DNA of 64,000 bases from an uncultured Gammaproteobacteria bacterium (lineage in GTDB: Bacteria; Pseudomonadota; Gammaproteobacteria; Eutrophobiales; Eutrophobiaceae). The stretch covers positions 248,001 through 312,000 of the forward strand of contig CALSRS010000001.1 of assembly GCA_943788815.1 (NCBI GenBank). The letters run 5' to 3'. A model generated the notes under the pieces. The model saw nothing but the letters and a program-made list of their open reading frames with translations, was not told where the DNA came from and did not search any database. How positions within the stretch are numbered: the stretch's first letter is position 1; each line of letters starts with the position of its first letter. Positions 1 through 64,000 of the stretch are shown piece after piece. Position numbers and translations under genes: made by a program.

Positions 1-77
1 AAGGTAATAGAATAATTAATACATTTTTTATTATCGACCAAAATAATACTTAGCCTAATTTCAGTGTACCGAAAGTT

Positions 78-323
78 ATGAGTAGTGAACAACCAAAAAA
101 CCCTTTACATGGCCTGACGCTCGCAACCATTGTATCAAGCTTAGTCGAGCATTATGGTTGGGATGGCATGGCTCATAGAATTGATATAAATTGTTTCAAG
201 AGTGACCCGTCAGTAAAATCATCACTAAAGTTTTTGCGTAAAACCCAATGGGCCAGAGATAAGGTAGAAGAATTATATATTTCAACATTTGTAAAGCCCT
301 CCCCCTGGGGCAATTCAAAATAG
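78..323 (+). CDS. VF530 family (DUF2132) small protein
   Basis: This 81-residue protein matches the VF530/DUF2132 family: the opening [11 protein letters not shown], the segment [10 protein letters not shown], and the signature [18 protein letters not shown] are all present. The family is small, helical and found in many gammaproteobacteria; DNA binding has been suggested from structure, but the cellular role is not established. The length is normal for the family. The next gene starts 6 bp after its stop codon, so the two may be co-transcribed. Confidence 0.85.
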
Positions 324-329
324 ATAGTC

Positions 330-1097
330 ATGACCTCCAAACGAAAAGACCAGATTTGCGCATTACTCAAAGGTATTGAAACCGGTGATGCAGCATCGGT
401 AGCCGTTGTCAATCCTGAAAAATATATCCAGCATAATCCTCAGACTCACGAAGGTGGTGAAGGTTTAGCTGCGCTATTTAAACGACTCTCCTTGACTTCT
501 CCTCGAGTGAATATTGTTCGAATATTTGAAGATGGTGATTATATATTTGCACATACTGAGTATGATTTTTCCCAGTCAAATATTGGTTTTGAAGTATTCA
601 GATTTGAAGATGATCTGGCTGTGGAGCATTGGGATAACATCCAGCAAAGACAGGGACCAAACCGATCTGGCCATACCATGGTAGATGGGCCGACCGAAGT
701 AAGCGATCTCGACAAAACCGAAACTAATCGGGTCATAGTGCGATATTTCGCAGACGAAATTCTCATAAACCGCAAGCTTGATAAACTTAAAGATTATATC
801 GATGAAGTGCACTTTATAGAGCACAATCCACGTATGAGTGATGGAATATCGGCTTTGCGTTCGGTACTTTCCGACCCCACACCTAAGGATGGCATCACGA
901 TTAAGTACGATAGAGTACATCGCCTACTGGCAGAGGGTAGTTTTGTACTTTCGGTAAGCGAGGGTTCAATTGATGGAGTCCCCTCCTCATTCTATGATCT
1001 TTTGCGACTTGCCCAAAACATGATTGTGGAACACTGGGATACGACCGAAGCGATCCCTCCACGTATTAAATGGAAGAATGATAATGGCAAGTTCTAA
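330..1097 (+). CDS. Tandem-duplicated SnoaL-like (NTF2 fold) protein
   Basis: This 255-residue protein has two copies of a SnoaL-like NTF2-fold domain, roughly residues 1-115 and 130-250. The repeats can be seen directly: YIQHNPQTHEG matches FIEHNPRMSDG, and VEHWDNIQ matches VEHWDTTE near the end of each half. SnoaL-like domains are small cone-shaped barrels used as isomerases, cyclases or ligand pockets, so the substrate cannot be predicted. There is no signal peptide, so it is probably cytoplasmic. Single-domain versions are about 120-130 residues, so this is a duplication and fusion. It lies 6 bp downstream of the VF530 gene. Confidence 0.75.
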   Translation: MTSKRKDQICALLKGIETGDAASVAVVNPEKYIQHNPQTHEGGEGLAALFKRLSLTSPRVNIVRIFEDGDYIFAHTEYDFSQSNIGFEVFRFEDDLAVEHWDNIQQRQGPNRSGHTMVDGPTEVSDLDKTETNRVIVRYFADEILINRKLDKLKDYIDEVHFIEHNPRMSDGISALRSVLSDPTPKDGITIKYDRVHRLLAEGSFVLSVSEGSIDGVPSSFYDLLRLAQNMIVEHWDTTEAIPPRIKWKNDNGKF

Positions 1098-1175
1098 TTT
1101 GAGATTCAAACCATTGGCACAGTCCCCTTATCCAATAACATCAATAATCTTATAGCAATCTTGTAGGAGAGAATT

Positions 1176-2759
1176 ATGTCTATCCATGTTAAGAAATTTA
1201 TTAATGTGGTTTTAATTAGTTTCCTATTTTCTAATATCGCCATTGCCCAAGATAACTACCGTGCCAGATATGGCCATGCAGAAATGGAAATCAGTTGTGA
1301 TGTCAGTGCCAAAACTGCATTCACCCTTGGACTATTGCAATTACATTCCTTTGCCTGGGAGATAGCACGGGAAAGTTTTCATCAGGCAGCTGACATCGAT
1401 AAGGAATGTGCCATGGCCTACTGGGGAGTTGCCATGAGTTATTATGACAGCTTGCATGAACACCCCAGTGACGGAGAAGTAGAATTGGCCAGGCAAGCAC
1501 TGCAACAAGCCCAGTCTGCAGTCAACAAAAACAACCGCGAGCAGGCCTACATCAATGCCGCTAGTGAGATTTATCGTGACTATCCCGACGTGGAACGAGT
1601 TATCCGCGACCGTTACTACAACCAGGCCATGGCCAGGATAAAACAAGACTTCCCTGATGACGACGAGGCCACCATCTTTCATGCCCTGTCCATGCTGGCG
1701 CTGGCACGACGTGGTGAAGACGATGGCTTGTTGATACAGGCCGCAAATATCCTCGAACCTATGTTTAAACGCCTGCCGGAACATCCCGGTATCGCCCATT
1801 ATCTTATTCATGCCTACGATGATTCCGGGGAACGTGATCTGGGTATCGATGCGGCAAAGCGCTATGCCGGCATCGCACCATTAATGACACACGCCCAACA
1901 TATGCCAGCGCACATATTTGCTGGAATAGGAATGTGGAATGAAAGTAATGTGTCAAACTCAGGGGCATTGGAAGCTAATCCCAACTATTACCATTCCCTG
2001 ATGTATCTTGTCTACGGCCATTTACAACTCGGTCAATGGTCCAGGGCCCGGGAACTTACTGATAAACTAAACACTCTTGCCTATTCTGAACAGGGAGATC
2101 GCGCGGAAAGGCGTGGATTACATTCAGTCAATACCTGGCTGTTGTTAGAGACACGAGATTGGGAAGCGGCAGCCATTGCGCCGATGCATTCCGATGCGGG
2201 ACTTGATTCCGCCGAGACGCTTTATGTTCGTGGCATGGGATTGGCCCGTACAGGAAAACCAGCCGAAGCACTCCAGGCGCTGAACTCAATTAATGATCTG
2301 CTAGAGAAAATGACCAGGCTAAATGATTCAGGTATCGCTGTGCGTACACAACTCGTTAAAATTATGGCAAAAGAAGTGGAAGCCTCCATCGCCATGGCCA
2401 ATGATGAACACGATAGAGCGATACAATTGATGCGAGAGGCCACTGAAATTGAGGACGCCCCTGGTGTCAACCGTGCACCACCGGACTCTGGGACCGGCCT
2501 ACCCGCACATGAAGTCTTCGGCGAAATATTACTTAAACTAGGACAGAATGAAGCAGCCATAGCGCAATTTCGGCTAGCATTAAAACGTACGCCTAACCGC
2601 CTGCACTCTGTTAGAGGGATGGCAAAGGCAGCGGAAGCGGCCGGAGATTTAACATTGGCAAAACAACAATATGTCAGATTACTGGATCTCCTGGATGATG
2701 CCGACACGGGTTTTCATATTACTGCTGAAGCAAACAGCTTTATTGAAAGCCTACGCTAA
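1176..2759 (+). CDS. Exported TPR-repeat protein
   Basis: This is a 527-residue protein with an N-terminal signal peptide (hydrophobic stretch about residues 8-24, likely cleavage after AIA before QD). The rest is helical and tetratricopeptide-like: paired helices such as FAWEIARESFHQAADID with AMAYWGVAMSYYD, then YHSLMYLVYGHLQLGQWSRA, and a C-terminal block around EAAIAQFRLALKRTPN. It belongs to a group of large secreted TPR proteins without assigned function. A ribosome-binding site (TAGGAGAG) precedes the ATG. It ends 6 bp before the convergent etfA stop. A periplasmic binding or scaffold role is inference only. Confidence 0.65.
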   Translation: MSIHVKKFINVVLISFLFSNIAIAQDNYRARYGHAEMEISCDVSAKTAFTLGLLQLHSFAWEIARESFHQAADIDKECAMAYWGVAMSYYDSLHEHPSDGEVELARQALQQAQSAVNKNNREQAYINAASEIYRDYPDVERVIRDRYYNQAMARIKQDFPDDDEATIFHALSMLALARRGEDDGLLIQAANILEPMFKRLPEHPGIAHYLIHAYDDSGERDLGIDAAKRYAGIAPLMTHAQHMPAHIFAGIGMWNESNVSNSGALEANPNYYHSLMYLVYGHLQLGQWSRARELTDKLNTLAYSEQGDRAERRGLHSVNTWLLLETRDWEAAAIAPMHSDAGLDSAETLYVRGMGLARTGKPAEALQALNSINDLLEKMTRLNDSGIAVRTQLVKIMAKEVEASIAMANDEHDRAIQLMREATEIEDAPGVNRAPPDSGTGLPAHEVFGEILLKLGQNEAAIAQFRLALKRTPNRLHSVRGMAKAAEAAGDLTLAKQQYVRLLDLLDDADTGFHITAEANSFIESLR

Positions 2760-2765
2760 CTAATC

Positions 2766-3704
2766 TTATTTTCCGAGGGCTACACAAAGCTTTGGCAATA
2801 CATCAAAAAGATCCGCTACCAATCCATAGTCCGCACTTTCAAAGATTGGGGCCTCAGGATCTTTGTTTATGGCGACGATGACTTTGCTGTCCTTCATGCC
2901 TGCCAGGTGTTGAATGGCTCCTGAAATTCCAATGGCAATATATAGCTCTGGCGCGACGACTTTACCCGTCTGGCCGACCTGGTGGTCGTTTGAAATATAC
3001 CCCCCATCCACAGCAGCACGGGAAGCGCCTATTGCGGCTCCAAGCTTGTCAGCAATCTCTTCTATTAATTTAAAATTCTCAGCGTTACCCAGCCCTCTTC
3101 CACCGGATACCACAACACGTGCGGTATTGAGGTCCGGTCTTTTGGATTTTGTCACTTCTCTTGCGTGAAATGTTGATAGACCTGTTTTTGGAGTCACGGT
3201 GATGGATGCAATCTTGGATTGTTTATCTCCATGGCTGGCAGGTTCGAACGCGCTGGCCCGCACCGTTATGACCTTTATGGGGTCTTGCGTTTGTATAGTA
3301 GCGAGCACATTCCCCGCATAGGTGGTACGCACGAAGGTATCTGCAGACTTTATATTGATAATATCTGAGATTTGCGCCACATCCAGTAATGCAGCCACCC
3401 GTGGCATCAGGTTTTTACCAAAGGTTGATGATGGCGCCATCAAATACTCAATATCATCTTCGACCTGTTTTATGATCAAGGGTGCGAGTTCCTCAGCCAG
3501 ATGATGTTGAAAATACTCAGCCTGTGCCAAGGAAACTTGAGTAACGCCTTCTACTCGGCTGACTGCATCTGCAACAGCAACACAGTCATGCCCCGCGACT
3601 AATACCGTAATTTTATTGGAGAGTTGTTTTGCAGCCGTGACTACTGGCAAGATTGAGGCAGACAAAGTTTGATTGTTATGTTCGGCAATTATTAATACGC
3701 CCAT
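2766..3704 (-). CDS. etfA: Electron transfer flavoprotein alpha subunit
   Basis: EtfA carries the FAD of the heterodimeric electron transfer flavoprotein, which passes electrons from acyl-CoA and other flavin dehydrogenases to ETF:ubiquinone oxidoreductase. The 312-residue length is typical. The C-terminal FAD domain (about residues 195-310) has [14 protein letters not shown], the [11 protein letters not shown] segment, the [21 protein letters not shown] signature and [16 protein letters not shown]. The N-terminal half is the usual EtfA alpha/beta domain. Its start directly abuts the stop of etfB (3705), so the pair is translated from one mRNA. No ETF dehydrogenase gene is adjacent. Confidence 0.95.
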
Positions 3705-4454
3705 TTAAATCACCCTTGCTTCATTTCGTAGTTTGTCGACCAGTTCTTCCACGGAATTAAGTTTTACGCCACCACTGCGCTTAGGTGGTTCATGAACTTC
3801 CAGCGTGCGTAGTCGTGATTTAATATCGATATTCAAATCATCGACATTCAGGACATTAATGGTTTTTTTTCTGGCATTCATTATATTGGGTAAGCTGAGA
3901 TAACGCGGTTGATTTAACCTAAGGTCAGTAGTCACCACCGCGGGCAAGCTCAGCGCAAGGGTTTCGAGGCCATCATCGACTTCACGAGTGACAAAAATCT
4001 GATTATTCTGAAGATCTAATTTTGATGCGAAAGTCCCCTGTGGCCACCCTAATAGCGCAGATAACATTTGACCTGTTTGGTTATTATCACCATCTATTGA
4101 TTGCTTGCCCATAATGACCAGATCAGGCGATTCAGTATGAATAACTGATGAGAGAACTTTAGCAATACTCAGAGGTTGTAATGGCTGGTCTGTTTCCATC
4201 AGTATGCCCCTGTCCGCTCCCATCGCCAGTCCATGCCTAAGTACATCTTCACATACCTTGCTACCAACACTGACTACGACAACTTCATTGGCCATGTTTG
4301 CTTCTTTTAGTCGTAATGCTTCCTCAATAGCTATTTCACAAAAAGGGTTGATGCCCATTTTGATATTGGCATCTTCCACACCACTGCCGTCCTGTTTCAC
4401 ACGGACATGAATATTTGCATCTACAGTGCGTTTTACTGCCACCAGTACCTTCAT
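3705..4454 (-). CDS. etfB: Electron transfer flavoprotein beta subunit
   Basis: EtfB is the AMP-binding beta subunit that pairs with EtfA. The protein has 249 residues, typical for the family. It shows VKRTVDANIHVRV at the start, INPFCEIAIEEALRLKE, and the beta-subunit signature around VIMGKQSIDGDNNQTGQML. A GAGG ribosome-binding site sits 5 bp before the ATG. It is first in the etfBA unit and divergent from the MmgE/PrpD gene, the two starts being about 55 bp apart, so both promoters share a short intergenic region. Confidence 0.95.
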   Translation of the reverse strand: MKVLVAVKRTVDANIHVRVKQDGSGVEDANIKMGINPFCEIAIEEALRLKEANMANEVVVVSVGSKVCEDVLRHGLAMGADRGILMETDQPLQPLSIAKVLSSVIHTESPDLVIMGKQSIDGDNNQTGQMLSALLGWPQGTFASKLDLQNNQIFVTREVDDGLETLALSLPAVVTTDLRLNQPRYLSLPNIMNARKKTINVLNVDDLNIDIKSRLRTLEVHEPPKRSGGVKLNSVEELVDKLRNEARVI

Positions 4455-4510
4455 TAATACCTCACATTTCGCCTGTATATAGGGTAGACTTTTTTATTCT
4501 TTTTTATGAT

Positions 4511-5860
4511 ATGCCTGCACAGCAACTTATGGATATGGAAAACAACGAATCACAATCAAACAGTTTGACACAACAGCTGGTCAAGCTGATACAGGAAAAG
4601 AAAATTATAAACGAGGACATCCAGGCCTGCACTTATTTCGTTCTGGATGCCCTGGTCAATGCCATTGCCGGTGCAAGAACTGATACGGGTAAAGTTATAA
4701 TGCAATGGTGGAATGAACAAAAATCCCCCGATGCCGGGAGACAGGCATTTTTAACAGGTACATTAGTCCATACGCTGGAGATGGACGATCTTCATAAGCA
4801 ATCTGTTACTCACCCCGGCTGTATAGTGATACCCGCAGCCATAGCAATTGCCGCACGTGATGGACACACGGGGAAACAACTACTGGAATCTATTCTTTAT
4901 GGTTATGAGGCCATGTGCCGGACAGGTAATGCTGTGGGCAGGTCGCATTACAAAATCTGGCACAGTACCGCTACCTGTGGACCCTTCGGATCTGCTATGG
5001 CCGCAGGGCATCTTCTTGGTTTATCCGATGAGCAACTGGTCTGGGCGCTGGGCAACGCTGGCACCCAGTCATCTGGACTTTGGGAATTTATGAATTCAGG
5101 GGGTATGAGTAAGCACCTTCATGCCGGGAGGGCAGCAGAATCGGGTATCCTCGCCGCTGAACTGGCAAAATCTGGATTTACCGGTCCCCTGGAAATTCTG
5201 GAAGGAAAACAGGGACTATTTAACGCCACCTGCGCAGATGCCATTGCGACAGAAATTATCGCGAGGCCAGATAGCTCCTGGCACCTAACACAAACATCCA
5301 TCAAGCCCTGGCCTTGCTGTCGTCATACTCATCCTGCCATCGATGCGGTCTTGAGTATCCATAAGGATATGACTAAACCGATAAAAGAAATCATAGTTCG
5401 CACATACCAGGCTGCCCTGGATGTTTGTGACCGGTCAGATCCGGCAAACGAATATGAGGCTAAATTTTCCTTACAGCATTGTGTTAGCACGGCGCTGATG
5501 GAAGGCAGCATTAAATTTGATTCTTTCGACGGACAAACCCGAGAAAAATATAAAGACACAAGACGAAAAATTCGTGTTGAGGCCTCCCCTGAATTTGATC
5601 AGGCCTATCCTGATAACTGGGGATGTGAAGTGGAAGTCATAATGGCTGACAATCAATCAATAATATCTTCTCGCCTGCATTGCAAAGGTGACCCGGAATT
5701 ACCGCTGTCACCAGCAGAAATGGAAGAAAAAGCGAGATTATTACTCAACTATTCTGGAATTAATGAAGATGAACAACAACGCTTAATCAGTTATATTCTT
5801 GATTTACAAAACCAGCCTCAGGTTCACGAACTGACGGCGTTGCTAGATTTAAATTTTTAA
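4511..5860 (+). CDS. MmgE/PrpD family protein
   Basis: This protein belongs to the MmgE/PrpD family, which includes 2-methylcitrate dehydratase (PrpD) and cis-aconitate decarboxylase. The family signature appears in LVHTLEMDDLHKQSVTHPG, then YGYEAMCRTGNAVGRSHY and the SSGLWEFMNSGGMSKHLHAGRA segment. The open frame extends back to 4415 inside etfB, but the first 32 codons give a sequence unlike the family, so the ATG at 4511 (449 residues) or the nearby ATGs at 4529 and 4535 are more likely. It is followed 31 bp later by class I fumarase. Propionate-pathway partners prpB and prpC are absent, so the substrate is open. Confidence 0.85.
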   Translation: MPAQQLMDMENNESQSNSLTQQLVKLIQEKKIINEDIQACTYFVLDALVNAIAGARTDTGKVIMQWWNEQKSPDAGRQAFLTGTLVHTLEMDDLHKQSVTHPGCIVIPAAIAIAARDGHTGKQLLESILYGYEAMCRTGNAVGRSHYKIWHSTATCGPFGSAMAAGHLLGLSDEQLVWALGNAGTQSSGLWEFMNSGGMSKHLHAGRAAESGILAAELAKSGFTGPLEILEGKQGLFNATCADAIATEIIARPDSSWHLTQTSIKPWPCCRHTHPAIDAVLSIHKDMTKPIKEIIVRTYQAALDVCDRSDPANEYEAKFSLQHCVSTALMEGSIKFDSFDGQTREKYKDTRRKIRVEASPEFDQAYPDNWGCEVEVIMADNQSIISSRLHCKGDPELPLSPAEMEEKARLLLNYSGINEDEQQRLISYILDLQNQPQVHELTALLDLNF

Positions 5861-5891
5861 ACTTAAATAAGGACATCAACGGTAGAACACT

Positions 5892-7406
5892 ATGTCGATA
5901 ATTAAAAAACAAGACCTGATAGACAGCATTGCAGATTCGCTACAATATATTTCCTATTACCACCCGTTAGATTTTATCCAGGCTGTTAACAGGGCCTATG
6001 AAAAGGAAGAATCCAAACCTGCCAAAGATGCCTTGGCGCAGATTTTAGTTAACTCACGTATGTGTGCCCAGGGTCAACGACCCATCTGCCAGGATACTGG
6101 TATTGTTACGATCTTCATGGAAATCGGCATGGATGTTCAATGGGATACGGATATGAGCTTACACGATATGGTAAATGAAGGTGTGCGCCGCGCTTATACC
6201 AATCCTGATAATGTCTTACGGGCATCGATAGTGGCAGAACCAACTGGCGCACGTAAAAACACCCGCGACAATACGCCGGCTGTGATTCACATTGATTTGG
6301 TCTCTGGTGATAAAGTTTACGTCAATGTTGCTGCTAAGGGCGGAGGCTCTGAAAACAAGTCGAAATTTATTATGCTCAATCCCAGTGACAGTATCGTCGA
6401 CTGGGTAGTAAAAACCGTGCCTACACTGGGTGCTGGCTGGTGCCCCCCGGGTATTTTAGGCATAGGCGTTGGTGGCACATCAGAAAAGGCATTATTACTG
6501 GCGAAGCAGTCCTTGCTCGCCCCCATTGATATGCCCGAATTAATTGCACGTGGACCAAACAATAAGGTAGAAGAGTTAAGACTGGAAATTTATGACAAAG
6601 TAAATGAACTGGGTATTGGCGCCCAGGGACTGGGTGGACTGACCACGGTGCTGGACGTGAAGATACTCGAATACCCTACCCATGCAGCATCTCTTCCTGT
6701 GGGTATGATTCCAAATTGCGCCGCCACCCGACATGCTCACTTCACCCTGGATGGCACAGGCCCAGTCACTCAGACGCCGCCTGATTTAAATGATTGGCCG
6801 GATATCACCTGGAAGGCGGGTGAGAATGTAAAATCTATCAATCTCGATGCGATTAAGCAAGATGAGATTGAAACCTGGAATGCAGGTGATACCTTATTGT
6901 TATCCGGCCATATTTTAACGGGGCGAGATGCAGCGCATAAACGTATACAGGGACTTTTAAAAAATGGTGAAGGTTTGCCCGAGGGTGTTGATTTTACGGA
7001 CAGGTTTATCTATTACGTGGGCCCTGTCGACCCAGTGCGTAATGAGGTGGTAGGCCCCGCGGGTCCAACCACCGCCACACGCATGGACAAATTCACCGAT
7101 ATGATGCTTTCACAAACCGGTCTTAGTGGCATGATCGGTAAAGCGGAACGAGGCCCGGAGGCTATTGAAGTTATTAAAAACCATAAAGCCGTGTATTTAA
7201 TTGCCGTGGGTGGTGCTGCCTACCTTATTTCTAAAGCAATTACTTCACAACGCATCGTGGCATTTGAAGATATGGGCATGGAAGCAATATATGAATTTGA
7301 AATAAAAGACATGCCGGTAACCGTGGCGGTTGATTCAAAAGGCAATTCAATCCATAACTCCGGACCGGCCGAATGGAAAAATATTATTTTCAAGAAAAAG
7401 GCCTGA
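5892..7406 (+). CDS. Fumarate hydratase, class I (iron-sulfur)
   Basis: Class I fumarase interconverts fumarate and malate with an oxygen-sensitive 4Fe-4S cluster. The 504-residue protein has the alpha and beta domains fused as in FumA. Cysteines expected to bind the cluster are C66 (RPICQDTG), C184 (GAGWCPPG) and C276 (IPNCAATRH). GIGAQGLGGLTTVLDVKI and the beta-domain motif VGPAGPTTATRMDKF are present. It lies 31 bp after the MmgE/PrpD gene, so probably in the same operon. Some class I fumarases also act on mesaconate, so a side role in dicarboxylate catabolism with its neighbour is possible. Confidence 0.93.
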   Translation: MSIIKKQDLIDSIADSLQYISYYHPLDFIQAVNRAYEKEESKPAKDALAQILVNSRMCAQGQRPICQDTGIVTIFMEIGMDVQWDTDMSLHDMVNEGVRRAYTNPDNVLRASIVAEPTGARKNTRDNTPAVIHIDLVSGDKVYVNVAAKGGGSENKSKFIMLNPSDSIVDWVVKTVPTLGAGWCPPGILGIGVGGTSEKALLLAKQSLLAPIDMPELIARGPNNKVEELRLEIYDKVNELGIGAQGLGGLTTVLDVKILEYPTHAASLPVGMIPNCAATRHAHFTLDGTGPVTQTPPDLNDWPDITWKAGENVKSINLDAIKQDEIETWNAGDTLLLSGHILTGRDAAHKRIQGLLKNGEGLPEGVDFTDRFIYYVGPVDPVRNEVVGPAGPTTATRMDKFTDMMLSQTGLSGMIGKAERGPEAIEVIKNHKAVYLIAVGGAAYLISKAITSQRIVAFEDMGMEAIYEFEIKDMPVTVAVDSKGNSIHNSGPAEWKNIIFKKKA

Positions 7407-7451
7407 GATAATAAGCAATAACTTAGCAGGCCAATAATAAGGGGGAGATAA

Positions 7452-8303
7452 ATGAAAACTTATATCTTAATATTTGTATTTGTTATAAACCTGCTGATTT
7501 TTACCAATGCAGCGACACAGCAAACGAATGGTCGTTATGTAGATTTACCTGGTGTAAAACTCTGGATTGTTGATAGCGGTGGCAATGGTGACCCTGTAAT
7601 CCTGTTGCACCCTCGGACAGGTAATTCAGAATTTTTTCAACACACTATCCCAGCACTGGCACAAGCGGGTTATCGTGCTATTGCAATCGATAATCCCGGA
7701 TGGGGCAAAAGCATGGTAAGTGACCCAAGCAATACTACGCCAGTGGCACAAACCCTGGATGCCTTGTTTGATCACCTGGGTTTCCAACAGGTAAATCTTG
7801 TCGGGACCGCCATGGGAGGATATGAGGCAGTGGACTACGCTGCATGGAAACCCGATCGACTCAATACACTGGTGATAGCTGCCAGTGGTCTAGGATTTCA
7901 AAATGATCCTGAGTATGATGCCTTCAGGAAATTGGCCGAGATCCCGGGCATGAGCGAACAACCCTCCCATATCCGCGAGGTCAGTCCCAACTATCGGGCG
8001 AGTAATCCACAAGGACTCGCACAATGGCAGGTGATTTATAAAAATGGCCAACAAGATGGTGTCGCCCGCCCACCTCTTTTTGCACCCAATACGCCAGAAA
8101 AACTTGCCTCCATAAAAGCGCATACTCTGGTGATTGCTGGTGGCATTGATCTTGTGACGCCTTCTGGTGCTATGCGATTATGGAGTCGACATATTCAATC
8201 ACCTAAGGAATTTGCTGTTATTGCTGAAGCCGGTCATGTGCTGGTATGGGAACAACCTGATGTCTTTAACCGACTATTGCTGGATTTCCTAAATAAGCAC
8301 TAA
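7452..8303 (+). CDS. Exported alpha/beta hydrolase-fold protein, nucleophile Ser replaced by Ala
   Basis: This 283-residue protein has a signal peptide (about residues 1-21) and a full alpha/beta hydrolase fold: the oxyanion segment LLHPRTGNS (51-59), the elbow region, a late Asp (GGIDLVTP) and His (EAGHVLVWEQPD). The nucleophile elbow, normally GxSxG, reads GTAMGG at 118-123, with the codon GCC giving Ala120 where the catalytic Ser should be. The protein is otherwise intact, so it may be a non-hydrolytic member or use another mechanism. A GGGGGAG ribosome-binding site precedes the ATG. It lies about 45 bp downstream of fumarase. Confidence 0.8.
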   Translation: MKTYILIFVFVINLLIFTNAATQQTNGRYVDLPGVKLWIVDSGGNGDPVILLHPRTGNSEFFQHTIPALAQAGYRAIAIDNPGWGKSMVSDPSNTTPVAQTLDALFDHLGFQQVNLVGTAMGGYEAVDYAAWKPDRLNTLVIAASGLGFQNDPEYDAFRKLAEIPGMSEQPSHIREVSPNYRASNPQGLAQWQVIYKNGQQDGVARPPLFAPNTPEKLASIKAHTLVIAGGIDLVTPSGAMRLWSRHIQSPKEFAVIAEAGHVLVWEQPDVFNRLLLDFLNKH

Positions 8304-8422
8304 TCATCCCGAATTGCGAAATATTTTCGTAAATTGAAAAAACCTGGAAATACCGGTAAGAATTCACCATAATTAGCTCATCAACTCTTATTACATCGTA
8401 AATTTCACTGGGGGTCAGTCTG

Positions 8423-9772
8423 ATGATAATATTTAAGAAATCCATTCCTCGTCGTACATTTCTACGTGGTATTGGGGCTTCAGTTGCCTTGCCTATGCTA
8501 GATGCTATGGTCCCGGCGATGGCAAATCCGTTGGAATCCCTAACAAAAATGCCAATACGCGCAGGCTACGTCTACACCCCTAACGGAATCATTCGTGACC
8601 GATTTCGACCCAAAATAGCAGGGTCGAGTTATGAAATGACAGACATGCTCAAACAATGGGAACCCTTTCGAGATCAATTGCTGATCCTCAGCAACCTCGA
8701 TAATGCTGAAACCGAAAGGATAAATGGCCACGTGGGAGGTGCCGGCTCATTTTTGACTGGTTCTGTGCCGAAAAAATCTCTCAGTGATGTTGAGTCGGGA
8801 ATCTCCGTTGACCAGGTAATTGCCAATAAATTTCGTCAGGAGACCCCATTGGGCTCACTAGAGATGTGTATTGAAAATGCGGCGGAATTGGCTGGTCAGT
8901 CCGAAGGGGCATACAGTTCTGCCTATACCAATACCATCACCTGGGGAAGCCCGACCTCACCTCTGCCGATGGTACATCGCCCCAGAGACATCTTTGAACG
9001 TCTGTTCGGCGGTGCTGGGGCAACGCCTGAAGCCAGGCATGCCAGAGTCAAGGAGCAAAAAAGTATTCTGGATTTTGTTAAGGATGACTTTGCAAGGACA
9101 AAACAAAAACTGGGTGCCAGTGATTTAGCCAAACTCGATGAGTTTACAGAAACCTTAAGAAACGTTGAAAGTCGTATTCAAAAATCTGCGAATCAGGATG
9201 TTGATGATATGCCTGATATTCAACGACCCGTGGGAGTACCTGAATATGAAGAACATGTGGGCTTAATGTTTGACCTTGCATTGGTCGCATTTCAAACAGA
9301 TATGGCTCGTGTATTTACTTTCATGATCGCACGTGAATTCAGCGAGCTGGTTTTTACCAATCTTGGTCATAGTGATCCTTACCATCCCACTACCCATCAC
9401 CGAGGTAATAAGGGCAAGATCAAACGTGCTGGTGATATTAATGTCTATCAGGCCAGCCTGTTTGCCAAGTTTCTGACAAAGATGAAAAACACCAAGGAAA
9501 TTGACGGCTCATCATTATTAGATAATTCCATGCTGGTTTATGGTGCTGGTCTGGGAGATGGCGATATTCATAGCCAATGGAACGTACCTGTAGCACTGTT
9601 GGGCGGTGGTGGCGGCAAGATAAAAGGTGGTCGCCATATCGCCTATGAAGAAGGAACACCGCTAGCCAATCTCCATGTTGCTATGTTAAACAGAATGGGT
9701 ATTGAGACAGAAAAATTTGGTAATTTAGAAGGAACTTCAAGCCAGGAGTTAGATCTGGATCGCCCAGCATAA
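8423..9772 (+). CDS. DUF1552 protein with Tat signal
   Basis: This 449-residue protein begins with a twin-arginine signal (RRTFLRGIGASVALPMLDAM), so it should be folded before export. The body matches DUF1552, a family seen with PSCyt/DUF1592-type cytochrome proteins in planctomycetes and some proteobacteria: it has AGYVYTPNGII, a histidine-rich HSDPYHPTTHHRG and MLVYGAGLGDGDIHS. The usual DUF1592/DUF1588 partner is not encoded next to it. The function is unknown; a periplasmic metalloenzyme role is inference. A terminator follows 20 bp after the stop codon. Confidence 0.8.
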   Translation: MIIFKKSIPRRTFLRGIGASVALPMLDAMVPAMANPLESLTKMPIRAGYVYTPNGIIRDRFRPKIAGSSYEMTDMLKQWEPFRDQLLILSNLDNAETERINGHVGGAGSFLTGSVPKKSLSDVESGISVDQVIANKFRQETPLGSLEMCIENAAELAGQSEGAYSSAYTNTITWGSPTSPLPMVHRPRDIFERLFGGAGATPEARHARVKEQKSILDFVKDDFARTKQKLGASDLAKLDEFTETLRNVESRIQKSANQDVDDMPDIQRPVGVPEYEEHVGLMFDLALVAFQTDMARVFTFMIAREFSELVFTNLGHSDPYHPTTHHRGNKGKIKRAGDINVYQASLFAKFLTKMKNTKEIDGSSLLDNSMLVYGAGLGDGDIHSQWNVPVALLGGGGGKIKGGRHIAYEEGTPLANLHVAMLNRMGIETEKFGNLEGTSSQELDLDRPA

Positions 9773-9792
9773 GTATCTAGATTAAGTGATTC

Positions 9793-9833
9793 AAAAAACG
9801 GGCAGGTATTCATAATCCCTGCCCGTTTTTTTT
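9793..9833 (+). terminator. Intrinsic terminator after the DUF1552 gene
   Basis: CGGGCAGG (9799-9806) pairs with CCTGCCCG (9818-9825), flanked by A6 on the left and T8 on the right. It ends the plus-strand transcript. Because of the A-run it could also work weakly for minus-strand transcripts, but the minus-strand operon ends at 9900, before reaching it. Confidence 0.9.
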
Positions 9834-9899
9834 ATATGTCTTTATGAATCTCGTTTATGTGTATTGGGCATTTAATTTATATGAAATACCACCAAATAA

Positions 9900-12626
9900 T
9901 TATTTTGACTGCTCAACCATATCGGCTAAACGTTTACCCAGTATGTAACTTATATTGAAATTAAGCTTGGCCACGATATTGGGAAAGTATTTAAGATCTT
10001 TTTGTAATCTCTCATAATCAAATTTTAATGCCGTTAAGTCTGTTTTCGCACGAACATCAGCCGTTCGGTTCGTCTCACGAATATAGCCAATTTCACCAAA
10101 AATCTGACCACACCCCAAGGTTGCCAGCACTGTGGACTGTCCATCGTCTCGGCGGATCACATCTGCTTCTCCACTTAATATTAAAAACATACTGCGTCCC
10201 GTAGTGTCCTGTTCAATCAATAATTCATCTGACTTAAACTCATGCAATTCTGAAATCAATATTGCCTTTCTTCGCTGGTAGTCTGTCATATTATGAAACA
10301 GAGTACAGTTCTCCAGGGAGTCTTCATCCAAAGACATCGTTAGTATTTGGTATAAGCCCACCAGCCTGATTTTTGACATAAGTATGGGGGTAATCATTAA
10401 ATTTGTCAGTATCGATAACAGGATGGTTGCGGTTATTAAGGCCCCAAACTGTGCAACAACAGTAAATTCTGACAGGGTCAAAATACTAAACCCAACACAA
10501 AGAGAGATGGTTGAAATTATCATAGGGGGACCAACTTCACTTACTGCGGCATTGACTGCCCCTATATAATCAGATGACCTTCGGCAATGCTCAATATAAC
10601 GTGTTAACAAGTGAATTGTCCCATCAACTGCCAATGCAATTGCGATGACAGCCACCATGGCCGTTCCTGGATTAAGAGGAATGTTAAGCAGACCCATGAC
10701 ACCAAACATAATACCTACTGGCAGTACAGCTGGGATTAATGCGATTAAGCCACCTTTATATGATGTAAATAAAACAGAAACAATGACAAAGATCAGGACA
10801 ACCAGGACGATAAAACTATTCACCTGAGCACGCTTTAAATTTTCAGCTGCCTGGTGGACCATTAGATTTTTTCCAACCACATTGGACACGAGCTCAGCCC
10901 CTGCAAATTGGCTAACCACACCTTCAAGTTCTTCTATATAATCATTTAATACACGCGAATCATTTATATTATGTCTAACAATAATGTTTGCACGACTAAA
11001 ATCCTGGCTCACATAGTTTTCCAGTTCCGAACGATGAAATAGCACCAAATATTGCGCGACCAATTGTCTTGAACGAGGTAAAGCTAAACCAGGTTGTTCA
11101 CCTTGCATTTCATTGTGAACATATTTGAGTAAATCAGCCAATGAACGGCTATGATCAAACACACCCTGCTCTGCAACAAAATCCTGTATTAAAGCCAGCT
11201 TTTCTATATTTCTTGGCTCAAGAAATGCCTTTTCTGTATTTGACTCAAGGGTAATAAAAAAAGTATGGGCACCTGATAATTCCTCATGCATCCTGTCATG
11301 GTCCTGCATGAGTGACTGATTATCTGAAAAATATAATAAGGGATCGTTGGTCACATAAAAGGTTGAGGCATGATAAAAGAAAAAACCACTACACAAAAAT
11401 GACAGAAACAAGATTAAGCCTGGGGATTTGGTTTGTGTATGACTAAACAACAAGATGAATTTACCTGGATAACTACCCTCGTCGTCCTTAATATTATTCC
11501 TGGCACTTGCCCCTCGATGGTAGATTGCCAATAAGCCCGGTATTAGTAATACAGAAATGATTCCATGTATGACCATTGCAAATGTAGAAGCAATAGCGAA
11601 ATTTCTAATTATACTAATTTCATTTAGCATATTACTGGCAAAAGCAATGGTAATTATTAAAACTGTTAACAGAAATGACATCCCGGACTTTCTTGCAATT
11701 TTCCGCATTGCTTCTTCATGTGACATATCCTGGTGCTTTTTCAATCTTCGAAGATAGCTAATGATAAGATGCATCGTAGTAAAGGCTGACACGATAATAA
11801 TTAACAAAGGTAAGATAGTACTTAATATATTTATCGGCAGCCCAAGCCAACCTTGTAATCCGAATGTACAGATAATGGCAGTAATTGAGGTTATTATGGG
11901 TATGGCCGCTGCAAGCAGGCTTCGAACGAAGATTAATATCAATACTAATACTAATAAAGCTGACAATGGCCCAAGTAAAATAAAGTCGTTAGCCAGTTGT
12001 GTTTTCAGCTCATAGATTAATCTTGGTGAGCCTACCTGAATCAAACTTTGAAAATTACCGCGCACATTGTCTAATTGTGATTCGATATCCAGATATATCT
12101 GTTCTCTGATATCTTGAGTAGCAAACTCATCTTCCAGTGCTAACACCATAGTCGTGATACGACCGTGTTCAGCGAAATATGAATCAATAAACAGCTGGTT
12201 AGTTAAAATGGAATTTCTCAGCGACACAATATCCAGTTCATCTTCGATATCCCGATTCATAACCAGACCGGAATCAAGTTCATTGTTGATGCGCTTTAAT
12301 GTCCTGAGTGTAAACATACTGGACACTGCATTTACACCATTGATGCCTTCTAGTGCTGCATGAAGCTCATTAATTATGCGTAATTTATCATGCGACCAAA
12401 TGTCATCATCTTCGATAAAAATATAGACATTGTCATCTGTTCCAAATTCTTCAAGCACTCGCCTGTAGGCGAGTCTATCGGGGTCACTAGACGCTATAAG
12501 GCTATCTAATCCTGTATCAACTGTAAGCTTGGGAATTCCAGATGCCAGCAATAAACTTACCGCTATAATGCCCAACCAGGTTACCTGGCGGAATCGTATA
12601 CCTATTAGGAAAAGGTCTTGCAGCAT
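9900..12626 (-). CDS. RND/MMPL-family permease with C-terminal cyclic-nucleotide-binding domain
   Basis: This 908-residue inner-membrane protein has the duplicated RND/MMPL layout: a TM helix at the N-terminus, a periplasmic loop, a block of about six TM helices (residues about 215-380), a second TM helix and loop, then a second TM block (about 590-740). The tail (about 765-900) is a CRP-like cyclic-nucleotide-binding domain, with FGE at 843-845 and RTA at 854-856 in the phosphate-binding cassette. This suggests cytoplasmic ligand control of transport. The start overlaps the LolA-like gene stop in TAATG. Related permeases paired with LolA-like proteins are linked to hydrophobic or lipid cargo; the substrate here is unknown. 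Confidence 0.88.
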   Translation of the reverse strand: MLQDLFLIGIRFRQVTWLGIIAVSLLLASGIPKLTVDTGLDSLIASSDPDRLAYRRVLEEFGTDDNVYIFIEDDDIWSHDKLRIINELHAALEGINGVNAVSSMFTLRTLKRINNELDSGLVMNRDIEDELDIVSLRNSILTNQLFIDSYFAEHGRITTMVLALEDEFATQDIREQIYLDIESQLDNVRGNFQSLIQVGSPRLIYELKTQLANDFILLGPLSALLVLVLILIFVRSLLAAAIPIITSITAIICTFGLQGWLGLPINILSTILPLLIIIVSAFTTMHLIISYLRRLKKHQDMSHEEAMRKIARKSGMSFLLTVLIITIAFASNMLNEISIIRNFAIASTFAMVIHGIISVLLIPGLLAIYHRGASARNNIKDDEGSYPGKFILLFSHTQTKSPGLILFLSFLCSGFFFYHASTFYVTNDPLLYFSDNQSLMQDHDRMHEELSGAHTFFITLESNTEKAFLEPRNIEKLALIQDFVAEQGVFDHSRSLADLLKYVHNEMQGEQPGLALPRSRQLVAQYLVLFHRSELENYVSQDFSRANIIVRHNINDSRVLNDYIEELEGVVSQFAGAELVSNVVGKNLMVHQAAENLKRAQVNSFIVLVVLIFVIVSVLFTSYKGGLIALIPAVLPVGIMFGVMGLLNIPLNPGTAMVAVIAIALAVDGTIHLLTRYIEHCRRSSDYIGAVNAAVSEVGPPMIISTISLCVGFSILTLSEFTVVAQFGALITATILLSILTNLMITPILMSKIRLVGLYQILTMSLDEDSLENCTLFHNMTDYQRRKAILISELHEFKSDELLIEQDTTGRSMFLILSGEADVIRRDDGQSTVLATLGCGQIFGEIGYIRETNRTADVRAKTDLTALKFDYERLQKDLKYFPNIVAKLNFNISYILGKRLADMVEQSK

Positions 12627-13546
12627 TACTGAGATCCTCTTGCTTGATTGATCACAAACGAATTATCAATCTTGTTAATGCTGGCATCTATAAGTTCTGA
12701 TTCAAGTTGCTCTTCTTGCGAAGGACTCAGATCCAGTGGAGGTTTATTTTCATAAAGCCAGTTTGCCGTAAATACATCTTCAGATACCAAATTATTGGAC
12801 ACCACTCTTTTGTTAATTTTTATCAGTGTACTGTGAAGTCTGGTCCTGTCCGTCATGTGCAGCATGGCTGCATTCCAGTTTTTCAGTGCATTTTTGCTTA
12901 AGTCATGCATAGACAACTGTTTCATGACTTTGCCTTTGTTATCATAATAATTAGTTTGGGTAATAAAGTGGCCATCTTGTCTGACCTGATGTGTCTTCAG
13001 GGGCGAGGTATTTACTGGATCGTCATCTTTTTCATAGACATCAATCAGAAAATACGTCACATCACCAATTTTACGATCAGCCCTGCGTACATATTGGTAT
13101 TGCAAATCAAACAGATTACTAATCTGGCTAAGAGTGAAGTCCATTCCAAACAAGCCTTCATTATCATTCCACAAACTTTGGTGTTTTAATAATTCTCCGT
13201 TTGCGGGTAAATAAATGTACACACTGGGAATGGCCTGTGCTGTTTGTTCCACCAGGATTGCAACACCTTCATATTCATCAGGCTCATCAAATACCAGCAA
13301 AAACTTTACCATTCCGTTATCAGAAATCCGGGCAAATTTCCTGAGTTGTCTTGTATCACGATTACCTGCATGGTCTGTTAGAATTACAGAAATTTCTTCG
13401 TAAATATATTTTTCTACTTTCAGGTTTTGTTGAACTGAAGACATAATGGCTTCAGCTGTTAAATCATCAACATTCTGCGCAATACCAGCCTTCATCCCTG
13501 CAAAGCAAAGAAACACGATTGTGAAGCTGATAATTTTTATATTCAT
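12626..13546 (-). CDS. LolA-like outer membrane lipoprotein-sorting family protein
   Basis: This 306-residue protein has a signal peptide (about residues 1-23, ending IAQN) and matches the LolA-like family often encoded beside RND/MMPL permeases: FLLVFDEPDEYEGVAILV, VYIYLPANGELLKH, EGLFGMDFTLSQISNL and the C-terminal YYDNKGKVMKQL region. The fold is a half-barrel that carries lipid or lipoprotein through the periplasm. It sits between pqiC (TAA directly followed by its ATG) and the RND permease (TAATG overlap), so it probably hands cargo to or from these partners. It is not the housekeeping LolA. Confidence 0.85.
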   Translation of the reverse strand: MNIKIISFTIVFLCFAGMKAGIAQNVDDLTAEAIMSSVQQNLKVEKYIYEEISVILTDHAGNRDTRQLRKFARISDNGMVKFLLVFDEPDEYEGVAILVEQTAQAIPSVYIYLPANGELLKHQSLWNDNEGLFGMDFTLSQISNLFDLQYQYVRRADRKIGDVTYFLIDVYEKDDDPVNTSPLKTHQVRQDGHFITQTNYYDNKGKVMKQLSMHDLSKNALKNWNAAMLHMTDRTRLHSTLIKINKRVVSNNLVSEDVFTANWLYENKPPLDLSPSQEEQLESELIDASINKIDNSFVINQARGSQ

Positions 13547-14149
13547 TTATCTGGTAGATATACTTACAGCTATTAAACGACCCAGTTCACCATATAAATC
13601 CTTCATCGATCTAACAATATTCTCATAATCATCCATGGCATAAATCCCGCTACTCATCAATTCGGTATTATGAGTAGATACGGCCCTCTGCTCTTGGTTA
13701 TCCAGAATTTGCCACCTGGCAACTAGTTTCACATAACCATTATAGTCCCGCTCAAATTGTTCTATATGGATCTGCAATCTGTAATCAGCTTTAGAGAGCG
13801 TTCTATTTATTGGCGTACCAATATCATTGGTTCCAAGTAGGTCTGACAAATTTTGCGCCATTGTTCTCAACAGATTCTTACGGAAATTATCTCCCCATTG
13901 ATTATTGTCAGAAAAAAATATCTGATTTTCATCCCCTCTACTGACAATATTAAATCGTTCCATATACTGCGGTATATGGACATCCATGATTTCGACCACA
14001 AGATTTGGGTCATCGGCAACAGGGGAAATCGATTCAACAGCATCCACCATATAATAACGAATCGAAGTCCCTCCCCCGCCACAAGCAAATAATATAAAAA
14101 GAGAGGCTATACTTAGCACAAAACTTTTAAAATATTTTTTTCTATCCAT
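13547..14149 (-). CDS. pqiC: PqiC-type ABC transport auxiliary lipoprotein
   Basis: This 200-residue lipoprotein has an N-terminal hydrophobic stretch and a lipobox ending FAC at Cys23, followed by a Gly linker. The body resembles the PqiC/DUF330 family: IRYYMVDAVE, VEIMDVHIPQYMERFNIVSR, the NNQWGDNFRKNLLRTMAQNL segment and DYRLQIHIEQFERD. PqiC is the outer-membrane partner of the PqiB tunnel in intermembrane lipid transport. The start overlaps the pqiB stop in TAATG. The length is close to E. coli PqiC. Confidence 0.85.
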   Translation of the reverse strand: MDRKKYFKSFVLSIASLFILFACGGGGTSIRYYMVDAVESISPVADDPNLVVEIMDVHIPQYMERFNIVSRGDENQIFFSDNNQWGDNFRKNLLRTMAQNLSDLLGTNDIGTPINRTLSKADYRLQIHIEQFERDYNGYVKLVARWQILDNQEQRAVSTHNTELMSSGIYAMDDYENIVRSMKDLYGELGRLIAVSISTR

Positions 14150-15798
14150 TACTCATCTCCATCGCCTTCTCTTCCAAATAGCAAAGACTGAGGATTCCTC
14201 TCGAGGATCTCTACTAATGCCCTTATTGACCGTGCAGTTTCTTCTAATTCACTGGTTAATTGAATGACGTTGTATTGCATGGGTGAATTTGGCTCGAGGA
14301 TGTTATTTGTTAAATCCAGTGTTTCACGAAGTTTTTCCAGCACATCTCGACCAGCACCGATGGTATCATCAAGGCTGGCTTCATCAACCGCAGCCAGAAT
14401 ATTTTTAAATGACTCCATAGAGGTTTCGAGATTATCCAGGGATGCTTGTATTGCTGGGGAATTAAACAAAGAATTGGTTCCTTCGAGTGTGCCAAGTAGC
14501 TCCCTGCCTATATCTTCCAGATTTATTGTATCTAAACGAGAAACAAAGGCCTCGAGTGAATTGGTAATGGATTCAATACTGGCAGATGAGACGGTGGGCA
14601 TCTCTGGGACAGTTTCGTTTGCTGCGACCAGTTCCAGTGGGGCATCTGGATTCATTATCAGTTCAACATAAAGTTGTCCTGTAATTAAACTCCCTGACTG
14701 TAATCTGGCACGTAGACCCTTATCTATCAGGTTGGTAATGGTATCCTCTGATTCACTAATTCCATCTATGTCTCGAAAAACTATACGTTCTGGTTCAATT
14801 TCGAATAAGACAGGGATTAAGAAACTTTCATCTTCATTATCATACTCCAGCCTGAAATCCAGCACGGAACCAACCTGTATTCCTCGAAATTCAACCGGTG
14901 CGCCTGGACTGAGTCCCCGAACTGAGCTGCCAAAATAAGCCACGTAATTTATCTTCTTGGTATACGCATTATTATCAATATCCCCGTAACCGTTATGTAG
15001 TGTATAGACCAAGCCCTGTATATCAGATGTTGATTCCTCAAGGGTTTCGGAGCTATCAAATGCAATACCCCCAAAAATCAGGCTCTTGACTGATTCTGTC
15101 CTGACATTGACACCGTTGGCAGAGAGATCAACTTCCATCCCACTGACATTCCAGAAACGGGTGTTACCCTGCACTATCTGGTCAAAGGGGTCATTAATAA
15201 ATATATGTATGTAGACACTTTCCCTGTCATTCGCCAATTCGTAAGCCAACACTTCGCCCGCCTGTATTCCTTTGTAATAAACCGGCGACCCGACATCTAT
15301 CGAACCGAGTTTATCTGCGATTAGCACAACCTGTTGCCCTAAGGTCTCAGATAAAACCACAGGAGGCGTTTCCAGTCCTACAAAGTGAAATTGTGGCGCA
15401 CCCTGGCCTGGTTCAACTGAAATATAGGCACCAGATATTATGGTTTCCAATCCTGAAATACCACTGAGACTAAATTGAGGACGTACAACCCAAAACTGGG
15501 TGTTACGCCTTAGAAATGAATCCATTCCCTGATTAAACCGCGCTGAAAGTATGACGTGAGAGAAATCTTCACTGAACTGCATGCCTTCAATAACGCCGAT
15601 ATTCACATTTTTATATTTTATCCGTGTCATACCAACTTCTATTCCATCGGCTGTCAGAAAACTGATAGTGGCAACTGAACCTTGTTCTGATAAGGTTTTG
15701 ACAATTAGCCAACCACCTACCAGGGCTGTAATGATGGGTATGACCCATACCATGGAAATACCTGAACGGTGCTCTATTTTAGGTGATGCGACTTCCAT
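14149..15798 (-). CDS. pqiB: PqiB intermembrane MCE transport protein
   Basis: PqiB forms a hexameric tunnel of stacked MCE rings bridging the inner and outer membranes for lipid transport. The 549-residue length equals that of E. coli PqiB (about 546). A single TM helix spans about residues 14-36 (MVWVIPIITALVGGWLIV). Three MCE domains follow at about 40-130, 160-240 and 285-380; repeated hallmarks include VGMTRIKYKNVNIG, VGSPVYYKGIQAGEV and PGAPVEFRGIQVGSV. A long C-terminal helical part (about 430-530) matches the PqiB needle. The start overlaps the pqiA stop in TAATG. Confidence 0.93.
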   Translation of the reverse strand: MEVASPKIEHRSGISMVWVIPIITALVGGWLIVKTLSEQGSVATISFLTADGIEVGMTRIKYKNVNIGVIEGMQFSEDFSHVILSARFNQGMDSFLRRNTQFWVVRPQFSLSGISGLETIISGAYISVEPGQGAPQFHFVGLETPPVVLSETLGQQVVLIADKLGSIDVGSPVYYKGIQAGEVLAYELANDRESVYIHIFINDPFDQIVQGNTRFWNVSGMEVDLSANGVNVRTESVKSLIFGGIAFDSSETLEESTSDIQGLVYTLHNGYGDIDNNAYTKKINYVAYFGSSVRGLSPGAPVEFRGIQVGSVLDFRLEYDNEDESFLIPVLFEIEPERIVFRDIDGISESEDTITNLIDKGLRARLQSGSLITGQLYVELIMNPDAPLELVAANETVPEMPTVSSASIESITNSLEAFVSRLDTINLEDIGRELLGTLEGTNSLFNSPAIQASLDNLETSMESFKNILAAVDEASLDDTIGAGRDVLEKLRETLDLTNNILEPNSPMQYNVIQLTSELEETARSIRALVEILERNPQSLLFGREGDGDE

Positions 15799-16517
15799 TA
15801 TTCAATTACCTTATCATTATCGTCCAGCTTAGCATTATCCCAGATTAATCTTGGGTCAAAACTATGGGCAGCAAACATAGTAACGACCACAACACCTGCA
15901 AAAAAAGAGGCACCTATTCCTGGCCGTATGGTTGATAGAACATCCAGACTAACCAAAGCCGACAGTATACCAACAAGGAATATATCCACCATAGACCATG
16001 CGCCCACTGTTTCTGTAATTCGATAAAGAACTGTTCTGTCTTTGGGGCGCCATTTTGACCCGCGTTGAACCGACACGAGTAAAAAGGCAAGAACAATGAG
16101 TTTCATAACAGGAATCACAACACTTGCTACGAATACGATCATGGCAAGTCCCCACATGCCACCTTCAATTAAATGCAATACCCCACTTATAATCGTACTG
16201 GGCTCACCCTGGCCAAACCGAATAACAGTCATTACCGGATAAAGGTTGGCGGGGATAATCAGGATAGTTGCTGTCATTAGCAGTGCCCAGGTACGCGTAA
16301 TGCTATCTGACTTTCGATGATGAATCGGAGATGAACATCGTGCACACTCATCCACTCCTGCTTTCGCACTGGTCAATAAACCACATGTGTGGCAATTCAT
16401 CAAAGATTTAGGGTCAGAGATATCAGGTGGCTGATAATCAAAATGTTCCCAGATTGACTCTGGAATCAAAATTAGCACGGGCAGCAGCAAAGGCAACCAA
16501 TAATCCGACCAATGCAT
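15798..16517 (-). CDS. pqiA: PqiA C-terminal half, out of frame with the N-terminal half
   Basis: PqiA is the polytopic inner-membrane component of the Pqi system, built from two zinc-ribbon plus four-helix modules. This frame holds the second module: zinc ribbon CHTCG...CARC, then four TM helices ending SFDPRLIW. The first about 22 residues of the open frame do not resemble the family, but SIWEHFDYQPPDIS just after them fits the linker that follows the FDSR of the preceding frame. Removing one base near 16465 would join the two. As it stands, this half could be made from ATG 16517 or from the internal ATG at 16400 just before the zinc ribbon. Confidence 0.75.
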   Translation of the reverse strand: MHWSDYWLPLLLPVLILIPESIWEHFDYQPPDISDPKSLMNCHTCGLLTSAKAGVDECARCSSPIHHRKSDSITRTWALLMTATILIIPANLYPVMTVIRFGQGEPSTIISGVLHLIEGGMWGLAMIVFVASVVIPVMKLIVLAFLLVSVQRGSKWRPKDRTVLYRITETVGAWSMVDIFLVGILSALVSLDVLSTIRPGIGASFFAGVVVVTMFAAHSFDPRLIWDNAKLDDNDKVIE

Positions 16518-16929
16518 ACAGTGAAAAACCGGTTATAACATTAGCAAGGTCTTGCAATTTCACTATGGATATCAAGACCCCCAGCATAAAAACACTGATC
16601 AGGCTCCAGGGGTTAATTGCTTCAATCAAGCGGTAAATAGGACCCATTGCTGGCGGAACAATTCCAAATCGAAGTGGTATTAATAAATAAAGCATGCAGA
16701 TAATAGTAATAAAAGGAAATCCGATGCTAGTAAAAAAGATAATTATGCCCAGATCCGGCATTCCCATTTGATACATTGCCAAGCCACTGGACAATAAAAT
16801 ATTTTCTTCCACTCTGCCGCCCAGCTCCAGGGACAAAAATGGAAAAGCATTTGCCATAATGAATAGCATTAAAGCCGTACTATATAGTGCTATACCACGG
16901 TCAAGACTGTTTTTTATATGCAGATACAA
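16438..16929 (-). CDS. pqiA: PqiA first membrane module, frameshifted on both sides
   Basis: This frame holds four TM helices of the first PqiA module (IALYSTALMLFIMANAFPFL, the YQMGMPDLGIIIFFTSIGFP region, and EAINPWSLISVFMLGVLISIVKL). It has no ATG at its start, only TTG at 16929, and lacks the expected zinc ribbon, which is encoded in another frame just upstream (16901-17032). It stops at NLGTF, where the next frame continues. Correcting one base in the A6 run at 16911-16916 and one near 16465 gives a 410-residue protein, close to E. coli PqiA (417). This is either a recent double-frameshift pseudogene or an error in the sequence. Confidence 0.7.
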   Translation of the reverse strand: MYLHIKNSLDRGIALYSTALMLFIMANAFPFLSLELGGRVEENILLSSGLAMYQMGMPDLGIIIFFTSIGFPFITIICMLYLLIPLRFGIVPPAMGPIYRLIEAINPWSLISVFMLGVLISIVKLQDLANVITGFSLYALVGLLVAFAAARANFDSRVNLGTF

Positions 16930-17032
16930 AAGTGAGGCCGCACCGTGTGCAACTAGCCTTACCTGATGTCTCTATCGGCTGGTAGTGATATAACTGGTCA
17001 CATTCGTGACAGGCTATAATCTTCCCCTTCAT
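16901..17032 (-). pseudogene. pqiA: PqiA N-terminal zinc ribbon fragment
   Basis: This short reading frame of 43 codons starts with ATG at 17032 and encodes MKGKIIACHECDQLY, then ASCTRCGLTFVSAYKK. The CxxC...CxxC pattern is the zinc ribbon expected at the start of PqiA. The frame is lost at an A6 run (16911-16916), where dropping one A continues into the first membrane module as YKNSLDRGIALY. It is the true start of the pqi operon and is preceded by a good sigma-70 promoter. Confidence 0.72.
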
Positions 17033-17066
17033 CTTCAATGACACAACAGAATCTTGATTTTTTGTC

Positions 17067-17094
17067 GTTATAGTTATGCTATCCCCAGTGTCAA
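17067..17094 (-). promoter_or_regulatory. Sigma-70 promoter of the pqi operon
   Basis: On the minus strand TTGACA (17094-17089) and TATAAC (17072-17067) are separated by 16 bp. The -35 is a perfect consensus. The predicted transcript start lies about 25-30 bp before the pqiA ATG at 17032, giving the pqi operon its own promoter separate from the exporter gene upstream. Confidence 0.7.
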
Positions 17095-17253
17095 ATTCTG
17101 CCCGCCTGGAAAGGAAAAGCCAAGTGCTTTAATCCGTAATATTCCAAAATTTAGCTTGTAACAGGTATTTTTTATGCCGGGGACTGTTTTCGAGTGATGT
17201 TAAATAGCCATATGCCGCCTATGATCAGGAACAAACCAAGATAGTGGTACCAA

Positions 17254-18054
17254 CTAATAATTTTCACCAATGAAGATATAGGCCAAAATCGCAGTGAGTA
17301 TGGGTACAAGATTTAGGAACAAGCCAGCATGATTAGCACCAACCAGTTCAATACCACGGTTCCAGCACATATACGAAACCACAGAAGGAAATATAGCGAT
17401 GACGATTAATCCTGTAATGACTTGTTGATTTAACTGGATATATTCCCCCTGAACAAGCTCATATAAAAATAGTGGCAAAGACGTTAACGCCCCCAGGATG
17501 ATTAATACAGCAAGTAAACTTAATGGATGAATGTCTGGTTTTTTATGAAGCAGCACAGGGTATAAAGCACCACAAAATACGCCCAGCAGCATCCATAAAT
17601 CCCCAACAACAAACTCCAATGTTGTCACAGAAGAAATATTGCCCCTAAAAATGACCACTACAACCCCCATAAAACAGATTGCCATGCCTATTACCTGCGG
17701 CCGACTCAGTGAAACGTTCAATATCAAGTGTGAAAATAGTGCGATGGTGACGGGGAAAATGCTCGATATCAGTCCCACATTTACAGCCGAAGTGGTCTGT
17801 AGCGCAATATATAACAGGCAATTGAATGCACAAATACCAGTTGCCGCTATTAATAATAATCTAGGCCACCACTGAATGGCTTTTTGCCAGTCAGATCTAA
17901 GATGGGGCCAGGCAATGGGCAAAATAATCAAGGAGGCTAAAAACCAGCGCGCAAAGGTGAAACTTAGTGGCGGGACAAATTCAATGATCCCTTTTGCAAC
18001 TACGTTATGACCAGACCAGAATAATACGGCAAAGAATAACAACAATACTGGCAT
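17254..18054 (-). CDS. EamA/DMT-family transporter, C-terminus frameshifted
   Basis: This frame encodes 266 residues of a ten-helix drug/metabolite transporter with two EamA repeats (about 5-135 and 150-266); examples are FWSGHNVVAKGIIEFVPP, FTFARW and AYIFIGEN. It stops just after GEN-Y, before the last TM helix. The missing helix is intact in another frame: WYHYLGLFLIIGGIWLFNIT, ending at a TAA at 17172-17174. Removing one base from the ATTATTAG stretch near 17254 would give a normal 293-residue protein. The cargo (metabolite or drug export) cannot be predicted. Confidence 0.85.
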   Translation of the reverse strand: MPVLLLFFAVLFWSGHNVVAKGIIEFVPPLSFTFARWFLASLIILPIAWPHLRSDWQKAIQWWPRLLLIAATGICAFNCLLYIALQTTSAVNVGLISSIFPVTIALFSHLILNVSLSRPQVIGMAICFMGVVVVIFRGNISSVTTLEFVVGDLWMLLGVFCGALYPVLLHKKPDIHPLSLLAVLIILGALTSLPLFLYELVQGEYIQLNQQVITGLIVIAIFPSVVSYMCWNRGIELVGANHAGLFLNLVPILTAILAYIFIGENY

Positions 18055-18178
18055 TGATCTGATTTTTCCTGAAGATTAAACAACGAACATTAACAACATT
18101 ACTTGATAAAGAGAAGTTGAAACAAATGATTATTTATCAGGTGTTAGTTATAAAATAATTATCTGTTATGCAGAACAG

Positions 18179-19264
18179 TTAATTATTTTTATAAGTCGAT
18201 TTTTGCTCAGTAAGCTGTGTGTGCAATACTTTTAAGTCACTAACGAATTTGGCCTGTAAATCTAGCGGTAAGGAAATTGACTTCATGCCGGCTTTCAAAC
18301 GATAAATCAAGCCTGGAAATTGCCAGATTTGCTGCAACCTGGATTCCTTGTTATCCGTCAAGGCTGAGAATTTAATTAAATCATCCACCACCTGGATTGC
18401 TCTTTCCCATTCAATACTTTTCATACTGTATTTTTCAAAGATATCTACCAGCAATACACACCAGTAATCCATTAAGAATGCTTCAATAAATTCCGGCAAA
18501 TCTCTATCTTTTATACGTTGTATGATGGTGTTATGCACCCAACAACCAACAAGGAATGAATTGCAATAAAGTGACTCTTCCTTAAATGACCAGAAATTAC
18601 CGAATTCATCAATGTCATTATTAATGCCCATTTCAGAATCCGAATGCTGCAAAAAGAAATCAAGAAGTTTATTCAGATCATCATATATAGAAATAAGATC
18701 AGTTGAAATTTGTCGATCAAACATCTGAAGCATGATCAATTTAATTTCCTTCCCACATCGCAAATCATCAAATGATTCCCAAAATGCATTATAAATTGTT
18801 TCTGGCTGAAGAGGATTCACAAAATTTTCGACATGAATATCATCGAGTATGTAATTCACATGTCTGTCCAGACCGACCAGCGCCTGTCTGCATTCACTCC
18901 GAATGTTGCCTACGGGCTCATGCAAGACACTAATTTTATTAATACTTATGCTTGCTTCAGAATTACTTGTAATTAATTCATTGCTCTCATCACTATCGCT
19001 TTGCACCGCTAATTGCCGAAGTATCTCCAAGTATATCCCTGACAAGCGATTTTCAAATCTTACTTGAATCTCCCTTTTTTTAAGGCGCAATTCTCTTACT
19101 GCATCAATGTAATAAGCACTATCAGTATCACATTGATCCCTGGATGCCATCTCAAACAAGACATGCTCCAGGTTTCCCATCATTACGGATAATGACGCAT
19201 GCAGTCTGCTTGTCATTATTTCGCGACAATCATTTAATAATATTTCAGGTTCAGCGATAGACAT
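18179..19264 (-). CDS. DUF1631-like protein, short form
   Basis: This 361-residue, largely helical, soluble protein resembles DUF1631. The N-terminal part has the family's LEHVLFEMASRDQ...YYIDAVRELRLKKREIQ...FE pattern, and the C-terminal part matches the RLQQIWQFPGLIYRLKAGMKSI region followed by LHTQL. Typical DUF1631 proteins are about twice as long, so this is a short or reduced version that ends before the usual C-terminal domain. The function is unknown. It is divergent from the sigma-54-driven small gene at 19557. Confidence 0.55.
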   Translation of the reverse strand: MSIAEPEILLNDCREIMTSRLHASLSVMMGNLEHVLFEMASRDQCDTDSAYYIDAVRELRLKKREIQVRFENRLSGIYLEILRQLAVQSDSDESNELITSNSEASISINKISVLHEPVGNIRSECRQALVGLDRHVNYILDDIHVENFVNPLQPETIYNAFWESFDDLRCGKEIKLIMLQMFDRQISTDLISIYDDLNKLLDFFLQHSDSEMGINNDIDEFGNFWSFKEESLYCNSFLVGCWVHNTIIQRIKDRDLPEFIEAFLMDYWCVLLVDIFEKYSMKSIEWERAIQVVDDLIKFSALTDNKESRLQQIWQFPGLIYRLKAGMKSISLPLDLQAKFVSDLKVLHTQLTEQKSTYKNN

Positions 19265-19507
19265 AAAAACTTTGTTTTACCGTTTATTTAAGATTATTTA
19301 TTTATAAACTAATGATTTTTTAATATTGATAAATTTGCCTGCATTGTGGGATAGGTCTCATCAATATGTTCACGAGTGTGAATTGCATCACATTTCTATT
19401 TCATTATTTAATTAACAACATCATTATGTCTCCCACTAAAGACAATATGCTATTGGTTTACAAACGTAAAAAGCTATCCAAGCTGTTTTTTCTCGAAATA
19501 TATAGGC

Positions 19508-19523
19508 TGGCATAAGACTTGCA
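19508..19523 (+). promoter_or_regulatory. Sigma-54 (RpoN) promoter
   Basis: TGGCATAAGACTTGCA matches the -24/-12 consensus TGGCAC-N5-TTGCA at 14 or 15 of the defined positions, with GG and GC at the required spacing. The predicted transcript start is about 12 bp later, giving a leader of about 22 nt to the ATG at 19557. No enhancer-binding site was identified upstream. Confidence 0.75.
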
Positions 19524-19556
19524 CTTATAAATTTGAATTCATTAAGGAAGCAAGCC

Positions 19557-19877
19557 ATGTCGAATATTAGCAAACAAAAATTGTTAGATTTAAAACAACA
19601 GGAAAATGAGTTTTTAAAGCTGGTGGATTTGAGTAACCGGAAGGAGCTGGCTCAATGCGCAAAGTTTCTTGCTATGTATATTGCACTATATCGACAAAAA
19701 TTTGGTGATATCCCTGATGCCGGATATGAAAAACTGGTGACATCAACCAAACTTGATAATGAACTGCTTAACATCGTTCAGGACGGTATCAGCGAAGCAA
19801 CCGAAATGCTTAAACTGGTCCTGCTTCAAAATCAAAAAGCTGATATTCCACAAGTAAGTGCTAATTATATGAATTAA
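19557..19877 (+). CDS. Small helical protein of unknown function, sigma-54 promoter
   Basis: This 106-residue protein is not recognised. It is charged and helical with no signal peptide or TM segment; segments include LDLKQQENEFLKLVDL, LAQCAKFLAMYIALYRQKFGD and ISEATEMLKLVLLQNQ. The ATG at 19557 is chosen over the TTG at 19533 because AAGGAAG lies 6 bp before it. A clear sigma-54 promoter sits just upstream, so expression should need RpoN and an activator. Such genes are often linked to motility, nitrogen or surface functions, but no neighbour supports one of these. Confidence 0.65.
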   Translation: MSNISKQKLLDLKQQENEFLKLVDLSNRKELAQCAKFLAMYIALYRQKFGDIPDAGYEKLVTSTKLDNELLNIVQDGISEATEMLKLVLLQNQKADIPQVSANYMN

Positions 19878-19890
19878 TAGACTTTAACAT

Positions 19891-21801
19891 TTACCAACCA
19901 CCGCCTCCACCACCGCCGCCTCCACCACCCGAGAAACCACCGCCCCCTCCGCCTGAACTAGAACCGGGCGCCGTTGCTGATGAAGAAATTGCATTGGTAA
20001 AACCTGAAGCGAGGGAACTCGAAAAACCACCAATATTGTGGTCGCTCCATCCAGCTCCGCTATACCATGTCGGGTGATATCCGATGGATTTATCCGATGT
20101 AATTTTGACGAGAACATCTGTAAATTTTTCGGCCCATTTTTGCTCAACATCCATGGCCAATGCATATGGCAAATACGTTTCAAATAATTCCGGGGTTCGG
20201 CCCTTTGGGTGCTTCCTTTCAAGCTGCTGTTTTTCAGCGACCTCTATATAACGTCTGAAACCTTCTATTTTGTCAATTAACCTTCTTCCCGCCAAGGTCG
20301 GTGCCTTGAGAAATTCATAAAACAACCAGTTAATCCCTGCACCAGCAACTGCGATCAACAGGATGCCTTTGTTTATTTCATGAGCAAACTGTGCAAACAC
20401 ATAGATCTCAATACCTGTAAACATGAGTGCAAATATGGAAGCATATACAGCGGCAATTATAGTAAATATGCTTTTGGCCCTGGCCCACATAGCTAACGCA
20501 CCTTTGATCAGAAAAAATACGCCAAAGCTCCAGACGGTTAACCATGCCATGATAAATATATTGCCTCCGGACTGGTCAAGATCAGAATTAGAAAAAACGA
20601 TACTTATTACGATCAGTATCGACAGCACTATGCCTGTCATGAAATAGCCAGAGTTTGTAATAAAATATCGGGTTTCATAATTTCTTCTTAGGGCATTTTC
20701 ATGTGCCTCCAGAGCATTATTTATAAACTTGTGATTTTTATTTTTTAGTACCCTGCTCATAGAACCCTGAAATAGTTTATTCGCAAGACTAATCTCACCT
20801 GGAGCCATGACAACCTTTTTGCCAGTTTTTGTTAAAGTATATTCACCATCTGTTTCGCTAATCTTGAGAAACCCTTTTACGGCAAGGTTTAAGACAGCAG
20901 AAGCAAAACATTTATTGTCATAGCCCATTTCCTCCACATATCGCAGTGATGCAGGGGAAAATCCTTTTGGTGGTTGGTAATGAGTGATAATGACATAAGG
21001 TTCAGGATCTTTACCCACCATGCGCCATGCGAAAAAATAATAGAAAAATAATATGATCAAACCACCAAGGCCAATGATAAATGCACGATTGTCCTGATAA
21101 AAATAATTTAGCTTTTCATCAAATGTTGGTTCAACAATATGACCTTTAGGCCAACTAATAACAACGGTCAGACCTTCATTTGCATTTAACTGACGATTCG
21201 TTTCAAAATATGCGTTGCCAGCACTATAGCGATTTTCACTAAATGCCTGCTCATTACTTCCCTGAAGACCGGTATAAGCTGTGGTATTGATACGAGCACC
21301 TGGTATTGACTCAGGTAAGAATATATTTGCAGATGCCTTATCTATTGGAAATTCCCAGGCATTGCCTGTCACATTCCAATAAAGCTCATCAAAATTTTCA
21401 TAAAAGCCTAACTGTCTGTTTGTCATGTACGTAAAAGTATAGGTGTACTCACCTGAAGGAAGAACATAATTTTCACTACCAAAAAAAGTTCGTACACCAT
21501 TGTCCATATTACGCGTGAAGAAATTTTCAGACACACCGTCACGTTGGACACTGACAGCCTGAAACTCTACCCGATATCGGTTTCCTAATCGGTCCTGGTA
21601 TGTTGTAGGAAAGTCTCTGTAAATTCCTCTTCGTATCTTGTTCTGTTCTGCTCTGACTACGATGGTTTCTGTGACTTCGATTGCACCATAGCCGTCAACA
21701 CTAATATCACTATGAAATGATAATATTCTTTCATCTGAATTAACGTCTTGAAAGAATAATATTAAAAAACATAAGTAGACTAAACGAGGGCAATTCATCA
21801 T
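19891..21801 (-). CDS. DUF2207 membrane protein
   Basis: This 636-residue protein has a signal peptide (about 1-22), an N-terminal DUF2207 beta domain starting ILSFHSDISVDGYGAIEVTETI, a TM helix at about 240-260 (AFIIGLGGLIILFFYYFF), further TM helices at about 390-490, and a poly-glycine tail (SGGGGGGGG...W) typical of this family. It is partnered with the LemA gene upstream, 15 bp away, a common pairing. Its function is unknown, probably in envelope maintenance. Confidence 0.88.
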   Translation of the reverse strand: MMNCPRLVYLCFLILFFQDVNSDERILSFHSDISVDGYGAIEVTETIVVRAEQNKIRRGIYRDFPTTYQDRLGNRYRVEFQAVSVQRDGVSENFFTRNMDNGVRTFFGSENYVLPSGEYTYTFTYMTNRQLGFYENFDELYWNVTGNAWEFPIDKASANIFLPESIPGARINTTAYTGLQGSNEQAFSENRYSAGNAYFETNRQLNANEGLTVVISWPKGHIVEPTFDEKLNYFYQDNRAFIIGLGGLIILFFYYFFAWRMVGKDPEPYVIITHYQPPKGFSPASLRYVEEMGYDNKCFASAVLNLAVKGFLKISETDGEYTLTKTGKKVVMAPGEISLANKLFQGSMSRVLKNKNHKFINNALEAHENALRRNYETRYFITNSGYFMTGIVLSILIVISIVFSNSDLDQSGGNIFIMAWLTVWSFGVFFLIKGALAMWARAKSIFTIIAAVYASIFALMFTGIEIYVFAQFAHEINKGILLIAVAGAGINWLFYEFLKAPTLAGRRLIDKIEGFRRYIEVAEKQQLERKHPKGRTPELFETYLPYALAMDVEQKWAEKFTDVLVKITSDKSIGYHPTWYSGAGWSDHNIGGFSSSLASGFTNAISSSATAPGSSSGGGGGGFSGGGGGGGGGGGW

Positions 21802-21816
21802 TTTTTAATCTTGATA

Positions 21817-22329
21817 TTAGTTATCAAAGTCAAAAAACGTTGCTCTGGAAAAACGAAAAGCCCTGGCAACAATGAGGTCAGGAAAAGAATCAATCCTTAC
21901 ATTCAGGTTATTAACACACCCATTGTAATACCTGCGTGCATACTGAATGTTATTTTCAACTTCTGTAAGGTTTTTTTGCAGATCTATAAATAAGTCGCTA
22001 GTTTTAAGAACAGGATAATCTTCTGCAATGGCAACAATATTCCTTACTTTATTTCCAATTTTGGTCTCGTATCTGCTGATTAATGATATATCTTCACTTC
22101 GTTCACTCGCCGTACGTAATTCAGTAATTGCTGTCAATGCGGTAGATTCATACTCAGCATATTGTTTGACTGCCTCTATCAATTTAGGGATTAAATCATG
22201 CCGGCGTTTTAATTGAACATCTATATCGCTCCATGACGTGAGTATGCGATTCTTGTCTCGAATCAGCTTGTTATAAATCACAATCAGCCAAATCAATATT
22301 AACGCTAGCCCACCTATCAGGATTTCCAT
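21817..22329 (-). CDS. lemA: LemA family protein
   Basis: LemA proteins have one N-terminal TM helix and a long helical bundle. Here residues 3-20 form the TM helix, followed by the motif YNKLIRDKNRILTSWSDIDVQLKRRHDLIPKL, split by natural variation, then YPVLKTSDLFIDLQKNLTEVENNIQYARRYYN and the NVRIDSFPD segment. At 170 residues it is slightly short. It is followed by DUF2207 in the same operon. The function is not established. Confidence 0.92.
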   Translation of the reverse strand: MEILIGGLALILIWLIVIYNKLIRDKNRILTSWSDIDVQLKRRHDLIPKLIEAVKQYAEYESTALTAITELRTASERSEDISLISRYETKIGNKVRNIVAIAEDYPVLKTSDLFIDLQKNLTEVENNIQYARRYYNGCVNNLNVRIDSFPDLIVARAFRFSRATFFDFDN

Positions 22330-22384
22330 GTGAGGTAATAATTAAATTAATTCGGCTCTATTTTCAGGGATGTTTAAACTTGGT

Positions 22385-22825
22385 TTATTTTGATTTGAAT
22401 ATAATCAAGATACTTGAAATAGTTAATATAACAAGACCACCTAGAAACACATACCCTCCCCAGCTAAACTCGGTTATATTGAGCATTAAATCTGCTGCAA
22501 AGTCCTTCAGCGGATCAGTTGCAGATGATACAAGATCGCCCAGCAAGCTTCGTTCCTCGCTCCCTTGAAAAATCTTTTTTATCGCTGGAAATAACAAGAC
22601 AAACCAGATAGCAACAGCAGAGATTACTGTCATCTTTTGTTTTCCTATCAATACCAACAATGGGGCAAAAACGGCACACACAATAACAATATATGATTCT
22701 AAAGACGCGATACGGTTGTAGGTAATATCGCCATAAACAGGGATACTCGCCAATGGCAAAAAGACGCCAACAACTATCAAAATGCAGGAGAGATAAATCA
22801 AAATTTGCAGGAACTTTTTAGTCAT
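22385..22825 (-). CDS. Four-TM membrane protein of unknown function
   Basis: This 146-residue protein is not recognised. It has four hydrophobic segments (about residues 5-25, 42-60, 67-86 and 120-142), so it is an integral inner-membrane protein. A GAGGTG ribosome-binding site 6 bp upstream supports the ATG at 22825 rather than the GTG at 22834. It lies directly upstream of lemA on the same strand, about 55 bp away, and may be co-expressed with the LemA/DUF2207 pair. Confidence 0.6.
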   Translation of the reverse strand: MTKKFLQILIYLSCILIVVGVFLPLASIPVYGDITYNRIASLESYIVIVCAVFAPLLVLIGKQKMTVISAVAIWFVLLFPAIKKIFQGSEERSLLGDLVSSATDPLKDFAADLMLNITEFSWGGYVFLGGLVILTISSILIIFKSK

Positions 22826-23025
22826 GGAAATCACCTCTGTCTGGGTCGAATTCCATTATAAAAATAAATATTTGCGATTTGCTATAGCAAAGTCGACAAA
22901 GCATCCATATTAAATAGCAATACTGACCAATACCGCCATTTTAGCCCAATTTAATATCTAATCCCTATTCCAACAGGCTAATTTATTCGGGCCTTTTTAG
23001 ATTTAAGGATTCAATATCATGCTAT

Positions 23026-23445
23026 TCAATTCCAGCCCACAACGTCGTATCCCTTGTCTCGTAAACATCTGTTTACAAATTTCTGGTATACCGGATCTGC
23101 TTTATCAGAATTCAGTATAGAACGTGTAAACCTTCCCGTCGCAGCTCCCGCAGCCCCTGTTGCTGCGCCTTGTCCCGCATTACCTAGTATGGCTCCCACG
23201 GCTGCGCCGGTTGCGCCTCCGACTACCGCACCTTCTGTGGTTTGTTTTACTGTTTGTGAAACTTCAGATTGATTTGCACCGGAAGCATTTGCCAAAGCAA
23301 TACAACTATCTATATCAGTATCGGCAATCTCCATACCGACGGTATTAAAATGGCCATTTGGATACAGTACGGGGCGAGTTGCTGCACATCCCGTAAGTTG
23401 TAGCAGACAAAATATAATAAGTAATTTCATTACGGAAAATTGCAT
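23026..23445 (-). CDS. Glycine-zipper lipoprotein
   Basis: This 139-residue protein has a lipoprotein signal ending LTGC (Cys at about residue 20). Residues 72-105 form a glycine zipper: GAVVGGATGAAVGAILG followed by GAATGAAGAATG. The C-terminal part (PVYQKFVNRCLRDKGYDVVGW) is a small conserved Cys-containing end. An AGGAG site 7 bp before the ATG supports the start. Proteins of this kind sit in the outer membrane or periplasm; the role is unknown. Confidence 0.7.
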   Translation of the reverse strand: MQFSVMKLLIIFCLLQLTGCAATRPVLYPNGHFNTVGMEIADTDIDSCIALANASGANQSEVSQTVKQTTEGAVVGGATGAAVGAILGNAGQGAATGAAGAATGRFTRSILNSDKADPVYQKFVNRCLRDKGYDVVGWN

Positions 23446-23639
23446 CTATTTTCTCCTGGCATGTGTATACCAATAACGATCTGCTCTGCAATTCGTTTAC
23501 CAGGGGCATGTATTAAAAAATGCCAAAGCACTAATCTTGTGTGACATTAAGTTTGGGAGAAAAATATATGAGCCTATCTGATCATAGGTAAATAGGGCTT
23601 ATGCAAGGGGTCCTAAAAATTTTAGATCATATAAATAGC

Positions 23640-23927
23640 TTATTTGGCCCGAACAACCACGGCAAGAATCTCGTCATTTACGATGACTGCATCATAAAAT
23701 TCCATACCGGTCAGTTCCGAAATATGTGTTAGATCGTCGGTCACCTGCTTGACGATTCCACTCAGTTCCTGACCTGAATCCAGCTTTATTGTTACCCGTT
23801 TTCCCATATGAGCAGTAAGGACAGATTCAATCGAATCATTATTTGTGATTTCCAGCGACTGAGCAAAAACACATGACACACTATTTAGCACCAATGTTAA
23901 AAACAATATCGATATTTGTCTAATCAT
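23640..23927 (-). CDS. Small exported beta-rich protein (LSM-like)
   Basis: This 95-residue protein has a signal peptide (about 1-22, ending FAQS). The mature part has a repeated beta pattern, VTIKLDSGQELSGIVKQVTDD and YDAVIVNDEILAVVVRAK, resembling the Sm-like barrel of small secreted proteins of unknown function. It lies 37 bp upstream of the lpd gene on the same strand. The role is unknown. Confidence 0.55.
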   Translation of the reverse strand: MIRQISILFLTLVLNSVSCVFAQSLEITNNDSIESVLTAHMGKRVTIKLDSGQELSGIVKQVTDDLTHISELTGMEFYDAVIVNDEILAVVVRAK

Positions 23928-23963
23928 GGCTATTTCTCCAGTTGAGAATTTTGATGATGGTGA

Positions 23964-25691
23964 TTATTTTTTCTTTGGCACATAGAGATCAGTAATCGTG
24001 CCGTCGAAAACTTCTGATGCAAAGGCAATAGTTTCCGATAGTGTCGGGTGTGGATGAATAGTCAGGCTGATATCTTCTACCTCACAATTCATCTCTATTG
24101 CTAGTGCAGCCTCTGCGATCAGGTCGCCAGCATTGGTTCCCACAATACCTGCTCCAATGATTTGCTGAGTTTTGTTATCAAAGAGTAATTTAGTGATCCC
24201 CTCACTACGTCCAATACTTAATGATCGCCCACTGGCAGCCCAGGGAAAGACGCCTTTGCCATAATCAACTCCCTTTTCTTTCGCTTCTGATTCCGTTAAT
24301 CCTACCCAAGCCACTTCTGGGTCAGTATATGCAACTGATGGAATAACCCTGGCAACGAACGAACGCTTTTCTCCTGCGCATACAGCAGCTGCAACTTTAC
24401 CCTCATGAGTTGCCTTATGTGCCAGCATGGGTTGTCCGGTAATATCACCAATGGCAAAAATATTGTCAACGTTAGTGCGTTGTTGCTCATCAACGTTTAT
24501 AAAACCACGTTCATCGACATTGACTCCTGCATTTTCTGCCCCAATCTTTTGCCCATTTGGAGTCCTGCCAACGGCAACCAGGACACAATCAAATGTATCT
24601 TCTTTAGGTGCCTTTTCACCTTCAAAGCTAACCACTAAACCTTTCTTGGTGACCTTTACGCCAGTCACGCGTGTGCCTAGATAAATATTTTCATATTGTG
24701 AAGTAATACGTTTTTGAAATGGTTTGACTATATCAGGATCTGCGCCAGCTATTAGCCGGTCGAGCATTTCGACTACCGTAATTTTTGTCCCCAGTTCATG
24801 ATAAACCGTGGCCATTTCCAGACCAATGATTCCACCTCCAAGGACCAGCATACGCTCTGGGATTGTTTCCAACTTTAATGCACCGGTAGAATCAATAATA
24901 CGAGGGTCTTCAGGCAAAAATGGCAGCTTAACTGGCTGGGAACCAGCTGCAATAATGGCCTTTTTAAACTTCACGGACTGACTTCCCTTGTCGGTTTCAA
25001 TAATCATTTCATTAGCGTTTTTAAAACTACCCGTACCATGAATAATTTCAACTTTACGCTGTTTTGCCAGGCCTTTTAGGCCACCAGTTAACTGGCTTAC
25101 GATCTTGTCTTTCCAGCTAGCAAGACGTGGTAAATCAATTTTTGGTTCACCAAATTCGATACCAAATTCACTTGCCTCATGGGTTTCTGTAATTACTTTT
25201 GCGGCATGCAATACCGCCTTGGATGGAATACACCCTACATTAAGGCATACACCACCAATTGAAGAATAGCGCTCAACAAGCACGGTTTTGAGTCCAAGGT
25301 CAGCAGCATGGAAGGCCGCTGTATAACCACCAGGGCCAGAACCAAGTACCACCACATCAATTAGATCCTCATCCGTTGCTTTTGTTTGTTCAGCACTTGC
25401 CAATGATGGTTTTTCTTCATGTGTTTTTTCAGCCTGCTTATTCTTGCTAGATTGCGGTTCACCTTCCAGGGTACATATCACGTCACCCTCAGAGACTTTT
25501 TCGCCCACTTTAACCTGGATTGATTTGATTATGCCCTCACTATCGGAGGGGATCTCCATGGTCGCCTTATCACTTTCCAAAACCAGCAGGGTATCTTCGG
25601 CAGCAATCTTGTCACCGGGTTTGACGGGAATCTCGATTATTTCAACTCCACTGAAATCGCCGATATTTGGTACTTTCACATCAATTGACAT
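23964..25691 (-). CDS. lpdA: Dihydrolipoyl dehydrogenase with N-terminal lipoyl domain
   Basis: E3 of the 2-oxo acid dehydrogenase complexes re-oxidises dihydrolipoyl groups with NAD+. This 575-residue form carries its own lipoyl domain at about residues 1-80, with lipoyl Lys42 in LESDKATMEIPS. The rest is a standard E3: the FAD motif DVVVLGSGPGGYTAAFHAADLG, the redox disulfide CLNVGC, the NAD motif VLGGGIIGLEMA, and the C-terminal HPHPTLSE. No aceE or aceF gene lies nearby, so it is an orphan. Confidence 0.94.
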   Translation of the reverse strand: MSIDVKVPNIGDFSGVEIIEIPVKPGDKIAAEDTLLVLESDKATMEIPSDSEGIIKSIQVKVGEKVSEGDVICTLEGEPQSSKNKQAEKTHEEKPSLASAEQTKATDEDLIDVVVLGSGPGGYTAAFHAADLGLKTVLVERYSSIGGVCLNVGCIPSKAVLHAAKVITETHEASEFGIEFGEPKIDLPRLASWKDKIVSQLTGGLKGLAKQRKVEIIHGTGSFKNANEMIIETDKGSQSVKFKKAIIAAGSQPVKLPFLPEDPRIIDSTGALKLETIPERMLVLGGGIIGLEMATVYHELGTKITVVEMLDRLIAGADPDIVKPFQKRITSQYENIYLGTRVTGVKVTKKGLVVSFEGEKAPKEDTFDCVLVAVGRTPNGQKIGAENAGVNVDERGFINVDEQQRTNVDNIFAIGDITGQPMLAHKATHEGKVAAAVCAGEKRSFVARVIPSVAYTDPEVAWVGLTESEAKEKGVDYGKGVFPWAASGRSLSIGRSEGITKLLFDNKTQQIIGAGIVGTNAGDLIAEAALAIEMNCEVEDISLTIHPHPTLSETIAFASEVFDGTITDLYVPKKK

Positions 25692-25950
25692 ACTATTTTG
25701 TCCTTCTTTTTATATTATTTCCTGATTTTCCCAGCCGTCATATTACACAAATGACAGCGGAACTGAATCCGGAAAAAAATTTATCTGTCCAGACGCCAAT
25801 ATTTGATGCCTTAAAAAATATTTACTGGCCAAAATCAACACATTTGAGCTTGTTCACAATTGCCCTCGTGCTGACTTGGGCTATATCTAATGTTCATAAG
25901 TCTCTGAAATTGCTCATTTTGATGATACTGATAAAGGATACAGACTATTT
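25692..25950. other. Gene-poor intergenic sequence upstream of nrdA
   Basis: This stretch separates the divergent lpdA and nrdA genes. A possible plus-strand frame of about 74 codons from the ATG near 25751 contains a hydrophobic segment (SLFTIALVLTW), but I see no good ribosome-binding site or recognised family, so I do not call it. No hairpin with a T-run was found. Confidence 0.4.
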
Positions 25951-25959
25951 TTATCCACA
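25951..25959 (+). promoter_or_regulatory. DnaA box upstream of nrdA
   Basis: TTATCCACA is a perfect match to the E. coli DnaA box. It lies about 65 bp upstream of the predicted nrdA -35 element. In E. coli, DnaA regulates nrdAB, so this may link dNTP supply to replication. A single 9-bp site can also occur by chance. Confidence 0.5.
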
Positions 25960-25988
25960 GCTTAGTCAGGATTAAATAACAGCTAATT

Positions 25989-26004
25989 CCACATCATGTT
26001 GTGG
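25989..26004 (+). promoter_or_regulatory. Candidate NrdR box 1
   Basis: CCACATCATGTTGTGG is a near-perfect 16-bp palindrome (14 of 16 positions) and fits the NrdR consensus acaCwAtATaTwgtgt at 11 positions. It lies 32 bp upstream, start to start, of a second similar box, the spacing known for NrdR operators in ribonucleotide reductase promoters. Confidence 0.65.
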
Positions 26005-26016
26005 TTTAATTGGCAC

Positions 26017-26045
26017 TTGACCACATTTTGTAGGGGTGCTATAAA
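26017..26045 (+). promoter_or_regulatory. Sigma-70 promoter of nrdAB
   Basis: TTGACC (26017-26022) and TATAAA (26040-26045) are spaced by 17 bp. The second NrdR-like box falls between and over these elements, so binding there would block RNA polymerase. The leader before nrdA is about 85 nt. Confidence 0.7.
26021..26036 (+). promoter_or_regulatory. Candidate NrdR box 2
   Basis: CCACATTTTGTAGGGG is a weaker NrdR-like match (about 9 of 16 positions) but has the same CCACAT start as box 1 and lies exactly 32 bp after it, with a 16-bp linker. It overlaps the -35 end and spacer of the nrdAB promoter. Confidence 0.55.
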
Positions 26046-26135
26046 TTTACCTTACAAATAGAACTTAAACTTATTTCTAACTTTTTATAACAACTTATTT
26101 TCAAAAAATGTGTTGTCGATGGGGGAATCTTTTTG

Positions 26136-29051
26136 ATGGAGGCGGAAAAATCAGTGGTTACACAAACGGTATCTGATAAAGAAAAATCAAAAGTTGCACA
26201 AATAACAGAAACTATTAATTCTAATACAACACAAACAGAATTTAATGTTTATCAACCTGGTGAATTTAAAGTCATCAGGCGTAATGGAAAAGTCACTGCA
26301 TTTGATCCAAGTAAGGTGGGCGTTGCACTCACCAAGGCATTCCTCAGTGTAGAGGGCGGGACTGCAGCAGCTTCCAATCGTATTCATGAAATCGTCAATG
26401 ATCTGACCAAGCAGGTGATACATGGTGTCACCCGGAATATGAATACAGGTGGTACTGTTCATATCGAAGATATTCAGGATTATGTCGAACTGGCATTAAT
26501 GCGTGCCGGAGAGCAGAAAATTGCGCATGCTTACGTCATTTACAGGGAAGACCGTGCTAGAGAGAGGGCAGAAAAAGCCAAGGAAAATCAACAAGATCTG
26601 ACAAAAAATAAAGAGCCAATTAACGTCACCCGAGAAGATGGCAGCCTCGTTCAACTGAACATGAATCGACTCATGGCCATCATTAATGAGGCTTGTAGCG
26701 GCCTTGAATATGTAGAAGGCCACCTCATTATCGATGACGCATATCGTAATCTGTTTGATGGTGTTAAGGAGACAGATGTCAACCATGCTCTGGTGATGAG
26801 TGCCAGAACATTGATTGAAAAAGAACCCAACTATACCTATGTTGCAGCCCGCTTACTTCTGGATCATTTACGTCAAGAAGCACTAAGTTATATTGAAGAA
26901 ACCTTTGCCGGCGCAACTCAGGCAGAGATGAGCGAACGTTATCCCCTGTACTTTAATAAATATATCAACCGTGGGGCCGAGCTGGGATTAATAGATAACG
27001 AACTGTGTAAATATGATCTAAATAAGCTAGGAAAAGCACTAAAACCCGAAAGAGATCAACAATTTACCTACCTTGGGTTGCAGACCCTATATGACCGGTA
27101 TTTTATTCATACTGACGAAAGTATTCGCTTTGAGTTACCCCAGGCATTTTTCATGCGTGTCGCGATGGGGCTGGCAATTAACGAACTGGACCGTGAAGCA
27201 CGTGCCATTGAATTTTATGAGTTGTTATCATCATTTGATTTTATGAGCTCAACACCAACGCTGTTTAATTCAGGGACACGTCGTCCACAACTCTCCAGCT
27301 GTTATTTAACTACCGTACCAGACGATCTCGACGGTATCTTCAGTGCTATCAAGGATGATGCCCTGCTCTCCAAATATGCTGGTGGACTGGGTAACGACTG
27401 GACACGTGTCAGATCCATGGGCTCACACATCAAAGGTACAAATGGAAAATCCCAAGGGGTCGTCCCCTTTCTTAAGGTTGCCAATGATACCGCTGTCGCT
27501 GTCAACCAGGGTGGAAAACGCAAGGGCGCTATGTGTGCCTACCTTGAAACCTGGCACCTTGATATTGAAGAATTTTTAGAACTACGCAAAAACACCGGCG
27601 ACGATCGACGTCGTACCCATGATATGAATACTGCAAACTGGATACCGGACCTGTTTATGAAGCGGGTATGTGAGGAAGGTGGCTGGACCTTGTTTTCACC
27701 CGATGACACTCCAGACTTGCACGACCTTTCCGGTAAAGCGTTTGAAGCCCGCTATGAAGAATATGAACTCATGGCTGCAGAAGGCAAGATCAAAAACCAC
27801 AAAGTGATGAAGGCCTTGGATTTGTGGCGAAAAATGTTGACCATGTTGTATGAAACTGGACATCCCTGGTTCACGTTTAAAGACCCCTGCAATCTACGTT
27901 CACCTCAACAACATTTCGGTGTGGTCCATTCTTCAAATCTGTGTACCGAAATTACACTGAATACCTCTGATGAGGAAATTGCAGTATGTAATCTGGGGTC
28001 TGTCAACCTGGCACAACACGTTGATAAAAATGGTCTGAACATGAAAAAGCTGGAAAAGACTATTAACACAGCTATGCGCATGTTGGATAACGTCATTGAT
28101 TATAATTATTACAGTGTTCCCCAGGCTCGTCGATCAAACTTAAGACATCGTCCAGTGGGCATGGGCATTATGGGATTCCAGGATGCATTGTATAAGTTAC
28201 GCACCCCATATGCTTCAGAACAGGCAGTGCAGTTTGCAGATACGAGTATGGAAGCCGTTAGTTATTATGCAATACAGGCATCCGTAAACCTTGCTGAAGA
28301 GCGTGGGCCCTACTCTACCTATGAAGGGTCATTATGGAGTCAGGGGATATTCCCTCTTGATTCATTAGCCATACTCAAAGAGAACCGAGATGGTTATCTT
28401 GAAACTAATACGGATCAGACCCTTGAATGGGACAAGTTAAGAAAGCGACTCAAATCAATCGGAATACGAAATTCCAATTGTATGGCCATCGCCCCGACCG
28501 CAACAATTTCCAATATTTGTGGTGTTAGCCAGTCGATTGAACCCACCTACCAAAACCTGTTTGTTAAATCCAATCTGTCTGGGGAATTTACCATCGTCAA
28601 TCCCTACCTGATCAGAGATTTGAAAGAGCATGGTATCTGGGACGAAGTAATGGTTAATGACCTTAAGTACTATGACGGAAGCGTACAGCCCATAGACAGG
28701 ATCCCCGATGAGCTGAAAGCTCTCTATGCCTCTGCCTTTGAAGTTGATCCCCGCTGGCTGGTCGAAGCCGGAGCAAGGCGACAAAAATGGATCGACCAGG
28801 CCCAGTCATTAAATCTTTACATGTCTGAGCCAGACGGCAAGAAGATGGACAACCTCTACAAACTTGCGTGGATACGCGGTCTAAAAACAACCTACTACCT
28901 GCGCAGTATGGGGGCGACTCATGTTGAAAAGAGCACCTTGTCAGGTGGACGTGAAAACAAACTGGCTTCCGTAAATAGAGATCATGTCGATGAAACTCAG
29001 GCTCAGAAAGCATGTGCTATCGATGATCCTGAATGCGAAGCATGCCAATAA
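26136..29051 (+). CDS. nrdA: Ribonucleoside-diphosphate reductase alpha subunit, class Ia
   Basis: NrdA reduces ribonucleotides to deoxyribonucleotides with the NrdB radical. The 971-residue protein has two ATP-cones, at about residues 45-145 (FKVIRRNGKVTAFDPSKVGVAL) and 165-260 (NVTREDGSLVQLNMNRL), as in pseudomonads; E. coli NrdA has one. The catalytic barrel shows SSCYLTTVPDD, NLCTEITL and IAVCNLGSVNLA, and the tail ends with the redox pair CEAC. The ATG at 26136 is preferred to the TTG at 26133. The gene is followed 34 bp later by nrdB. Confidence 0.97.
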   Translation: MEAEKSVVTQTVSDKEKSKVAQITETINSNTTQTEFNVYQPGEFKVIRRNGKVTAFDPSKVGVALTKAFLSVEGGTAAASNRIHEIVNDLTKQVIHGVTRNMNTGGTVHIEDIQDYVELALMRAGEQKIAHAYVIYREDRARERAEKAKENQQDLTKNKEPINVTREDGSLVQLNMNRLMAIINEACSGLEYVEGHLIIDDAYRNLFDGVKETDVNHALVMSARTLIEKEPNYTYVAARLLLDHLRQEALSYIEETFAGATQAEMSERYPLYFNKYINRGAELGLIDNELCKYDLNKLGKALKPERDQQFTYLGLQTLYDRYFIHTDESIRFELPQAFFMRVAMGLAINELDREARAIEFYELLSSFDFMSSTPTLFNSGTRRPQLSSCYLTTVPDDLDGIFSAIKDDALLSKYAGGLGNDWTRVRSMGSHIKGTNGKSQGVVPFLKVANDTAVAVNQGGKRKGAMCAYLETWHLDIEEFLELRKNTGDDRRRTHDMNTANWIPDLFMKRVCEEGGWTLFSPDDTPDLHDLSGKAFEARYEEYELMAAEGKIKNHKVMKALDLWRKMLTMLYETGHPWFTFKDPCNLRSPQQHFGVVHSSNLCTEITLNTSDEEIAVCNLGSVNLAQHVDKNGLNMKKLEKTINTAMRMLDNVIDYNYYSVPQARRSNLRHRPVGMGIMGFQDALYKLRTPYASEQAVQFADTSMEAVSYYAIQASVNLAEERGPYSTYEGSLWSQGIFPLDSLAILKENRDGYLETNTDQTLEWDKLRKRLKSIGIRNSNCMAIAPTATISNICGVSQSIEPTYQNLFVKSNLSGEFTIVNPYLIRDLKEHGIWDEVMVNDLKYYDGSVQPIDRIPDELKALYASAFEVDPRWLVEAGARRQKWIDQAQSLNLYMSEPDGKKMDNLYKLAWIRGLKTTYYLRSMGATHVEKSTLSGGRENKLASVNRDHVDETQAQKACAIDDPECEACQ

Positions 29052-29085
29052 ACAGTAACCATATTAAAGATGTGAGGAATAGATA

Positions 29086-30339
29086 ATGTTAACAAACTGG
29101 AATGACCCACTGGCGAATCTCCGTCAAAATCCCAAGACAACAGCTCAAGCTTCTGCGGTCGACATAGACCTGGAATCACAAAAGCTATCCAACAGTCATT
29201 CCACCACCCCAGACTATGTCCCGACAGTATCACCAGGTGTGGATGCAGCTAAGGTTCAAAACCTGTCTCAGGATGAAGATTTACTTCAAGGTGCAACTGG
29301 CCTGGAAGAAGTTGAATTTGGGGCAGCGCGTATCAGCGTCGATGATAAACAGATGATTAATTGCCGAGCTGATTTAAACCAGTTGGTCCCTTTTAAATAT
29401 AAATGGGCCTGGCAAAAATATCTTGATGCCTGTGCAAATCATTGGATGCCACAGGAAGTAAATATGAACGCTGACATCGCATTATGGAAAAATCCTGAAG
29501 GACTCACAGACGATGAACGCCTCGTAATTAAACGTAACCTTGGATTTTTTGCCTCAGCAGATTCGCTGGTAGCGAACAATCTAGTATTAGCCGTATATAG
29601 ACACATTACCAATCCTGAATGCCGTCAATACCTGCTACGCCAGGCATTTGAAGAGGCATTACACACCCATGCCTATCAGTATTGTGTAGAGTCCCTGGGA
29701 CTAGACGAAGCAGAAGTATTTAATATGTATCGGGAAGTTCCTGCCATCCATGATAAAGCAGCCTGGGCCATGAAATTCACCCAAAGTTTAGGAGACAAGA
29801 ATTTTAGTACCGGGACACCAGAAGATGACCAACGACTGCTAAGGGACCTGATCGCATTCTATATCATCTTTGAAGGGATCTTTTTCTATGTAGGGTTTGT
29901 GCAGGTCCTCTCAATGGGAAGGCGCAACAAGATGACAGGTTGCGCCGAGCAGTTTCAGTATATTTTGCGAGACGAGTCCATGCACATGAACTTTGGCATT
30001 GATGTGATTAACCAGATCAAGATTGAAAATCAACATCTTTGGACAACAGATTTTAAAAAAGAAATTACCGATATTATCCGTGAGTCCGTAGAACTGGAAA
30101 CACGTTACGCCCATGACACTATGCCTCGAGGGGTGCTTGGATTAAATGCAAAAATGTTTGAAGAATATCTTCAATACATTGCCAATCGCCGTTGTGCTCA
30201 GATTGGCCTTAGTGAGCAATACCCAGGTGCCACTAATCCATTTCCATGGATGAGTGAAATCATGGATCTTCAAAAAGAGAAAAATTTTTTTGAGACTCGG
30301 GTAACAGAATATCAAACAGGTGGATCCTTAAGCTGGTAA
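29086..30339 (+). CDS. nrdB: Ribonucleoside-diphosphate reductase beta subunit
   Basis: NrdB provides the diiron-tyrosyl radical needed by NrdA. The 417-residue protein shows the ferritin-like ligands in [15 protein letters not shown] and [14 protein letters not shown], with an N-terminal extension of about 80 residues before the core, as in the pseudomonad type. The C-terminal tail, which docks on NrdA, is present ([11 protein letters not shown]). A GAGGAAT ribosome-binding site precedes the ATG. It is the last gene of the nrdAB operon. Confidence 0.97.
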
Positions 30340-31213
30340 GCACCTGAAGATTTACCGTGACCGCCTAAAGGCGGTGAGCCGAGATGGAACTTGGCTATTG
30401 CCTGGTATCTCCAACCTCTTCCGGATACCAGGCCTTGTTATTCTCGAAGCAGTGCAATAGCGCTGCTTCCATGTCAAAAAAAACCCCAACAGAGCTGGGG
30501 TATGTGTCGTTGTTTGGTTGGTTAATGTTACTAAACCCAACCTAAATCCAGGTTTGTCATTATAATTATAATCCTGGTATGAAAGATCCTTCGGACTAAC
30601 CGAAAGACCTATCATCTTGCAAGTACAGCATAGTGTTGATAAATGCTAAAACGTATAGCCAATCACAACTGCTTGCTTTGTCACCTTAGAAATTGATTAT
30701 ATTTTTTGCGACGCAGCAAAGGGTGAGGTATTACCGTAACCGTCCTGACTATCTCAACCTCGTGCTTGAAATGTACGTGAAATTATCATCATTGTCTAAG
30801 ACCAATATATAAACTGTATAACTCATTGAATATTAGATAATTTATCAAATATACTATACTTAAGAACTTGAGTTTTTATGTGTAATTACGTTGCGTTAAT
30901 GCAACAAATGTGTGGGGTTAGTAGACAGTCGCAGTCATAAGCAACAAGTCCATAATCAAGTCGATGCTTTCAATTATCATTGATAGTCCAAGATAATTTT
31001 GGACTTGAATCTGACTTATTAGCTATATAATTTTCTATGAGGATGAATCTAGCCACACATTAATGACTGACATATAATGCTTTAAAATAACATGGATAAA
31101 TTAATAGAAAATATCAGGACGATCCATGTCCTTGATCATATTTACTAAATATCATAAATCATCAACTACAATGTCACTTCAAAGCAGCGTAGTGAAATGT
31201 TAAGGAGAATAAC
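30340..31213. other. Structured gene-free region between nrdB and fdxA
   Basis: This 874-bp stretch has no convincing gene. Its left part holds consecutive hairpins: CCGCC/GGCGG (30361-30374), a 10-bp perfect stem GCCTGGTATC/GATACCAGGC (30400-30433), GAAGCAG/CTGCTTC (30445-30469), and a minus-strand terminator (30476-30501). Upstream of that terminator, minus strand, is more structure (CTTTCGG/CCGAAGG and CCAGG/CCTGG near 30550-30607) and a TATAAT at 30701-30696. The right part (30780-31200) is very AT-rich; AGTCCAA/TTGGACT near 30985-31005 is the only clear stem. Confidence 0.6.
30476..30501 (-). terminator. Intrinsic terminator on the minus strand
   Basis: On the minus strand CCCCA (30500-30496) pairs with TGGGG (30488-30484) and is followed by T8 (30483-30476). 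No minus-strand protein gene lies upstream before the plus-strand fdxA, which implies a short noncoding transcript. Confidence 0.75.
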
Positions 31214-31519
31214 ATGACAACAGTCGTTACCGAGAACTGCCAGAAATGTCGATTTACAGATTGCGTTGCTGTCTGCCCGGTTGAATGCTTTCATTATGAT
31301 GATGATATGTTATATATCGATCCCGATGTCTGCATTGATTGCAGTGCGTGTATACCTGAATGCCCAGTACAGGCTATTTTTGAAGAAGATGATCTAGCAG
31401 AAGATCAAAAAAAATGGATTGAAATTAATGCCTCTCGCGCTCCTGACCTGCCAGTATGTTCTGAACCCATAGATCCATTACCGGGTGCAGAAGAAAGAAA
31501 GTCTGAACTGGGTTTTTAA
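31214..31519 (+). CDS. fdxA: 7Fe ferredoxin (3Fe-4S plus 4Fe-4S)
   Basis: This 101-residue ferredoxin matches the FdxA/Azotobacter FdI-like family. The N-terminal cluster residues are in CQKCRFTDCVAVCPVECF and the second set in CIDCSACIPECPVQA, with the acidic C-terminal extension typical of FdxA. It is a small soluble electron carrier. An AAGGAGA site precedes the ATG. The adjacent FprA-like reductase, about 50 bp downstream, is the likely partner. Confidence 0.93.
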   Translation: MTTVVTENCQKCRFTDCVAVCPVECFHYDDDMLYIDPDVCIDCSACIPECPVQAIFEEDDLAEDQKKWIEINASRAPDLPVCSEPIDPLPGAEERKSELGF

Positions 31520-31571
31520 TCAGTTCACTATTCTTAGAACATACTAAAATAGCATCATTCCTTAGTAAGAT

Positions 31572-32954
31572 ATGAGTAAACCAGGAAGTGAGGGAAACCC
31601 ACTCAAAGTCGCCATTGTCGGCAGTGGTCCTAGCGGATTTTACGCAGCAGAAGCTCTTTTAAAATCCGAACTTAATACCCAAATTGATATGTACGAGCGT
31701 CTACCGGTCCCATATGGACTGGTTAGAAGTGGTGTTGCGCCTGATCATCCAAAGTTAAAACAGGCTATAAACGTATACGCCAAAATTGCTGAATCTCCTG
31801 CTTATCGTTTTTTTGGAAATGTCACTATAGGAAAAGACATACAGGTTGATGATTTAAAAAAACTATATCATTCGATTATATTTACCTGCGGCGCAGAATC
31901 TGACAGGCGTCTTGGTATCCCCGGAGAAGACCTCAGAGGAAGTTATACTGCAACAGAATTTGTTGGATGGTATAACGGTCATCCAGATTTCCGTGATAGA
32001 GATTTTGATCTGTCTCATGATACGGCCATAATATTTGGACAAGGAAATGTTGCCGCAGATGTGAGTCGAATACTTGCTAAAACTCGAGATGAACTCAAAC
32101 ATACTGATATCGCTGAACATGCCCTGGATGCACTGGACAAAAGTAACATTAAACATATCTATGTTATAGGCCGACGTGGTCCAGCGCAGGCAAAATTTAC
32201 ATCCAAAGAACTGAAAGAATTTGGTGAACTTGAAGATAGCGATCCAATCCTTGTTGGGGATGAACTGATACTTAATTCTGAAAGTGAAACGGAACTAGAA
32301 GATAAATCAAATGCTGGGAACAAAAAAGTCTATGACCTGTTTCAGGGCTTTTCACAGCAAAATCCATCCGATAATAAGCAAAGACGGGTATATTTCACCT
32401 TCCTGAAAAGTCCAGTTGAGATCCTCGGGGAAGATTGTGTGGAATCTGTGAAATTGGAAAAAAATGCCTTGTCTGGTGATGCCTTTATGCAGTCTGCCAA
32501 GGGGACAGGAGAATACTCAGAGATTAAAACTGGTATTGTATTTCGCAGCATAGGCTATAAAGGTATAGCCATACCAGGCGTCCCTTTTGATGAAAAACGA
32601 GGTATTATTCCCAACGCCGAGGGAAGAGTAACAGATGATAATGGCTCCGCAGTACCAGGACTATATGTTGCTGGATGGATTAAACGTGGTCCTTCAGGAA
32701 TTATCGGTACCAATCGTGCGGATAGTGTTGCAACAGTCAAAGCCCTGATTGATGACCTGGATTTGCAAAATGATAGCAATGACATGCCAGGCGAAGAGGC
32801 TGCGATAAATTTACTCAATAATAACAATGTTAATTTTGTTAGTTTTTCAGACTGGAAAAAGATTGATGATAAGGAAATTTCCCGTGGTGAACCCAAGGGG
32901 AAACCACGCGAAAAATATACCTACATTCAGGAAATGCTGGACGTATTAAAATAA
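31572..32954 (+). CDS. Ferredoxin-NADP+ reductase, adrenodoxin reductase type (FprA-like)
   Basis: This 460-residue flavoprotein matches adrenodoxin reductase and mycobacterial FprA. The FAD motif is AIVGSGPSGFYAAEAL (about 14-29), followed by the diagnostic LPVPYGLVRSGVAPDH; the NADP motif is IIFGQGNVAADVSRIL, and near the C-terminus GLYVAGWIKRGPSGIIGTN is typical. It transfers electrons between NADPH and ferredoxin. It follows fdxA, giving a two-gene redox module, and is convergent with waaA (5-bp gap). Confidence 0.92.
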   Translation: MSKPGSEGNPLKVAIVGSGPSGFYAAEALLKSELNTQIDMYERLPVPYGLVRSGVAPDHPKLKQAINVYAKIAESPAYRFFGNVTIGKDIQVDDLKKLYHSIIFTCGAESDRRLGIPGEDLRGSYTATEFVGWYNGHPDFRDRDFDLSHDTAIIFGQGNVAADVSRILAKTRDELKHTDIAEHALDALDKSNIKHIYVIGRRGPAQAKFTSKELKEFGELEDSDPILVGDELILNSESETELEDKSNAGNKKVYDLFQGFSQQNPSDNKQRRVYFTFLKSPVEILGEDCVESVKLEKNALSGDAFMQSAKGTGEYSEIKTGIVFRSIGYKGIAIPGVPFDEKRGIIPNAEGRVTDDNGSAVPGLYVAGWIKRGPSGIIGTNRADSVATVKALIDDLDLQNDSNDMPGEEAAINLLNNNNVNFVSFSDWKKIDDKEISRGEPKGKPREKYTYIQEMLDVLK

Positions 32955-32959
32955 AGAAA

Positions 32960-34234
32960 TTATTTTTTTGTAGTTTTAATATAGCTATCTAGCAACATCT
33001 TTATATCGTCTACTCCCCCCTGGTTCTCTAACACAACCTGTTTAGCCCGCGCTCCCATTTCTTCACGTGTATTTTTGTCCTTCAACAGGTCTGGTATTAC
33101 TTGAATCAGCTCATTTTCATCCATGACAGTAATGATTGCGTGAGATTCATTAAGTAAACGATATACTTCCCTGAAATTTTCAGTATAAGGACCGGTAATA
33201 ATCGATCGAGATGCTACTGCTGGTTCAAGCATATTATGTCCGCCTACCGGGACTAGAGTCCCTCCCATAAATACTACGTCTGCCTTTGTATATAACTGCG
33301 TTAGAATTCCTATGCTATCTACAATCAACATATTACAATTTTTATGCCTTGAATCCTTATCTGTAAATAAGAATGGATTAAAGCCAGTATTAACAGCCAT
33401 TGAAAATATATCTTTTGCTCTTTCAGGATGACGCGGGACGATAATATAAAAATTATTTTCAAAAGGATTTTCTAATTTACTAAATGCACCTAGGAGCTTT
33501 AATTCTTCATTTGCATGTGTACTGGCAGCCAGTAAAACTGCCCTGCTACCTACAAGCTCAGACAGATACTCATTATAAATATTTTCACCCAAGGATGCTG
33601 CAGCATCGAACTTCAAATTCTTCATTACAGATATTTTATTTGTATCTGTAATTAGCGTTTTAAATTTATCTGCATCATGCTGACTTTGCGCAACAATTCT
33701 TGACACCTTATCCAAAGTAGTTTTGGTCAAACCAGCCACTATTTGATATTGCTTAAAGGATTTATCAGAGATTCTGGCATTTACAATAATTACCGGGACT
33801 GTAATTTGATGACATTTATGATATAAAACAGGCCAAATTTCTGTTTCCATCACGATTAATATCGTTGGTTTAGTCTGCCGCAAAAATCGACTTATTATTA
33901 ACGGATGGTCAACAGGTAAATATCCATGAATCAGTCCTTTCATGTCTATTGCAGATACTGATTGTGCTCCAGTCACAGTAACTGTAGTAATTAATATTTG
34001 ATACTCTGGATAGCTGCTCATCAGATGAGAAATCAATGGCACACTAGCCTGGACCTCGCCAACTGACACAGCGTGTACCCATATTATGGGCTTATGATTT
34101 TTAATTATCGGTATAATCCCAAATGTTTGACTCAGACGATTTCGATACGCTAGATTAGAATTTATCCTTATCAATTGACGGATAAATTCAATCGGTATTA
34201 GTAATGAAATTATTAGTACATATAGGTAATACAC
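32960..34234 (-). CDS. waaA: 3-deoxy-D-manno-octulosonic acid (Kdo) transferase
   Basis: WaaA adds Kdo from CMP-Kdo to lipid IVA during lipopolysaccharide synthesis at the inner membrane. The 424-residue length is normal. Landmarks are IIWVHAVSVGEVQASVPL, TVTGAQSV, ILIVMETEIWPVLYHKC, VIIVNARISDKSF and the late VFMGGTLVPVGGHNMLEPA, with an N-terminal membrane anchor. It starts with GTG. It shows that the organism makes lipid A with Kdo. Confidence 0.95.
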   Translation of the reverse strand: MYYLYVLIISLLIPIEFIRQLIRINSNLAYRNRLSQTFGIIPIIKNHKPIIWVHAVSVGEVQASVPLISHLMSSYPEYQILITTVTVTGAQSVSAIDMKGLIHGYLPVDHPLIISRFLRQTKPTILIVMETEIWPVLYHKCHQITVPVIIVNARISDKSFKQYQIVAGLTKTTLDKVSRIVAQSQHDADKFKTLITDTNKISVMKNLKFDAAASLGENIYNEYLSELVGSRAVLLAASTHANEELKLLGAFSKLENPFENNFYIIVPRHPERAKDIFSMAVNTGFNPFLFTDKDSRHKNCNMLIVDSIGILTQLYTKADVVFMGGTLVPVGGHNMLEPAVASRSIITGPYTENFREVYRLLNESHAIITVMDENELIQVIPDLLKDKNTREEMGARAKQVVLENQGGVDDIKMLLDSYIKTTKK

Positions 34235-34407
34235 GTGAGTAAATTCCAGAATACGTTATTTTCTTCTTGAACCAGCTTATTTCAAATATAATGCAACCAT
34301 ATGTTTTATATAATTTTTATGAGGATTTATTTTCTATCAACTTATTATTAACTGTAATATAATTAATGAATTGAATCTTAACATATACATATTGTCATAG
34401 TTTTATA

Positions 34408-35127
34408 ATGAAAAATTATTTCTTTAAGTTTCTACTACTCGCCCCGTTTTTAATCGGTACGGTTTCTGCCGCTGAGATAGATGAACATATGAACTTCGAT
34501 GCTGTTTATGATGTATACCGAGGTGGTCTCAAAATTGCCAAGATGAAGCGTATCTTAACAATTAATGGCATTGAAAATTCACTTTATTCAGAAACCAAAA
34601 CCACAGGCATAGTATCTCTATTCAGGAAAGATAAAATCATAGAAAAAAGTATTTGGGAATCATCGAACGGGAAATTAGTCCCCAAATTTTATGAGTACCT
34701 AAGAACTGGTTCAAAAAAAGAACGTAATGTCACTGTCGAATTTGACTGGTATAAAAACCAGATTACTAATTCAGTTGATGGTGATTCATGGAAAATGGCT
34801 GCTACAAAAGGCATGCTGGACAAGCTCTTATACCAATTGTCTATTATGATGGATCTTAAACAAGGAAAATCTATCTTAACATACCAGATAGCTGATGGTG
34901 GCAAAGAAAAAAATTACATATTTGAAGTGGTTGGTGAAGAAGAAATAGATACCAAATTAGGAAAGCTAAAAACTTTAAAATTAGTGCGCAAGCGAGAGGA
35001 TAGTGATAGAGAATCAATATTCTGGAGTGCTCCAGAGATGCATTATCTTCCTGTTAAAATTGAAATTACTGAAGACGGTGAAAAAACGGTAGTTATAATA
35101 AATTCATTAAATGGACTAAAGATCTAG
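34408..35127 (+). CDS. DUF3108 exported protein
   Basis: This 239-residue protein has a signal peptide (about 1-21, ending SAAE) and matches DUF3108: the MNFDAVYDVYRGGLKIAKMK opening, the SETKTTGIVSLFRKDKI segment, DKLLYQLSIMMDL and GKLKTLKLVRKRE. Members are periplasmic beta-rich proteins of unknown function. It is convergent with dsbC, one bp between stops. Confidence 0.85.
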   Translation: MKNYFFKFLLLAPFLIGTVSAAEIDEHMNFDAVYDVYRGGLKIAKMKRILTINGIENSLYSETKTTGIVSLFRKDKIIEKSIWESSNGKLVPKFYEYLRTGSKKERNVTVEFDWYKNQITNSVDGDSWKMAATKGMLDKLLYQLSIMMDLKQGKSILTYQIADGGKEKNYIFEVVGEEEIDTKLGKLKTLKLVRKREDSDRESIFWSAPEMHYLPVKIEITEDGEKTVVIINSLNGLKI

Positions 35128-35128
35128 T

Positions 35129-35854
35129 TTATTCTTCATTTAGCATTTCTAATAATTTTTCTGGTGGCATATATCCTGGCAAATATCTTCCTGATTCTGT
35201 AAATATTGCAGGCGTTCCCCGAACACCTAATGCTTGCCCAAGACTGAATTGTTCTACTACCGGATTGGCGCAATCTACATCATCTAACTCCAGACCTATC
35301 ATAGCATCTAATAATGCTTCTTCTCGATTATCAGAACACCAAATTTTTTTCATCATGGTGGCAACTGGTGTATCTAAACCTTGCCTTGGAAATGCCAAAT
35401 ACTTAACTGCTATTCCTTTTTCATTAATATCCTTGATATCACCCTGAAGTCGCTGGCAATACGGACAGGTTACATCTGTAAATACATAAACGGTATGGTC
35501 TGGGTTATCAGGAGAAAAATGAATAAAGTCTTTTTCAGGCACAATATCCAATAAATTTTTTCTGGCTACTGTGCGCTTTTGCTCACTGAGATTCAGCTTT
35601 TTGGGGATATTAATTAAATCACCACGCAATAAATAATTACCATCTTCTGATACGTAAAATACTTCAGCACCTATAAGAACGGTATACATACCAGGAATTT
35701 CAGATTGTTCTACAAGATCAATTTCCATGTCTGGCAAAATCAATAGGATAGACTCTTTGACTTTGTCTATGTTGGTCTGTTCTGCCAAAGAATTTACAGA
35801 TATACAGACAGTGGTTAAAATAATAAATAATTTCAGATACATGTGATTTACCAT
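35129..35854 (-). CDS. dsbC: Thiol:disulfide interchange protein DsbC
   Basis: DsbC is the periplasmic disulfide isomerase. The ATG at 35854 is chosen because AGAGG lies 8 bp before it; the open frame runs further upstream to 35890 without a good site. The protein (241 residues) has a signal peptide, the N-terminal DsbC dimerisation domain (VLIGAEVFYVSEDGNYLLRG) and a thioredoxin-like domain with CPYC in FTDVTCPYCQRL and the RGTPAIFT cis-proline loop. E. coli DsbC has CGYC. DsbD should reduce it. Confidence 0.93.
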   Translation of the reverse strand: MVNHMYLKLFIILTTVCISVNSLAEQTNIDKVKESILLILPDMEIDLVEQSEIPGMYTVLIGAEVFYVSEDGNYLLRGDLINIPKKLNLSEQKRTVARKNLLDIVPEKDFIHFSPDNPDHTVYVFTDVTCPYCQRLQGDIKDINEKGIAVKYLAFPRQGLDTPVATMMKKIWCSDNREEALLDAMIGLELDDVDCANPVVEQFSLGQALGVRGTPAIFTESGRYLPGYMPPEKLLEMLNEE

Positions 35855-35970
35855 CAAGTTTGCCTCTGCTAAATATAAGTATATAAACAAGTAAAAGACT
35901 AAGGTATCTTATCAGACTTTCACGAGGGTTAAATGTTCCAAAATAATTTCATCATTATACACTGACCATT

Positions 35971-37755
35971 ATGGCAAATCCGACAAAAATAAGCTCAGAC
36001 ACAGAACTCACTCTTGATTATGTTCTAAATGAACTTGAAAAAGACGACGTTATTAGCTCGCAACAAACTGCACAGATAAGATTAATTACTGATAATAGAG
36101 ATAATATTGAACATCCGCTGAACATTATTTCTGAACTAGGTCTTCAAAGTAATACCAAGCCAAGTTACCTACTTAGCCTGGACAAATTAACTCGCTGGTT
36201 AGCTAAAAAATCCAGGCAAGAATATATACGAATTGATCCCTTGAAAATTGATGTGGCAAAAGTTACCAGTCTGGTTTCCCAGGCATATGCAACCAGGCAA
36301 AAAATACTCCCTGTTTATGTCACAGATACCGAACTATCAATAGCAACATGCGAACCATTTGTATCAAGCTGGGAAAATGAACTTGAAAGAATAACAAAGA
36401 GAAAAGTTAAACGGGTATTGATTAATCCAATTGACCTGAATAGATATTTGCATGAGTTTTATGGTGTCAGTCGTTCTCTTCAGGGAGCCGTTTCTGATTC
36501 AAAAAATAAAACATTAAGTACATTACAAAATTTTGAGCAACTAATTGAAGTTGGGAAATCCGGCGAACCAGATGCCAATGACAGACATATAGTCAGTCTG
36601 GTGGACTGGGTATTGCAATTTGCTTTTGAGCAACGTGCCAGTGATATACATCTTGAGCCTCGTCGAGATAAGGGACATGTGAGATTTCGTATTGATGGTG
36701 TTTTGCATAGCGTCCATGAGTTCCCTGTCATACTCATGGGTGCAATAACCAGTCGATTAAAATCTCTTGGTCGCATGGATGTGACCGATAAACGTCGTCC
36801 ACAAGATGGCAGAATTAAGACAAAAACGCCCAATGGGAATGAAGTTGAGATGAGGTTGTCTACCATGCCAACCGCGTTTGGTGAAAAACTGGTTCTCCGT
36901 ATATTTGACCCGGACATGCTAATGAAAGACTTTGTAGAGCTCGGTTTTTCAGACTATGACATGCAGCACTGGAGCAATATGCTGGAACAACCTCATGGAA
37001 TTATTCTGGTCACCGGGCCCACAGGATCCGGAAAAACGACAACACTGTATTCAACGTTAAAACACATCTCACGACCTGAACTCAACATCTGCACAATTGA
37101 AGATCCCATTGAACTGGTAGACCCTCTGTTTAACCAGATGCAGGTTCAAACGAATATAGATGTTACTTTTGCTAACGGGGTAAGGACTTTACTCAGACAG
37201 GACCCTGATATCATTATGGTTGGCGAAATACGCGACCGCGATACCGCAGATGTTGCTATCCAGGCGGCCTTAACAGGACACCTCGTACTTTCTAGTCTGC
37301 ATACCAATGATGCTCCCTCTACAATTACCCGTTTACTTGATATTGGTACTCAAGCTTATCTTGTTGGTGCCACCCTACTAGGGATACTTGCACAACGATT
37401 AATTAGAACACTATGCCCTCACTGTAAAGTAGAGACCACTGTAGATAAGATAGCCTGGAGAAATCTTGTTGCTACGGAAAATTTACCACCGCCTGAACTC
37501 ATTTTTGGTCCCAAAGGCTGTGATGAGTGTCGACATACCGGATATATGGGCAGAATCGGGATCTATGAAACACTAATTGTAGATAAATCAATACGAAAGT
37601 TAATCAATACGACAAATGATTTAAATTTGTATCATGATGCGGCTATAAAGCAGGGAATGCCTCCTCTACAAATCAGTGGAGCACAAAAGGTAGCTGAGGG
37701 CATAACTACTCTTGAAGAAATTTACGCCACTGTACCACCGCGTAAAAATGATTAA
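35971..37755 (+). CDS. GspE/PilB family secretion or pilus ATPase
   Basis: This 594-residue protein has an N-terminal GspE domain (about 60-160), then the AAA-like ATPase: Walker A VTGPTGSGKTTTLYS, Asp box LLRQDPDIIMVGEIRDRDTA, and His box SSLHTNDAPSTITRL. The zinc-binding cysteines are CPHC and CDECRHTG near the C-terminus. It drives type II secretion or type IV pilus-like assembly. No other gsp or pil gene is adjacent, so its partner machine is elsewhere. Confidence 0.92.
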   Translation: MANPTKISSDTELTLDYVLNELEKDDVISSQQTAQIRLITDNRDNIEHPLNIISELGLQSNTKPSYLLSLDKLTRWLAKKSRQEYIRIDPLKIDVAKVTSLVSQAYATRQKILPVYVTDTELSIATCEPFVSSWENELERITKRKVKRVLINPIDLNRYLHEFYGVSRSLQGAVSDSKNKTLSTLQNFEQLIEVGKSGEPDANDRHIVSLVDWVLQFAFEQRASDIHLEPRRDKGHVRFRIDGVLHSVHEFPVILMGAITSRLKSLGRMDVTDKRRPQDGRIKTKTPNGNEVEMRLSTMPTAFGEKLVLRIFDPDMLMKDFVELGFSDYDMQHWSNMLEQPHGIILVTGPTGSGKTTTLYSTLKHISRPELNICTIEDPIELVDPLFNQMQVQTNIDVTFANGVRTLLRQDPDIIMVGEIRDRDTADVAIQAALTGHLVLSSLHTNDAPSTITRLLDIGTQAYLVGATLLGILAQRLIRTLCPHCKVETTVDKIAWRNLVATENLPPPELIFGPKGCDECRHTGYMGRIGIYETLIVDKSIRKLINTTNDLNLYHDAAIKQGMPPLQISGAQKVAEGITTLEEIYATVPPRKND

Positions 37756-37782
37756 GTCTGCATACCCTTGTTTTTTCATTGA

Positions 37783-38127
37783 ATGTCTAGATTACCCACA
37801 AACCTTTATCTCATATATCACGCACACGTATATTTTGACCAAGGCAGCCTGGATGATGCGAGTACACTTTGTAAGCGTGCAGGAAAAGAACTGGGTATAA
37901 CGGTAGGCAGGATACACACTCGAAATGTTGGCCCTCATCCTCACTGGAGCTGCCAATTGCTATTTAATTCTGAAGAATTTGACCGAGTAATATCCTGGCT
38001 CGATTCAAACCGGCATGGACTAAATATTCTGGTCCATGGTGTAACAGGTAACAACCTTCAAGACCATACAGATCACGCTGCTTGGTTAGGCGATTCTTCC
38101 AAGCTAAACCTGGAGATCTTTAAATAG
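37783..38127 (+). CDS. DOPA 4,5-dioxygenase family protein
   Basis: This 114-residue protein matches the small DOPA 4,5-dioxygenase-like family: YHAHVYFDQGSLDDA, the GPHPHWSCQLLF segment and NILVHGVTGNNLQDHTDHAAWLG. The conserved His residues (HAH, HPHW, HGVT...DHTDH) would bind a metal. The family covers fungal and bacterial members of often unproved substrate, so the catechol role is tentative. Confidence 0.85.
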   Translation: MSRLPTNLYLIYHAHVYFDQGSLDDASTLCKRAGKELGITVGRIHTRNVGPHPHWSCQLLFNSEEFDRVISWLDSNRHGLNILVHGVTGNNLQDHTDHAAWLGDSSKLNLEIFK

Positions 38128-38131
38128 CCCT

Positions 38132-39040
38132 TTATCCACGAGGATGATGCTGTGAATGCAGCTCTTTCAAGCGTTCCTTGGCTATATGGGTATAAATCTG
38201 GGTTGTAGAGATATCACTGTGACCGAGTAACATCTGCACAACGCGTAAATCAGCACCGTGATTGAGTAAATGTGTTGCAAATGCATGACGTAAAACATGA
38301 GGAGAGAGTGATTTATTGATTCCAGCTACAATTGCATAACGTTTTATTGCGTACCAAAATGTTTGACGGGTCATGGCTGTCCCCCGGTTTGATGGAAATA
38401 AGCTGGAATCAGGTTTTCCTTTAAAATATCCCGGCCTAATTTCCTTTATATAACGATTTAACCAGTCAACTGCCTCTTCTCCCAATGGAACTAACCTTTC
38501 CTTATTCCCTTTTCCGATCACTCTGATAACTCCCTGTCTGAGGTTAACCTGATCTAAGCTAAGCCCAACTAATTCTGATACCCTAAGCCCGGTTGCGTAC
38601 AGGACTTCCAACATGGTTCGGTCTCGAAAACCGCTAGCTAGACTAATGTCTGGCGCATGCAGCAGTTTTTCAACTTCTTCTTCAGTCATCGATTTTGGCA
38701 AAGGCCTGCCGATTTTAGGAGAATCAATATTTATCGTAGGATTACTTTTAATGAATTTTTCCCTGCTGAGGTATTGATAAAATCGCCGCAATGTAGATAA
38801 ACGTCTTGCGGTTGAACGTGCTGATTTAATTCCTTGCTCAGAAAGATACTTGTTTAAATCGACTGAAGAAGCACCTAATAGGGTTGAGTTATTTTTCACT
38901 AACCACTTGGTGTATGTAAGTAAGTCGTTGCGATAAGCCGACAGAGTATTTTGACTTAAACCTCTTTCCATCCACAATGCATCAAGAAATCGCTCAATCT
39001 CCTTAACTTGTTCCTCAACTGCGTCATTATAATCAGGCAT
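38132..39040 (-). CDS. xerD: Site-specific tyrosine recombinase XerD
   Basis: XerD works with XerC at dif to resolve chromosome dimers. The 302-residue protein has a SAM-like N-terminal domain (LDALWMERGLSQNTLSAYRNDL) and a catalytic domain with Arg in YATGLRVSELVGL, Lys in GKGNKERLVPLG, HVLRHAFATHLL, the LGHSDISTTQIYTH block with the nucleophile Tyr. The length is typical of XerD (298 in E. coli). Its start overlaps the ogt stop by 8 bp, so they share a transcript. Confidence 0.93.
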   Translation of the reverse strand: MPDYNDAVEEQVKEIERFLDALWMERGLSQNTLSAYRNDLLTYTKWLVKNNSTLLGASSVDLNKYLSEQGIKSARSTARRLSTLRRFYQYLSREKFIKSNPTINIDSPKIGRPLPKSMTEEEVEKLLHAPDISLASGFRDRTMLEVLYATGLRVSELVGLSLDQVNLRQGVIRVIGKGNKERLVPLGEEAVDWLNRYIKEIRPGYFKGKPDSSLFPSNRGTAMTRQTFWYAIKRYAIVAGINKSLSPHVLRHAFATHLLNHGADLRVVQMLLGHSDISTTQIYTHIAKERLKELHSQHHPRG

Positions 39041-39503
39041 TAACTTTCTCGTGCTCTAGTAGCCAGGTTTTTATATTAATTCGATTTTGTTTTCCCATAT
39101 ATCCTCCTATTCCTGATGCAGAAACCACCCGGTGACAGGGCACAAATATTACGACAGGATTGGTACGACAGGCCTGGCCGATTGCTCGACTACTGGTTTG
39201 TAATTTACTAGCCAAATCGCCATAGGTGATGACATGTCCCATTTTAATATTTTTTAATGCATTCCAGACTTTTAGTTGAAAAGCAGTTCCAGTTAGTGTC
39301 ATGGGGATATCAGGCAATGGCCTACCATCTTCCAGGTATTGCAATATTAAAGATTGGATTTTATTTGAGAAGCTTGAGTTACTATCAAGTATTGGAACAT
39401 TATCTGGCAGCCAGTTGATATTCGTAAGAGTATCATCAACTATACGGATCCCTATTTTTTCGACCGGGGTAGTAAATATGCTTGAGTAATTCTGGTAGTT
39501 CAT
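39033..39503 (-). CDS. ogt: Methylated-DNA-protein-cysteine methyltransferase
   Basis: The enzyme transfers the methyl group of O6-methylguanine to its own Cys. The 156-residue protein has the DNA-binding segment FQLKVWNALKNIKMGHVITYGDLA and the active-site motif NPVVIFVPCHRVVSASGIGGY, with acceptor Cys in PCHR. It lacks an Ada-type N-terminal activator domain. The start codon lies at the edge of a strong hairpin (39503-39533) and no clear ribosome-binding site is seen. It overlaps xerD by 8 bp. Confidence 0.93.
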   Translation of the reverse strand: MNYQNYSSIFTTPVEKIGIRIVDDTLTNINWLPDNVPILDSNSSFSNKIQSLILQYLEDGRPLPDIPMTLTGTAFQLKVWNALKNIKMGHVITYGDLASKLQTSSRAIGQACRTNPVVIFVPCHRVVSASGIGGYMGKQNRINIKTWLLEHEKVNA

Positions 39504-39533
39504 AATGGCCCAGACAAATTGTCCAGGCCATTA
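39503..39533 (-). promoter_or_regulatory. Hairpin between rplS and ogt at the ogt start codon
   Basis: TAATGGCC (39503-39510) and GGCCATTA (39526-39533) form an 8-bp stem, with GACAA/TTGTC inside it. It lies in the rplS-ogt gap and ends at the ogt ATG. No T-run follows, so it is not a simple terminator. It could stabilise the 3' end of rplS mRNA or limit ogt translation. Confidence 0.5.
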
Positions 39534-39568
39534 TAATATTGTTTTGTTCTGAATAGATCTTTTGATTA

Positions 39569-39940
39569 TCAGGATTTTTCTTTGCCTGATGAACTGACTA
39601 ATTTTTCCTTGATACGAGCAGCCTTACCACTTAGTTCTCTCATATAATACAGTTTGGCCCTGCGAATGTCCCCTCGGCGTTTGATCTCGATACTGGCAAT
39701 ACCTGGGCTATGGGTCTGAAAAACACGCTCTACACCCTCCCCATATGAAATCTTCCTCACGGTAAAGGCGGAATTTAATCCCCTGTTTTTCTTTGCAATA
39801 ACGACACCTTCAAAAGCCTGCAAACGTTCTCTTTCGCCTTCCTTAACCTTGACCTGGACAACAACGGTATCACCGGGACCAAAATCAGGAATATCCTTGA
39901 TCAGCTGCTCGGATTCTAGTTGTTCAATTATGTTTGTCAT
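39569..39940 (-). CDS. rplS: 50S ribosomal protein L19
   Basis: L19 sits at the subunit interface of the large ribosomal subunit. The protein of 123 residues shows the family block [26 protein letters not shown], the [15 protein letters not shown] segment and [29 protein letters not shown]. The ATG at 39940 (GGAG upstream) is chosen over the TTG at 39955. It ends the rpsP-rimM-trmD-rplS operon. Confidence 0.97.
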
Positions 39941-39961
39941 TTCAATACACTCCAAAAGTAC

Positions 39962-40705
39962 TTATAGAGACTTTACGTCATTTTTAAACTCAGCCAACAA
40001 GCTATTTTGTTCCTCAGATAACTCAAGTTGTTCAAGCAAATCTGGCCGAGATTTCCAGGTTTTACCTAATGCTTGTTTTAACCGCCATTTGCGAATCGCT
40101 TCATGGTCACCACTGAGTAACACTTCAGGAACAGATTGTCCTGAAATTTCTTCTGGTCTCGTATAGTGAGGACAATCCAGTATACCCTCAACAAACGAAT
40201 CCTCTACAGCAGAGGCAGAATCTCCCAATACTCCGGGAATAGTCCTTGCCATAGCGTCAATTATTACCATAGCAGGAATTTCTCCACCGCTTACAACATA
40301 GTCGCCAATTGACCATTCTTCATCTACTTCAAGATCAATCAGTCGCTGGTCAATACCTTCATATCGACCTGATATCAGTATTAAATCGCCTAATTCTGCC
40401 AGCTGCTTAACAGAATTCTGTTCAAGCTTTTTACCCTGGGGAGATAGATAAATCACCCGGGCATCTGGCATTTTAAGCCTGGCAAAGCGAATTGCATTTT
40501 GCAATGGTTCTACTCGTATAACCATACCAGGACCACCACCATAGGGACGATCATCGACACTTCTGTGCGGATCATCAGTATGGTCACGCGGATTAATTAC
40601 TGAAACATTTACCAGGCCATTACTAACCGCGCGACCTGTCACACCAAATTCAGTTACCGCCTTAAACATCTCAGGAAACAGGGTAACTACTGCCACATTT
40701 AGCAC
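39962..40705 (-). CDS. trmD: tRNA (guanine37-N1)-methyltransferase
   Basis: TrmD methylates G37 of several tRNAs to prevent frameshifting. The trefoil-knot SAM site is in [29 protein letters not shown] and the [20 protein letters not shown] region. The GTG at 40705 is the best start: GAGGTG lies 6 bp upstream and it overlaps the rimM stop as TAGTG. The 247-residue product is near the usual 255. Confidence 0.96.
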
Positions 40706-41232
40706 TACAGGCACCTCGAATCCCAATCAACTACTATCTGTGATTTTTCCAGATCCACATCAATAATGTACCTGTCAAAAACCATTGGTATTAATTGGCG
40801 TTCCCTGCCTTCAACCACCAGAACATCATTTGCGCCGGTTTCCTGAATTTCACTGACAGTACCAAGTTGCTGGCCTGTGTTATCGACCACACTCAAACCA
40901 ATTAGATCGCACCAGTATAATTCACCCTCTTTCAGGTCGGGTAATGCATCTCTGAAAATCGCAATGTCCTTATCAATATATTGTCTGGCCGCATCCCTGT
41001 CTGTCAGGCCTTCAAATTTTAATATTAGACCTTTACCTTGTTTTTTCGCATCCAGTAATATGACATCTTCCCACTGGTTTTGTAGTCCCATCATCAATGA
41101 GGGAAAATTAAAAATGTTCTCTCTTGGTCGGGTATAGGAAAAAACTTTTAGCCATCCTGCAACGCCATAAATTCCACAAACTCTACCAATTATTACTCTT
41201 TGCTTAGAAGCTGCCTTGATGTTGGCAGGCAT
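40705..41232 (-). CDS. rimM: Ribosome maturation factor RimM
   Basis: RimM helps assemble the 30S head, acting on S19 and 16S rRNA. The 175-residue protein has the opening [18 protein letters not shown], the central [12 protein letters not shown] and the PRC-barrel region [15 protein letters not shown] with NDVLVVEG and RQLIPMV. It lies 15 bp downstream of rpsP and overlaps trmD by one bp. Confidence 0.95.
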
Positions 41233-41247
41233 CTCTATCTCCGAGGA

Positions 41248-41523
41248 TCAGGCAGCAGCCGTTGCAGGGCTATTCTGTTGAGACTTTCTATATTGTTTTA
41301 ACAGGTCAGAAACGCGATCAGATGCTTGAGCTCCCTGCCCCTGCCAGTAATCAATCCTGTCCAGATCGATAAGAAGCTCTGTTTCATTCCCTGTAGCAAT
41401 TGGATTAAATAGACCAACGCGTTCAATATTGCGTCCATCTCGGCGGTTACGAGAATCCGTCACCACAATGTGATAAAACGGCCGTTTTTTTGCTCCACCC
41501 CTTGCAAGACGAATTGTTACCAT
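41248..41523 (-). CDS. rpsP: 30S ribosomal protein S16
   Basis: S16 binds 16S rRNA early in 30S assembly. The 91-residue protein has the N-terminal signature [20 protein letters not shown] and [11 protein letters not shown]-like continuation ([16 protein letters not shown]), then [17 protein letters not shown]. It is first in the operon rpsP-rimM-trmD-rplS. The region to the divergent gene at 41751 is 227 bp, AT-rich and without other signals that I can support. Confidence 0.96.
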
Positions 41524-41750
41524 TTACGTGTTATTCCTCTAATATTAAATATGAGATATGGTGTATCCAAAGAGGCGGTATTGTACGGGATATAAGATAA
41601 AAATAAAGGGCAATCAATCACTTAGTAAGGTGCTCTCATACATCAAAATTCATAATATATTTTATGTTAAAATTATTTAAATTATTCTTTATTTAACAAT
41701 AACTTACTAATATTACTTAATCTTATTTATATCTACAGAAGAGTTTTAAC

Positions 41751-42320
41751 ATGTCATCAGAAGAGTTAATCAGGCTAAAGACTGCGTTTCGATCCCAGCT
41801 AATCTCTAATATTGACGCCCAAAATAGCAGGCAAAAACAGGTTTGTGACCTAAAAATAAAGCAGCAACTCAAGGAACTAGAACCGATATTAAACGCCACT
41901 CATGTATTTTGTTTTCTCTCCGTAAATCATGAAGTGGATACTCATGAATTTATAGATTGGCTTATAAATCAGGGTAAGAACGTCTCAATACCCAAAATTA
42001 TCAACGGAGAAATGTTGGCTGTACGATTTCCCGGCTGGCAAAATTTGGTATCCGGAAAATTTGGTATTCGCGAACCTGAACAAATCGACATCGTAAGTTC
42101 CCCGGTAGATGTTTGTATTACGCCTGGTACGGGTTTCTCGCCACGCGGAGGTCGGTTGGGATTAGGTCAGGGTTACTACGATCGCTGGTTTTCAGAAAAC
42201 ATGGCTACATTCAAAATTGCCCCAGCATATGAACTGCAAGTAGTTGATGACTTGCCAGTTGAAAACCACGATATACCTGTAGATCTAATCGTCACAGAGA
42301 AAAGGATACTCAGACCCTAG
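41751..42320 (+). CDS. 5-formyltetrahydrofolate cyclo-ligase
   Basis: The enzyme converts 5-formyl-THF to 5,10-methenyl-THF using ATP. The 189-residue protein shows ATHVFCFLSVNHEVDTHEFI, the GKFGIREPE segment, and the signature TPGTGFSPRGGRLGLGQGYYDRWF. It is often encoded beside 6S RNA in gammaproteobacteria; I looked upstream and see only AT-rich sequence without the long paired structure expected. It is convergent with the SBF transporter gene, overlapping by 11 bp. Confidence 0.93.
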   Translation: MSSEELIRLKTAFRSQLISNIDAQNSRQKQVCDLKIKQQLKELEPILNATHVFCFLSVNHEVDTHEFIDWLINQGKNVSIPKIINGEMLAVRFPGWQNLVSGKFGIREPEQIDIVSSPVDVCITPGTGFSPRGGRLGLGQGYYDRWFSENMATFKIAPAYELQVVDDLPVENHDIPVDLIVTEKRILRP

Positions 42321-43224
42321 TCTTTTCTTGTTTTCTGGTCCAGTAACTTGCAAATAATGATCCACTAATATTATGCCAAACGCTGAATACAGCACCCGGC
42401 AACGCAGAGAGAATTGAAAAATATTCTTTTGCCAGGGCAACACCTAATCCTGAGTTTTGCATACCTACTTCGATTGCAATGGTTCTTGCAGTCTTGTCAT
42501 CATACCCTAGCCACTTGCTTATATAATATCCTGCCGCAAGTCCAGTCAGATTATGCCAGACTACGGCGGCTAACACAGGTAGTGCCACCAGATGCAGTTG
42601 ACCTTGTGTCAATGCCATAATGATGCCAATTATAATTATAATCGCTAATACAGAGACAAATGGAAATAGCCTTTTAATTAAATGCAATCTATCTCCCAGA
42701 TAATGATTGATCATCACACCAGCAACTACTGGTATTAATATAATTTTAAATATATCAAACATCATATCTAACACAGGCACCGGCACCCGCTGCCCGATAT
42801 AAATCCATGCAAGCAATGGTGTTAACACCACAGCAAGTAATGTTGATATGAATGTCAATATTATCGATAGTGCCACATCTCCCCGTGACAGGTAACAAAT
42901 TACATTTGATGCCGTACCGCCTGGACAAGACCCGACCAGCACCAAACCGATAAGTAGAGGTTCTTCAAGCTTAAGTATGATACTGACCAGGTAAGCTATC
43001 ATAGGCATGAATAAAAACTGAAGAGCTATCCCAATAGAGATTACTTTAGGGCGTTTACATATCTCTATAAAATTCTCAAATCGCAATGTCATTCCCATAC
43101 CCAGCATGACTATCCCGAGTAGTGGAACAATTAATTCAGAATGGGGAGACAATAATGAGGGATAAAAATATGATAATAAGGTGATTAGGATTGCACCTAT
43201 GGGGAATAAAAAAGTAGCGGACAT
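42310..43224 (-). CDS. Bile acid:sodium symporter family (BASS/SBF) transporter
   Basis: This 304-residue integral membrane protein has about nine to ten TM helices. Family marks are GMGMTLRFENF, the VGSCPGGTASNVICYLSRGDVALS block that lines the binding site in BASS proteins, and AIEVGMQNSGLGVALA. It probably moves an organic anion with sodium; the substrate is unknown. Its start overlaps the rimO stop in TGATG, so the two are translationally coupled. Confidence 0.9.
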   Translation of the reverse strand: MSATFLFPIGAILITLLSYFYPSLLSPHSELIVPLLGIVMLGMGMTLRFENFIEICKRPKVISIGIALQFLFMPMIAYLVSIILKLEEPLLIGLVLVGSCPGGTASNVICYLSRGDVALSIILTFISTLLAVVLTPLLAWIYIGQRVPVPVLDMMFDIFKIILIPVVAGVMINHYLGDRLHLIKRLFPFVSVLAIIIIIGIIMALTQGQLHLVALPVLAAVVWHNLTGLAAGYYISKWLGYDDKTARTIAIEVGMQNSGLGVALAKEYFSILSALPGAVFSVWHNISGSLFASYWTRKQEKTRV

Positions 43225-44555
43225 CAGTTATCGTCCTTTTGCATACCTGTCACCTTCCCCCATAAATCATACTCGTCAGAACGTTCTATTTGAACGTTCA
43301 CAATATCGCCAATCTTACATTCTTTCATTAGCGGCATTATCACGTTTCCATCTATCTCTGGTGCATCACCTTTGCTGCGACCCACCATCCCTTCATTATC
43401 AACATGATCAATAATAACATCGAGCTCAAGACCCACCTTTGCTTGAAGCTTATTTTTGCTGATAATTGCCTGTGTTTGCATAAAAGTATGCCATCTAGAC
43501 TCAGATACCTCTGCTGAAACGTGATCCTCGTAAGCATTAGCTGCGGCACCTTCTACCGCGGAATATTGAAAACAACCGACCCTGTCTAGCTCCGCCTGTT
43601 CGATAAAGTCTAGTAACTGGCGGAAATCATCGTCAGTTTCACCAGGGAAGCCAACGATAAATGTTGAACGGATTGTTATTTCAGGGCAAATTTCTCGCCA
43701 TATTTTAATACGGTTGAGGGTATCTACAGTAGCTGCAGGTCTTTTCATAGCTTTTAATATTTTCTGACTACCATGTTGTAATGGTACGTCCAGGTACGGC
43801 AGTATTGTACCGGTTGCCATCAATGGTATTAATCTATCTATATGCGGGTAAGGATAGACATAATGCAATCTGACCCAAAAACCCATCATCCCCAACATTT
43901 CACATAAAGTTTGCAAATCTGATTTCAAATGGTTTCCATTCCAATTAACTTCTTTATATTTGATATCAACGCCATAGGCACTTGTATCCTGCGAGATGAC
44001 AAGTATCTCCTTTACACCTGCAACTTTGAGTCTTTGTGCTTCATCCAGGATGTCATCAATAGTTCGACTTGCCAATTTTCCTCGCATTGATGGAATAATA
44101 CAAAAACTGCATTTATGATTACAGCCTTCGGATATTTTCAGGTAAGCATAGTGATCAGGGGTAAGTTTAATACCCTGAGGTGGCATCAAATCTAAAAATG
44201 GATCATGATCTTCTTTGATTGGCACATGCTTAATAACTGAATCTACAACCTGTTCATATTGTTGTGGTCCAGTAATGCTCAATACCTTAGGATGAGCTTG
44301 CTTGATTTTTTCAGCATGAATTCCTAAACATCCGGTAACGATGACCTTACCATTTTCTTGAATAGCTTCCCCAATGGTCGCCAGGGATTCTTCCCTGGCG
44401 CTATCAATAAAACCGCAGGTATTGACTATTACAAGATCAGCACCATCATAATCAGGTGATATCTGGTAGCCTTCTTGCCGTAATCTGGTCAATATTCGCT
44501 CAGAATCAACCAGGGCCTTGGGACAACCCAAGCTAACAAAACCTATTGATGCCAT
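43224..44555 (-). CDS. rimO: Ribosomal protein S12 methylthiotransferase
   Basis: RimO is a radical-SAM enzyme that methylthiolates Asp89 of S12. The 443-residue protein has an N-terminal UPF0004 domain ([17 protein letters not shown]), the radical-SAM motif [21 protein letters not shown] and a C-terminal TRAM-like domain. The three domains and the length match E. coli RimO (441). It is two bp from metA and overlaps the SBF gene. Confidence 0.96.
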
Positions 44556-44556
44556 A

Positions 44557-45645
44557 TTATGATTCCAATGGTTTACCTGAGTTTAAATTCAAGGGATCGC
44601 TCGGATTAATTCCGACTGAAAATGGAACACGCCGATCATGGTGAGTCATCTGGTAGATCTTACCCATCCAGTTGTTAATGACTGCTTCTGCACTGTCATG
44701 CCAGGTATTATCCAGCCCTGATAGTAAAATATGCTCAGGAAATTCAGGTGGTGGCAATTGCTTTTCAATAGAATTTATTACCCTGTCTTTATATTCTTCC
44801 AGAATCCCGCAATTCAACTGACTAAAATAGTTTTCAGGAATGGGAGGATATTCTGATATGTCTTCGAAAATATATCTACCTACTTCCCGCTTGTATTCTT
44901 TCATCAAGCTATTTGCGTCATATTCAGGGTGTCCCTGAAAAAAAACATTTCTGAATCCATCCTCACTCACGGCAAGATGAACGCCAGCTTCATCACTTTC
45001 TACCAGGACATTTATTCCAGCTTTTTCAAATTGCGTGAGATCGACCTGATTAAACCGGGAATGCGGGACGTCAAAACGCGTATTTACTCCTGAGACCAAG
45101 GGGTGGGATTTATCCATTACCCGGTGGGAATAGACTCCCCATTGTTTTTTCACCAATGGACGCCGCTTAATACCGTATTTGAATTCCAGCAGGGCATGCG
45201 TAGCAAGACAGGAACATAATGTCGATGTGACGTTTTCATACGCCCACTCTGCAAAATCATGCAATGGTTTCCAAAACGCCTGGTTTGAAAGCTCGGGTCC
45301 TATCACATTGGCACCGGTGATAATCAGGGCATCCAGCCCTTCATCCTTAATTTTATCAATATCAGTGTAGTACGAATTGATATGTTCTAGCCCATCGGGA
45401 CCACGCTCAATTTCCTTTAAGGTAAATGGGTGTACATAGAACTGTGCAATCTGGTTGCTTTCTCCTACTAATCTTAAAAACTGTCGTTCGGTCGCCTCAA
45501 GTGCCTTGTCAGGCATCATATTTAGTAACCCTATATGCAGTTCTCTAATATCCTGACGCACAGCGTGCTCACTGGAGATAACAGTTTCACCATCATTTTT
45601 CAGACGTTCAAAACTTGGCAATTTAGTATTAGCAACCAGTGGCAC
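44557..45645 (-). CDS. metA: Homoserine O-acyltransferase (MetA type)
   Basis: MetA acylates homoserine for methionine synthesis. The 362-residue protein has [29 protein letters not shown] and the nucleophile region [16 protein letters not shown], where the catalytic Cys is expected, plus [17 protein letters not shown] with the catalytic His. It is longer than E. coli MetA (309), partly through its C-terminal end, as in other long forms. Whether it uses succinyl- or acetyl-CoA cannot be told. It starts with GTG. Confidence 0.9.
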
Positions 45646-45659
45646 GATATTAGTTCCTC

Positions 45660-46505
45660 TTATGTCTCATTATCGAGCGTTTTAACAATCACATCCAAAA
45701 AATCATGATCGGACTGTATAGATTGTATATCTGTGGTGGAGATGGTGTATCCATATTCACCAGCAATTTCTTCATACCGAGGAATACGTTCATAGAATAA
45801 TCGCGGAAATACCCAGCGAACGAAATCATCCGGTATAAGCTGAGCTGCATATTCCAGTGATTTGTACTCCATGTATTCTGCAAGCTTTTCATCAAGAAAT
45901 TCCTCGCGATAATACAGAGGTTTTGGATCTGCTTCGGCCCGTTGTATTAATAATTTTTCGTCTTCAGCGGTTGCCTGTATATAAATTATCAAGCTATGTT
46001 TAGAGAGCGTTGATAACACATCATCATCTTCAAGTTCACACAGGCTTCCACTTGCATCATTAATGAAATGATCATATCCATAAACATCATGTGCTTTACT
46101 GATAAATCGAGGAACATCATTCATGGCGGCGATTTCCGCATCCCGATGTAAATTTTGTCTGTTCTTAAACTCGCGCATACCTATACCACCCAATTCTGGG
46201 TTTCCCAGTTTTCCCAGATAGGTAGATAAGGGCTTAAGATTATCAACCGTAATGTTATTCACAATATGGATAGAATCAGACAATAGTAATTCCCTGAGTA
46301 TAGGAACCTCCATTGCGGACAACTTGATATTATCCAGTATGACTTCATCCATATATCGTGTGCCAATACGGTAGTCACATGAATAGTGGAACCAGTTTTG
46401 CTTACGAAGCAAACAGGCAAGACGGGTCTTCCCCACGCCCGACATACCGAGCAGGGTTACTGCCTTCTTGTCCCAGTCTATAAACTGCTTGCCAGTGAGT
46501 TTCAT
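45660..46505 (-). CDS. P-loop ATPase of unknown function
   Basis: This 281-residue cytoplasmic protein has an N-terminal Walker A, LLGMSGVGKTRLA (about residues 18-30). It is otherwise not a family I can name. Notable parts are FHYSCDYRIGTRYM, HDVYGYDHFINDASGSLCEL and HSLIIYIQATAEDEKLLIQRAEADPKPLYYREEF. It looks like a kinase- or ATPase-like fold. It lies 14 bp upstream of metA on the same strand, so a link to methionine metabolism is possible. Confidence 0.7.
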   Translation of the reverse strand: MKLTGKQFIDWDKKAVTLLGMSGVGKTRLACLLRKQNWFHYSCDYRIGTRYMDEVILDNIKLSAMEVPILRELLLSDSIHIVNNITVDNLKPLSTYLGKLGNPELGGIGMREFKNRQNLHRDAEIAAMNDVPRFISKAHDVYGYDHFINDASGSLCELEDDDVLSTLSKHSLIIYIQATAEDEKLLIQRAEADPKPLYYREEFLDEKLAEYMEYKSLEYAAQLIPDDFVRWVFPRLFYERIPRYEEIAGEYGYTISTTDIQSIQSDHDFLDVIVKTLDNET

Positions 46506-46644
46506 TTTATTTGCCTTTAAAAAACCGCGTATCGTATCGTAAATTGTGAATTAATTATATATTTATAATAAAGTTTATATCGTATCTATCTGATTAATAT
46601 GACTAATTTTAAGCTTAAATGAGCTTGAAGTCCGAATCATTATC

Positions 46645-47031
46645 TTAACTAAAAATTTTCAGGATGACTCCCACTAAGGCCATGAGCACCAACAGTACCG
46701 TTGGGATATAACCAATTAACATACCCGGCCCACGTTTAGACGGATCATTTATATATGCCTTGTAATAAAGCGGTCGTCCTATTAAAAACAAACTTCCTAA
46801 CAATGCAGCGGCAATCTCATTTGCATAAAAACCGGCAAGATATATTACGGGAATAAATATAATGAGTTGTTCCAGGGTGTTTTGTTGAACACGCAAGGTG
46901 CGTTCAAAATTTTCATTACCGATAATGGCTGGGGCTTTAATCTGATATTGCCCTCTGGCTTTACCTGCCATTCCCTGAAAAAAAAGATATTCAATCAATG
47001 CCATTATGACTACCAATGAAATGTATTCCAT
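46645..47031 (-). CDS. MAPEG family membrane protein
   Basis: This 128-residue protein has four TM helices and fits the MAPEG family: NENFERTLRVQQNTLEQLIIFIPVIYLAG and GSLFLIGRPLYYKAYINDPSKRGPGM. Members include membrane glutathione S-transferases and eicosanoid-metabolising enzymes; bacterial substrates are mostly unknown. GGAGGT lies just upstream of the ATG. It lies between the pnp terminator and the P-loop ATPase gene. Confidence 0.88.
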   Translation of the reverse strand: MEYISLVVIMALIEYLFFQGMAGKARGQYQIKAPAIIGNENFERTLRVQQNTLEQLIIFIPVIYLAGFYANEIAAALLGSLFLIGRPLYYKAYINDPSKRGPGMLIGYIPTVLLVLMALVGVILKIFS

Positions 47032-47095
47032 CTTGACCTCCTATACATATAATTAAAATATTATACGCCTTATTCTTAACATCGAACTTCTCGCC

Positions 47096-47123
47096 AAAAA
47101 AAAGGGGCCATTAAGCCCCTTTT
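47096..47123 (-). terminator. Intrinsic terminator after pnp
   Basis: On the minus strand GGGGC (47119-47115) pairs with GCCCC (47108-47104) around a six-base loop, then T8 (47103-47096). It ends the long rimP-to-pnp operon about 25 bp after the pnp stop. The A-run before and T4 after make it partly bidirectional. Confidence 0.85.
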
Positions 47124-47145
47124 CAGTACGTAACATCATACGAGC

Positions 47146-49242
47146 TTATTCGGAGACTTCCTCATCTACAGCCTTCATACTTAAACGCACCCTACCCTGA
47201 CGATCTATTTCCAATACGATAACCTTTACAAGGTCGCCTTCAGAAAGTTTATCAGTGACATTCTCAACACGTTCGTTAGAAATTTGTGATATATGAACTA
47301 ATCCATCCTTACCGGGTAAGATATTAACGAATGCTCCAAAATCCATAATCTTCGCTACTGTACCTTCATAAATTTTGCCAACTTCAATCTCTTCCGTCAG
47401 AGATTCAATTCTTGTTCTTGCAAGATCAGATGCAGACTTATCATTGGAATAGATTTTGACGTTACCTTCATCATCAATATCAATAGTAGTACCTGTTTCT
47501 TCAGTTAATGACCTGATGACCGCACCACCTTTACCAATAACGTCGCGAATCTTGTCAGGATTAATCTTCAAGACAGTAATTCTTGGCGCAAATTCTGACA
47601 TCTCTTCTCTTGGGGTGGTTATCGCAGCGGTCATTTTATCCAGTATATGCAAACGGCCCTGTTTCGCCTGGCCTAAAGCAGCCTCCATGATTTCATTTGT
47701 GATCCCATCAATTTTAATATCCATTTGCAATGCAGTTATACCCTCACTGGTACCAGCAACCTTGAAATCCATATCTCCAAGATGGTCTTCATCACCCATA
47801 ATGTCAGATAAAACTACAAATTTATCATCTTCCTTAATCAAGCCCATTGCTATGCCGGCAACAGGGGCCAAAATTGGTACGCCCGCCTGCATTAAAGACA
47901 AACTACATCCACATACAGACGCCATGGAACTCGAGCCATTGGATTCAGTGATCTCAGAAACTACCCGTATTGAATAGGGATATTTTTCCATGTCTGGCAT
48001 GACAGCCATGATGCCTCGCTTAGCTAGACGACCATGTCCAATTTCACGCCGCTTTGGTCCAAACATACGTCCAACCTCACCGACACAAAACGGAGGAAAA
48101 TTATAATGAAACATAAATTTATCTTTATATTCCCCTTCAATGGCATCAATAATTTGAGCATCACGGTCAGTACCAAGGGTGGTAATAACCAGTGCCTGAG
48201 TTTCTCCACGAGTAAACAGGGCTGAACCATGAGTACGTGGCAATATATCCACCTCGGCGGTAATGTCACGAATGGCATCAGGACTACGACCATCGATCCT
48301 GGGCTCTCCTGCAATAATTCCACCTCTTACCGTGCTACTTTCAAGACTTTTAATCACTGCACCTATGGTTCTGTCTGACCATTTATCTTCATTTTCCTGA
48401 AGAATAGAATTGATTACTTCAGACTTTATCTCATCAACTCGCTCTTTGCGGCTGAGTTTATCCGTTATTGAATAGGCCTCTCTTAATAAATCTCCACATT
48501 TGCTTTCTACAAGACTGATAAGATCTGAATCCTTTTCAGGTGGTTGCCAGTCCCAGGCTTTGGTGCCCGCCTCTTGTGCAAATTCAATAATATTCTGTAT
48601 CACTGTTTGTAACTGGTCATGACCATACATTACAGCCCCCAGCATTACCTCTTCAGATAACTGATTTGCCTCAGACTCAACCATCAATACAGAACTTTCA
48701 GTACCAGCAACGACAAGATCCAGTTCTGATCCGTCCAAATCGCTCAATCTTGGATTTAAGAGATAATTCCCGTCTTTATATCCGACACGAGCCGCACCTA
48801 TGGGACCATTAAACGGTACACCTGCAACGGCGATAGAGGCGGATGCACCTATCAATGCCACAATATCTGGGTCTATTTCAGGATCCAAAGACAAAACATT
48901 TGCAATAATCTGTACCTCATTCTTAAAATCTTTTGGGAATAAAGGACGAATAGGTCTGTCTATCAGTCGACATGTCAGGGTTTCTTTTTCAGCAGGACGA
49001 CCTTCTCGCTTGAAGAAACCACCTGGTATTTTTCCTGCGGCATAGGTTTTTTCCTGATAATCAACAGTTAATGGGAAGAAATCTCTTTCAGTATCACCGT
49101 CTTTACTTGCAACACAGGTCACCATGACCACGGTATCTCCCATACTTACAAAAACAGCCCCTGTTGCCTGCCGAGCTATCTTGCCCGTCTCTAATACGAC
49201 TTTATTGTCACCATATTGAAATTCTTTTGTGACGTGGTTCAT
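47146..49242 (-). CDS. pnp: Polyribonucleotide nucleotidyltransferase (PNPase)
   Basis: PNPase is a trimeric phosphorolytic 3'-5' exoribonuclease of the degradosome. The 698-residue protein has two RNase PH domains ([21 protein letters not shown] and [22 protein letters not shown]), the [33 protein letters not shown] block, then a KH domain ([20 protein letters not shown]) and an S1 domain ([20 protein letters not shown]). The length is close to E. coli. It follows rpsO by 116 bp. Confidence 0.97.
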
Positions 49243-49358
49243 GTTATATCCCCAATGTTTAATTTATCTGATTAATAATTTTTATAAAAAATAGAACGGT
49301 AATGTCGAAGTAATAAGATACTTCTAACAAACGCATGCAATTGAGATAGGACCACTTG

Positions 49359-49628
49359 TTATTTTCGAAGGCCGAGTCTTGAAATTAATTCACGGTAACG
49401 AGTGACATCTTTATTTTTCAAATAATCCAGCAATTTTCGTCTATGATTGACCATTCTGAGCAACCCTTGTCGAGAATGGTTGTCTTTCTTATGCGTTTTA
49501 AAATGCTCAGATAAATCTGTAATGTTTGCCGTCAATAATGCTACTTGCACCTCAGGTGAACCGGTATCTCCCGGCGCCATCTGATATTCATTGATTACTT
49601 CAGCTTTTTTCTGCTGATCTAATGCCAT
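49359..49628 (-). CDS. rpsO: 30S ribosomal protein S15
   Basis: S15 binds the central domain of 16S rRNA. The 89-residue protein shows [51 protein letters not shown] in pieces typical of the family, and ends SRLGLRK. It lies between truB and pnp, the same order as E. coli. Confidence 0.97.
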
Positions 49629-49725
49629 CTTCTTCCTTCTCCTGATTCAATACCTAATAAAAGGCGCGTATTTTACCCATGTGACAAGTCGGGGACAAGT
49701 TTATGATAAACCGGGCAACAGATTC

Positions 49726-50649
49726 TCATATTGTGGATAGATTTACCAATCTTCTGGGGGCTACCCGCCCGTCATCCAGAATCTCCCCAACACCCATAAA
49801 ATCATGATTTTCATTGTAAATTCTGATTAATCCCTCTGTAGGCGCATGCGGCACCATCACTGCTTGTCCATTCGTAATGTAATGTGTACTCGAATGTGTC
49901 AGCGTAATCTCCGGTATATCATTAATGATGCTATCGACAGGTAAAAGCAATTTATCCAGTTCTTGCTCCCCAGTTTCAGCGCAATCATATAAATCGTCCA
50001 TTGAAATCATATTTTTTGAAGAATAGTAACTTACAGCGGTTCGTTCCAGGTCCAGGATATGACCCCCGCAACCTATGCGATTTCCAATATCTTCCGCCAA
50101 GGTCCTGATATAGGTCCCTTTTGAACAATGTACGCTGATACTAAATTCATCGTCGTTTAAAGATAATAATTCGATGCTATATATAGAGACTTCCCTGGGA
50201 TCTCGCTCTACAACTTTGCCTTCATATGCAAGTTCGTACAATCGTTTTCCATTGCGTTTGAGTGCCGAAAACATAGGCGGGACCTGCTGAATATTACCAG
50301 TAAACTCTGAAAGAATGCTTCGTAATATTTTTTCATTTAGATCTGGCACATCTGAAGTTTGAATAACCTCACCGGTACTATCAGCTGTGGTCGTTATGAC
50401 ACCTAACTTACAATTTGCAATGTAATGTTTATCAGCATTCAACAAATAAGAAGTAAATTTTGTGGCTTCACCAAGACATAATGGCAACATGCCGGTTGCC
50501 GGCTTGTCCAGACTTCCTGTATGCCCGGCTTTTTTAGCGTTGTAAATACGTTTTACTATCTGCAATGCATCGTTCGAGGTGATTCCTTTAGGCTTATTTA
50601 ATAATAAGACCCCATTAACATCTCTTCGCAATTTATGTTTTATACTCAT
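49726..50649 (-). CDS. truB: tRNA pseudouridine synthase B
   Basis: TruB makes pseudouridine 55 in the T-loop of tRNA. The 307-residue protein has the catalytic motif AGHTGSLDKPATGMLPLCLG with Asp48; the usual PLATG reads KPATG here, but the Asp is kept. GRRLYELAYEG-like KRLYELAYEGKVVERDPREV and CSKGTYIRTLAEDIG are also present. It follows rbfA by 30 bp. Confidence 0.95.
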   Translation of the reverse strand: MSIKHKLRRDVNGVLLLNKPKGITSNDALQIVKRIYNAKKAGHTGSLDKPATGMLPLCLGEATKFTSYLLNADKHYIANCKLGVITTTADSTGEVIQTSDVPDLNEKILRSILSEFTGNIQQVPPMFSALKRNGKRLYELAYEGKVVERDPREVSIYSIELLSLNDDEFSISVHCSKGTYIRTLAEDIGNRIGCGGHILDLERTAVSYYSSKNMISMDDLYDCAETGEQELDKLLLPVDSIINDIPEITLTHSSTHYITNGQAVMVPHAPTEGLIRIYNENHDFMGVGEILDDGRVAPRRLVNLSTI

Positions 50650-50678
50650 TCGTATTTATATCAGAATTGGACTGACTT

Positions 50679-51038
50679 TCATCCCTTATCAACTTTGACC
50701 AGGGAGTCTATCAATGCATTCAAATGAGTTCCTCGCTCAATAGATTCGTCATAAAAAAATTTCAACTTTGGAACCACTCTTGTAGTCATTATTTTTGAAA
50801 GCAAATGCCTGAAATGTCCTGCAAATGAATTTAACTTTTTTGTAATTTCTTCACTGGACTGTGTGACATCCATGCTCGTAAAGTAAATTTTGGCGTTTTT
50901 TAAATCAGGACTAACATCAACATAGGAAATGGTCACCAACTCCACGCCAGTATCAGACTGTTCATGTTGAATTATTTCCGCTAAATCTCGCTGCATCATG
51001 TCAGCAACACGTTTATTACGACCAAACTCTTTGGGCAT
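50679..51038 (-). CDS. rbfA: Ribosome-binding factor A
   Basis: RbfA helps mature the 5' end of 16S rRNA and in cold adaptation. The 119-residue protein has the family pattern RNKRVADMMQRDLAEIIQHE, TISYVDVSPDLKNAKIYFTS and a late VPKLKFFYDESIERG. It lies between infB and truB as in E. coli. Confidence 0.95.
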   Translation of the reverse strand: MPKEFGRNKRVADMMQRDLAEIIQHEQSDTGVELVTISYVDVSPDLKNAKIYFTSMDVTQSSEEITKKLNSFAGHFRHLLSKIMTTRVVPKLKFFYDESIERGTHLNALIDSLVKVDKG

Positions 51039-51080
51039 AAATTAATTTCCGTTTCGATGACAATATAAGGGATATATCAA

Positions 51081-53642
51081 TTAAATGGTCCTGGCGACAG
51101 AAATACGTTCAAATACTTCTATCTGGTCTCCTGCTTTGACACCATTATAGTTTTTCACCCCTATACCACACTCTGTCCCTGACTTGACTTCACTAACGTC
51201 ATCTTTATATCTTCTTAATGATTCGAGTTCACCTTCGTAAATCACAACATTATCTCTTAATACCCGAATTGGATTGCTTTTACGGACCATACCTGTGGTG
51301 ACGATACATCCTGCGATATCCCCCAATTTTTGGGAACGAAAAACCTCTTTCACTTCAGCAATACCGATTATTTCTTCACGTATTTCTGGTGCCAACATAC
51401 CACTAACAGCCAATTTGACGTCATCAATAACATCATAAATGATGCTGTAATATCTGATATCGACGCCTTCATCAGCAGCCACTTTTCTTGCAGTATTGTC
51501 TGCTCGCACGTTAAAACCAATCACGATACCAGATGAAGCCAGTGCCAGATTTACATCTGACTCGGTAATCCCACCGACTCCACTACTTATAATATCGATT
51601 TTAATTTCATCTGAAGACAGTTTGGTCAATGACTCATGCAAAGCTTCGGACGAGCCTTGCACATCAGCTTTAATTAAAATATTAAGCGTCGACCCTTCAG
51701 ATTCTCCCATTTGAGAAAGAACATTTTCCAGTTTACTGGCCTGTTGTTTTGCAAGTTTCACTTCCCTGTATTTCCCTTGCCTAAATAAGGCAATTTCCCT
51801 TGCCTTCTTCTCATCCGGGACGACGATTAATTCATCTCCCGCATTAGGGGTACCTGAAAGCCCAAGAATTTCTACTGGTGTCGAAGGACCAGCATGAGAT
51901 AATTCTTTGGCATTTTCATCATAAATTGCACGTACTCTTCCAAACTCATGGCCAGTTAATACAACATCGCCTTTTTTAAGTTCACCGTTTTGTACCAACG
52001 CCGTTGCAACTGGACCTCGGCCTTTATCCAGTCTGGATTCAATTACGACACCTGATGCAGGGCCTTTATCGATGGCCTTCAATTCCAGAACTTCGGCCTG
52101 CAGTGAAATATTCTCCAGCAAATCATCTATACCTTCACCTGTAATAGCAGAGACATTAACAAAAATAGCATCGCCGCCCCAACTTTCGGGGATAACGTCG
52201 AGCTTGGATAATTCTTGTTTCACACGTTCTGGATCTGCATCTGCTTTATCAATCTTATTTACTGCAACAATGATGGGCACATTACCAGCCTTGGCGTGCT
52301 TGACTGCCTCTTCAGTTTGAGGCATCACACCATCGTCTGCGGCAACAACAATAATGACTATGTCAGTGGCCTTTGCGCCCCTGGCACGCATGGCCGTAAA
52401 CGCTTCATGTCCGGGTGTATCTAAAAAGGTAATCTCGCCGAGTTTTGTCGAGACACTATATGCACCAATATGTTGCGTTATCCCACCAGTTTCACCTGCT
52501 GCCACCTTGGCGCGACGAATATAATCGAGCAAAGAAGTTTTACCATGGTCTACATGGCCCATTACTGTAACCACAGGGGCTCGGGGCACTTTATCGCCGT
52601 CCTCTATTGCTGTTTGAATAATCTCTTCTTCAAGGGCATTTTCCTTAAGTAATTTAGGCTTGTGTCCCATTTCCTCAACGACTATGGCAGCAGTATCCTG
52701 GTCTATGGTCTGATTAATGGTCACCATACTCCCAAGATTCATCATGGCCTTAACCACTTCTATTCCCTTTACTGACATTTTTTGAGCAAGATCCGAGACA
52801 TTTATACTTTCTGGAATCTCTACTTCCCGAACAATCGGAGCCGTTGGCATCTCAAATGCATGTTGGGAAGAATGCTTAACAACTGAAGGTGGTCTGGGTG
52901 GCTTTTTCTTTCGGCGACCTGATTTTGCTGTCGCCACATGGAGTTCTTTTCGAAAGATTGGTTTTTCTGCGGGCGTTTCTGTCTTACTGGCAGACTCAAG
53001 CAATTTAGCCCTGGCTTTCTCTGATAGCGCAGATTCGGTGTTCGATTCAACGCTGCTCTCAGATGCCTTTACCTGAGGTTCTTCAGTGACTATTTGTTCA
53101 CTAGTGACTAATTCTTCGTGTTCCTCTTCTTCTTTTTGTCTTGTTGCTATAGAGGCTTCATCTTCCTCCTTGACCTCTTTATTGAGGGCTTCTTCTGAAG
53201 CTTTATTTTCTTCTGCAATTTTTGCCGCAAGCTCTTCATGCTCCTGCTGCTTCAATGCCTCTTCTTCAAGTTTTTGCTGTTCTAGTAATGCCTTATGCTG
53301 AGCATCTTCTTCTTCAAGCACACCTCGTTTAGCGTAGGTGCGTTTTTTTCTGTATTCAACACTGACCATCTTGGAACGTTGTTTCAGTCTGCTGCCAGGA
53401 GTTGAAACCGGGACCTTTATTTCACTTACGGACTTGCGTTTCAGAGTGATTTTTTTGGGTTCTGATGATGATTCTTTTCCATGTTTACTTCTTAGAAACC
53501 CCAATAACTCAGATTTCTCCACATCGCTAATAACATCATCCGGCGCTTTTTTAGTAATGCCTGCTTCGTTTAATTGTTCGATTAAACGATCTTCCGGGAT
53601 TCCAATTACATCTGCATATTGGCTAACGGTGACATCAGACAT
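51081..53642 (-). CDS. infB: Translation initiation factor IF-2
   Basis: IF-2 is the GTPase that places initiator tRNA in the ribosome. The ATG at 53642 ([14 protein letters not shown]) is preferred over the TTG-type start at 53660. The 853-residue protein has an N-terminal IF2-N domain, a long Lys/Glu-rich coiled linker (about 120-240), the GTPase domain with [27 protein letters not shown] and NKIDKADAD, and the fMet-tRNA-binding C-terminal domains. It overlaps the end of nusA. Confidence 0.97.
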
Positions 53643-55161
53643 CAGTTGCACTCCCTGCATTTTTTTCGTCTTCTGCTTCGAACCATGGGATACGTGCTGT
53701 CATGATGAGTTTGCCCGCTGTCTCTTCGTCCATTCCCTCAATTTCAAGCAAGTCATCCACGGCCTGTTCTGCAAGATCCTCAGCCGTAATGATGCCTTTG
53801 CCGGCCAGTTCATATGCCAGAGCATCGCTCATTCCATCCAGGCTTAAGAGGTCCTCAGCTGGTTGGGTATCCATTAATTTTTCTTCACTGACTATGGCAC
53901 GAGTAAGGATTACATCTCTAGCCCGGTCTCGGATTTCTTTGACCAGGGATTCATCAAATTCTTCAATGCCCAGCATCTCATTATCAGGAACATATGCTAC
54001 TTCCTCGATACTAGAGAAACCTTCCTGGACTAATATATTTGCAACTTCTTCATCGACTCCCAGATGATCCTTAAACATCTCTGAAAGTACCTGTGATTCT
54101 TTCTCGCTCTTCTCATCTGCCTGTTGTACAGACATTACATTTAATATCCATCCGGACAATTCACTGGCCAAGCGAACATTTTGACCGCCTCGACCGATGG
54201 CTTGTGAGAGGTTTTCCTCATCAACGGCAACTTCCATAATATTTGAATCTTCATCTACCAGTATGGAAGCAACTTCTGCAGGTGCCATGGCATTGATGAC
54301 AAACTGGGCAGGATTGTCGTCCCACAGTATTATGTCAACGCGTTCTCCACCTAACTCATTGGAAACGGCCTGAACCCTGGATCCGCGCATTCCCACACAG
54401 GCTCCGATAGGATCTATTCTTGGATCATTAGCCTTAACAGCAATTTTTGCCCTTGAGCCAGGATCTCGAGCACCACTTATGATTTCTATCATCCCTTCAT
54501 TAATTTCAGGGACTTCTATTTTGAATAACTCGATTAATAGTTCTGGGGCCGTTCTGCTGAGAAATAGTTGAGGACCGCGAGGTTCAGATCGCACATCTTT
54601 CAAATATGCTCGAAGACGATCACCCGGCCTGACTGCTTCTCTTGGAATCATTTCTTCTCTGGAAATCAAGGCTTCTGCATTACTACCTAGATCAACAATG
54701 ACGCCACTACGCTCCACTCGTTTAACAATTCCACCTACCATCTCACCCACACGATCCTGATAAGCTTCTACAACTTGATTTCGCTCTGCTTCCCTGACTT
54801 TTTGGACGATAACCTGTTTTGCTGTTTGTGCAGCAATTCGCCCGAATTCTACTGAATCCATGGGTTCTTCTATAAAATCACCCACCTTAATAGCTTTATT
54901 GTCTTCGCTGGCATCGCTGAATCGAATCTGGTGATCAGGAAACTCCACTATTTCGAGTTCATCTTCCACTATTTCCCATTGACGAAATGTATCGTAATCT
55001 CCCGTATTCCTGTCAATAGCAACACGCACTTCAATATCTTCACGATGTCGTTTTTTGGTTGCGCTAGCCAATGCGGCTTCAATCGCTTCAAATATGATCT
55101 CCTTTCCAACACCTTTTTCGTTGGAAACCACATCCACAACCATCAGAATCTCTTTGTTCAT
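53635..55161 (-). CDS. nusA: Transcription termination/antitermination protein NusA
   Basis: NusA binds RNA polymerase and modulates pausing, termination and antitermination. The 508-residue protein opens [21 protein letters not shown], has the S1 domain ([21 protein letters not shown]), KH domains ([22 protein letters not shown] and the [16 protein letters not shown] segment), and two C-terminal acidic repeats. The E. coli protein has 495 residues. It lies 39 bp downstream of rimP. Confidence 0.97.
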
Positions 55162-55200
55162 TTATATACTCTCTATATAACGCAATTTAAATTAAACCAA

Positions 55201-55653
55201 TTACTCTGGGACAATTCTTGCAGAATCAATGTTGTCTTCTGACAATGTCACATCTCCCATATCTGATTCAATAGTAATATATGAATCACCTACTTTCTTT
55301 AGTTTCCCTGTAAATTTTCTTCTATCGTCCTGCTTTGAAAGCAAATTTACTCTAACTTCTTCACCCATATGCCGCCGAAATTGATCTAGCGTAAAAATTG
55401 GGCGATCCAGGCCCGGTGATGACACTTCCAGGTTAAATGTTCCCTGTATGGGATCTTCCACATCCAGGATACCAGTTACCTGATGACTCACCGATTCACA
55501 ATCAGACAGATTAATCCCGTCTTCTTTATCAATGTATAACCTCACCAGTGAAAATTTACCCTGCTTTAAATGTTCAATACCCAGCAGTTCATATCCCATG
55601 GCCACCACAATCGGTGTAATCAAATCAACTAAATTTTTATTTTGCTTATACAT
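55201..55653 (-). CDS. rimP: Ribosome maturation factor RimP
   Basis: RimP helps assemble the 30S subunit. The ATG at 55653 (MYKQNKNLVDL) is chosen because the longer open frame would run through a terminator hairpin (55665-55685). The 150-residue protein has LVRLYIDKEDGINLSDCESVSHQV, the FNLEVSSPGLDRPIFTLDQF block, and a C-terminal SH3-like domain. It is the first protein gene of the nusA operon. Confidence 0.94.
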   Translation of the reverse strand: MYKQNKNLVDLITPIVVAMGYELLGIEHLKQGKFSLVRLYIDKEDGINLSDCESVSHQVTGILDVEDPIQGTFNLEVSSPGLDRPIFTLDQFRRHMGEEVRVNLLSKQDDRRKFTGKLKKVGDSYITIESDMGDVTLSEDNIDSARIVPE

Positions 55654-55664
55654 ATGCCTAAAAC

Positions 55665-55685
55665 AAAAAATGGGCCATGGGCCCA
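55665..55685 (-). terminator. Hairpin with T-run in the rimP leader
   Basis: On the minus strand TGGGC (55685-55681) and GCCCA (55675-55671) pair around a five-base loop, followed by T6 (55670-55665). It ends 12 bp before the rimP ATG. It could be a second terminator behind tRNA-fMet or an attenuator that limits read-through into rimP-nusA-infB. Confidence 0.6.
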
Positions 55686-55782
55686 CTTTTCAGAATCTCT
55701 ACGTATAACTCCTGCAAAGTATAGCCAGTAATTTCAGCTCCTGCCAAACAGTTCTTCCTTATCTAACCAAAAAAACCCATAC

Positions 55783-55806
55783 AAAAAAGCCCCGATGTCC
55801 GGGGCT
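55783..55806 (-). terminator. Intrinsic terminator after tRNA-fMet
   Basis: On the minus strand AGCCCCG (55806-55800) pairs with CGGGGCT (55794-55788) around a 5-nt loop, then T6 (55788-55783). It lies 12 bp after the tRNA CCA end and should stop most transcripts from the tRNA promoter before rimP. Confidence 0.85.
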
Positions 55807-55817
55807 GCAGTCAAATC

Positions 55818-55894
55818 TGGTAGCGGGGGCAGGATTTGAACCTGCGACCTTCGGGTTATGAGCCCGACGAGCTGCCAGACTGCTCCACCCCGCA
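55818..55894 (-). tRNA. Initiator tRNA-fMet (CAT)
   Basis: The 77-nt sequence folds as a tRNA with anticodon CAT and an encoded CCA end. It is nearly identical to E. coli initiator tRNA: the anticodon stem has three consecutive G-C pairs (TCGGG/CCCGA), the D arm GAGCAGTCTGGCAGCTC is initiator-like, and the 1:72 position is unpaired. Here the mismatch is U1-U72 instead of C1-A72. Its position before rimP-nusA-infB matches metY of E. coli. Confidence 0.97.
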
Positions 55895-55906
55895 ATAAGG
55901 GGGCGA

Positions 55907-55935
55907 ATAATACAGCGAAAACTTTGTAATATCAA
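55907..55935 (-). promoter_or_regulatory. Sigma-70 promoter of tRNA-fMet
   Basis: On the minus strand TTGATA (55935-55930) and TATTAT (55912-55907) are separated by 17 bp, followed by the GC-rich discriminator TCGCCCCC. Such a discriminator is typical of stable RNA promoters under stringent (ppGpp) control. Confidence 0.8.
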
Positions 55936-55971
55936 GGATAACTACGCCAATATGATTTATATTTCAATATG

Positions 55972-57060
55972 TTATGTCAATCTAATTGCTTGGCGTTTAG
56001 CACCCCAGGTGCCCGGTTTCTCCTCAAATACCCCCGGACATTCGGTACCACAATGCTGGCAACACCCATTATCTTGTAATGCCCAACTTTTTAGTACATA
56101 CCAATCACGCTCTATTAATGGTGCTTTACACCTGGAACAATAGGTAGATCCACCTTGTTGATCATGGACGTTTCCGATGTAAACGTACTTTAAGCCGTTC
56201 TTCATCGCAATTTCACGTGAGCGTGTAAGTGTTTCTACAGGTGTGTTAGGGATATCCCTCATCTTCCAGTCCGGGTGGAATGCAGTAAAGTGTAGTGGAA
56301 CATCACTACCTAGATTTTCCATTATCCATTGCGTCATGGACTCTATTTCATCCACACTATCATTCTCTCCTGGTATTAATAAGGTGGTAATCTCAAACCA
56401 GACCTTGGTCTGATGCTTTAGATATTTAAGTGTTTCCAGGACCGGCTCCAGGTTTGAGCCCGTAAGATAACGATAAAACCGTTGTGTAAAGGCCTTTAAA
56501 TCAATATTGGCAGCATCTATATATTTATAAAATTCCTTACGAGGTTCTTCACATACATATCCCGCTGTTACCGCTACTGTTTTTATACCATAAGCATGAC
56601 ATGCCTGTGCCACATCAACGGCATATTCATGAAATATGACTGGGTCATTATAGGTAAATGCAATTGACCTACAGCCAGAAACGACAGCCACCTTGGCAAG
56701 TTTCTCTGGTGAAGCGGCATCCGCCAAGGTATCCATTTGCCGAGACTTGCTGATGTCCCAATTCTGGCAAAATTTACAAGCCAGATTACAACCAGCAGTG
56801 CCAAATGAAAGTACAGGAGTTCCAGGTAAAAAATGATTCAGAGGTTTTTTCTCAATGGGATCTATACAAAATCCACTTGATCGACCATAGGTTGTTAATA
56901 CTATTTTCTGATTTTCACACGCGCGGACAAAACATAGGCCTCGTTGACCTTCATGTAATTTACAAGCGCGAGGACAAATATCACACTGTATACGTCCATC
57001 TTCCAGACTATGCCAGTATCGTGTAGGCCAACTGGATTCTATTTTATTTCGTTCAGACAT
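55972..57060 (-). CDS. amrS: AmmeMemoRadiSam system radical SAM enzyme
   Basis: This 362-residue protein is the radical-SAM member of the AmmeMemoRadiSam group. It has an N-terminal Cys cluster (CDICPRACKLHEGQRGLC), the radical-SAM motif GCNLACKFCQNWD, DPVIFHEYAVDVAQACH, and a C-terminal zinc-ribbon-like region with CSRC...CCQHC. The reaction is not established. It is divergent from the gene for the fused Memo/AMMECR1 protein (63 bp between starts). Confidence 0.9.
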   Translation of the reverse strand: MSERNKIESSWPTRYWHSLEDGRIQCDICPRACKLHEGQRGLCFVRACENQKIVLTTYGRSSGFCIDPIEKKPLNHFLPGTPVLSFGTAGCNLACKFCQNWDISKSRQMDTLADAASPEKLAKVAVVSGCRSIAFTYNDPVIFHEYAVDVAQACHAYGIKTVAVTAGYVCEEPRKEFYKYIDAANIDLKAFTQRFYRYLTGSNLEPVLETLKYLKHQTKVWFEITTLLIPGENDSVDEIESMTQWIMENLGSDVPLHFTAFHPDWKMRDIPNTPVETLTRSREIAMKNGLKYVYIGNVHDQQGGSTYCSRCKAPLIERDWYVLKSWALQDNGCCQHCGTECPGVFEEKPGTWGAKRQAIRLT

Positions 57061-57123
57061 CTTACTTTTTTCACCAAGTTGTTATAATTTTAACAAAAAT
57101 CACTAAGGATCTTATCTATCACT

Positions 57124-58515
57124 ATGTCTATAAGTTCAAATATCCGATTAACTGAATTATCAAGACAAATTAAACAAGCCGCCGTAGCTGGATCTTTTTA
57201 TCCTTCAGACCGCGATGAATTGCAATCTATGGTAGAGAAGATGTTGGACAATGCCACAAATCAAAGCCCCCCACCCAAGGCGATCATGGCACCTCATGCA
57301 GGCTATATTTATTCAGGTCCCATAGCAGCTAATGCCTATGCTTCACTATACCCGGTAAGTGATTCAATAAAAAAGGTTGTATTACTAGGGCCTGCTCATC
57401 GTGTTTATCTAAAGGGAATGGCCGTATCTAGCGCAAGTCATTTTGCTACCCCCCTGGGTGACATCAGAATCAATACTGCATTAAGAGATTGCGTCTCCAG
57501 CTTATCTGGGGTTGAAATAATGGATGAAGCGTTTGCACAGGAACATAGCCTGGAGGTGCACTTGCCATTTCTCCAGACCGTCCTAAAGGACTTTACATTA
57601 CTCCCTGTCGTCGTTGGCGATGCCAGTCCTGACCAGGTTGCTAAGCTCATAGAGTCAGTTTGGGGAGGAAAAGAAACATTAATCGTGATTAGCACTGACC
57701 TAAGTCATTATCATGACTACCAGACAGCAAATCACGTAGATACTGAGACAGCAAATTTCATCAAGCAGTTACAATATGAAAAAATTGGTCCAAAACAAGC
57801 CTGTGGCTGCCGTCCTATTAGTGGCCTGTTAAAAATTGCCAGAGATAATGGTCATGAGGTTTCCATTTTGGATGTCAGAAATTCAGGGGATACTGCTGGC
57901 AGTGATGACAGCGTTGTTGGTTACGGCGCTTTTTTACTCTATGAAAATAATCAACTTAGTAATGAGCAGAAAAAAATCCTACTGGATATTGCCAAAAAAA
58001 GTATTCAGCATGGACTAAAAAATGGAACACCACTCAGTATTAGCACTGAAGATTACTCAGGAATTATGTCTGAAAATCGAGGCGTTTTTGTGACACTGGA
58101 AATCGATCAACAGCTTCGTGGTTGTATCGGCAATCTTGAAGCGGCTCATCCGCTGATCTCGGGCGTAGCCATAAATGCTTTTAACGCCGCGTTCAATGAC
58201 CCCAGATTTAAAAAACTTACTGATGAAGAGTTTAAGCAATGTGAAATCAGTATTTCAATCTTGACCCCAAGACAGGAAATAGAATTTGAGAATGATGCAA
58301 CTTTACTTGAACAGATTGCAACTGGGAAAGATGGGCTTATCATCAGCCATGGCACAAGATCAGCTACATTTCTACCAGCTGTATGGGAAAAAATTCAATC
58401 ACCAAAATTATTTCTTAGCCAATTAAAAAGCAAAGCTGGCATTGATGTGAATTTAATACCGGACAAAGCATGGAAATATCAATCCATCAGTTTTTCATAT
58501 AAGAAGCTGAGTTAA
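57124..58515 (+). CDS. AmmeMemoRadiSam protein, fused Memo (B) and AMMECR1 (A) domains
   Basis: This 463-residue protein joins two domains that are separate genes in many genomes. Residues about 18-280 are a Memo domain: AGSFYPSDRDELQSMV, the MAPHAGYIYSGPIAANAYASL block, QEHSLEVHLPFLQ and STDLSHYHDY, with His and Asp residues for metal binding. Residues about 300-460 are an AMMECR1 domain with GVFVTLEIDQQLRGCIGNLE and a conserved NAAFNDPRF. It is divergent from the radical-SAM partner. Together the three functions make one system with unproved chemistry. Confidence 0.9.
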   Translation: MSISSNIRLTELSRQIKQAAVAGSFYPSDRDELQSMVEKMLDNATNQSPPPKAIMAPHAGYIYSGPIAANAYASLYPVSDSIKKVVLLGPAHRVYLKGMAVSSASHFATPLGDIRINTALRDCVSSLSGVEIMDEAFAQEHSLEVHLPFLQTVLKDFTLLPVVVGDASPDQVAKLIESVWGGKETLIVISTDLSHYHDYQTANHVDTETANFIKQLQYEKIGPKQACGCRPISGLLKIARDNGHEVSILDVRNSGDTAGSDDSVVGYGAFLLYENNQLSNEQKKILLDIAKKSIQHGLKNGTPLSISTEDYSGIMSENRGVFVTLEIDQQLRGCIGNLEAAHPLISGVAINAFNAAFNDPRFKKLTDEEFKQCEISISILTPRQEIEFENDATLLEQIATGKDGLIISHGTRSATFLPAVWEKIQSPKLFLSQLKSKAGIDVNLIPDKAWKYQSISFSYKKLS

Positions 58516-58561
58516 TTTTCCACCACAATCTCAAGGCATAAGCTATCCAGATACAGGGGGC

Positions 58562-59116
58562 TTATTCAGTTAATAATTTTTTAATTTGAAGCCTTGCATG
58601 GTCAACCGCCGCCTGATCGCCCTGGTTTAATTTTGCCTGTTCGATCGTTTTCCAATTCTGGCTTAGTAATGCCTTGTTAGATCTCTCCAAGGAATTGGAT
58701 TTATTTGCCAACACGTAGGCCTGTTGCCAGTTTTTCTCAACTAACCTGATTTGTGCCAGTCTGGACCACAAAATTGCATTGTTGGGTTCAAGTCGAATTG
58801 CGCGTTCAATGGTCGCTGCAGCCTTGCTTAATTGCCCTTGTTGTTGCTGTTGCCGGGAATCATCTAATAATGCAAGAATAACCGGCTGTTGCTGTATCGT
58901 ATTTTGTTGTTGAACTGGCAAATTTGCATTCATTGAATCGAGATCCAAAATACCATCGTTTTGCTCCAACGCTTCGTCATCACGAATAAGACTTGTTGTC
59001 TTACCTTCCCCTGCTTCTTCCACAGGAACATTATCTGAAGGCTGGCTAATCAAACCCGCACAAGCTGACAAAATAAATAAATTAAAAATTACCAGAACTA
59101 ACTTTAAAATGTTCAT
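58562..59116 (-). CDS. TPR-containing lipoprotein
   Basis: This 184-residue protein has a lipoprotein signal with LSAC (Cys at about residue 19). After a variable linker rich in Gln it has a tetratricopeptide pair: LSKAAATIERAIRLEPNNAILWSRLAQIRL and NWQQAYVLANKSNSL. The start is the ATG at 59116, whose ATGA overlaps the mrcB stop, so translation is coupled to mrcB. A role beside the PBP1b synthase, as for other TPR lipoproteins, is likely but inferred. Confidence 0.75.
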   Translation of the reverse strand: MNILKLVLVIFNLFILSACAGLISQPSDNVPVEEAGEGKTTSLIRDDEALEQNDGILDLDSMNANLPVQQQNTIQQQPVILALLDDSRQQQQQGQLSKAAATIERAIRLEPNNAILWSRLAQIRLVEKNWQQAYVLANKSNSLERSNKALLSQNWKTIEQAKLNQGDQAAVDHARLQIKKLLTE

Positions 59117-61449
59117 TGTTGAAACCATCGTTTAATATTATTAAAAAGAGATTCACTCTCATTACTCCCTAGTTGACAAAGAAGATCAGGATCAGTTCTG
59201 TCAGTATCAAGATATGGTACACGGCCAAAATCAGTGCAGATTCCATTAAATCGTAAATGTACATTTTCTATCCAGCTAATTCCTGGTGGTTCAAATAGTC
59301 TTATCGGCTTAAGTGAGACAAGTTTCGCAATATCAGACCACAATAGCATTGCTCCGGATGCCCCAGTCAGAGAAGTAGTGGAATTATCATCTTTTCCTAT
59401 CCAGGAAACGGCAAGATAATCCTCTCCATAAGCAGCAAACCAACTATCTCGTGAACCATCCGAGGTCCCGGTTTTGCCTGCCAGTTCCAGATTTTTCCCA
59501 AGCTCAGAAGATAACCTCTTTGCTGTTCCTTTTTGTACAACTTTGTTCAACAGGTAATTAATCAGGAACACGGTCTTTTCATCCCATGCTTGTTCCATAT
59601 TTAGCTGATTTCGCGTTAATGGTATTCCATCGCGATTAAAAACTTCCTGTATGGCGTTAACTGGCACCTTATAACCACCATTTGCCAGTATTTGGTATAA
59701 CTGGGTAACTTCCAGGGGTGTCAGCTCTAATGCACCCAATAATATTGATGGGTACGCATTAACGTCATTAGTCACGCCCGAACGATTTATTATAGACACC
59801 ACATTCTTTACACCTATCGTCATACCAAGGTTGACGGTTGCAAGGTTATAAGAATTGATCAGGGCTTCTATAACACTGACTTTTCCATGCTCTTGCCTGT
59901 CATAATTTTCTGGGGTCCACGTCTCTCCTGTATCTTGCAATAAATTGACCTTCTCATCTAATAATGTTGAAAGCAAACCAAATTCATCTGGTCGGGATAA
60001 AGCGGCCAGATATACAAATGGTTTTATTAGAGAGCCTATTGGACGCTTTGCTTGAATGGCATGATTAAATCCTGAATACAGGTAATTTCTTCCACCATAA
60101 AGGCCCAGAACATTACCATTCACTGGATTGATGATAACTATGGCTGCTTCCAAACTGCCTGGAGGGTAATTCTGCTGGGTATCCAGGTTCTGAAGTCGTT
60201 TTTCTACTGTGATATCGATATCGGACTGAAACAAAGGTTGCAAGGTAGTATAAATTATCAATCCATCATTCTTTAATGCATCGATATCATACTCATTTAA
60301 CAATTGTTGCTTGGCCAAATCAAGAAACGCGGCATATTGCTTGCCTGGTGTGACTGGTTTCGATGTCACTCCCAGGCGTCTTGATTTCAAGATCATATTA
60401 CTTGCCGAGCTAAGGTGCCCCTGGTCTTCCATTACATCTAATACAAGGTTTCTCCTGGCAATTGTTCTTTCAGGCGAGCGTCTGGGATTGTAAAGCGATG
60501 CCCCTCGCACCATCGCGACAAGTAATGCCAAATGCTCCTGACTTAATTCACCAATCGGTTTATTAAAGTAAAATTTGGAGGCCGTCCCAAACCCATGGAT
60601 GGCACGGGCGCCATCTTGCCCCAGGTAGACCTCATTGAGATAAGCGGTGAGGATTTCATCTTTTGAATATCTGCGTTCCAGCAGTAAGGCCATGATCATT
60701 TCGTTAAATTTTCTGGTAAGTGTCCTTTGAGCATTCAAAAAATAATTCTTAACCAGTTGCTGGGTAATGGTGCTGCCCCCCTGGGCAAATTCACCGCGAC
60801 GTATATTGACCCAGAATGCGCGTAATATTCCTTTAAAATCAATGCCATGATGATGGTAAAAACCTCTGTCTTCAGCACTGGTTAAGGCCTTAATTAGTAA
60901 ATCAGGCACATCAACTAACGATACCAGAACACGATCTTCATTATGATCCGGGTAAATTTTTCCGATCAGAACAGGATCAATACGTAATATGGCGATATTG
61001 GTTTCTAATTTCTTATCAATGATTCTCGAAATCACGCCATTTTGGAAATTAATATCATATAAATTTGCGGAAAACTTTCCGTCCCAGTAATCGAATGAAC
61101 GCAAATAGACTAAAACTTGATTTTGATTTACATAGTATTCACCAGGTAAAGTGATTTCATTGACCCGTTGGTATCCACTTAACTCAAGCCTTCTTATTAA
61201 TTTGGAAATCGCATACTGTTGACCTGTGTATACCTCAGCTGGCCTGCTATAAACACGTGCGGGAACAGACCATTTCCTACCTTCAAACTCATTATAGATT
61301 CTGTAATCCAACCACATTACATATGCAGATGAAACAACCAGGAAAATCAGAATTAATTTAATCAACTGGCGCGTGATAAAGGGTCTTGATGATTTTTTTT
61401 TCTGCGATGCAGAAGTAGGCTTTTTTCGTTTACTTGTTTTGTCTGCCAT
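59113..61449 (-). CDS. mrcB: Penicillin-binding protein 1B
   Basis: PBP1b is a bifunctional peptidoglycan synthase. The 778-residue protein has an N-terminal TM helix (about 28-47), a UB2H-like domain (about 80-170), a glycosyltransferase-51 domain with EDRGFYHHHGIDFKGI and the GGSTITQQLVKNYF motif, and a transpeptidase domain with SLIKP (SxxK, active Ser), SYN and GKTGTSDGSRDSW. It is a little shorter than E. coli PBP1b (844). The TPR lipoprotein overlaps its stop. Confidence 0.95.
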   Translation of the reverse strand: MADKTSKRKKPTSASQKKKSSRPFITRQLIKLILIFLVVSSAYVMWLDYRIYNEFEGRKWSVPARVYSRPAEVYTGQQYAISKLIRRLELSGYQRVNEITLPGEYYVNQNQVLVYLRSFDYWDGKFSANLYDINFQNGVISRIIDKKLETNIAILRIDPVLIGKIYPDHNEDRVLVSLVDVPDLLIKALTSAEDRGFYHHHGIDFKGILRAFWVNIRRGEFAQGGSTITQQLVKNYFLNAQRTLTRKFNEMIMALLLERRYSKDEILTAYLNEVYLGQDGARAIHGFGTASKFYFNKPIGELSQEHLALLVAMVRGASLYNPRRSPERTIARRNLVLDVMEDQGHLSSASNMILKSRRLGVTSKPVTPGKQYAAFLDLAKQQLLNEYDIDALKNDGLIIYTTLQPLFQSDIDITVEKRLQNLDTQQNYPPGSLEAAIVIINPVNGNVLGLYGGRNYLYSGFNHAIQAKRPIGSLIKPFVYLAALSRPDEFGLLSTLLDEKVNLLQDTGETWTPENYDRQEHGKVSVIEALINSYNLATVNLGMTIGVKNVVSIINRSGVTNDVNAYPSILLGALELTPLEVTQLYQILANGGYKVPVNAIQEVFNRDGIPLTRNQLNMEQAWDEKTVFLINYLLNKVVQKGTAKRLSSELGKNLELAGKTGTSDGSRDSWFAAYGEDYLAVSWIGKDDNSTTSLTGASGAMLLWSDIAKLVSLKPIRLFEPPGISWIENVHLRFNGICTDFGRVPYLDTDRTDPDLLCQLGSNESESLFNNIKRWFQQ

Positions 61450-61483
61450 GGTTTGGCTAACTTTTGGTGTACATAATGATAAT

Positions 61484-61509
61484 AAAAAAGCCCCGTTAAA
61501 AACGGGGCT
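61484..61509 (-). terminator. Intrinsic terminator after the histone-like gene
   Basis: On the minus strand AGCCCCGTT pairs with AACGGGGCT around a 3-nt loop, followed by T6 (61489-61484). It ends the histone-like transcript, about 38 bp after the TGA (61547-61549) that the frame-corrected reading would use. Confidence 0.88.
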
Positions 61510-61667
61510 TCAATCGTTAAGAGAGAGTCACAGAATTCACCAATAATCAGGCTTTTTCAGCAACTTTCCGGGCTAATGCCTGGCGTTTCTCTCTCCTCGC
61601 TTTTATCTCCTCTCTGGCCTCTCGTCGACGCTTAGCTGCCAATTGAGTCGGAGTTAATTGCGATGCC

Positions 61668-61934
61668 TTATTTTTTTTTGGCTTTCTTCTTTGTAGCTTT
61701 CTTCTTTGTAGCTTTCTTCTTTGTAGCTTTCTTCTTAGCTACTTTTTTCTTTGCAGTTTTTTTCTTTGTAGCTTTTTTCTTTGTAGCTTTTTTCTTTGTA
61801 GCTTTTTTCTTTGTAGCTTTCTTCTTAGCTACTTTTTTCTTTGTAGCTTTCTTCTTTGTTGCTTTCTTCTTAGCTACTTTCTTAGCTACCTTCTTTTTTG
61901 CTACTTTCTTCTTGGCTTTTTTCTTTGCTGCCAT
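61668..61934 (-). CDS. Histone H1-like lysine/alanine-rich protein, likely frameshifted at an A9 run
   Basis: This basic 88-residue protein is made of repeats of ATKKK, VAKKK and similar units, so it should bind DNA or RNA in the nucleoid like other histone H1-like proteins. A GGGGAG ribosome-binding site precedes the ATG. It stops right at an A9 run (61671-61679). In another frame the sequence continues for 42 codons without a stop: NKASQLTPTQLAAKRRR then REEIKARREKRQALARKVAEKA, ending at 61547. One base fewer in the A9 run gives a 128-residue protein. The repeats are typical slippage sequence. Confidence 0.8.
   Translation of the reverse strand: MAAKKKAKKKVAKKKVAKKVAKKKATKKKATKKKVAKKKATKKKATKKKATKKKATKKKTAKKKVAKKKATKKKATKKKATKKKAKKK
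61681..61930 (-). repeat. Tandem 12-15-bp repeats within the histone-like gene
   Basis: The plus strand shows repeated units such as gctttcttctttgta and gcttttttctttgta, each 15 bp, with some 12-bp variants (gctttcttctta). They encode the ATKKK units. Copy number may vary between strains. Confidence 0.85.
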
Positions 61935-62054
61935 GATGTGTACTCCCCTTTAATTAAAGTTGGATTAACAAATTTATACAACATTAAAACTAAACAACAA
62001 CACAATAAATTACAACACGATGTCTATTATAGTAGTGTTTTTAAATATTTCTAA

Positions 62055-62072
62055 TTTTTTTTGCAAAAAAAA
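62055..62072. other. T8-GC-A8 palindrome in the region between adk and the histone-like gene
   Basis: TTTTTTTTGCAAAAAAAA is a perfect 18-bp palindrome made of two A-tracts. It lies in a 273-bp AT-rich gap with more A- and T-runs just after. Such tracts bend DNA and often lie near promoters of nucleoid protein genes; a role is inference. Confidence 0.5.
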
Positions 62073-62207
62073 TAGTTTTTTTAAAAATAATTGAATTGAT
62101 TTGCTCTCGAGTGTGTAAATTTTCAACTTATACTGACAACACTTTTATTAGGAATATCTAATTAATAAATGTGATCTGATTCTCAATATAAGATGAAAAT
62201 AAATTAC

Positions 62208-62870
62208 TCAATGATTGTTTTTCAGTCTTTCAAAGATGACATCACGTGTTATGGCAACGCTTTTTGAACCATCTATTTGTATATATTTTGGCGCATTAAC
62301 ACTAGTTTTTAGCTGTAAATTTGAATAAAAATCTATTAGTGGTGCAGTTTGCGTATGATAAACCTGTAATCGCTTCTTAACAGTGTCTTCTTTATCATCA
62401 TCACGCTGTATTAATGGTTCACCCGTCACATCATCCTTGCCTTCAATCTGGGGTGGATTAAATTCGATATGATAAGTCCGTCCAGAATCCAGATGTACAC
62501 GCCGTCCGCTCATCCTACTGATGATTTCCTGGTCATTAACCTGTAGTTCAACCACAAAATCAACATTTATACTATTATTTTGCATTCCTTCGGCCTGTGC
62601 GACTGTACGGGGGAATCCATCAAACAGGTATCCATTGTCGCAATCATCTTCCGTAATTCGTTTCTTTATTATCTCTAAAATTAAATCATCAGAAACCAGA
62701 TCACCAGCATCCATAATCTTCTTCAGTTCCTTACCCTTATCTGATCCTGCCTTTACTTCTGCCCTTAATATATCGCCTGTTGATATCTGGGGAATATTGA
62801 ATTCCTGTTTAATGTAATTTGCCTGCGTCCCTTTTCCTGCTCCTGGTGGCCCCAGTAATATTAGTTTCAT
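62208..62870 (-). CDS. adk: Adenylate kinase
   Basis: Adenylate kinase balances AMP, ADP and ATP. The 220-residue protein has the P-loop [13 protein letters not shown], the AMP-binding [11 protein letters not shown] and [13 protein letters not shown], and the LID region [14 protein letters not shown] with the later [13 protein letters not shown]. The LID lacks zinc cysteines, as in gram-negative adenylate kinases. AAAGGGGA precedes the ATG. It lies next to the divergent Mth938-like gene. Confidence 0.96.
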
Positions 62871-62930
62871 TGTTACATCCCCTTTATAATGGTCTTACTT
62901 ATCTGAAGAAAATAATTGGCTAGTGACCTC

Positions 62931-63311
62931 ATGAAAATAGAACTAGATCTACTGGACTCCAGTATCTATACAATCAAATCCTATTCAAAATCTGGTATTT
63001 TCATCAAAAATACACTATATCAGACCAACATTATAGTCAGTCCTAAGATTATAGTGGAAGACTGGGGGCCTACTGATATCAATAATATTGATCAAGATCA
63101 TCTAATAGATATTTTTAATACCAAGCCAGAGCTGGTTTTAATAGGAACAGGAAGCAAGTTGTCGTTCCCTGACAATGAAATTCTAGATGCCATATTATTA
63201 AAAAATATTGGTGTAGAAGTTATGGATACCGGTGCTGCATGTAGAGCCTATAATTATATTGCCGGCGAAGGACGAATGGTCACCGCGGCATTGTTCCACC
63301 CTGGCATTTAA
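62931..63311 (+). CDS. Mth938-like domain protein
   Basis: This 126-residue protein matches the Mth938-like/DUF498 family: the KIIVEDWGPTDI segment, PELVLIGTGSKLSFPD, and VEVMDTGAACRAYNYIAGEGRMVTAALF. In mitochondria a homologue is the complex I assembly factor NDUFAF3; the bacterial role is unknown. The ATG at 62931 is preferred to the TTG at 62916. It is convergent with rpoS, four bp between stops. Confidence 0.9.
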   Translation: MKIELDLLDSSIYTIKSYSKSGIFIKNTLYQTNIIVSPKIIVEDWGPTDINNIDQDHLIDIFNTKPELVLIGTGSKLSFPDNEILDAILLKNIGVEVMDTGAACRAYNYIAGEGRMVTAALFHPGI

Positions 63312-63315
63312 TTAC

Positions 63316-64000
63316 TTAATCTTCGTTAAACAGCGTCTCTAGCGAAAACCCTTCTCGTTCAAGAATATTTCTTAGTCTTTTTATAGCCTCAATTTGTATT
63401 TGTCTGACGCGTTCACGGGTCACCCCGAGTTCTTCGCCAATTTCTTCAAGTGTAGCAGCCTCCCTGCCGTGCAAACCAAAACGGCGTTCAACTACGGCAC
63501 ACTGCTTGTCAGTTAATTGATCCAACCAGTTATCGACATGCCTTTTTACATCAGCGTTTTGTAACAGAAATTCAGGATCCAGGTTATTATCATTCGGAAT
63601 AGTGTCTAGCAAGGTCTTATCAGAGTTATAACTACTACTGTCAACTGAACTTGTTCTTTCATTTAAACCAATCATTTTTTCTACGTCATTGATTGGCCGG
63701 TCCAGAAATTCTGCTACATCTTCAGATGTTGGCTCACGATTAAGCTTTTGGGACAACTTTCTTGCAGCCCTGAGGTAAATATTAATTTCCTTGATCACAT
63801 GTATTGGCAGTCTGACAGTTCTTGTCTGGTTCATTATGGCTCTTTCTATGGTCTGTCGTATCCACCATGTAGCGTATGTCGAAAATCTAAACCCTTTTTC
63901 TGGATCAAATTTTTCCACAGCTCTCATTAATCCCAGGTTCCCTTCTTCGATTAAATCCAGAAGTGCCATGCCTCTGTTCATATATCTCCTTGCAATCTTA
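63316..64000 (-). CDS. rpoS: RNA polymerase sigma factor RpoS (5' end outside the window)
   Basis: RpoS is the stationary-phase and general stress sigma factor. The visible part includes region 2 ([21 protein letters not shown], then [19 protein letters not shown] for promoter melting and -10 recognition), region 3 and region 4 ([20 protein letters not shown] and the [19 protein letters not shown] helix). The frame is open to the window edge, and the six codons before the internal ATG at 63981 encode KIARRY, which RpoS has there, so the start lies beyond 64000. Confidence 0.95.

Follow-up and report, generated by a model that had tools for sequence, protein, structure and literature searches.

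A conserved five-gene unit that joins PqiABC to a LolA-like carrier and an RND permease with a cyclic-nucleotide-binding domain

PqiABC bridges membranes, and the candidates for its energization are passive transport, an unidentified ATPase, or the proton gradient (PMC10897342). A LolA-like protein, an RND protein, and a LolB-like protein form the exporter proposed for aryl polyene lipids (PMC8253772). In Thalassolituus oleivorans, TOL_3187, a protein with MMPL and LolA-like domains, is up 42-fold on C28 alkane (PMC6304351). The component families of the locus described here are all known already; we found no description of their five-gene combination in a search of open-access literature with few subscription papers or preprints. 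The locus lies in a 64,000-nucleotide stretch of DNA from an uncultured gammaproteobacterium, which we call the window, where ORFs and Pfam matches on the minus strand at 9900-17032 give the order pqiA, pqiB, pqiC, lolA (PF17131), and RND (MMPL plus cNMP). Its features are as follows.

15798..17032, minus strand: pqiA, with two PF04403 matches and two zinc ribbons, in three frames in the assembly
14149..15798, minus strand: PqiB, 549 aa, with three MlaD/MCE stretches
13547..14149, minus strand: PqiC-type outer-membrane lipoprotein, PF03886, 200 aa
12626..13546, minus strand: predicted LolA-like periplasmic lipid carrier, PF17131, 306 aa, with an N-terminal signal sequence
9900..12626, minus strand: RND (MMPL/HAE3-type) permease, 908 aa, with a C-terminal cyclic-nucleotide-binding domain at residues ~795-876
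about 9798..9836, no strand assigned: stem-loop with T-runs on both sides, likely a bidirectional terminator closing the operon

The five gene families, their strand, their order, and their tight junctions are all as the initial annotation described them (Pfam and sequence reading): TAATG is found at the pqiA/pqiB, pqiB/pqiC, and lolA/RND junctions, and at the pqiC/lolA junction a TAA is directly abutted by an ATG. The operon had been extended to 17094, which is too far, the likely start of pqiA being the ATG at 17032. Among relatives the median gaps, from pqiA to RND, are -1, -1, +4, and -4, and gaps this small across relatives suggest translational coupling, which we count in favor of one functional unit. 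The "one clear promoter" ascribed to the operon has no support, since a scan of 16900-17350 for a sigma-70 consensus promoter found none. At the other end, the stem-loop at ~9798-9836 has a fold of -23.1 kcal/mol (z of -6.7 relative to shuffles) with T-runs on both strands, and it probably ends both the operon and the convergent gene; a consensus terminator scan missed it because its loop is longer than 8. When a conserved sixth gene was sought among clusters of flanking ORFs in relatives, none proved general, and the larger clusters are explained by strain synteny or common families. Nor did any lipid-synthesis gene recur beside the unit in the relatives' flanks, so nothing here indicates a particular lipid.

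The gene order, on whose recurrence the idea of a shared machine had been made to depend, is not unique to the window's genome. Five RND orthologues were aligned and the alignment was used to scan genomes; the 80 loci it yielded were all scored with profiles for each of the five components. The scan loci with enough sequence upstream of the RND gene have all four upstream partners in order in 49 of 54 cases. All five genes are near full length and in single frames at 51 loci (two of them duplicates fetched twice), and a script found identical strand and order in 50 of these; the apparent exception, L109, is an ORF-extension artefact and matches in order. The five exceptions among the 54 are L118, from Magnetococcales, where the five genes are clustered in a rearranged order; L139, a fragmentary copy spread over several frames; L102, with no more than LolA and RND, in the same clade as the five-gene forms; and L115 and L116, without Pqi genes nearby. 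Farther out are LolA/RND pairs without PqiABC (L123 and L137), and the more distant RND-cNMP proteins stand alone. Carriers of the unit, recorded as presence only, with frequencies confined to the window's class, include members of the Gammaproteobacteria, Zetaproteobacteria, Desulfobacterota, and Nitrospinota, together with one Planctomycetota MAG and one Verrucomicrobiota MAG, single MAGs from unexpected phyla that may be mis-binned. The unit also occurs in a pure culture, Mariprofundus sp. EBB-1, and it offers a genetically testable system, in pure culture as elsewhere. Within the window's order the RND is present in 17 of 53 genomes, including two of the four other genomes of the same genus, and the five-gene unit is thus accessory.

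Where the unit occurs, its two parts have been inherited together. A tree of concatenated PqiABC and a tree of LolA plus RND have 36 of 47 splits in common, against a mean of 0.2 and a maximum of 3 for label-shuffled trees, and the pairwise distances of the two sets correlate at r = 0.875, shared species history contributing to both figures. In both trees the copies from Nitrospinota sit within a gammaproteobacterial group, which implies that the block was transferred as one piece. PqiB-like proteins are encoded by 37 of the 252 sampled genomes of the window's class; the five sampled genomes whose PqiB is at least 50% identical have the five-gene form, and the PqiABC loci with PqiB at 32-43% identity, controls from this one class only, are without this LolA/RND pair in 18 of 18 cases. 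At these control loci PqiB and PqiC accompany a PqiA that is often divided into two; L177, one of the 18, also has a distant RND, encoded on the opposite strand. A natural split of PqiA into two genes is found in many canonical Pqi loci, and there zinc ribbon 1 remains with the N-terminal half, unlike in the window. In the PqiB tree the five-gene PqiB proteins fall on one side of a single branch, with support of 84 when L118 is included and 100 when it is left out. By this single clade and the control loci that do not have the pair, the five-gene form is a distinct sub-branch of PqiABC, one that probably gained LolA and RND once.

The individual proteins fit their family assignments with some qualifications. 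PqiB has three MlaD stretches, that is, three MCE domains, in its 549 aa (Pfam), and it matches NF008070 at 2.7e-130 with 435.6 bits, below the cut-off of 525; by the NCBI threshold it is PqiB-type and not an equivalog of the E. coli protein. PqiC, whose gene adjoins pqiB, matches PF03886 (ABC_trans_aux) at 4.3e-27 and scores 39.5 against the NCBI pqiC exception model, under a cut-off of 200; its N-terminus has a hydrophobic stretch followed by a Cys (LFAC), and most of its relatives have a lipobox-like motif. The LolA-like protein matches PF17131 at 9.8e-20 (71.4 bits against a Pfam cut-off of 30), and its predicted model (pLDDT 87.3) aligns in VIA-align with LolA3 from P. gingivalis (9tp6) at Z 26.5, with 3bk5 at 25.4, and with a DUF1329 protein at 24.9; it is more distant from true LolA and LolB, with Z 13.2 to P. 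aeruginosa LolA. On this model the protein has a LolA fold with a lipid-binding half-barrel. None of the five proteins had a tblastn match at 1e-3 in the region around the genome's second PF17131 match (L052).

The RND protein matches Pfam MMPL at 1.7e-27 and cNMP_binding at 6.9e-18, with two MMPL halves and an RND fold (Pfam and predicted model). The nearest NCBI model is TIGR00921 (HAE3), at 3.5e-55 and under its cut-off. Assignment as a HpnN hopanoid transporter or a BstA sterol transporter was rejected, both scores being far under their cut-offs (64.9 bits against 751.85 for TIGR03480, and 20.9 bits against 1400 for NF045600). The best Foldseek matches of its AlphaFold model (pLDDT 84.9) are MmpL5/4/3, NPC1, NPC1L1, and Patched; in VIA-align, MmpL/NPC1 types tie with AcrB-type pumps, and the substrate class therefore cannot be read from the fold alone. 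In the cyclic-nucleotide-binding domain, the pocket residues G844, E845, R854, and A856 are identical in 78 of 78 aligned RNDs. The phosphate-binding cassette thereby keeps the G-E and R-(T/S)-A pattern typical of nucleotide binders, with T/S at its variable position in 72 of the 78. The host genome encodes five class III cyclases.

The initial annotation proposed "one envelope machine." The functional unit in that proposal is backed by the widespread gene order, co-inheritance, the single PqiB clade, and the clustered genes of L118, and we consider it very probable that the five genes form one functional unit. What the unit does is harder to say. The best explanation, to which we give slightly better than even chances, is that this co-inherited unit moves a lipid between inner membrane and outer membrane. 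For the mechanism we draw on the precedent of the aryl polyene exporter, the PqiABC bridge, and the co-inheritance of the two parts, and we regard the chances of the following scheme as roughly balanced: extraction by the RND, shielding by the LolA-like protein, a route through PqiABC, and control by a nucleotide. The RND would use the proton gradient to pull lipid from the outer leaflet of the inner membrane and load it onto the LolA-like periplasmic carrier, which would shield it. PqiA in the inner membrane, the MCE-ring tunnel of PqiB, and PqiC docked at the outer membrane would form the bridge, and carrier and bridge together would deliver the lipid, most likely outwards; if the mechanism holds, outward movement is moderately favored. 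Binding of cAMP or cGMP at the cytoplasmic C-terminal domain of the RND would switch the pump on or off and set its rate. The RND would thus give the system a source of energy, which PqiABC by itself is not known to possess. The most ambitious form of this idea is a so far undescribed trans-envelope lipid machine that crosses phyla: a proton-driven RND, acting through a LolA-like carrier, would power the MCE tunnel of PqiABC, and a cytoplasmic cyclic nucleotide would gate it. We put this forward tentatively, as something we would not yet bet on. If true, it would link second-messenger signaling directly to the supply of outer-membrane lipid. In any event, a widespread form of PqiABC that is nearly always accompanied by a proton-pump-type permease, a lipid carrier, and a nucleotide sensor provides concrete candidates for an energy source. 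The fusion of a cyclic-nucleotide domain to an RND permease would be unusual as well.

The same genes might instead encode two lipid routes under one promoter, a passive PqiABC bridge and a LolA/RND shuttle that are co-regulated and not physically joined, with the shuttle carrying the same flux as the bridge or an opposing one. PqiABC does stand alone at the 18 loci without the LolA/RND pair, and many LolA/RND pairs occur without Pqi; the LolA and RND genes without PqiABC at L102, L123, and L137, and the lone distant RND-cNMP proteins, indicate that PqiABC is not needed for the RND arm to work. All the same, the order is fixed from phylum to phylum, the trees are congruent, and the genes overlap, which points to stoichiometric coupling, and we judge separate routes possible but on the unlikely side.

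A second alternative concerns the window's genome itself, where the unit could be decaying, pqiA being a true pseudogene and the RND, stripped of an acidic pair in TM4, no longer pumping. The gene had been taken as open, and in this assembly it is not. Profile matches to pqiA are spread over three frames, with pieces at 15798-16517 and 16438-16929 and zinc ribbon 1 further upstream, from the ATG at 17032, so that the two PqiA domains and two zinc ribbons are divided among them (PF04403 matches both halves). The cause is a pair of single-base insertions: alignment with relatives places extra bases near 16456-16459 and 16928-16931, and neither occurs in the four relatives aligned, a pair from the same genus and a pair from the same family. 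The genome has no other PqiA locus, and a gene with two frameshifts is what decay would leave. The break is private to the window's assembly, however, and breakage in close relatives, which had been named as evidence against a shared machine, is not seen: pqiA is intact in two same-genus genomes, and relatives carry the two PqiA domains within one intact protein. Moreover, a third single-base insertion lies in the adjacent EamA gene, near 17261-17264 as judged against two same-genus relatives. Three such insertions within 0.9 kb, in two unrelated genes that are both open in relatives, are what local sequence error would give, and we consider error the probable cause of the split frame. Among ten other ORFs of the window, no case of one Pfam family split over two frames was seen.

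The RND raises a separate question. Acidic proton-relay residues are expected in TM4 and TM10 of an RND permease. In TM10, Asp668 and His672 are invariant. In TM4 the relatives have the motif STEDTH, or something close to it; the corresponding segment is SAFTTMH both in the window and in its 80%-identical relative, and a different genome of the same genus has AATGNIQ. The acidic pair (ED) kept in relatives is thus lost in the window's genus, and energy coupling by the RND may differ there. This change favors decay as far as it goes; it is also old and shared, and yet the genes remain open. The components have low dN relative to the 80%-identical relative, a comparison in which dS is saturated and only dN is usable, and the LolA plus RND tree has a long branch leading to the window and that relative. 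Open genes, low dN, and the long branch together suggest that RND function in this genus has been altered rather than lost. Decay seems improbable to us, and the five-gene unit of the window's genome probably works even with its pqiA frame split.

A role in envelope defense, with the RND expelling membrane-damaging amphiphiles, the LolA-like protein binding them, and PqiABC repairing or sealing the outer membrane, would accord with the best match of the RND, under cut-off, to the hydrophobe/amphiphile efflux model HAE3 and with the impaired growth of an E. coli pqiABC deletion with the detergent LSB (PMC10897342), but the conserved unit has no gene for an adaptor or a TolC-type channel and the RND fold is nearest to lipid/sterol RNDs among the Foldseek matches, which leaves this reading with little to recommend it.

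Lipid movement between the membranes, the explanation we favor, can be set against several described systems. The chimeric Mla-Pqi system of Brucella, Mpc, a recombined MCE transport system, also has a PqiC-like lipoprotein, and it is built on an Mla ABC core rather than on PqiA and PqiB with RND and LolA (PMC12436622). TOL_3187 is a single fused protein for which no Pqi genes are described, whereas the window's unit has separate LolA-like and RND genes (PMC6304351). ApeL-ApeM-ApeN and flexirubin LolA2/LolB2 likewise combine a LolA-like carrier with an RND (ApeL and ApeM), and the Ape product is lipid-like, with proposed carriage to the outer membrane (PMC8253772). The Ape exporter differs in its LolB-like outer-membrane partner (ApeN), its biosynthetic cluster, and its lack of PqiABC; the window's unit has no recurrent biosynthetic neighbors. 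LolCDE-dependent LolA works with LolCDE, whereas the genomic partner of the LolA-like protein here is an RND. The lipid-handling RNDs MmpL, HpnN, BstA, and NPC1 match residues 1-754 of the predicted RND model in fold, and the window's protein differs from them by its C-terminal cyclic-nucleotide-binding domain. We know of no pump partner for E. coli PqiABC. That system and LetAB/YebST are like the five-gene unit, in its intact copies, in the two-domain zinc-ribbon PqiA, the three-MCE PqiB, the PqiC lipoprotein, and the order of the genes; to the arrangement of E. coli PqiABC the unit adds coupled LolA-like and RND-cNMP genes, and its PqiB belongs to a distinct clade.

The STEDTH motif in transmembrane helix 4 of the RND permease, which contains an acidic pair and is retained in nearly all relatives, has been lost from the window protein (SAFTTMH at that position) and from its counterparts at loci L152 and L153, that is, from three genomes of a single genus. 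These three permeases retain the transmembrane helix 10 Asp (D668) despite the loss, and so offer an experiment of nature on whether a single half-site of the proton relay is enough.

Permeases of this type, with a C-terminal cyclic-nucleotide-binding domain, also occur without PqiABC. One related clade (31-34% identity; L124, L126, L128, L130-L134, and L136) has neither LolA nor Pqi genes adjoining, and some of its members have apparent catabolic genes, of the homogentisate pathway or others, next to them. Two loci hold the permease together with a LolA-like protein:

L123:9093-14111, LolA-like protein and permease, without PqiABC
L137:8837-14124, LolA-like protein and permease, without PqiABC

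In each, a gene for a protein of ~450 amino acids follows; these proteins, which have no Pfam match, are probably secreted and are possibly alternative outer-membrane partners for the pair.

Two further genes lie in the window:

17254-18054, downstream to ~17190, EamA transporter gene, adjoining pqiA
18179-19264, DUF1631 protein (profile match), 361 amino acids

Comparison with two same-genus relatives, both of which have an unbroken EamA C-terminus, reveals a single-base insertion close to the 3′ end of the window gene, the C-terminus proper running on in a different frame. The DUF1631 profile has 741 positions, of which this protein matches mostly the initial ~200; it is a short or truncated copy.

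The Nitrospinota PqiB proteins are longer (~700-730 versus 549 amino acids) and therefore contain an insertion or extension:

L121:3073-5169, Nitrospinota PqiB
L122:6311-8491, Nitrospinota PqiB

PqiA is fused in the five-gene loci, whereas most of the distant PqiABC loci of Gammaproteobacteria (L160-L175) encode it as two separate half-genes. In the common LolA/RND pairs of the class (L038-L051), the RND proteins show just ~23% identity, and the order is mostly RND then LolA, opposite to that of the five-gene unit.
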